A DNA stretch of 25,614 nucleotides from a virus. Every line of letters starts with the position of its first letter. Within the stretch, counting starts at the first letter, position 1. Both the position numbers and the translations under genes were made by a program. Of this stretch, positions 1 to 25,614 are shown one piece after another. A model generated the notes under the pieces. It did not search any database. It had not been told where the DNA came from and was given only the letters and a program-made list of their open reading frames with translations. The DNA lies in the IMG/VR virus record IMGVR_UViG_3300006077_000031, positions 1-25,614 of that record; one strand, given 5' to 3'.

Positions 1-213
1 AGGTATATGAGGCATATAAAAGTTTAAATCATCCTGTAATTTTCTTCTATTATGTTCAAGTGCTATAACCTGATTGATAACAGTTCTTGGGACTGGAATA
101 TTATCCAATCTTTCTAATTCTCTTTCTAATATATTCACTTTAGATCTAAGTTCAACTATAACTTTATTCAACTCAACTATTAATACATTTTCTGCTTTTG
201 TGTATTCACTCAC
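1..213 (-). CDS. Partial coiled-coil protein, GTG start, runs off the left edge
   Basis: An open frame of 71 codons begins with GTG directly after the TAA stop of the preceding fibre-like gene (TAAGTG) and continues to the edge of the window, so the C-terminus is missing. No ATG is available near the start. A GGTGG ribosome binding site lies about 10 bases upstream, inside the end of the preceding gene. The visible N-terminal part is strongly helical and charged (for example VNILERELERLDNIPVPR), with leucine/isoleucine/valine spacing that suggests a coiled coil. It is the last visible gene of the leftward baseplate/fibre operon. I do not recognise the family; a small structural or fibre-associated protein is a guess from position only. 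Confidence 0.6.
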   Translation of the reverse strand, partial: MSEYTKAENVLIVELNKVIVELRSKVNILERELERLDNIPVPRTVINQVIALEHNRRKLQDDLNFYMPHIP

Positions 214-615
214 TTAATATGTTCCACCATTCAAATCACCAAAACTAGGAGTACCATTTGCAGCAATCTGCATAAGTTCTCCATCTGTGCCAGTTACAAA
301 ATCTACAACACCACCAGTCTTAGCAAACAACACAGCATTATTTGTATGAGTTGTTAGTGTCATAGTACCATCAATTATAACATTGGTGTGTGTTAGAGTT
401 CCACCACCATATACAACACTTTCAAGGTTGGCAATTTTATCCATTGCTAATTTACCACCAATATATTCTACACTTGTTGCTACACTTGAATTAGAAGTTT
501 GACCAATATATAATTTATCAGACGAAAATGAATATGCTAACTCACCATTAGCAAGAGAAACTGGAGTAGCAGTCGATTGACTGCGTTTTATTGCTATTAT
601 AGTATTAGCAGGCAT
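214..615 (-). CDS. Putative tail-fibre or virion surface protein (133 aa)
   Basis: The protein has a short N-terminal segment and then the stretch LANGELAYSFSSDKLYIG. This resembles the 'GELAYN...KLYIG' entry motif common at the N-termini of phage tail-fibre and adhesin-like proteins. The rest is rich in Thr, Gly and Asn and looks beta-structured. It ends in NGGTY, almost the same C-terminus as its upstream neighbour (NGGTF). Its start codon overlaps the neighbour's stop by one base (TAATG), and a GGTGG binding site sits about 10 bases upstream within that neighbour. No enzymatic motif is visible. A virion-surface role is inferred from composition, the motif and position after the baseplate genes. 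Confidence 0.6.
   Translation of the reverse strand: MPANTIIAIKRSQSTATPVSLANGELAYSFSSDKLYIGQTSNSSVATSVEYIGGKLAMDKIANLESVVYGGGTLTHTNVIIDGTMTLTTHTNNAVLFAKTGGVVDFVTGTDGELMQIAANGTPSFGDLNGGTY
221..233 (-). repeat. 13-base direct repeat, copy 1, at the end of the 133-aa gene
   Basis: The minus strand reads TGAATGGTGGAAC, encoding the NGGT part of the C-terminal NGGTY. The GGTGG within it lies about 10 bases before the GTG start of the next gene and can act as its Shine-Dalgarno. An identical copy is at 622-634. Confidence 0.7.
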
Positions 616-878
616 TAGAAAGTTCCACCATTCACTTTATAGTTATCAGCATCAGCATCCCAAGTTAGAATCTTCTTCAACTCGTATCTACTAGACGATT
701 TTCTATAAACAAGAACTGCACCATCTTCTTTATCTGCTTCTAATGTTAAAGTATCCTCAAACTGCGAAAGATTCGTTGGAGTAGAAGTTCTACTTACATT
801 GACGTTTGAGACCGCAGGTTTCTTCTTTAATGTAAAATCTGGGGTAGTTTGTGTTAGTGTAACCTTAAAATTTGCCAT
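615..878 (-). CDS. Small structural protein of the fibre cluster (87 aa)
   Basis: This is an 87-aa protein beginning MANFKVTLTQTTPDFTLKK. It shows alternating beta-like segments (TLTLEADKEDGAVLVYRK) and ends with NYKVNGGTF. It overlaps its neighbours by one base on each side (TAATG), so it is probably translated by coupling. The last codons contain GGTGGAAC, which doubles as the ribosome binding site of the next gene. I cannot assign a family. The context, between other Thr/Asn-rich small proteins downstream of the baseplate wedge genes, suggests a minor virion protein or fibre adaptor. Confidence 0.6.
   Translation of the reverse strand: MANFKVTLTQTTPDFTLKKKPAVSNVNVSRTSTPTNLSQFEDTLTLEADKEDGAVLVYRKSSSRYELKKILTWDADADNYKVNGGTF
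622..634 (-). repeat. 13-base direct repeat, copy 2, at the end of the 87-aa gene
   Basis: This is identical to the copy at 221-233 and holds the same position relative to the gene end. It encodes NGGT of the C-terminal NGGTF and places GGTGG about 10 bases before the ATG of the following gene. Confidence 0.7.
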
Positions 879-1213
879 TACCGTGTTACTTCTGGAGTTA
901 ATGTTGCTATTCCTTCAACCAACCTCGACACAGTATTTGCTGCATCTATTAATTCTGCATCATAAACATATCTCCCTGCTTCCATATTAGCAGTTGCAGT
1001 GTTTGATAGTGTAAGTGTAACTTTACCGTCTGTCCTTGGTGAACCAAACGTCAGTGTAAAATCAACCTTTGTTGATGATGAATAATGTTTACGAATTTGA
1101 CCTCTACCAGTGTAACCTGTTAAATCAACAATGTTACCATTAACGTCAGCGACAGTAATAGATGTCGAGAAGTCTGCACCTTGGTCAATAATTATATTTG
1201 CTTTTGCACCCAT
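878..1213 (-). CDS. Small beta-rich virion protein (111 aa)
   Basis: The 111-aa protein starts MGAKANIIIDQGADFSTSI and reads as an all-beta, immunoglobulin-like or receptor-binding-protein N-terminal-like sandwich. Its order is an early VADVNGNIVDLTGYTGRGQIRK segment split by a GYTG turn, a TDGKVTLTLSN strand, and a final YVYDAELIDAANTV strand. Similar compact domains ('...GYTARGQIR...YDIEL...') are familiar to me as N-terminal or accessory modules of phage tail and baseplate proteins, but I cannot name this family with certainty. A spacer of 4 bases separates it from the preceding gene. An AGGATAAAG binding site overlaps that gene's end. Confidence 0.62.
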   Translation of the reverse strand: MGAKANIIIDQGADFSTSITVADVNGNIVDLTGYTGRGQIRKHYSSSTKVDFTLTFGSPRTDGKVTLTLSNTATANMEAGRYVYDAELIDAANTVSRLVEGIATLTPEVTR

Positions 1214-1217
1214 ATCT

Positions 1218-1769
1218 TTATCCTAATGCTATTGCCATAGCTACTGATGAGTCTTCACCAGCACCAGCAGTTTCTTTACCATCTAATAATGTTTGCACAT
1301 TACCAGCAGCGATTGTGATTGAGTTAGCGATTGGATCTGCAGTAAATCCAATTTCATCGGAGTTCTTTTGATACATAATATTATTATTCGAACCACCAGT
1401 CATTCTTATTCTACTAGCACTACCTAAAACGATTCTATCAGTACCAACAGAATTGAAATCTACATTACCAGTAAACGTAGTATTGGCAGAAACAGAAAGT
1501 GACTTGCCATCAATAGTAGTATTAGAACTAATTGAGATTGAAGAACCAACAGTAGTGTTACCACCTTTAATACTTGTTGTTCTTAACTCATTAGCAGAAA
1601 ACGTGCCTTTAATATGACCATTACCTTGGGCAGTACCACCACGATTAGCAGAACCTGCTCGTGATACCGTGACAACATTGTTACTTATGGCAGTTGCCAT
1701 TAAGTTGGTGTTAGTCCTCCAAGTATTAAAAGTATTGTTTAAATTAGTATTTGAAATTGCTACTGTCAT
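1218..1769 (-). CDS. Tail-fibre-like structural protein (183 aa)
   Basis: The first 40 residues (for example NNTFNTWRTNTNLMATAISN) look like a helical attachment segment. They are followed by a repetitive, Ser/Asn/Thr/Gly-rich region (SANTTFTGNVDFNSVG, TTVGSSISISSNTTIDGKS) typical of trimeric beta-helical phage fibre shafts. The C-terminus ends SSVAMAIALG. The start overlaps the preceding small gene by four bases (ATGA), indicating translational coupling. It is short for a full tail fibre, so it may be a short spike, a fibre adaptor or one segment of a multi-protein fibre. No catalytic motif is visible. Confidence 0.6.
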   Translation of the reverse strand: MTVAISNTNLNNTFNTWRTNTNLMATAISNNVVTVSRAGSANRGGTAQGNGHIKGTFSANELRTTSIKGGNTTVGSSISISSNTTIDGKSLSVSANTTFTGNVDFNSVGTDRIVLGSASRIRMTGGSNNNIMYQKNSDEIGFTADPIANSITIAAGNVQTLLDGKETAGAGEDSSVAMAIALG

Positions 1770-1975
1770 ACGACTTCTCTATTTAATAATTGTTTAAGCA
1801 AAGATTTTATTTCACTAACATCTTGCTTTAGGTTTTGAACATCATTGCTCATTTCCCTTTCTTTGTTTCGTCTTGCCTTATACTTTTCTAGACTAGACAT
1901 ATTCGAATTTAGAACTGCTCGTGTATCTACATCCCTTATTAATTCTTCTTCGTCTGTTATTTTCAAAGTATTCAT
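1766..1975 (-). CDS. Small coiled-coil protein (69 aa)
   Basis: This is a 69-aa, highly charged protein. The N-terminal half contains TDEEELIRDVDTRAVLNSN and a basic patch (KYKARRNKERE). The C-terminal third (VQNLKQDVSEIKSLLKQLL) has clear heptad spacing of hydrophobic residues and should form a coiled coil. It follows the giant DUF4815-type protein by about 11 bases and overlaps the following fibre-like gene by four bases. That position suggests a fibre-linked oligomerisation factor, chaperone or small virion component. Small proteins of this type recur in marine T4-like phages, but I know of no demonstrated function. Confidence 0.6.
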   Translation of the reverse strand: MNTLKITDEEELIRDVDTRAVLNSNMSSLEKYKARRNKEREMSNDVQNLKQDVSEIKSLLKQLLNREVV

Positions 1976-1986
1976 ACTAAAAATTC

Positions 1987-4900
1987 TTATATCTGTAAAG
2001 CAATTGCTCTCATATCTTTAACCAATGGAACAATATTAGTTCCAGAACTTGTCATAACAATCTTAATCGCGAACGTTTTATATGTATGGTAAATACTACC
2101 ACCAGCAGAACGATAAGCAACAACACCACTATTAGAACTATTGGTATGAGCATGAGAGTTAGCAGTAGTTAAGAAACCTTGACCATTTGTATTGGCACTA
2201 AATCCATATTCAAACTCTTTCAAATCGGTATTATCTACTGAATCAGAATAAGTATTACTTGAAGTTATTTGCGTTAAAGGTGTATAATCTTTATCAGCAA
2301 ATACATCAGAATCTTCTGGATTATGAATTCTAGCATACACTTTAATGTCAGTTCCTTGTGGTTTATAAGATGTTAGGAATACATTTAAATCCTCAGCATC
2401 TTGACCATCTCCCAATTCAATTGGTTTAGTAATATATCTAACAGACGCACCACCAACCTCTTTATGTTCATCAGTACTACTATTATTTATTACATTTCCA
2501 ATGACTATCCCAGTAATTCTTGACTCATCAATCACTGGAGAAACATTAGTATCAGTTGTAGAGAAACTACCTTTCATTACTAATGTCTTCTTAGAACCAT
2601 CAACCGCAGTCAAACTTGTTTCGTTAGTTTTAGAATAAATTTTCTTCTCACCAATTAGGAAGTCATTCTCAACACCAACATCAATATTAGTATATGAAGA
2701 ACCAATCACACCTGAATCAGAAGTAGTCCTAGCAGTCCATGATGTAACTGTATTACCATAACTGATTTGAGGAATCTTAGGAATAGCAGTATTGTATGAA
2801 ACATTATCAACTGATGTTACTCTAGTTGTTGCACCAGAAACCTGACCACGCACATAACCATTTGCAAAAGTACCAGTAGGTGTATCTAAATAAATCTTAC
2901 CATTAGTTGAATCGATAAACTTAACAAAACCACTGTTAGTATTAGCAGTAAACGAATCTACTTTACCTTTACCATCCGTGAAGTTAGTACCAACGACAGT
3001 AACTGAACTATTACCAGTTGCCAAAGTAGAAAACTCGGTTGGGTTGTACGGATCTACTTTAACAATAACTGTACCATTAGCATATTCATTAACAATACTT
3101 CTAACAACACCATTTGCAACAGTTCCAGTTGTATTAGCAATTATAGTACCAACAGTTACATATGCACCTGCAGCATTACCAGTAATACCTTGTAACCTTA
3201 ATACTGATTCAGCAACAACTTTCTCGCCATGATTAAATGTTCCATAGAAATTATCAGATGACATATATTCAATATCATCATTTTCCACATATATTGTACC
3301 AGTACTTGAAGAGAAAACTGCTTTGTGTAAATTGTATTTAATATCTTCAGATTGAACTGGAGACCAAGTCTTATTATCAGCAGAAGTAAACATAATTCCA
3401 GAAGCAGGTTGCTTATCAATTAATACATCAGTGTCTACATCCTTACCACCTAATTTACCAACCCATAATGCATAATCATCAGTGTTTCCGCCTGGCATTA
3501 TAGTAAACGCATAATCAGTATTATTCTTCAAGAATACTGGAGAATCAAACGTAAACGTAGTCGAAGTATTAGCAGATGTATTATTAGCACTAATTGCTGA
3601 TGGTTGTAAAGTCTTAGAACCATAAGGAACAATCGTTGTAGTAGGGAAACCATTTTCAACTTCTCTAATTTGAACTGTTAATGGATATGTACTAGACTTC
3701 TTACCAAAGTATAAATCTAATTTAGTAATAAATGCACCATCAGACTCACCAGAAACAACACTAAATGTTTGTGATAATGGGTCGTTATTTGGTGGACTTC
3801 TTCTCCAAGTAGTTATATTTTGAGAAGATACAGAAGTTAGTGTTCTATTGTCAGTTACATTATTCTCAGATAATTGAGGAACAACCATATTGATATTAGT
3901 ACCACGTTGGGATACATCTAAACCAATACTTGTAAAATCACCATGACCTGAAGTAGATAATAAATTTGCTTGAGTAGTAGTATTTGAAATATCTTTTAAC
4001 TCAAAACGTCTAGTACCAACACGGAATTTTAATGTACTATCATTAGGAATACGGAACATACCATAAACATTACCAGAAGCATCAGTTGTTAAAGCAGAAC
4101 CCTCCGTAGCAGTATTAGCAAATGAAGAGTTAGCAGGTGTACAATATGCAGTTACTGCTTCATCATCAAAATATGGATAAACACGTGTACTAGGTTTTAA
4201 TCTAGTTCCAGTAAATTGAATCATTCTTGAACGAATAAAATCACGAACAGCAACATTAGTTACATAGTCACCAGTAGAGAAAGATTCTGTTGATGGACTC
4301 ATTGTTGTTTGAATACCATTTCTAATTTGATTAGTTTGGGTTGTAGTAGTTTGAGTAGTACCACCACTCCAAGTTCCACCCCAAGTTCCAGTGTTCTGTG
4401 ATGATGAAGATGAAGAAGTAGTATTCCAGTTACCCCAGTCTGTTCCAGTTATCCCAGTTCTAGCAGCAATATCACGTATCGCATCGTACATTCCACTGAA
4501 GTCCATTTGGATATCAGGCAATTGAGTTGTATCATTAGTATTATCACCAGCAGGGTTAAGTAATACTTCACCTCTCCAATTAAATGATAATTCTTGTGCT
4601 GGATTTCTTAACTTACTACCATATGGTTGACCATGCAATTCAGTATCAGTATATGAAAGTGTAATTAAATCACCAGTCTTAACTATATTTGAAGATGTTA
4701 ATGTGAGGTCTTTAGTGAAACTGACATCCGTTCTATTAAACGAAGGTCTTAATTCTGACTTGTCTCTATCAATCGCAGCACGATAACCAACCTTGCTTGT
4801 ATCAGCAATATTATGACCGTCAAAATTATCAACTAAGAAACCATTCTTAAATCTATCTAAACCAGTACTATTAAATATTTGTTTATTTTTAGCAGAAGAT

Positions 4901-7900
4901 TCTAAAGCATTAAGTGATGAGTAGTATTCTAAATTCTTAACACGTTGTTCAACAGCACGTAGATCTTTCATAGTATATCTACGATTGTTTACTAAATCCA
5001 TTGTTACCTGATAATCAATTCTATTATATTGTGAAGCAACATATGATGATAGAGATGGGAATACTGGAACATTCAATACAGATAATGTCATTGAACCTGC
5101 TAATTCATCAGGAGTTCTCGGAGTAAGAGCAGGAACACCTTTAGTTACCTCTACTTTACCCTCTTTAGTCAATACAACACGATCTTTTCTAGGCAAATAA
5201 AATTGAATATCTGCTTGGAAGTTCTCGTCAGGAGTAGGCATATAAGAACCAGTTGAATCAACGTTAAATGCAGTTAATACAGCAGGGTTAGTTGGTGCCA
5301 AAGCAACAGTACCAGTAGCAGATGGTGTTACTGAATTTGTTTTATAAGGTCTAAAGTCAACTGAATCTCTTAAGTCATATACCTTACCAGTTGTAGGTGA
5401 AGTAAATAATGGAATTTCTTGAGTAGTAATAGCAGATGTATTTGCTGCTGTTAAATCGTCAATAGGATATGAATCTACTGATAAGAAACCAATACCTGAA
5501 GAAGTGTTTCTAGAAAAGTAATTGAACTTAACCATTAAACCAGAACTAGACAAGTCAAGTGAACTTGTTGCCTTTTGTTTAAGGAATGACGTATCATAGA
5601 ATGAGTCTTTCTGTCCATCGTCTAATTCGAAATGAGAAGAAACATCAGTATCTGAAGTTATCACACCAGTATTAGAACCTTTATAAACGGAAACTAATTT
5701 ATATGCATCAGATACACCTAATGCCCATGGACCTTTATTTGTCGCAGTATTAGTATTTGTATTAATGTGAATAAACTTATCTTTTGATACTGTTTTGTTA
5801 GTTTGTACCGCAGTACTTCTTAATCTATTAAAGTAAACAGAAGCAGTAAATGTAGAATCAAGGTTTGCTTGACCTAAATTGACTTGATGTTGAGATGAAG
5901 TTGATGTGATAGTACCATTTGATGTTAAGTCAAATACATAACCACTCGGGAAAGTAGTTTTATGAGCAAGACCGACACCACTTCTAGTGTAAGCAAATGT
6001 ATTAGCAACTTTCAATGTTGTATCATTTGAAATACTTGTAACTATTTCTGTTACCGTATTCGAACCATCAACAATAGTAATAAAGTCGCCAACTTGATAT
6101 TGAGAAGTAAACGTAGTAGCAGAACCAGTTACGGTGTTACCAGTAAACGTAGATACTTGTCCAGTATGTGGGTCTGTATTAACAGCACTCTTAGAAACAA
6201 TTAGGATATTTCTTTCATCAGTATTTGATAGAGGTGAACCTGTGTCATTATTAACTTCTGTACCACCAGCATGAGCAGTGTTTGCAGTAATAGTTGCAGT
6301 ACCATCAGTCGCAAAACTTACTGTCTTTTCTGTTCTATAAACAAATTGAGTATCAACATTATTAGATGAGTCTTTAAGTGTCCTAGTACCCTTTTGAGTG
6401 AAAGGGAATACCAAAGTGTTTAGACTTGCTTCTTGTAATTTAGCAGAACCATTTGTTTCAAGAACAATATCACACATTGAATTTAATGAACCACCATTGT
6501 TCTCATAAATACCTCTTACATCAGAGAATGATTTAGTAGAATCCATTTTGACGTCAAATAAGTAAATTCTAAATTGACCGTCTACAGTTCCTGGAGTACC
6601 AGAATGATATTGGAAACCACGAACACGAGCAGTACCGATAGAAGAACCACTTGCACCTTGAGAACCTAAATTCTTACCAGAGATACCTTTTTGAACAGCA
6701 CTGTAAAGAGAAACTTGTCTTAATCCTTGGAAGTCCCAAGTACCTACAACATTCTTAGCAATTACATAGTTACCAACAGCTTGACCGATAACACGACTAT
6801 CTTTAGTATCCCAATCAGTTGCTTTGTCTACATTTCTAAATACAGAAGATTCTACAGAAATTCTATTACCACCAACATAACCAATACCTTTTTCTACTTC
6901 ACATACAAGTTTATTTCCATCACCACCATCAGCAGAAGCATAACGACCAAGGTTATTTGTATTCTTTAAATGTTCTCTAATTCTTAAATTAAATGGTTCG
7001 ATAGCAAAGTTACCACTTGTTTCATATGCTCTATCACTGATATAACTACCTATATCTGAATATGTTGTATCAGTAAATCTTTGAGAAATTTGACCGTTTT
7101 CAATCTCAGCAATACTAAAGAATGTAGTTGTATTCGCAGCAGTTAAACTTCTTACAGCAAGTGTTGGTTCCAATTTTAATCTGTCTGCACCTGGAGCAGC
7201 AAAGTTAGTAGAACCAGTAGAATTATCTGTTAAAGAAGTATCTAAATTAGAATTGATAACAGTTTCTGTTGTTCCAAAACCAAGTTTCTTGTTAGGTGTT
7301 TCGTTATACTTATCAACAATAATACCTTGTGGACTAACTTTAACAAAGTTTCCTTTATGGTAAACAATACCATCAGATACAGTTGCTCTGAATCCAAGTC
7401 CAGTAGAACTTGTTGTTATTGTATTTGCAGCGACAACGAAAGTGTTATTACCTGAATGCCTTAATATAATTGTTTCGCCATCAGTAAATGTTTTCGTTGT
7501 GTTATTAGCACCTGAGTTTGTGTAATTAACAAATAAACTAAAGTAGTTTGGTGAGTTTGACTCAGATCCATCTTTAGCATCTACTAATTTAGCAGTCATA
7601 CCAGATGATGTACCAGTGGCGACTAGGTTAGCAATCTTACCTGAAGTTGTTATGTCACTTAATAGTAATACACGGTTATTTGCATCCTTATCTCTTAATT
7701 TGACATATTCAATTGTGTTAGTTGAAACACCAACACCAGTAATAACTGTTCCGTCTACAACAACCTCATTAGCAAATCGTTCTATTTGATTTTGTAGAAT
7801 TGATTGTATTTGGGTTAATTCTCTAGCTTGTACTGCATATCCTGGACGAAAAAGAACTCTATGAAAATTCTTTGATTCATCAAAGTCATCGTAATAAGGG

Positions 7901-7929
7901 GATTGGTTTAAATTAGTTTCGATTGCCAT
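1987..7929 (-). CDS. Giant DUF4815-type baseplate/tail-fibre structural protein (1980 aa)
   Basis: The N-terminus (NQSPYYDDFDESKNFHRVLF, then RPGYAVQARELTQIQSILQ) is characteristic of the DUF4815 family of large virion proteins in marine T4-like phages. The first roughly 1,150 residues appear to be one long mixed domain. Residues about 1163-1200 form a low-complexity Ser/Thr/Gly/Gln/Trp linker. A beta-sandwich module follows at about 1385-1500, starting near SQTFSVVSGESDGAFITKLD and including VQIREVENGFPTTTIVP. The C-terminal 400 residues hold Gly/Asn/Thr-rich beta repeats. It sits directly after gp8, where T4 encodes gp9-gp12, so a peripheral baseplate, fibre or host-recognition role is likely. 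It is far larger than any of those T4 proteins. An AGGT binding site precedes the start. Confidence 0.8.
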   Translation of the reverse strand: MAIETNLNQSPYYDDFDESKNFHRVLFRPGYAVQARELTQIQSILQNQIERFANEVVVDGTVITGVGVSTNTIEYVKLRDKDANNRVLLLSDITTSGKIANLVATGTSSGMTAKLVDAKDGSESNSPNYFSLFVNYTNSGANNTTKTFTDGETIILRHSGNNTFVVAANTITTSSTGLGFRATVSDGIVYHKGNFVKVSPQGIIVDKYNETPNKKLGFGTTETVINSNLDTSLTDNSTGSTNFAAPGADRLKLEPTLAVRSLTAANTTTFFSIAEIENGQISQRFTDTTYSDIGSYISDRAYETSGNFAIEPFNLRIREHLKNTNNLGRYASADGGDGNKLVCEVEKGIGYVGGNRISVESSVFRNVDKATDWDTKDSRVIGQAVGNYVIAKNVVGTWDFQGLRQVSLYSAVQKGISGKNLGSQGASGSSIGTARVRGFQYHSGTPGTVDGQFRIYLFDVKMDSTKSFSDVRGIYENNGGSLNSMCDIVLETNGSAKLQEASLNTLVFPFTQKGTRTLKDSSNNVDTQFVYRTEKTVSFATDGTATITANTAHAGGTEVNNDTGSPLSNTDERNILIVSKSAVNTDPHTGQVSTFTGNTVTGSATTFTSQYQVGDFITIVDGSNTVTEIVTSISNDTTLKVANTFAYTRSGVGLAHKTTFPSGYVFDLTSNGTITSTSSQHQVNLGQANLDSTFTASVYFNRLRSTAVQTNKTVSKDKFIHINTNTNTATNKGPWALGVSDAYKLVSVYKGSNTGVITSDTDVSSHFELDDGQKDSFYDTSFLKQKATSSLDLSSSGLMVKFNYFSRNTSSGIGFLSVDSYPIDDLTAANTSAITTQEIPLFTSPTTGKVYDLRDSVDFRPYKTNSVTPSATGTVALAPTNPAVLTAFNVDSTGSYMPTPDENFQADIQFYLPRKDRVVLTKEGKVEVTKGVPALTPRTPDELAGSMTLSVLNVPVFPSLSSYVASQYNRIDYQVTMDLVNNRRYTMKDLRAVEQRVKNLEYYSSLNALESSAKNKQIFNSTGLDRFKNGFLVDNFDGHNIADTSKVGYRAAIDRDKSELRPSFNRTDVSFTKDLTLTSSNIVKTGDLITLSYTDTELHGQPYGSKLRNPAQELSFNWRGEVLLNPAGDNTNDTTQLPDIQMDFSGMYDAIRDIAARTGITGTDWGNWNTTSSSSSSQNTGTWGGTWSGGTTQTTTTQTNQIRNGIQTTMSPSTESFSTGDYVTNVAVRDFIRSRMIQFTGTRLKPSTRVYPYFDDEAVTAYCTPANSSFANTATEGSALTTDASGNVYGMFRIPNDSTLKFRVGTRRFELKDISNTTTQANLLSTSGHGDFTSIGLDVSQRGTNINMVVPQLSENNVTDNRTLTSVSSQNITTWRRSPPNNDPLSQTFSVVSGESDGAFITKLDLYFGKKSSTYPLTVQIREVENGFPTTTIVPYGSKTLQPSAISANNTSANTSTTFTFDSPVFLKNNTDYAFTIMPGGNTDDYALWVGKLGGKDVDTDVLIDKQPASGIMFTSADNKTWSPVQSEDIKYNLHKAVFSSSTGTIYVENDDIEYMSSDNFYGTFNHGEKVVAESVLRLQGITGNAAGAYVTVGTIIANTTGTVANGVVRSIVNEYANGTVIVKVDPYNPTEFSTLATGNSSVTVVGTNFTDGKGKVDSFTANTNSGFVKFIDSTNGKIYLDTPTGTFANGYVRGQVSGATTRVTSVDNVSYNTAIPKIPQISYGNTVTSWTARTTSDSGVIGSSYTNIDVGVENDFLIGEKKIYSKTNETSLTAVDGSKKTLVMKGSFSTTDTNVSPVIDESRITGIVIGNVINNSSTDEHKEVGGASVRYITKPIELGDGQDAEDLNVFLTSYKPQGTDIKVYARIHNPEDSDVFADKDYTPLTQITSSNTYSDSVDNTDLKEFEYGFSANTNGQGFLTTANSHAHTNSSNSGVVAYRSAGGSIYHTYKTFAIKIVMTSSGTNIVPLVKDMRAIALQI

Positions 7930-7942
7930 TTGTTTTACCTAT

Positions 7943-9724
7943 TTAAAAATCTAGAATGATTTTAATATCTTCTATTTGTTCTGGGTTACGTGTAACTGGT
8001 GATACATGTTCAGTGTATAATATTTCACCAGAAAATGTATTTGCTTCTGGACCAACAACTGATGTCACTTGAGCAACTTTAGTTTCACTGGTACTCTTTA
8101 AGATGTTATCACCAACTTGGAACGGAGCATAATTACCATAACTCTCTACATTATTTATATAGAAATGATAGTATGATGCATCAGATTGTGACTCATCATC
8201 ATGTATATAAACAACATTTCCATTAGCACTTTTAACAGCATTACTTAATGCGTTTGTATTTCTTGATGTTTGTCCTAAATCTGTTACGAATTCTAATGAA
8301 CCGTCTTTTGCTTTTATTAAATTTCTCTCATTAGTAATGATATCTTTTGCTACTAATGGGTTTACTGGAGAACCACCACTCATTTGTAAATAAGAAGCAG
8401 ATAATCTAGTTGTTAATCTTAATGTATCTGGACTATTTGAAGTGTTAGCAATTTGTTCAACTGCTTGAATGATATTATTAGAATTAACTTTTAACATAGG
8501 GTCTTTAATGACACTAATAGTTCTAAACACTGTATTAGATGGAATATATCCAGCACTGGTAACAACAGAACCTAATGGGTCTTTGAATTTCGTGTTTAAT
8601 AGAATCTTGTCGCCATATAATTCAGCAATAGGGTCTGAACCATGACCACCAATTGGACCGATAACAACATTAGCAGTCGCACCAGCACCATGAATAGAAT
8701 TAGATGTGATTAAAGCAGATGCTCTTGAATATTGACTACCAACTGAAATAACAGTAACATTTGCGATAGCACCAGTGGCAGAATCAACTCTAGAATAACC
8801 TTTAGCACCAGAACCATCACCAATAATAGTTACAGTTGGAGATACTACAATTTTAGAATCTGTATTAGCAACTGTTGTGAATGCTGTATTAACTGTTAAT
8901 GTTTTAGTTGAACCTGAATAATCGATAACTCGTCTTAGTTGACCAGCACCAGTTCCTGAAATGATATAGACTGAAGTACCATTATAATAATTATCAATAG
9001 GAGAAGGATTTGTATTTCCACTCGTACTGATTTTAATACTGGTTGCTCCACCAGAATCAACAATACCATTATCAATCATGTTATATCCAGAACCAGCATT
9101 AACAGTTTCTATAATATCTATTGAACCATTTACAGCAGCATTCTGTACTGCCATTTGTCTATCTTCTTCAGCAGTACCATCACTAACTGTTAGTGTTTTA
9201 ATAGGTAGATGTGAAGTTGTCACAAACTTGTCTACATCATCAACTGCAATTGTAAATAGATATTTCCAAGTATAACTATCAGAAGTTGTGAAAGGTAATG
9301 TTGAAAATCCAGTTGGTTTAATTGTAGATGCGATACCTTTGGCATTATTCAAACATTTATATACGTTATAATCATCAGTAAGAACATAATACGCACGGTC
9401 AAACAGATTTGTATCAGTGTCGCGATACATTGAATATATCGTTCCTGTCGTCCAATTATGTCTTGGAACTACATGAGACGCATCAGCAGTTTTTACTTTT
9501 TTAGCACCAATCCATTCCCTTTTCATATCATATGTTAAATGCTGTTCGGATTGTAAAATTGCATCTGGAGTTGGATCTGCTGTCCAAGGGTCAACCCTAC
9601 CTATTACTGTGTAAATAATTGTAGAATTTTTAGTAGTGCTTGTATCTTCATTAGCATTTAATTTATGAAGAAATGCTTTGGCATTATTAATTGATATATC
9701 TTTTGTTGCGTATTTAGTCGCCAT
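7943..9724 (-). CDS. gp8: Baseplate wedge protein gp8
   Basis: Several landmarks match T4 gp8 in order. They are TVIGRVDPWTADP (T4 TFGRSEPWSSN), VVPRHNW (T4 VIPRRDW), YTWKYLF (T4 YVWEYLF), FRTISVIKDP (T4 RQISIITNP) and a C-terminal acidic-hydrophobic tail ending IKIILDF (T4 EINILFTF). gp8 is a dimeric component of each baseplate wedge. At 593 aa it is much longer than T4 gp8 (334 aa). The extra length, about 170 residues, lies mostly between roughly residues 160 and 400 and consists of Gly-rich beta repeats with GSGY-like turns. The start overlaps the previous gene by one base (TAATG) with an AGGA-type binding site. The synteny gp25-gp6-(gp7)-gp8 supports the call. Confidence 0.93.
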   Translation of the reverse strand: MATKYATKDISINNAKAFLHKLNANEDTSTTKNSTIIYTVIGRVDPWTADPTPDAILQSEQHLTYDMKREWIGAKKVKTADASHVVPRHNWTTGTIYSMYRDTDTNLFDRAYYVLTDDYNVYKCLNNAKGIASTIKPTGFSTLPFTTSDSYTWKYLFTIAVDDVDKFVTTSHLPIKTLTVSDGTAEEDRQMAVQNAAVNGSIDIIETVNAGSGYNMIDNGIVDSGGATSIKISTSGNTNPSPIDNYYNGTSVYIISGTGAGQLRRVIDYSGSTKTLTVNTAFTTVANTDSKIVVSPTVTIIGDGSGAKGYSRVDSATGAIANVTVISVGSQYSRASALITSNSIHGAGATANVVIGPIGGHGSDPIAELYGDKILLNTKFKDPLGSVVTSAGYIPSNTVFRTISVIKDPMLKVNSNNIIQAVEQIANTSNSPDTLRLTTRLSASYLQMSGGSPVNPLVAKDIITNERNLIKAKDGSLEFVTDLGQTSRNTNALSNAVKSANGNVVYIHDDESQSDASYYHFYINNVESYGNYAPFQVGDNILKSTSETKVAQVTSVVGPEANTFSGEILYTEHVSPVTRNPEQIEDIKIILDF

Positions 9725-12555
9725 TAGATTGTTCCTGATGTATAATAAACATTAGCACCCGATAACGTATCTTTGGTCCAAGAAAATTTAAGGTTTGCCG
9801 ATGTATTACTTGATACTATATTTATAACGGTTGAATAGAATTGTTTATCACCATATTCAATAGTTAATGTGCTATTATTAGAATATTGTGTTGTAAACGA
9901 AGTTCCTGTTCCAGTAACAGTAAATGAACTATTCGATATTGCGATAGTACCATTCGCTTTTAATTGTTTAGAATTGACTGAAGTAGAAGTTAAATCAATA
10001 GCAGCAACACTTTGTGTTCTATATCTACCATATAATCTTTGACCAGCAGGGTGTGTTAATTTAAGAGCAATTTCTTTATATTTGTCGAGTGTGAGTGGAG
10101 AAGAAATTTCATAAGAGAATTCTTGATAATAAGTACCATCTTGTATATAACCTCGTTTAGATGATAGATGCCCTTTACTTGTAGAATAATGTCCTTCAGA
10201 ATTAGCAACACCTTGTAACGATATTGTTCCAGATGCTGCAGTTGATAATGCTTTGCCTGACGATTCGATTGTTACTTTTTCACCATCTTTATAAGAGAAT
10301 CCTGAATTTAAAATTCTCATTCCACTGATAGCACCATTAGCACCAACTGTAGCAGTTATAGTAGCATTATCTCCTAAAATCCCTTCATTTTTAATAAATA
10401 CGATCTTAGCAGAACCAGTGTTTTCTAAAGTTCTTGAGTCACCAGTAAAACCTTGAGTGTATCCACCAGAATATGTTTTTAAAGAAGTTGTTGTATTATT
10501 AGCAAATTTTTGACCTACAATTGAAATGTTGCCCATATCTTGCCAAACCCTAACAACAGACTCATATACGCCATTAGCATATTGATTAACTGCAATTGGC
10601 AAACCTGGACCAGCACCACCAACCACATAACCTGCAGCACCTGTTGAATTCTGAACTAATCTATCACTAGAAGTCAAGATAGTAAAGAATGAATTACCAG
10701 TACCCCAATTCAAATTACTGCTTTGAACTGTGATATACAATTCATTAATATCCATTGATTTAATCTCACTGTCTGTAACACTAATAGTTGGTGGTATTAC
10801 ATAACCAAGACCACCATTCACTAATGATAATTCAGCAATTGTTCCTGGAGTAATTGATTGGAATAAGAGAGAATCTGATAGTTTAGTATAGATGTTTTCA
10901 ATTAATGTATTTGATGTGGTTATTGAAACATTACCAACAGTTGTATTAGCACCAACCAGTCTTAGACTCTCATTAGCAATAAACGATTTCATCGGACCAT
11001 TATCAAATTGACTTGATACATTTGATGTTGTGTTAGAAGTTACTAAACAAACAACCAAGTTTCTGTCATCAGCACCACCAACACCTTGAGGATATCCATT
11101 AGCAGTATCTGCTACTACCTTTTTAACAACACCAAATGCATTAGAAGTTCTACCTACCAATTCATCACCAGCAGTAACAGTTTGTCCTGCTACATTACCA
11201 ATTGATATAACATGGTGTCCAATAACATTTGATGAGAATGACACTACATTTCCGACTGAAGTTCCAGATGCCGAACCAACCTTAATTGTTTCTGTTACCG
11301 AAAAATTCTTATAAGTATCAACCCTAAATACACCATTGTTTGCGGCAGAACTGACTATTTCTTTAATAACACCATTAGCACTAGAAGTCACACCATAAAT
11401 AGAATCATCTACTGAGATTGTTTTTGTATTGGCAATCTTAATTACCGCATTAGCATTATCTCTGTAATTTTTGTCAGTAGAACTTGCTGATGTTTCAGGA
11501 AATCCGAAGTCTGGACTTGATAACACTGTATTAGAAAAGTCATACATCTTTCTAGAAACACCATCAGAATTTACAATGCTTGGTGCTTTAGAACCGAATA
11601 TAGTTTTACTTGAGAAAAAATTGGTGTTGAGAAATAATGCTGCATTAGTGTCTATAATATCACTTGGTTCAATTACAAATGACGCAGGAGATGTTTTAGT
11701 AACATCTGTGAATGATATTGAAGATCCAGGTGATATAGTTGAACCTCTATAACCAGAACCACCATCATCAACAGTAAATGTTAGTGCACCAAATTGGTTA
11801 GATACTTTAGTAATAATGATTTTAGCAAAGTCACCATTAATATCAGATTGTAACTTAACAATATCTCCAACAGTATATTCACCACCAGCAGAATTTATTG
11901 TTACCTTATTAATACCTGCTTCAGCAATAGGTATGAACCCAGTTCCATCTGTATCTGTTAATAATTTAATAGGTTCTAAATGGTTAAAAATGCCAACGAT
12001 ATTTGATAAATATATCTGCATTATATCTCGGCCACGAATCTTTCTTTGTATTATATCCTCAACTAAAGCAGTGGACCTAGAATCAGAACCGATGATTGTT
12101 TTACCAACAAATGTATAAGTTTTAGCATTAAAATCTGTTACTAAATATCTATCGATTTTCCAATCACTTTCAGAAACCTTTAATATGTGGTCTGCTGGAT
12201 AATCTACATCAATATCTTCGTTATATAATGCTCTAAATAATAACTTGTATGATGAAAACGAACCTCTTGAATTATTGAATAGGTGAATATATTTCACCAT
12301 CAAAGATTTATCTGCCAACGCATCAATAGGAATTGAAGGAAGGAATTCTTTTCTGAAGTATTCTATGTATTCATCTAAAGTAGTATCAATATTACGATAG
12401 TCTTTTAGGTTTCGAATACCATCAGTTAGTTTACCAGATTGCTCCATATATTCATAGTATGCTTCCATGAATAATAGAAAATTCTCTCCGTCCTCTTTAT
12501 AAAAGTCGGGGAATTGATTTTTTACAAGGGTTGATATTTTATTCGATACACTCAT
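9724..12555 (-). CDS. Probable baseplate wedge protein in the gp7 position (943 aa)
   Basis: It lies between gp6 and gp8, exactly where T4 has gene 7 (1032 aa), and has similar length. I see no clear residue-level match to T4 gp7, so the identification rests on synteny and size. The N-terminal ~140 residues are helical and aromatic (NQFPDFYKEDGENFLLFMEA, then ALYNEDIDVDYPADHILK), a pattern I associate with conserved wedge proteins of marine T4-like phages. The remaining ~800 residues are beta-rich repeats with recurring GGxGY turns (GGEYTVGD, GGSGYRGS, GGLGYVIPP, NSGFSYKDG) and G-x-TS-x-A-x-G-x-V modules. The C-terminus contains PAGQRLYGRYR. One-base overlaps join it to gp6 and gp8. Confidence 0.72.
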   Translation of the reverse strand: MSVSNKISTLVKNQFPDFYKEDGENFLLFMEAYYEYMEQSGKLTDGIRNLKDYRNIDTTLDEYIEYFRKEFLPSIPIDALADKSLMVKYIHLFNNSRGSFSSYKLLFRALYNEDIDVDYPADHILKVSESDWKIDRYLVTDFNAKTYTFVGKTIIGSDSRSTALVEDIIQRKIRGRDIMQIYLSNIVGIFNHLEPIKLLTDTDGTGFIPIAEAGINKVTINSAGGEYTVGDIVKLQSDINGDFAKIIITKVSNQFGALTFTVDDGGSGYRGSTISPGSSISFTDVTKTSPASFVIEPSDIIDTNAALFLNTNFFSSKTIFGSKAPSIVNSDGVSRKMYDFSNTVLSSPDFGFPETSASSTDKNYRDNANAVIKIANTKTISVDDSIYGVTSSANGVIKEIVSSAANNGVFRVDTYKNFSVTETIKVGSASGTSVGNVVSFSSNVIGHHVISIGNVAGQTVTAGDELVGRTSNAFGVVKKVVADTANGYPQGVGGADDRNLVVCLVTSNTTSNVSSQFDNGPMKSFIANESLRLVGANTTVGNVSITTSNTLIENIYTKLSDSLLFQSITPGTIAELSLVNGGLGYVIPPTISVTDSEIKSMDINELYITVQSSNLNWGTGNSFFTILTSSDRLVQNSTGAAGYVVGGAGPGLPIAVNQYANGVYESVVRVWQDMGNISIVGQKFANNTTTSLKTYSGGYTQGFTGDSRTLENTGSAKIVFIKNEGILGDNATITATVGANGAISGMRILNSGFSYKDGEKVTIESSGKALSTAASGTISLQGVANSEGHYSTSKGHLSSKRGYIQDGTYYQEFSYEISSPLTLDKYKEIALKLTHPAGQRLYGRYRTQSVAAIDLTSTSVNSKQLKANGTIAISNSSFTVTGTGTSFTTQYSNNSTLTIEYGDKQFYSTVINIVSSNTSANLKFSWTKDTLSGANVYYTSGTI
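9819..9826 (-). promoter_or_regulatory. Possible internal late promoter upstream of gp8
   Basis: An exact TATAAATA occurs on the minus strand inside the 943-aa gene, 95 bases upstream of the gp8 start. In an AT-rich sequence several chance copies of this octamer are expected, and it lies within coding sequence, so support is weak. Confidence 0.25.
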
Positions 12556-14321
12556 TAGATATATTCACTAACAACAGTAATGGTTGCTGTAGACGAATCC
12601 ATTATAAGGATTTGTTCTCTGGTTGGTGTTATATCAAACTTCTCTGCTGTTATAGAAACTTTTAATTCTAAGTCGGCATATGCTGTTGGAGCAAAAGTAT
12701 TAAGTTCAACTATTCCAGTTGTGTAATCAATTGTACCCATATTTGTTAAAATATTTGTTTTTAATTTATTGCTGTCATAACGATAAATGTTCACATTACC
12801 TAGACTATCATCATCTAAATAAGCACTGAATCCACTATAAGTAAATTCTGTTGAACTGAGAGTTCCTTTACGAATTTGGTTGTTGAATTCTAATGAAACC
12901 TTTGATGATTTATTAACATCAGGTACAAACCTTTTTTCAAGTTTTATAGATACATCATTATTCAATATAGCACCAGTCGAGATATTGTCAAGAGAACGAA
13001 TAAATCTGGAATATCTTAATTTGTTACCAAATCTTTCTAAATTATCTGTTGAGAATTTTGTTGTAGTTGTTCTGATATCTGCTTCAATTTGAGACTCACT
13101 TTGAGTAGTGGCATTTATATCATAATATGTTGTTATTGTAGGAACAATATAAATATACTTCGCATCAATAATAACTGGGTCAATTGCTAATGGAACTCTA
13201 TCAGCAATACTTTCTTTAATTTGTGTCTTTCTTGTGTTGGTAGCATACTTTTCACTAAATGGTTTAACGGCAATATAAACTTTACCATAAACTGGAGGTA
13301 TTGCTGTTTCTCCACCATAAGCAACTACTGATTGTAAATCTGAATTTTCTGATAGAAGAATTCTTTGATAATCATTATCAATTACTGCACGGTTTTGTGT
13401 TTGATACTTTCTTGGGGCATTATACTTAATAGAAGAAATTGATTCTTTATTTCTACCACCTGCTGATTTAGTAACAGTTGTTATTGCCACACTTGAATAT
13501 GATTCTCCAACATTTAATGTGTCAATCGAGAATGTATCAGCACCATTAGTATCTTCACCATTATCAACAAGATATGTAACAATAACTAAATTATTATTTT
13601 TGAGAGATTTACCCAAAACACCATCACCAAATATAATTTCATATTTCTCATCTGCTGATTCTTCAATAGTATAGATAGTAGAAGTTGAAAAGATTTCTTT
13701 GACGTTAGAAATTCTTGTGTATTCGGTTGTAGTTGTATCACTCGCTGATTCTTGTACCTTAACAGTAATACTTGATGTGTCTATATTTTTATTAGGTAGA
13801 ATATAACGTACTGGATTAGAAGAACTTACTACGAATGTGTGTGTTAATGTATTGCCTTCTTTAATAGAAACAGTTTTAGAAAAAGTATTAGCGGAGTTAA
13901 TAACCTTATTTGCAGCAGTTGTCACATAAGTATATGTAATATCATCAATCGTAGTTGAGAATCTAGAATCAGCAGGAATAGTGAATTGCGCCACTGTGTT
14001 AGCAATTCCAGTAAAGTCTAATTTAATAGAAGCGGTTGCACCAATTGATGATACTGGAAGATATCCTAATTCTTTTGCTCTTGAAACAACTGAATCCCTT
14101 TGTTGGGCAGTATCCAAGAACATCTCATTAGCAACCATATTTAAGTAATATGCATTATAATGAGTATTGTATGCTAAAACATCAAGCAGAACTGCCATGG
14201 CAGAACCCTCAAAGTTGTAGTCGACGAATTGATTTTGTGTACTTAGATATGATTTTAGATTAGTTCTAATCTCATCAAAGTCTAATTCACTTACTTGTAG
14301 GTATGTATTTGCTGTTGCCAT
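12555..14321 (-). CDS. gp6: Baseplate wedge protein gp6 (baseplate J-like)
   Basis: The first 100 residues carry the gp6 signature: SELDFDEIRTNLKSYL, then FVDYNFEGSAMAVLLDVLAY, then NEMFLDTAQQRDSVVSRAKE and LGYLP. These motifs match the N-terminal domain of T4 gp6. That protein dimerises to form the inner iris ring of the baseplate and carries the baseplate J-like fold shared with P2 gpJ. The middle holds the beta-rich J-type core (VTYLVDNGEDTNGAD, then NRAVIDNDYQRILL), and the C-terminus ends TITVVSEYI. At 588 aa it is somewhat shorter than T4 gp6 (660 aa). One base separates it from gp25 upstream, and TAATG overlaps the next wedge gene. Confidence 0.95.
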   Translation of the reverse strand: MATANTYLQVSELDFDEIRTNLKSYLSTQNQFVDYNFEGSAMAVLLDVLAYNTHYNAYYLNMVANEMFLDTAQQRDSVVSRAKELGYLPVSSIGATASIKLDFTGIANTVAQFTIPADSRFSTTIDDITYTYVTTAANKVINSANTFSKTVSIKEGNTLTHTFVVSSSNPVRYILPNKNIDTSSITVKVQESASDTTTTEYTRISNVKEIFSTSTIYTIEESADEKYEIIFGDGVLGKSLKNNNLVIVTYLVDNGEDTNGADTFSIDTLNVGESYSSVAITTVTKSAGGRNKESISSIKYNAPRKYQTQNRAVIDNDYQRILLSENSDLQSVVAYGGETAIPPVYGKVYIAVKPFSEKYATNTRKTQIKESIADRVPLAIDPVIIDAKYIYIVPTITTYYDINATTQSESQIEADIRTTTTKFSTDNLERFGNKLRYSRFIRSLDNISTGAILNNDVSIKLEKRFVPDVNKSSKVSLEFNNQIRKGTLSSTEFTYSGFSAYLDDDSLGNVNIYRYDSNKLKTNILTNMGTIDYTTGIVELNTFAPTAYADLELKVSITAEKFDITPTREQILIMDSSTATITVVSEYI

Positions 14322-14322
14322 A

Positions 14323-14718
14323 TTATCTTACTCGTTCTAGAATAACATCTAGTATAACTGGGTTTGGGTCATTTAAAATCATAAAAGCCACACTAATTGA
14401 TAATGCATGAAACTCTGGTCTGTCTTCAACCAAAACTTCAATCACACTAGCACGTGGTTCATAATTTCTAATGACTTCTCTAATTGCTCTTTCCATCTGT
14501 TGTTTGACAGGTGGGGTGAATAATTCAAATAAGAAATATCGAATACTACATCCAATATCAGATTTGAATGGACGTTCAAAATAATCAGTTGATATTAATG
14601 ATTTGACAGATTGCTTTACAGCATCTCTGTTTATTTTTCGTCCGACTTTTCCAGTCATAGGATGAGCAATGAATGCTAAATCCAAATCACTAAAAACTTC
14701 TCTTTTAATTTCAGCCAT
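14323..14718 (-). CDS. gp25: Baseplate wedge protein gp25
   Basis: The 131-aa protein is almost exactly the size of T4 gp25 (132 aa) and shows the gp25/TssE-type pattern. It has an N-terminal FSDLDLAFIAHPMTGKVGRK segment, INRDAVKQSVKSLIST, the central FERPFKSDIGCSIRYFLFEL helix region and the conserved EPR motif in RNYEPRASV near residue 90. gp25 nucleates the sheath baseplate contact and is conserved across contractile injection systems. The start codon lies inside the end of the small upstream gene (ATGGCTGA overlap), so the two are probably co-translated. The transcript likely begins at the late-promoter-like site at 14921-14928. Confidence 0.96.
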   Translation of the reverse strand: MAEIKREVFSDLDLAFIAHPMTGKVGRKINRDAVKQSVKSLISTDYFERPFKSDIGCSIRYFLFELFTPPVKQQMERAIREVIRNYEPRASVIEVLVEDRPEFHALSISVAFMILNDPNPVILDVILERVR

Positions 14719-14884
14719 TATTCTTCATTTCTTGAATTTCTTTTCTTCGGTCTTTACAAGTCTTAGTGATTTCGCTTAATGCTTTTCTAGCACGTGTGCC
14801 CGCAGACTTGTTTCCATCTTCAAATTTCTCGTTTTCACTTTTATAAGTGTCAAATAAGTTTAATATGTTGTCATGATTATCCAT
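14711..14884 (-). CDS. Small conserved basic protein upstream of gp25 (57 aa)
   Basis: This is an open frame of 57 codons starting MDNHDNILNLFDTYKSENEK and ending QEMKNNG. Its TGA stop overlaps the gp25 start codon. A strong AGAAGGA binding site lies 7 bases before the ATG, and a late-promoter-like TATAAATA lies about 37 bases upstream, so this is a genuine first gene of the gp25-gp6-gp7-gp8 transcript. It has an acidic N-terminal helix, a GNKSAGTRARKAL core and a basic helix (KTCKDRRKEIQ). I recall short proteins with a 'G(N)xxAGTRARKAL' core in other marine T4-like phages, sometimes loosely called histone-like, but no function is established. Nucleic-acid or acidic-protein binding is only a guess. 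Confidence 0.8.
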   Translation of the reverse strand: MDNHDNILNLFDTYKSENEKFEDGNKSAGTRARKALSEITKTCKDRRKEIQEMKNNG

Positions 14885-14891
14885 TTCAATT

Positions 14892-14898
14892 TCCTTCT
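14892..14898 (-). promoter_or_regulatory. Shine-Dalgarno site of the 57-aa gene
   Basis: On the minus strand the sequence reads AGAAGGA, seven bases before the ATG at 14884. It is one of the strongest ribosome binding sites in the window and confirms that the short gene missing from simple ORF length cut-offs is translated. Confidence 0.75.
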
Positions 14899-14920
14899 AT
14901 TATAAAAATTATTATTAATA

Positions 14921-14928
14921 TATTTATA
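14921..14928 (-). promoter_or_regulatory. Putative T4-like late promoter for the gp25 wedge operon
   Basis: The minus strand carries an exact TATAAATA, the T4 late-promoter -10 consensus recognised with the gp55 sigma factor. It sits in the 53-base gap between the PAAR gene stop and the 57-aa gene start. The predicted leader of roughly 30 bases includes the AGAAGGA site. The gap position makes it more credible than intragenic copies of the same octamer. Confidence 0.65.
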
Positions 14929-14937
14929 CTCTTTGAA

Positions 14938-17280
14938 TTAAGGCCATCCTAATTTATTTAATAACTTGATAAACTTTGGTTGGAATAATTTCTTCTGGTC
15001 TTCTGGTGAAAACATATCATCTAAACTATTATGATTACTTCTAATTCCTGATGCAGTCCTAACTCTAACCATCGTTTCATTAATTAAATTTAATGATGAA
15101 TAACTGACCATCTCACTAAACGGTTCATACCAAGTTTTGTCACCTTTATATAATGTTTGTAAATTTTTTACATAGTATTCATTTGCTGGTAAATCATTTC
15201 CATCAAACCTTCTAAACTTTTCTGGTATCACAATATAACTTTTATTTCTTCGAGTGAAAATGCTTTCATCACTAAATTCTATTGGAGTATCCGATAGCAA
15301 AGTTGCGAGATCAAAGTCCGCATAATTTTCATATGAGTCGTCACTTACGTCCCATATTGTGTGACTATATTCATGAATTGATGCCCTTAATATCTGCAGA
15401 GATGCATCTTTAGACTTAACTGCACCAAATTCAACCATCATCGTATCAACAGCAACACCCGTACCCGTTGCTTGCTCCTTAGGAACAATCTTACCAGCAG
15501 CACCAACTAAAAAATCCGCCGCCAGCATAGGAACTTGGTTGGCGATAATAGGTAAATAGAAATTTGGATTATCTAGAATATTCGCATCATCTGGTAATTC
15601 ATTAACAGAATTCTCAACAAAGTCATTAAAATCTTTTTCAAATAATTCTCTATTAGGGTATATTTCGGATCCTTTTTTGACTTTTAAATCCGCAGCATCT
15701 GCATATCCAAATGTTTTTAAATAATTATCAAATATCGGGTCTCCTACAACAGCAATATCTTTAAAGTATTTACGGATATGTTCTTTTAACTTTTGCCTTT
15801 TTATTTTAATGAGTTGCTTTTTTTGGTCCTCATTTAAAAGTTCTTCAGGAATTCCTTTACATTCAGTTCTCACAACACCATAACTAAAACCAAATAACGC
15901 ACGCCACCATATTTCCATACCTGCTATTTGCGTTTTTGAAAATAACTTTAATAATCCTGGAACACTTTTCAATACATCTTCAATAGTTACGCATGAACCA
16001 TTCATCATTTGACCAGCAACTCTTGCCAAAAATTCGTCTTCGAATGTATGTAATATTCGTTCAGAGTATCCAATCAAACTATAATCACTCAGGATACTAA
16101 ACCAATAAACACCAGACTTTCCTGCTAATTCTTTTACTTTTTTCAAAGTATCAACATCTAAAGAGTCAACATCATTTTTAGCATTACGTAATGCGTGTAC
16201 TGATTCGTGTATTGCTATTGACGGTGGAGAATTTCCCCACTCAACACCAGAAGTTTTTATTCCCCTGAACTCGCCACTTGACAGAACTGTATATCCCCAT
16301 CTACCATTCTTAAAACTATAAACACTTTCTAATAAATCAGTTGCGTGGTCAGTATCAGATACAAATATTAAGAAATTTTCTGCGGAAGGTTTATACCGTC
16401 CGAGTAATCCACCAGAAGGAGGATGCAAGTTTTTATCAGGTCTTAACGATTCTGAATAATGATTAAATCCCTGCCTAGTGGAAAATAGGTATATTGGGTT
16501 TCCAACTCCTCCGAAGAATAACTTTATTGGTGCAGATAATAATTCTTTAAAATTTGTTCTATGAACTATAAGATTTGAAATAAGACTTTTAATATATCTT
16601 GTTTTCATTTCATCTAATGTACCATTAGTAGTATATAATACATCATCACCAAGTAACAACGGATCCCAAATTGCTATTGGCACAGAACCATCTTTACTTT
16701 CACTTCTAAAATCTGGAACTAATTTTGCTCCGATAGTTAATGAATCTTCTGAAACATATTCTTGAATCAATTTAAAATCAAGACCCCACAAATACTCTGT
16801 CAACGATTCAACTTCTGCTCTAGTTGGTGTAGTAGGAATTTCATAATATGAACAACAAAGTTCATCATATGTTTTATTTTCGAACTTTTCAACTTTATCT
16901 AATATTTTGGTGAATTGTTGTCCAGCATTATTCCCAACTATTCCAACTCCATTAAACCTAATTGTACCCCTTGTTAGATATGCTTCATTTAAGAATACAT
17001 CTGTAGAACCTTTTGTCATTTTTCCAGCATCTGCTGAATCTAAAATTCTTGCTACTTTAATTCCATTAAGATATACATCAGGAGAACCCTTATTAACTTT
17101 TGCTGAATGGGGAACACACACAAGACCCGATTTTATTGTATGTGGTGCTACTGGATCTCCCTTACGAACTACTGGGATTCCGTTAATATATACAGTAGAT
17201 TGTGTTGCTAATGCGGTTGAAGTTGCATCACAACCATGACCAGTTGTTAATGAATCACCGTTTCTACATCCTCCTGGCAT
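14938..17280 (-). CDS. PAAR spike-tip protein with large C-terminal region containing two HExxH zincin motifs (780 aa)
   Basis: Residues 1 to about 100 form a PAAR domain. It starts MPGGCRNGD, continues with GHGCD, then repeated strand/turn units STVYINGIPVVRKGDPV, GSPDVYLNGIKVAR and GSTDVFLNEAY, with Cys/His residues (C5, H15, C17, H47, C55, H58) that could bind the tip metal. PAAR proteins cap gp5/VgrG beta-helical spikes; T4 gp5.4 is only about 97 aa. Here about 680 residues are added. They contain HESVH at 358-362, with acidic candidates E414/E416 further on, and HEYSH at 636-640, with E719/E723 in a YEPFSEMVSY helix. Both fit HExxH zinc metallopeptidases. The gene lies 3 bases after the gp5-like spike gene, which lacks a lysozyme. 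I infer a delivered or tip-mounted protease; substrate unknown. Confidence 0.85.
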   Translation of the reverse strand: MPGGCRNGDSLTTGHGCDATSTALATQSTVYINGIPVVRKGDPVAPHTIKSGLVCVPHSAKVNKGSPDVYLNGIKVARILDSADAGKMTKGSTDVFLNEAYLTRGTIRFNGVGIVGNNAGQQFTKILDKVEKFENKTYDELCCSYYEIPTTPTRAEVESLTEYLWGLDFKLIQEYVSEDSLTIGAKLVPDFRSESKDGSVPIAIWDPLLLGDDVLYTTNGTLDEMKTRYIKSLISNLIVHRTNFKELLSAPIKLFFGGVGNPIYLFSTRQGFNHYSESLRPDKNLHPPSGGLLGRYKPSAENFLIFVSDTDHATDLLESVYSFKNGRWGYTVLSSGEFRGIKTSGVEWGNSPPSIAIHESVHALRNAKNDVDSLDVDTLKKVKELAGKSGVYWFSILSDYSLIGYSERILHTFEDEFLARVAGQMMNGSCVTIEDVLKSVPGLLKLFSKTQIAGMEIWWRALFGFSYGVVRTECKGIPEELLNEDQKKQLIKIKRQKLKEHIRKYFKDIAVVGDPIFDNYLKTFGYADAADLKVKKGSEIYPNRELFEKDFNDFVENSVNELPDDANILDNPNFYLPIIANQVPMLAADFLVGAAGKIVPKEQATGTGVAVDTMMVEFGAVKSKDASLQILRASIHEYSHTIWDVSDDSYENYADFDLATLLSDTPIEFSDESIFTRRNKSYIVIPEKFRRFDGNDLPANEYYVKNLQTLYKGDKTWYEPFSEMVSYSSLNLINETMVRVRTASGIRSNHNSLDDMFSPEDQKKLFQPKFIKLLNKLGWP

Positions 17281-17283
17281 AAT

Positions 17284-18084
17284 TTAGTTCCAGTCTATTC
17301 TTGGTGCGATGAATTTCATATTACCTTTACTAACAATATCGCAAGTACCACCTATGTCTGCTCTGAAATTTCCATCAACAGATATATTTGCATTACCATT
17401 AATAACAACTTTAACATCTCCCGATATATGTACACTGTCTTTACCAGCAACAATTTTATAATTATCTGCAACGATATGTTCTACTTTATCGCCAATTGGA
17501 TGAATTTCATACCCAGTTCCACTTTTGTGTAATTCTCTAATCCTTTCAAAATTCTCAGTATCATCATATTCTTTAACATGACCAGACTCAGTTTCTATTA
17601 CATGATTATATGGATATACTGCTCTAAATGGTTGTTCGGGTTCACCAATAACTTTATCAAGTACATGGACTCTTGTGTTCTCTCCTCTCGCCAATTTGTT
17701 TACATCTGATTCATTAGTATATCTTGGGAATTTTCCAGTCGGATCGTTGAAACCTTCACCAACCTTGGACTTCTCAGAGGGCATACTAGCGATAGTACCC
17801 ATAATGGCAGGTTCTTGAGCACGATCTCCATCTAAGAAGAACCCGAACACCCAACTACCCTCAACAATACCAGTTGGGGATTTACCAACTCCACTTGTAG
17901 AAGCAGAGTCAATACTATTAATAGGAATTGCCCAAGGCAATTCTTTAGTAGGAATCTCACCCTTGTCGTCAGTGTGCCAACCGAATGCTCTTACACGAAC
18001 ACGTCCGAGTTGGATTGGGTCGTTGCGGTCTTCTACGACACCAACGAACCATTTAAATCCATTCCTACCTACAAAGTTTCTCAT
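17284..18084 (-). CDS. gp5: gp5-like baseplate central spike without lysozyme domain (266 aa)
   Basis: The N-terminal ~105 residues are a gp5/VgrG OB-fold: WFVGVVEDRNDPIQLGRVRV, then FGWHTDDKGEIPTKELPWA, then VEGSWVFGFFLDGD and EPAIMGTIAS. A middle stretch with YNHVIETESGHVKEYDDT matches the VgrG/gp5 segment leading into the spike. The C-terminus, residues about 210-262, shows octad beta-helix repeats with glycine near position 7 (VKVVINGN, ANISVDGN, FRADIGGT, CDIVSKGN). This is a trimeric membrane-piercing needle. T4 gp5 is 575 aa with a lysozyme domain between OB-fold and helix; no such domain or catalytic pattern exists here. It overlaps the 62-aa gene by one base, and the PAAR tip gene follows. 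Confidence 0.93.
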   Translation of the reverse strand: MRNFVGRNGFKWFVGVVEDRNDPIQLGRVRVRAFGWHTDDKGEIPTKELPWAIPINSIDSASTSGVGKSPTGIVEGSWVFGFFLDGDRAQEPAIMGTIASMPSEKSKVGEGFNDPTGKFPRYTNESDVNKLARGENTRVHVLDKVIGEPEQPFRAVYPYNHVIETESGHVKEYDDTENFERIRELHKSGTGYEIHPIGDKVEHIVADNYKIVAGKDSVHISGDVKVVINGNANISVDGNFRADIGGTCDIVSKGNMKFIAPRIDWN

Positions 18085-18272
18085 TACATTGCTTGCATCA
18101 ATTCTTGAATTAACTGCTTCTTAGTTCTTTTAGGGTCTAAATTCACACCATTTGCTTTACCATACTCGACAATTGCTTTTTTAGTCATAGTACTGTAAAT
18201 TGGTTCTTCGTGAGTTGGTTCTTTTATCTCTTGTAAAAATTGTGGTTCGTTGTCATTTCTTGGTAATGGCAT
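18084..18272 (-). CDS. Small protein with C-terminal HeH/SAP-like helical motif (62 aa)
   Basis: The N-terminal 25 residues are polar and probably disordered (PLPRNDNEPQFLQEIKEPTH). The C-terminal 35 residues (TKKAIVEYGKANGVNLDP, then KRTKKQLIQELMQAM) look like a helix-extended loop-helix (HeH/LEM or SAP-like) unit, a fold often linked to nucleic-acid or protein binding. It has a strong AAGGAGAT binding site and sits between the gp27-like hub and gp5-like spike genes. It may therefore be a hub-associated protein, an assembly factor or a small virion component. The motif assignment is by eye; function is unknown. Confidence 0.7.
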   Translation of the reverse strand: MPLPRNDNEPQFLQEIKEPTHEEPIYSTMTKKAIVEYGKANGVNLDPKRTKKQLIQELMQAM

Positions 18273-18277
18273 AATAT

Positions 18278-18285
18278 ATCTCCTT
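18278..18285 (-). promoter_or_regulatory. Strong Shine-Dalgarno site of the 62-aa gene
   Basis: The minus strand reads AAGGAGAT about five bases before the ATG at 18272, in the 15-base gap after the gp27-like gene. It is close to the ideal anti-16S match and suggests high expression of this small protein. Confidence 0.7.
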
Positions 18286-18287
18286 GT

Positions 18288-19619
18288 TTAAATTAATCCT
18301 GTATCCTTACTACATTCTAACATTGTTGTGAATACGTTTCCAGTTATTTTTTGTCTTACTTTTGTTATTAAATATCTTCCCGTTAGAAATTTGTCAATTT
18401 TGTTCTGGTCACTAGCAACATCATTATGTATATTGAATATCAAAAAAATTGTATTGCCAACAGTCAATTTAGTATTTCCTGGAATTGTCAATTCAATTAT
18501 ATCATTAAATATTTGTCTTTGATATGATGCCTTTCTATTCGAAAATGCATTAATCCTTTTAGGTAAATGTTGTTCTTTTTGAAAGTTTGAATCATTATCA
18601 TGACCAGTTCTAGAAGTTAAAAGGTTTTCTACTGCACCACCTACGACAAAACTTCCAGGGATTATACCACCTTGTAATGTGTTGAAATTGTCAATTTCTT
18701 TTTCATAGTCAAACTTTGTAACCTTTGCACTCTTCTTTAATATATCTAAATTGATAGTCTTTGCTTTAAATAAACCACCTCTAGCATTCTCTAAGAAATT
18801 TGATGTTTTCTCAACATTATAAGAAATTATTTTAAATTGGTCTTGTGTGTCAACATCAGGAGAATCATTACTGATATTTGCAATAAAATGAAAATATGTT
18901 GCCACTGGTGGCTGATTTATCAAATCACCCATATTTCTAAAATTAAAACCTTTTGCGTCTTCATAGAAACGGTAAAAGGGATAGTGGTCTGGGGAATCTG
19001 CCTCATCAGAAAGAAATTCAATTGCGTCATCAACAGTTAATGATGGAATGACAAAACTCTGTAGACCGTTAGTTTCATCTATTGTTACTGTCTTGGGAAC
19101 AAATATTTCCTTTTCGGTCTGGGAAGTATGGACATATTCTTTGACAAGACTCTTCATCATCTTAGAAATAGTATTTCCTCCACCAGCACCATATGCCTTA
19201 CTAATTCTGTGATTTGTTGAAATATATGCTTCAATACTAACACCCGAAAGAATATATGTCTCAACAAATTCGCTTGACCTACTCTTATCACTCAATTCAT
19301 ATAAGGCAAATTGATGAGTTATCCAAGGAGTTTCTGCCTCAGTAGATGGGTCAATCCTTTCTCTATACACAACCTCAAGCAATTCCATACCAGCAAATCC
19401 AGTAGGAATTCTATTTTCTACATCACCACTAAGCATATCATTTAAATTAATAGAATCTTCAATAACAATATCACAATATGCATAATGTTCATAGATATCA
19501 TGATACATGTTTATTTCTAGATATAATCCTTTTATATCTATCTTTCGATTCATTTTTGTTATTATCGAAAGTTCTTTTAATTCTACGTCGCCTGCAAAAC
19601 GATATCCTCTAGTACCCAT
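18288..19619 (-). CDS. gp27: Baseplate hub protein, gp27-like (443 aa)
   Basis: The 443-aa protein has the features of the T4 gp27 / gpD-type hub. It has an N-terminal beta domain (LKELSIITKMNRKIDIKG, then LYLEINMYHDIYEHYAYCDI and VIEDSINLND), the VYRERIDPS to LYELSDKSRSSEFVETYILS region, and a second tube-like domain (GNTKLTVGNTIFLIFN, then GRYLITKVRQKITGNVFTT and MLECSKDTGLI). The C-terminal GRYLITKVRQ...F.T.LEC segment is typical of tail hub proteins in contractile systems. T4 gp27 is 391 aa. It forms the trimeric ring that joins the tail tube to the spike. It overlaps gp53 by one base and is followed by the 62-aa gene and gp5-like spike, matching the physical hub-spike assembly. Confidence 0.87.
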   Translation of the reverse strand: MGTRGYRFAGDVELKELSIITKMNRKIDIKGLYLEINMYHDIYEHYAYCDIVIEDSINLNDMLSGDVENRIPTGFAGMELLEVVYRERIDPSTEAETPWITHQFALYELSDKSRSSEFVETYILSGVSIEAYISTNHRISKAYGAGGGNTISKMMKSLVKEYVHTSQTEKEIFVPKTVTIDETNGLQSFVIPSLTVDDAIEFLSDEADSPDHYPFYRFYEDAKGFNFRNMGDLINQPPVATYFHFIANISNDSPDVDTQDQFKIISYNVEKTSNFLENARGGLFKAKTINLDILKKSAKVTKFDYEKEIDNFNTLQGGIIPGSFVVGGAVENLLTSRTGHDNDSNFQKEQHLPKRINAFSNRKASYQRQIFNDIIELTIPGNTKLTVGNTIFLIFNIHNDVASDQNKIDKFLTGRYLITKVRQKITGNVFTTMLECSKDTGLI

Positions 19620-20194
19620 TAGATACCATTTCTCAATATATCACGAACTTCGTCTTGAAGTTGATTTAGATACCTTTTATCTAAGATTTGAATTTTTCTT
19701 TTAACATCATTCAATTCAATTTCATAATCATATTTTGTAATAAGTTCTTTATCAGCATCAACAAGTGTGTTATAAGTTGTTAAGTCTATTACCACCCATC
19801 TCTTAGGAATACGTGTCCCGTTGTTTAATACTTTTGCTTCACTTAATACTTGTCTGTATTCATGAGTGGTTGCTTTAGAAGATGGAATACTTCCATACTT
19901 ACCTTTAATGTAGTTATTGAAATCTTCATTAAATAATGGCCAATCAAACATTGGGTCGATTATATCATTAAAATGCAGAACTATCCATGCATGTGCTGAA
20001 CTCCCATAATACTTTTCAGCAATAGTATCAGGTCTATCACCTGCTTGAACATCATATTCATAATAAACGTCAAGACCAGACTTAACTGAAGACTTAATTT
20101 TAAATCTTCTTAAGATATTAGTTAGTCTAACCTTTTGTCCGTCATTAGTTAAATCGTGGTTAGTAGTTGGGAAATTTGAGAAATAATTTGACAT
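19619..20194 (-). CDS. gp53: Baseplate wedge protein gp53
   Basis: The 191-aa protein matches T4 gp53 in size (196 aa) and landmarks. The N-terminus is NYFSNFPTTNHDL, followed by TNILRRFKIKSSVKSGLDVY. A LysM-like unit follows at about residues 45-85 (YDVQAGDRPDTIAEKYYGS, then AHAWIVLHFNDIIDPMFDWP) with the conserved FNDIIDP/DWP segment of gp53. The C-terminal half is helical (KRKIQILDKRYLNQLQDEV). gp53 clamps adjacent wedges together in the baseplate. It lies three bases downstream of gp48 and overlaps the gp27-like gene. In T4, genes 4, 53 and 5 are also near neighbours, which supports the assignment. Confidence 0.93.
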   Translation of the reverse strand: MSNYFSNFPTTNHDLTNDGQKVRLTNILRRFKIKSSVKSGLDVYYEYDVQAGDRPDTIAEKYYGSSAHAWIVLHFNDIIDPMFDWPLFNEDFNNYIKGKYGSIPSSKATTHEYRQVLSEAKVLNNGTRIPKRWVVIDLTTYNTLVDADKELITKYDYEIELNDVKRKIQILDKRYLNQLQDEVRDILRNGI

Positions 20195-20197
20195 AGT

Positions 20198-21337
20198 TTA
20201 ATAGTCTATTTTCCAGTCAGTAGGAATATCATAATGATTATCAATCTGCGTACTCCAATTCTTTCCACCAAAATCTTCTTTAGTGAGAATTTTAGTTTCT
20301 TGGAATTGCAATGAAACTTCAATTGATACTGGTGCTCCAGTATCTTCGAAAAAGATAGGAATATTCTCACCATTATAATTGACATTGATACTCTTTAATA
20401 CTGACCTGTTTACATTAAATAGATGTCGTTTAATTTTACTCGAGAATTCAATATCAAATTCTTCTGGGTATTCGAAAAACACACCACCACCAAATCCAAT
20501 TGATGGATGCATTGCCTTTTCAAACGTGCCAATAACATTTTTAATTGCTTCAGACTCTTGTTCATTTCTTGCAATGAATTTATACGTGAACCCAAATTCC
20601 CTAAAGTTTACATTATCAAAAAGAACAGCAGTATGTGGGTTAATCGCAATACCCTCTGATAAACCGATACCACTCATGATTTGAGATGCACCACCAAGTC
20701 CACCAAGACCAGCAAGTGCACCACCAAGACTAGGAACTTTTGAAAGTGCTGCAGTAATAGCAACAGTAGAAACGATAGATATTACTTTTCCTTTGGATAA
20801 TTCTGTTTCATCAGTTTGATTTCTTGCTTTCAAGAATCCTTTATGTCTTTCTAATATTTTTCCTTGAACATCACTATAACCTTTACCCAAATCATCCATG
20901 GATATCTTACCAGCAGCAACCTTTCCTAAAACGTTAAGGTTATCATTATTATAACTCACACCATGGTTATTGGTTAAATTTGATGGAATTGGCAATGTGA
21001 TACTGATAATAGAACTTTCCTTTTCGACTGTTTCTTTACTTGGTCGTCTACGATCCATTACGTGAAACGTCATATAATGTTCATCATCTAAATCCAAAGG
21101 AAATTGTAATGGTGCATTATATTTGCCACCATTTGATTGATATAAAGCACCAAGTGGTCCTGATGACCTCCATCTCCTTTGCCTTTTATTAATTAATTGT
21201 CTGAAGTTGCCAGAATAAGAAAATCCATCTTTACCATATCCAATTTTTCCTGGAATGTTATCATTAACCTTCCCGAGAATACCCCCTGTTAATTGATTTA
21301 CCGCCTGACCTTTTAAATTTTTAAGATTGAATCCCAT
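20198..21337 (-). CDS. gp48: Baseplate tail-tube cap/initiator, gp48-like (379 aa)
   Basis: I choose the start at 21337 (MGFNLKNLKGQAV) rather than an upstream ATG at 21403, because a late-promoter-like TATAAATA at 21370-21377 lies between them. The gp48 pattern includes PLQFPLDLDDEHYMTFHVMD, SIISITLPIPSNLTNNHGVS, then NPHTAVLFDNVNFREFGFTY and KFIARNEQESEAIKNVIGTF, and a C-terminal PVSIEVSLQFQETKILTKED. Both gp48 and gp54 initiate the tail tube on the baseplate; length (T4 gp48 364 aa) and the first motifs favour gp48. Residues about 183-228 are hydrophobic and very Gly/Ala-rich (SLGGALAGLGGLGGASQIM), an unusual flexible segment. It heads the leftward baseplate operon. Confidence 0.85.
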   Translation of the reverse strand: MGFNLKNLKGQAVNQLTGGILGKVNDNIPGKIGYGKDGFSYSGNFRQLINKRQRRWRSSGPLGALYQSNGGKYNAPLQFPLDLDDEHYMTFHVMDRRRPSKETVEKESSIISITLPIPSNLTNNHGVSYNNDNLNVLGKVAAGKISMDDLGKGYSDVQGKILERHKGFLKARNQTDETELSKGKVISIVSTVAITAALSKVPSLGGALAGLGGLGGASQIMSGIGLSEGIAINPHTAVLFDNVNFREFGFTYKFIARNEQESEAIKNVIGTFEKAMHPSIGFGGGVFFEYPEEFDIEFSSKIKRHLFNVNRSVLKSINVNYNGENIPIFFEDTGAPVSIEVSLQFQETKILTKEDFGGKNWSTQIDNHYDIPTDWKIDY

Positions 21338-21369
21338 TAGAATTGACCTAAATAAATGATTATACAATA

Positions 21370-21377
21370 TATTTATA
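21370..21377 (-). promoter_or_regulatory. Putative T4-like late promoter for the gp48-gp53-hub-spike operon
   Basis: The minus strand has an exact TATAAATA 33 bases upstream of the gp48 ATG at 21337, within the short divergent junction. By T4 geometry transcription would start near 21363 and give a leader of about 25 bases. It overlaps the 5' region of the divergent gp4 gene. Confidence 0.6.
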
Positions 21378-21388
21378 ACGACAAGTGG

Positions 21389-21826
21389 ATGAAATTTTAT
21401 CAAGGTAAGTTTAAACCCAAATTCCCAAAGAAATACAAAGGAGATCCGACTGGTATAATCTACAGAAGTTCTTGGGAGTTAAGTTGTATGTCATACTTTG
21501 ATAAGAACCCAGATATCATCTGGTGGGCAAGTGAGGAGATGATTGTTCCTTATGTATCACCGATAGATGGCAAGAAGCACAGATACTTTCCTGACTTTAT
21601 TATCAAGACTGCTAAAGGTAAAACGATAATGATTGAAGTCAAACCTGCTGCTCAATCGAAACCACCAGAAAAGAAAAAAAGAATTACTAAGAAGTATTTA
21701 AACGAAGTTAAGACATGGGGTGTTAATCAAGCAAAATGGAAGTCAGCAATTAAACACTGTAATAAGAAAGGATGGGAGTTCCAGATAATAACAGAGAAAG
21801 AATTGTTTGGTAAACGTTATAAATAG
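21389..21826 (+). CDS. gp4: Head completion protein gp4 (PD-(D/E)XK nuclease-like)
   Basis: The sequence aligns by eye with T4 gp4 throughout: GKFKPKFPKKYKGDPTGIIY, RSSWE, FDKNPDIIWWASEEMIVPYV, KKHRYFPDF, IMIEVKPAAQSKPPEKKKR, and WKSAIKHCNKKGWEFQIITE. Residues D69, E83 and K85 (numbering from this start) form an intact PD-(D/E)XK nuclease-type motif, as the family is known to have. gp4 acts in head completion so that filled heads can join tails. I choose 21389 because T4 gp4 begins only a few residues before the GK(W/F)xPK motif; an upstream in-frame ATG at 21356 would add 11 residues. Neither start has a clear Shine-Dalgarno. It is the first rightward gene. Confidence 0.93.
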   Translation: MKFYQGKFKPKFPKKYKGDPTGIIYRSSWELSCMSYFDKNPDIIWWASEEMIVPYVSPIDGKKHRYFPDFIIKTAKGKTIMIEVKPAAQSKPPEKKKRITKKYLNEVKTWGVNQAKWKSAIKHCNKKGWEFQIITEKELFGKRYK

Positions 21827-21829
21827 TAT

Positions 21830-22420
21830 ATGGCAACTATATTCGACGATCTATTATTAAAAGGAATTAGGCAAGGATACGCACCAGCAAAAACTGATGC
21901 AGCAAGAAAATGGTTCAGAGAGAAGTCCTCAAAGATCGGCAGAACAAGATTAAAACCTGAAGAGTTACTTAAAGAAGCAAGAAAAAAGAAAGACACAGTT
22001 GAGATTGGTCATATGTACCATTTTATATATGACCCAAAAGGTAAAAAGACTTTACCATATTATGACACGTTTCCTTTAATCTTTATGGTGGGTGAAGCAG
22101 AAGGTGGATTTTATGGGATTAATCTTCACTATTTGCCGCCAAAGTTAAGAGCGAAGTTGATGGATGCATTATATAATTTATCAACCAGTAAACAATATGA
22201 TGACAAAACCAAATTGAAATTGTCATATAGTATTTTGAGTGGGGCAAGTAGATTTAAATGGTTTAAACCAACCTTTAAACATTATCTAGTAAACCATGTA
22301 AGATCTAGATTTATGGAAATAGAAGCACCTGAGTGGGACATAGCACTTATGTTACCTACAAGTAGATTTAAATATGCTACAACTCAGAAAGTTTACGCAG
22401 ATAGTAGGAAAGCAATCTAA
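21830..22420 (+). CDS. Conserved T4-like phage structural protein of unassigned function (196 aa)
   Basis: The protein begins MATIFDDLLLKGIRQGYAP and has a basic helical N-terminal third (TDAARKWFREKSSKIGRTRL). Next comes a compact core with VEIGHMYHFIYDPKGKKTLP, YYDTFPLIFMVG, GGFYGINLHYLPPKLRAKLM, then FKWFKPTFKHYLVNHVRSRF and EWDIALMLPTSRF. I recall this 'YDPK...LPYYDxFPL...GxNxHYLPxxLRxKLMDAL' pattern from many marine T4-like phages, annotated as structural or hypothetical, but I cannot assign a biochemical role. It starts 3 bases after gp4 with no clear binding site, so it is probably translationally coupled, and it overlaps the next tail gene by one base. Head-tail joining or tail-tube assembly is an inference from position only. 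Confidence 0.75.
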   Translation: MATIFDDLLLKGIRQGYAPAKTDAARKWFREKSSKIGRTRLKPEELLKEARKKKDTVEIGHMYHFIYDPKGKKTLPYYDTFPLIFMVGEAEGGFYGINLHYLPPKLRAKLMDALYNLSTSKQYDDKTKLKLSYSILSGASRFKWFKPTFKHYLVNHVRSRFMEIEAPEWDIALMLPTSRFKYATTQKVYADSRKAI

Positions 22421-24558
22421 TGATACACGAGAATATTACAAGTTTTTTTAAAAGCGAAAAAGAAAAGCCAGAATTCAATCAGGGGTTTAACGTACAAAAC
22501 ATAGTATCATCTATTAATAAATCTGGAGTTGCTTCTTCAAGTCATTTCGAAGTACATTTGCCTGATTGGATTAATAGCAATTCTAGGGAATTATTATATC
22601 GTGCTGATAGTGCAAATCTTCCAGGAAGAACAGTAATGACAACGGAACATAAGTTTACGAACTATGGTCCGATTAATAAAGTTCCTTATGGTCAAATATA
22701 TGGTGATGTTACTATAACATTTTTATTGAGTGAGGACTTGAGAGAAAAGGATTATTTTGAGGCTTGGCAAAGCAAAATGATTGATACTGGTTCAAACAAT
22801 TGGAGAACTTTCGGCAGAAGTAAATTTAATGTTGAATATTTTGATAACTATTCTGGAAGTGTTGATATCAGACAATATGGTTCTAATGGTGGGTTGAGGA
22901 CTATTCATACCTTAAGAGAAGCATATCCAATTATGATTGGTGATATTGCAATGGCATGGGGAACTGATGAACCTGCTAAACTATCAGTAACATTTGCATA
23001 TAGAAATTATAAGTTTGTACAAGTTGATAACAGCAATCAGCCTGGTGTTGGAATTAGTGGTTCAATTAATTGGAGTAAAGGTAAATTATCAGGTGCATTA
23101 AATATACCTGGATTTGGTAATATCTTTGGTGATAATAATTTGGGTGTTAATATGAATGCTGCGCCAGGTTTATTTTCATTAGATAATATAGGGAATCTTT
23201 TAGGTGGTGCTGGAGATCTTATTGGTGATGGTTGGGATGCTATAACTGGTGGTGGTGATAAGAGAAAACTTAAAATTGCTCAAGTAAGAGGTGATGGTGG
23301 TGAAGGGAAAAGAATAGCACCTAGTGGTGATGCTGGTGGGATTGACTATAAGAAAAATGCTTATAAGAAAAACTTTATGAAAGCATTACCTAGTTGGAAG
23401 AAACGAAACCTTGATAGGGTAACTGACAGTAATAGAGATTTCTTCCAACCAAATGCTCTTGAAGACAACTTAGCAGTTTGGGATGATGGTCAGTTACCAG
23501 CATCTGGTGATGCTACTGAATATAAGAAATCGAATTATACCAAGAACTTTATGAAAGCAATGCCATCCTGGAAGGAACGAAACCTTGATAGTATTACAGA
23601 AACAAACAGAGATGTTCACCCACCAAACACATTAAGAGATAATATGGCTGTGTGGGGTGAAGATGGTCAGTTGCCAGCATCTGGTGATGCTACTGAATAT
23701 ACTAAAGGCATTACAACTAAAATGATGAATCAAACTTTAGAAACTACTGTTCCTATAAGTACCCGAGTACAAACTGAAGGAGACATGACTAAAAAGAATG
23801 GTCAGTTACCTGCATCTGGTGATGCTATTAAAGGTTATTCAAATAGGGGTCAAAATGTTCCTTGGAATATGGAGAAGTTGAAAAATGAAAGTCAGTGGAA
23901 GCAAAGAAAGGAACAACTGAATGAAAATTGGATGTATGGAAAAGAGCAATGGAAACAAAAAACAAATGACGATAAACAAAAATGGAAAGATGGTAAAAAT
24001 CCTTCATCTGGTAATGCTACCGAATATTCAAATTCAAATGTTATTGGTAGTTTAACGGCAAAAGACCTTTCAAATTGGTTTGCTGAAAATGGAAGACTAC
24101 CAGCGTCTGGTGATGCTAAAGATTACACAGGAACTTTAATGGCAATAAGAACTAGGGGTACAACGTTCGACCCATTTGGTATTGGAAACAACATGGGTGG
24201 TGGAACTGGAGGAAGCAGTGCTCGTTGGGGTGGTTCAGGTGGATTTAATCAGAGTGCTGTTCCTAAGAGTAGTAATACTTGGGCGAGAAATAGACCTGAG
24301 CAAGAAGGTGCGATGAGTCTTGCTCAGAAAGCAGCAGGCAAGTATAAATCTTCAAAACAAATTTCAAAAGATTCACTGAAGATTTACCCAAAACAAGCAT
24401 TTATTAAAAAGACACAAGAAAAAATATATAGTATTGAGTCTGGAAGATTTAGAAGTCCTAATGATAAATGGAGTAATGGTCAAAGACCTGCATCTGGTAA
24501 TGCATTTAAACAATCCAGCAGACCAACAAATAGATTCTTTAGTGGCAAAAAAGATTAA
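22420..24558 (+). CDS. Tail-tube-like protein (gp19/gp54 fold) with long SGDA-repeat C-terminal extension (712 aa)
   Basis: Residues about 30-215 match the tail-tube fold: HFEVHLPDWINSNSRELLYR, ADSANLPGRTVMTTE, NYGPINKVPYGQIYGDVTIT, FLLSEDLREKDYFEAWQSKM, LREAYPIMIGDIAMAWG and LSVTFAYRNYKF. This is the gp19/gp54 pattern (T4 gp19 163 aa, gp54 320 aa). Residues 215-290 are Gly/Asn-rich, and from about 297 there are seven GQLPASGDA-like motifs (near 300, 357, 416, 461, 525, 558, 687) between basic, Trp-containing segments. Two long units of about 60 residues are near copies (KNFMKAxPSWKxRNLD...). The extension is unlikely to pack inside a tube ring, so I favour a tube initiator or terminator, or a specialised minor tube protein. 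An AGGAAAG binding site and TAATG overlap precede it. Confidence 0.8.
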   Translation: MIHENITSFFKSEKEKPEFNQGFNVQNIVSSINKSGVASSSHFEVHLPDWINSNSRELLYRADSANLPGRTVMTTEHKFTNYGPINKVPYGQIYGDVTITFLLSEDLREKDYFEAWQSKMIDTGSNNWRTFGRSKFNVEYFDNYSGSVDIRQYGSNGGLRTIHTLREAYPIMIGDIAMAWGTDEPAKLSVTFAYRNYKFVQVDNSNQPGVGISGSINWSKGKLSGALNIPGFGNIFGDNNLGVNMNAAPGLFSLDNIGNLLGGAGDLIGDGWDAITGGGDKRKLKIAQVRGDGGEGKRIAPSGDAGGIDYKKNAYKKNFMKALPSWKKRNLDRVTDSNRDFFQPNALEDNLAVWDDGQLPASGDATEYKKSNYTKNFMKAMPSWKERNLDSITETNRDVHPPNTLRDNMAVWGEDGQLPASGDATEYTKGITTKMMNQTLETTVPISTRVQTEGDMTKKNGQLPASGDAIKGYSNRGQNVPWNMEKLKNESQWKQRKEQLNENWMYGKEQWKQKTNDDKQKWKDGKNPSSGNATEYSNSNVIGSLTAKDLSNWFAENGRLPASGDAKDYTGTLMAIRTRGTTFDPFGIGNNMGGGTGGSSARWGGSGGFNQSAVPKSSNTWARNRPEQEGAMSLAQKAAGKYKSSKQISKDSLKIYPKQAFIKKTQEKIYSIESGRFRSPNDKWSNGQRPASGNAFKQSSRPTNRFFSGKKD
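23317..24504 (+). repeat. In-gene repeat array encoding seven (G)QLPASGDA-like motifs
   Basis: Seven degenerate copies lie at codons starting near 23317, 23488, 23665, 23800, 23992, 24091 and 24478. The encoded variants are RIAPSGDA, GQLPASGDA (three times), GKNPSSGNA, GRLPASGDA and GQRPASGNA, often followed by TEY or a similar residue pair. The first two intervals form a roughly 177-180-base tandem unit (about 23323-23502 and 23503-23679) with clear DNA similarity. Later intervals are diverged or shortened. Copies are irregularly spaced (60, 59, 45, 64, 33 and 129 residues). Confidence 0.85.
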
Positions 24559-24567
24559 TAGAAAAAC

Positions 24568-24575
24568 TATAAATA
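24568..24575 (+). promoter_or_regulatory. Putative T4-like late promoter for gp26
   Basis: An exact TATAAATA lies in the 54-base gap between the tail-tube-like gene and gp26, 38 bases before the gp26 ATG. It is followed by an AT-rich leader and a TAGGAG ribosome binding site. Position and downstream signals fit a genuine late promoter. Confidence 0.65.
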
Positions 24576-24600
24576 ATAATAATAACAAATTTAATAATGA

Positions 24601-24606
24601 TAGGAG
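24601..24606 (+). promoter_or_regulatory. Shine-Dalgarno site of gp26
   Basis: TAGGAG lies six bases before the ATG at 24613 and fixes the gp26 start. Confidence 0.7.
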
Positions 24607-24612
24607 TATATA

Positions 24613-25335
24613 ATGAACTTACCAAGTTTAGTAACACCACACTTTAACGCAACAATACCATCAACTGGACAAGAGATAGAATACCGTCCATTTTTAGTAA
24701 AAGAAGAAAAGATTCTTCTTATGGCACTTGAGGGTGGTGATAAAAAAGAAATTACAAAGGCAACAAAGAATATTATCAAGTCTTGTGTTATAGATGAAAT
24801 TAATATTAATCATTTAGCAACTTTTGATATTGAATATTTATTTTTAAAACTTCGAGGAAAATCGGTTGGTGAGGTAATTAAGGTTAAGGTTGGGCATTCT
24901 GATGAAGATAGTGAATGTAAACACAGAACTGAAGTGTCTATCAACCTTGATGATATTAAAGTTACTGCTGACGGTGTTGAAGCAGAAGAAGCTAGTATTG
25001 ATAATAGGATTATGATTACAGATGATATCGGCGTAGTATTAAGATATCCTGGTATTGATGATATTGATAAGATTGATGAGAGTGCACCTAAGTCAATGTT
25101 TGACGTGATTAATAATTGTGTTGAGTATGTGTTTGATAAAGATAACGTATATAATGATTTTACAAAGAAAGAAATTAAAGACTGGGTCGATAGTCTTAGT
25201 CAAAAACAGTTTATGAAAATGTCAGAATTTTTTAACACCATTCCAAAACTTACTCATAATGTTGAGTGGACTTGTTCGGAGTGTGGTAAAAAGGATTCTA
25301 TAATACTTGAGGGATTACAAAGTTTTTTTATGTAG
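24613..25335 (+). CDS. gp26: Baseplate hub assembly protein gp26 (T4_baseplate family)
   Basis: The 240-aa protein has the gp26-type order. It starts LPSLVTPHFNATIPSTGQEI with EYRPFLVKEEKILLMALEGG, then helices (KNIIKSCVIDEININHLATF, DIEYLFLKLRGKSVGEVIKV), a middle beta region, and the C-terminal QFMKMSEFFNTIPKLTHNVE, WTCSECGKKDSIILEGLQSF. The CxxC may be half of a metal site; C-terminal aromatic residues follow. T4 gp26 is 208 aa and acts in hub assembly rather than as a well-defined virion part. The last codons lie on a T_TTT_TTT heptamer directly before ATG TAG, with an open -1 frame beyond. The protein may therefore exist in a short form (240 aa) and a frameshifted form (300 aa). Confidence 0.88.
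   Translation: MNLPSLVTPHFNATIPSTGQEIEYRPFLVKEEKILLMALEGGDKKEITKATKNIIKSCVIDEININHLATFDIEYLFLKLRGKSVGEVIKVKVGHSDEDSECKHRTEVSINLDDIKVTADGVEAEEASIDNRIMITDDIGVVLRYPGIDDIDKIDESAPKSMFDVINNCVEYVFDKDNVYNDFTKKEIKDWVDSLSQKQFMKMSEFFNTIPKLTHNVEWTCSECGKKDSIILEGLQSFFM
25323..25329 (+). other. Candidate programmed -1 ribosomal frameshift site (T_TTT_TTT)
   Basis: Seven consecutive T residues are read in the gp26 frame as T TTT TTT, followed by ATG TAG. This is the canonical X_XXY_YYZ slippery phase. Slipping back one base gives TTT TTT TAT GTA GCA TTA ATG, which is open into the ORF at 25341-25514. The predicted fusion is 239 + 4 + 57 = 300 residues. Confidence 0.65.
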
Positions 25336-25340
25336 CATTA

Positions 25341-25514
25341 ATGCATGATTCGTTAGCGAACATGTATCAGTTAAACTTTGCGTTAATGCAACACCATAAT
25401 TATTCTTTGTCAGAACTTGAAAATATGATTCCATTTGAAAGGGACATATATGTTACGTTTTTAAAGAGTCATTTAGAAGAACAAGAAGAGAGACAAAAGA
25501 ATGCCAAAGGATAA
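25341..25514 (+). CDS. Short ORF in the -1 frame of gp26, gp51-like / chaperone C-terminal extension (57 aa)
   Basis: The ORF reads MHDSLANMYQLNFALMQHH, then NYSLSELENMIPFERDIYVT, and ends with a charged helix (EEQEERQKNAKG). The 'NFALMQHHNYSLSELENMIPFERDIY' type of sequence is familiar from the C-terminal parts of tail assembly chaperones and T4-like gp26/gp51 hub-assembly proteins. No Shine-Dalgarno precedes its own ATG, which lies five bases after the gp26 stop. It is in the -1 frame of gp26 and open back through the slippery site, so it is probably expressed mainly as a gp26 fusion. Re-initiation at ATG 25341 is the alternative. It overlaps the next gene by 14 bases, with a binding site (GAAGAGAG) inside it. 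Confidence 0.75.
   Translation: MHDSLANMYQLNFALMQHHNYSLSELENMIPFERDIYVTFLKSHLEEQEERQKNAKG
25344..25364 (+). other. Stem-loop downstream of the gp26 slippery site
   Basis: CATGATTCG (25344-25352) pairs with CGAACATG (25357-25364) to give eight base pairs with one bulged A and a TTAG loop. It begins 14 bases after the slippery heptamer. That is longer than the usual 5-9-base spacer, so its role as a frameshift stimulator is uncertain. Confidence 0.45.
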
Positions 25515-25614
25515 TACAAGACAACTACCAGTTGTAGAAGCAGTTGCTGAGTTACAAGATTCGAATACTGATAACAGGCAACGTCTACAAAAAAGTATGC
25601 GTGCAGGATTACTT
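25501..25614 (+). CDS. Partial N-terminus of the next tail gene, possibly tape measure or hub (38 codons)
   Basis: ATG at 25501 opens a frame that runs to the right edge: MPKDNTRQLPVVEAVAELQ, then DSNTDNRQRLQKSMRAGLL. A purine-rich GAAGAGAGAC stretch just upstream serves as binding site. In lambda-type and many other long-tailed phages the frameshifted chaperone gene is followed by the tape-measure gene. In T4-like phages hub/tape-measure genes (28/29) are near 26/51. The visible part is polar and helical but too short to identify; the position is the only basis for the call. Confidence 0.6.
   Translation, partial: MPKDNTRQLPVVEAVAELQDSNTDNRQRLQKSMRAGLL

Follow-up and report, generated by a model that had tools for sequence, protein, structure and literature searches.

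A T4-like phage encodes a PAAR spike-tip protein that continues into about 680 further residues with two conserved HExxH motifs, an architecture that we found in a single lineage. On balance, we consider it probable that this extension is a zincin-type cargo, with at least one and probably two metallopeptidase domains, that would cut the bacterial envelope during phage entry. The gene was found in a stretch of 25,614 nucleotides, positions 1 to 25,614 of the IMG/VR virus record IMGVR_UViG_3300006077_000031 (hereafter the window).

A PAAR fusion protein in a T4-like baseplate operon

The fusion gene lies on the minus strand (14938..17280) as an open frame of 780 amino acids with an ATG; a plus-strand reading of the same interval is full of stops and was rejected. 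Related genes are present on four other IMG/VR contigs (L001–L004; L numbers denote contigs or loci), full-length in L003 and L004, cut at the 5' end in L001 and cut at the 3' end in L002. Residues 1–100 (16981..17280, minus strand) form the PAAR spike-tip domain, as seen from a match to PF05488 (E 4.8e-8, 33.5 bits versus a Pfam cut-off of 27) that is common to all five members of the fusion alignment, a match to PHROG 281 (E 7.7e-21), similarity to the T4 gp5.4 chains 5iv5/4ku0 (E ~1e-5) and also to PAAR 4jiw/4jiv, and alignment with other PAAR ORFs. PAAR proteins bind metal and cap the gp5 or VgrG spike, and the ligands of the EAEC PAAR protein are H14, C41, H46 and C74 (PMC10715212). The putative ligands here are H15, H47 or C55, and H58, and all four of these residues are conserved. 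The window protein has A85 where other PAARs have a C-terminal Cys ligand, and close bare PAARs likewise have no Cys at this place. From the PAAR domain and its similarity to gp5.4 we infer that the fusion protein sits at the tip of the spike.

The surrounding genes are those of a phage tail. They follow the order cap, gp53, hub (PHROG 350), a 62-aa ORF, gp5-OB, PAAR fusion, gp25, gp6 and wedges, with a gp2-type DNA end protector and a tail tube on the other side of the operon. Since this is a T4-type baseplate operon accompanied by a gp2-type end protector, we assign the fusion to a phage and not to a type VI secretion system (T6SS); the neighbours include no T6SS gene context, and no immunity-like or effector-like gene was recognized among them. 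The downstream neighbour is the gp25 baseplate wedge (14323..14718, minus strand; PF04965, E 3.8e-12). On the other side lies a gp5-type OB hub of 266 aa (17284..18084, minus strand; PF06714, E 6.9e-33; PHROG 430, E 5e-94), which is the spike expected to bear the PAAR tip. This hub is bare: it matched OB and, weakly, beta-helix entries, and neither a lysozyme nor any other enzyme domain was detected on it. By gp6, its closest cultured relatives are myophages of Pelagibacter and Synechococcus (36–38%), from which we judge that this T4-like phage is probably marine. A first-pass annotation, made from the sequence of the window, had described a PAAR domain followed by an extension of about 680 residues with two HExxH motifs in a T4-like tail. 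Both parts of this description agree with our results, the former through PF05488, PHROG 281, the gp5.4 similarity and the positions of the motifs, and the latter through the baseplate gene order, and all of its residue numbers (HESVH 358–362, HEYSH 636–640, E414/E416 and E719/E723) proved correct.

A T4-type late-promoter-like box, TATAAATA, separates the fusion gene from the gp25 unit (14921..14928, minus strand) and is kept in L001 and L003. Other boxes of this T4-late type precede the cap gene (21370-21377, minus strand) or stand directly before late genes (21818-21825 and 24568-24575, plus strand). The window contains seven such boxes versus 4.8 expected, a count not above chance, and the argument therefore rests on their position and not on their number; the boxes preceding the cap gene and the gp25 unit are placed as in T4 late units. 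Other features of the region were also recorded. A conserved 57-aa ORF between the fusion and gp25 (14711-14884, minus strand; MDNHDNILNLFDTYK...SAGTRARKALSEITK), preceded by TATAAATA, perhaps encodes a small basic DNA-binding protein. The two hub genes flank the 62-aa ORF (18084-18272, minus strand), which is kept in relatives and has weak similarity to the end of endonuclease VII (PHROG 3281, E 8e-4). The tail tube protein (PHROG 45; 22420-24558, plus strand) has a C-terminal extension of ~480 residues with about six imperfect ‘GQLPASGDA’ repeats, and might represent a decorated tail tube.

The fusion is restricted to one lineage

Searches baited with gp25 and the gp5 hub brought in 145 loci containing 60 PAAR ORFs. 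Of these, 49 are bare (86–122 aa) and the 11 long ones all belong to the fusion lineage, with several of the loci overlapping. A search for fusions of PAAR with HExxH, which had been proposed in the first-pass annotation, yielded only L001–L004 besides the window among the 145 loci, and L004 is identical to L003 in the fusion gene. The family thus comprises four to five sequences, with four independent full or partial copies. In annotated phage records with an identifiable PAAR gene, the protein was bare and ~97–100 aa long in each record inspected. Residues 101–780 gave no tblastn match in 50,697 phage and 72,556 plasmid records; the cargo was likewise not found in an alignment scan of bacterial genomes, or in a profile search of ~590 bacterial genomes that had no positive control. 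Beyond PAAR, no family in Pfam, PHROGs, NCBIfam or PDB sequences matched residues 101–780, and no metallopeptidase family in these libraries was thus among the matches. AlphaFold models (pLDDT 31 for the full protein and 41 for residues 296–476) were too poor for use, and the Foldseek list for the pLDDT-41 model of residues 296–476 contained no zincin and consisted of noise. Because there is no usable model and no sequence library recognizes the cargo, membership among the zincins rests on the motifs and their conservation. We found no description of a phage PAAR-zincin fusion in open-access papers.

Two HExxH motifs in the cargo

The two motifs lie in separate parts of the extension. HESVH (358–362; 16195..16209, minus strand) is found in the middle cargo domain, residues 101–480 (15841..16980, minus strand), which is our zincin-1 candidate. 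HEYSH (636–640; 15361..15375, minus strand), which we take to fit the PROSITE zinc-protease signature, is found in the C-terminal cargo domain, residues 500–780 (14941..15783, minus strand; alignment A2), our zincin-2 candidate. Shuffling residues 101–780 produced two or more HExxH motifs in none of 20,000 shuffles and one or more in 1%. In other ORFs from the fetched loci with a length of 150 aa or more, mostly baseplate genes, HExxH occurred once in 153,218 residues, and at this background rate the Poisson probability of at least two in 680 aa is therefore ~1e-5. The pair of motifs is not due to chance. That an ordinary long tail protein acquired them accidentally might be suspected from the lack of a statistical family match for residues 101–780, but is very improbable in light of this probability and of the conservation of the motifs and of E414 and E416 in relatives.

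Conservation is clearest at site 1. Its HExxH is kept in every fusion protein, as HESVH or HETTH (the latter in L003), even at ~44% identity. Across an alignment of six sequences, 21 of the 181 window residues do not vary, including H358, E359, E414 and E416, whereas the invariance of H362 depends on gap placement. The two glutamates belong to the candidate third-ligand segment E414-D-E416-F-L-A-R420 (16021..16041, minus strand), and this pattern supports zincin-1 as a candidate metal site.

Module 1 is shared with the gp5 hub of relatives and behaves as a cassette

A sequence related to the middle cargo domain was found on a different spike protein in relatives. The loci L019–L022 encode a bare PAAR of 98 aa together with a gp5-OB hub of 622–623 aa (L019:2609-4477 and L021:2621-4486; also in L020 and L022). 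This hub shows homology with that of the window through the end of the latter (...APRIDWN) and then continues for ~350 residues. The extension contains the motif ‘IHELGGH...MEDEFL[SA]RV.G......C’, compared with ‘IHESVH...FEDEFLARVAGQMMNGSC’ in the window, and its similarity to the window module was detected by both blastp (41% over 34 aa, E 1e-3) and hhalign (E 4e-4, 55 columns). The pattern DEFLARx2Gx6C occurs in four stretches of the whole viral collection, all of them in the fusion protein or in a hub of the L019–L022 type. In bacterial genomes the DEFLAR pattern had 41 matches, none of which was preceded by a zincin motif 45–75 residues before, and we read these as background. Judged by these similarities, module 1 is common to the PAAR fusion and to the gp5 hub of relatives with a bare PAAR. 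The hub form carries HELGGH (HExxxH) where the fusion has HExxH, and its metal site is therefore either altered or lost.

Hub extensions of other relatives are of recognizable enzymatic types, namely CHAP (L054), M15 (L115 and L137) and, in L007, GH19 together with a weak match to M15. We also observed an ORF of ~290–300 aa among the hub genes of four loci (L030:1679-2578, L040:2704-3567, L044:2641-3513 and L054:628-1512); it contains a P-loop-like GGAGSGKGF and looks kinase- or zeta-toxin-like, by eye only.

Comparison of the window with L003 points to exchange of the middle domain. DNA identity is 96–100% for gp53 and the PHROG-350 hub and 97–100% for gp25, but falls to 45–66%, with one block at 73%, over fusion residues ~160–490 and returns to 92–98% at residues 496–560. 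Correspondingly, dS is 0.87 in the middle domain versus 0.01 in residues 500–570. Given this sharp divergence between near-identical flanks, the middle cargo domain behaves like a cassette open to exchange, being replaced by recombination. The dN/dS of the cargo is mostly ~0.5–0.9, versus 0.07–0.28 for the hub and gp25, which fits diversifying selection or, since the values are high, possibly relaxed constraint.

The second site

Site 2 is the weaker of the two candidates. HEY[SG]H and its HTIW context are kept in the window, L001 (HEYGH) and L003, while L002 ends before this site; HExxH is thus kept in the orthologues that cover each site. The acidic residues that the first-pass annotation had put forward as third ligands fared unequally: E414 and E416 are invariant in the six sequences, whereas at site 2 the segment E719-P-F-S-E723-M-V (15106..15126, minus strand), a weak candidate for the third ligand, reads GPFSDMD in L001 and L003, so that E719 is replaced by G and E723 by D. 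Asp can serve as the third ligand in aspzincins. The suggestion that the two halves arose by internal duplication gained no support, with a profile comparison of the halves by hhalign giving an E of 0.31 over 24 columns.

A motif search retrieved Peptidase_Mx/Mx1/ATLF-like zincins with HE[FY]xHTIW followed 79–85 residues later by F[AS]E. As these were picked by the HTIW motif, they show only that such a layout exists, and we do not claim homology of the C-terminal domain to those of L148 and L152, which had poor profile scores. L148 and L152 are unrelated viral contigs with frames of 1032 and 929 aa, respectively, whose N-terminal HEFGHTIW region is similar to Peptidase_Mx/ATLF.

The protein might have a single working site, with zincin-1 active and the C-terminal domain either degenerate as a zincin or serving to bind substrate. 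This reading overlaps with our preferred explanation, of which it is a variant, and the invariance of E414/E416 versus the changed ligands at site 2, together with the occurrence of the site-1 module by itself on the L019–L022 hub, speaks for it. We nonetheless regard it as rather unlikely, since HEY[SG]H is conserved in a context resembling that of the motif-selected Peptidase_Mx/ATLF-like sequences, an aspartate could act as the third ligand, and module 1 with a canonical HExxH always occurs with the C-terminal part, save in L002 where the contig ends.

Possible function of the cargo

We propose that the fusion protein would be the monomeric tip of the central spike, with PAAR capping the gp5 beta-helix and the cargo following. 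Upon tail contraction the tip would pass first through the outer membrane and bring the cargo into the periplasm. There zincin-1, perhaps with zincin-2, would most likely cleave envelope proteins or peptidoglycan peptides (peptide cross-links), easing passage of the tail tube. The cargo would thus do the job of the T4 gp5 lysozyme, as the CHAP, M15 and GH19 domains on the hubs of relatives presumably do. A precedent is VgrG2b of Pseudomonas aeruginosa, a gluzincin carried on a spike and acting in the periplasm, which is the closest analogue that has been examined experimentally (PMC6899460). For zinc binding, peptidase activity, substrate and entry role we infer as much from the evidence above, and the main argument for action on the envelope at entry is that relatives’ hubs carry these hydrolases and the window hub is bare.

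The cargo may instead be an injected effector that cleaves a host protein, for example blocking other phages or disabling a defence. Specialised T6SS effectors consist of a PAAR domain followed by a C-terminal toxin (PMC8651086), and the divergence of the middle domain from L003, far beyond that of the flanking genes, gives it the look of a cassette in an arms race. Moreover VgrG2b, a spike-borne gluzincin, is a toxin that acts in the periplasm on an unknown substrate and did not cut peptidoglycan in vitro (PMC6899460), which makes an injected or periplasmic effector a fair rival. However, the same spike position holds cell-wall hydrolases in relatives and the bare window hub fits an entry enzyme, the neighbourhood offers no recognized immunity-like or effector-like gene, and, since the spike complex of T4 most likely remains periplasmic (PMC7600766), reaching a target in the cytosol would take an additional step. 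We therefore find an effector role distinctly unlikely.

Counting against an envelope-cutting cargo are the missing family match and usable model, the non-conserved Glu at site 2, the HELGGH of the hub form, the high dN/dS and the few copies. Four of these (the unmatched family, E719G and E723D, HELGGH and the dN/dS) also speak for an extension that is mainly structural or host-binding, with HExxH motifs that are remnants or non-catalytic metal sites conferring stability. Such a role is unlikely to a similar degree, because orthologues retain HExxH at whichever of the two sites they cover, at site 1 despite ~44% identity, the motif is rare in the background ORFs, and hydrolases occupy the spike of relatives. 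An envelope hydrolase at the tail tip remains our best reading. A fuller scenario, possible rather than probable, is that the protein is the phage equivalent of an evolved PAAR effector, in the form of a monomeric tip with two different undescribed zincin families, in which module 1 moves between hub and tip and is swapped as a cassette, changing the specificity of envelope cutting.

Comparison with known systems

The window protein shares with T4 gp5.4 and other bare phage PAAR tips the PAAR domain, the place between gp5 and the gp25 unit and the presumed metal-bound tip, but carries ~680 residues where the 49 related ORFs are without cargo. Like the T4 gp5 lysozyme and the CHAP, M15 and GH19 hubs, it belongs to a contractile phage whose central spike bears enzyme-like cargo, encoded at the same operon position; in the window, however, the cargo is on the PAAR tip and not on the trimeric hub, and its motifs are zincin-like. 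With VgrG2b of Pseudomonas aeruginosa it has in common an HExxH domain that ends the spike of a contractile machine, with the third Glu 48 residues on in VgrG2b (E983) and 56–58 in the window (PMC6899460). VgrG2b differs in belonging to a T6SS, in being borne on VgrG with one site and an immunity gene, and in having no significant sequence match to the window. PAAR-fused T6SS and eCIS effectors likewise combine an N-terminal PAAR with a C-terminal toxin- or enzyme-like domain, and M35-like peptidases are known among PAAR-related toxins (PMC8651086, PMC3482391). The window fusion stands apart from them in its phage baseplate context and in having no immunity gene in view; toxin PAAR motifs with an associated TM helix were reported from T6SS gene contexts only (PMC3482391). 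The Mx/ATLF-like zincins of L148 and L152 resemble the C-terminal domain in the HTIW layout described above, but they are motif-selected, thus not independent, and gave no significant profile match to it.

These comparisons bear on the way in which T4-like phages that lack a gp5 lysozyme get through the host envelope. A lineage without hub enzymes places candidate peptidases on its PAAR tip, while in relatives it is the hub that bears a related module or wall hydrolases. In a true phage, the tip would thus be a site where cargo can be swapped, an arrangement thought typical of type VI secretion. If the cargo is indeed a tail-tip envelope hydrolase, it would constitute a new phage variation on the designs of the PAAR effectors and the gp5 lysozyme.

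Follow-up and report, generated by a model that had tools for sequence, protein, structure and literature searches.

Genes and features at the locus

The window analysed here is a stretch of 25,614 nucleotides of viral DNA (IMG/VR record IMGVR_UViG_3300006077_000031). As initially annotated, it contains an open reading frame at 22420-24558 on the plus strand, encoding a protein of 712 residues. Genes resembling T4 gp4 and gp2 precede it, and a gp26-like gene follows. The protein combines an N-terminal tail-tube-fold domain with a long C-terminal arm that carries a repeated short motif (Table 1).

Table 1 Features of the putative initiator gene and its flanking genes, in window coordinates
Feature	Coordinates	Strand	Basis
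gp2-like DNA end protector, upstream neighbour	21830..22420	+	PHROG 429, E 2e-53
Tail-tube-fold domain, gp54-type initiator (predicted), residues 1-250	22420..23169	+	PHROG 45, PDB profiles, Foldseek, ends of relatives
Clade-specific C-terminal extension, residues 251-712 (462), mostly disordered	23170..24555	+	pLDDT, Pfam, relatives
Motif 1, degenerate APSGDA, residues 300-305	23317..23334	+	
Repeat unit 1 spacer (YKKNFMKALPSWKKRN...LAVW), paralogous to unit 2	23362..23481	+	
Motif 2, GQLPASGDA, then TEYKK, start G357	23488..23514	+	
Repeat unit 2 spacer (YTKNFMKAMPSWKERN...MAVW)	23536..23655	+	
Motif 3, GQLPASGDA, start G416; DNA differs from motif 2 at 1/36 sites	23665..23691	+	
Motif 4, GQLPASGDA, start G461	23800..23826	+	
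Predicted Trp/Lys-rich helix, residues 483-523	23866..23988	+	AlphaFold2 pLDDT ~75, full-length model
Motif 5, GKNPSSGNA, then TEY, start G525	23992..24018	+	
Motif 6, GRLPASGDA, start G558	24091..24117	+	
Motif 7, GQRPASGNA, start G687	24478..24504	+	
gp26-like T4_baseplate protein, downstream neighbour	24613..25335	+	Pfam PF12322, E 3e-64

Residues 6-233 match PHROG 45 (tail tube) with an E-value of 4e-34, and a profile built from 25 relatives matches the solved structures of T4 gp19 (7e-14) and gp54 (4e-10) in a PDB profile search. The Pfam family Phage_TTP_2 falls just under its cutoff (26.2 versus 27 bits). Foldseek searches with the AlphaFold2 model retrieve T4 tube and baseplate chains with E-values down to 4e-11. 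The fold, of the T4 gp19/gp54 type, reaches approximately residue 230-250. By both profile and fold match, the protein belongs to the T4-type tail tube superfamily (PHROG 45, gp19-gp54). The initial annotation had proposed this fold for the N-terminus, and the assignment holds; gene order narrows it to a gp54-type initiator rather than gp19.

The sister contig L002 additionally contains a gp51-like gene, followed by a protein of 603 residues that weakly matches tape-measure families. The arrangement of gp2, the gene in question and gp26, with gp51 and the tape measure in L002, is the order found around the annotated tail-tube initiators of the pelagiphages HTVC008M and Mosig. We therefore call the gene a gp54-type initiator and not the main tube protein gp19. 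Judged by its position, it is a predicted tail-tube initiator of a T4-like virus, and by analogy to T4 gp54, which assembles on gp48 as a single hexameric ring and nucleates gp19, six copies would be expected. T4 gp19 shares the fold and gives the best PDB profile score and Foldseek matches, but it has 163 residues and builds the whole tube, whereas the gene described here sits in the initiator position.

T4 gp54 and the two pelagiphage initiators likewise adjoin gp26 and gp2 and share the tube fold. They have 320 and 312-313 residues, respectively, and lack a long C-terminal arm, whereas here the arm comprises 462 residues with seven motifs. The PDB profile aligns to residues 124-309 of T4 gp54, while the fold begins near residue 20 in the 712-residue protein; the N-terminal region of T4 gp54, approximately 120 residues before the fold, is missing. 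A start near the fold is also seen in many relatives that occupy this gene position. The value of the pre-fold region as a hallmark of the gp54 family is doubtful, as most environmental genes in this position do without it.

The arm carries seven copies of a short motif

In the extension, the strict pattern P[AS]SG[DN]A occurs six times, always inside a longer G[QRK]xP[AS]SG[DN]A, and APSGDA occurs once. The fuller consensus reads (W..)[DN]G[QRK]LPASG[DN]ATEY. In 20,000 residue shuffles of the extension, more than one motif was never obtained. Both the pattern count and the shuffles agree with the initial description of seven PASGDA-like motifs. The motifs separate modules of 27-123 residues. 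Units 1 and 2 (59 residues each) had been described as near-identical 60-residue repeats, which is true of their motif DNA and not of the spacers, where 27 of 44 residues match and the DNA is approximately 70% identical. The net charge of the extension is +20. The segments between the motifs are basic, as first noted, but unevenly so: most of the charge is concentrated in three stretches, residues 470-527, 567-689 and 696-712.

A motif shared with other proteins of the same phage would hint at a docking or protease site; we found it in none of the other proteins of the 25.6 kb window or of the sister contigs. A repeated short motif ahead of partly basic segments could mark protease sites, with the arm serving as a removable pro-region that is trimmed during assembly. 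To our knowledge, the motif does not match the consensus of the T4 gp21 prohead protease, which counts against such processing, and we consider it highly improbable.

The arm is mostly disordered

The full-length AlphaFold2 model contains a confident tube domain and an arm with pLDDT values mostly of 30-45. When the extension is modelled alone with five sequences, the mean pLDDT is 32, and neither model shows structure at the motifs. The helix predicted at residues 483-523 is of low confidence in the model of the isolated extension; the surrounding module is found again in the sister contig L006. Pfam gives no match to the extension at E<=5. Apart from this one helix, the predictions mostly agree with the earlier expectation of disorder.

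Additions at the C-terminus of the tube domain are known from lambda gpV, T5 pb6 and SPP1 gp17.1*, where they lie on the outer face of the tube (PMC8718954). The arm resembles them in that it, too, adds to a tube domain at the C-terminal end. The known additions are folded Ig-like or FN3 domains present in every ring or many rings of non-contractile tails, whereas the arm consists of disordered repeats and belongs to the initiator ring in a contractile tail. A folded C-terminal beta-sandwich of the Ig-like or FN3 decoration type was not found in the arm, given the lack of Pfam matches and the disorder predicted by AlphaFold2.

The arm is confined to one clade

Five IMG/VR sister contigs, from a T4-like group known only from metagenomes, encode proteins with the arm. 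The sister proteins have 728, 728, 594, 469 and 589 residues, the last being cut by the contig end. Motifs are kept in every member of the clade, the window included. Arm length ranges from approximately 220 to 480 residues, and the number of modules varies about twofold. In L037, L038, L039 and L040, with approximately 50-55% gp26 identity the closest non-clade relatives with a readable C-terminus among the matches listed, the protein ends soon after the tube domain, near residue 250.

More distant relatives were surveyed as a sample of gp26-based matches, with the sister contigs lying outside the 80 loci listed. Among the matches listed, 114 complete tube genes beside distant gp26 genes have a tail after the domain of median 29 and maximum 152 residues, and the motif occurs in 0 of them. 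Annotated phage relatives for which a length was noted have 180-313 residues. In 50,697 annotated phage records, nothing beyond the tube domain is matched, and tblastn of the arm or the motif against annotated phages gave nothing meaningful. Neither Pfam nor PHROGs has a family that matches the arm, and genomes of bacteria and archaea gave no match to the pattern PASG[DN]ATEY. The literature searched did not describe a comparable arm. In the libraries covered (Pfam, PHROGs and annotated phages), the view that no described family carries the motif is upheld. The arm is present in one small clade and absent from all other relatives found; in other T4-like phages, the tail-tube initiator barely extends past the tube fold.

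The proximal arm shows signs of purifying selection

For the proximal arm (residues 251-455), dN/dS is 0.16 between the window and L002, 0.25 with L004 and 0.32 with L006, comparisons that are small, with 6-17 non-synonymous changes, and that draw on few contigs, all closely related. Units 1 and 2, which are paralogous, give dN/dS of 0.15-0.24 at dS of 1.2-2.0. Ortholog and paralog comparisons together point to purifying selection on the spacers of the proximal modules, which argues against neutral drift.

The restriction to one clade, the variable length and the disorder would all suit a low-complexity tail that grew neutrally by slippage and duplication and has only a linker function. We regard this as improbable, as the spacers appear to be under purifying selection and are not simple repeats, and motifs are present in every member. 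The initial annotation had named, as a sign of such drift, close relatives in which the extension is absent or random in sequence, with no conservation of the motifs. Outside the clade the extension is indeed absent altogether; inside it, all five sisters keep the motifs, and the spacers appear to be constrained.

Motif DNA is homogenised and marks points of exchange

Between units 1 and 2 of the window, 1/36 motif sites differ compared to 36/120 spacer sites (P 3e-4; these P values are uncorrected, and nine such comparisons were made). The same contrast is seen in L004 (2/36 versus 37/120, P 0.002), and is non-significant in L002, which has a single copy of each motif allele (P 0.2). For unit 2 compared between the window and L004, the pattern is reversed, with differences at 0/120 spacer and 4/36 motif sites (P 0.002). 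Within the motif core, the fraction of identical codons is 0.77 compared to 0.44 expected from the codon use of the gene (0/2000), while the flanks are as expected. The motif DNA thus appears homogenised between copies, a pattern of concerted evolution.

In L006, precisely the unit that lies between motifs 2 and 3 is missing, and the join falls within the motif tail; a second deletion in L006 begins directly after APSGDA. L004 departs from the window sequence at motif 4 and returns at motif 6. As a result of at least three such module losses or swaps between sister phages with a junction at the motif, we consider the motif to be not only a conserved peptide but also a probable recombination joint. 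Sequence comparison shows distal modules that were apparently gained, lost or replaced, with the exchange points at the motif.

Between the window and L004, the distal arm (residues 456-712) is unalignable or approximately 27% identical, compared to 84-98% identity in the genes nearby. Phages with approximately 95% identity in the tube domain differ by a replaced distal half. Such divergence, bounded by motifs and affecting Trp- and Lys-rich modules, could indicate exposed whiskers: arms that pass between sheath and baseplate to touch the cell surface or other parts of the virion, with distal shuffling diversifying the contacts. In the tail-fibre tip protein gp38, conserved glycine-rich motifs alternate with hypervariable segments (PMC6851490). 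The arm shares this layout with the T-even-type gp38 tips, but there is no sequence relation; gp38 is a different protein at a different location, and a receptor role of the arm is hypothetical. In baseplates of the T4 type, the initiator ring is buried, and the proximal arm is conserved. The composition of the arm is disordered and basic rather than beta-rich as in adhesins, and no adhesin family was matched in Pfam. We therefore see exposed whiskers as an unlikely reading.

The synonymous homogenisation of the motif core raises another alternative, in which the repeat is mainly a DNA element, such as a short hairpin or recombination site, that is translated by chance. A DNA hairpin, GCATC-TGGT-GATGC with additional TCAGT/ACTGA pairs, can form in the two best motif copies (z approximately -2.6 to -2.9). 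In copies 4-6, a change of GAT to AAT and other codon changes leave the hairpin weakened or broken, whereas the peptide persists, and so we do not take the hairpin as the primary function. The repeat units also have low dN/dS, and no occurrence of the DNA motif outside this gene family was found in the viral collection. A primarily DNA-level role is, in our view, quite unlikely. A dispersed DNA repeat was rejected as a candidate, the motif being confined to this gene and the same repeat not found at unrelated sites.

A search of viral contigs with a GxxLPASGDA-type DNA pattern returned, besides the sisters, one family of approximately 82 residues (MITFQQFY...) with GGQFPASGDAGYAPGDAR, in L017, L024, L026 and L028. 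By a rough estimate, chance alone should yield a few such matches in a collection as large as this, which makes this family only a lead. The genes of this small basic family (L026 4097-4345, L017 3722-3976, L024 3398-3646 and L028 12471-12719) encode an N-terminus that resembles capsid-targeting peptides. Their conserved GGQFPASGDAGYAPGDARQLSPYG block resembles the motif, possibly by chance.

Possible role of the arm

Our preferred explanation, to which we assign a rough probability of 0.4, is by analogy an initiator with disordered modular arms whose motifs dock outside the first tube ring. Past the last tube strand, the chain would come to lie on the ring's outer face, like that of other tube proteins. 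Approximately six arms, if T4 gp54 is a guide, would then originate in the space between the first tube ring and the baseplate core and sheath around it. The motifs may serve as short docking peptides, present in several copies, that anchor the arm to a symmetric neighbour, which could be the sheath, the gp25/gp53/gp6 core or the tube wall. Such docking would stabilise the junction or the start of sheath assembly, and the spacers would be flexible, partly helical linkers of variable number. Any docking surface must tolerate both the roughly twofold variation in module number and the replacement of the distal part.

The exit on the outer face is proposed because the C-terminal additions of known tube proteins take this path (PMC8718954). 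The same precedent weakens the case for a lumenal partner of the tape measure or hub, in which the arms would lie inside the tube, pack with gp29, and leave with the DNA or aid its ejection. The gene does adjoin gp26, gp51 and the tape measure, and the distal arm is positively charged; six 460-residue arms would, however, crowd the lumen. A function as tail-length ruler is made unlikely by the lengths in L006, where the tape measure has 23 extra residues at a shared landmark and the arm is approximately 260 residues shorter. Together this makes a location inside the tube decidedly unlikely.

Within the docking model, it is conceivable, though we rate it as unlikely, that the peptide motif has two roles, one as the docking unit and one, by way of its homogenised DNA, as the joint for module swaps and deletions. 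This would result in an evolvable arm that gives an inner-tail protein variability like that of tail fibres. With the evidence for the motif as a joint, a connection of peptide repeats to recombination becomes open to testing. An arm that is selected and disordered, with modules that shuffle between near-identical phages, would show that contractile tails can accommodate variable material at their inner junction, which makes a case for asking what fills the space around the first tube ring.

Other genes in the window and sister contigs

Two further observations concern tape measures and their surroundings. In L022, the sister tape measure (3-1466, minus strand) contains an internal duplication, with STVATFAAMAGGKLLFWARAL present twice, that is absent in L002. 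In L002, a 91-residue protein (6613-6888, minus strand) that adjoins the tape measure and a gp32-like gene is by sequence a putative GroES-type co-chaperonin.

The window also encodes a gp5-like hub (17284-18084, minus strand) with an OB domain and weak matches to the gp5 C-terminal part, and no match to a lysozyme domain. Next to it lies a 780-residue PAAR-tip protein (14938-17280, minus strand; PAAR Pfam E 5e-8) with no Pfam match beyond PAAR. Its C-terminal part of approximately 680 residues contains two HExxH motifs (HESVH and HEYSH), which suggests a metallopeptidase-like domain on the tail spike. A protein of 1980 residues encoded at 1987-7929 on the minus strand matches DUF4815 with an E-value of 3e-43.
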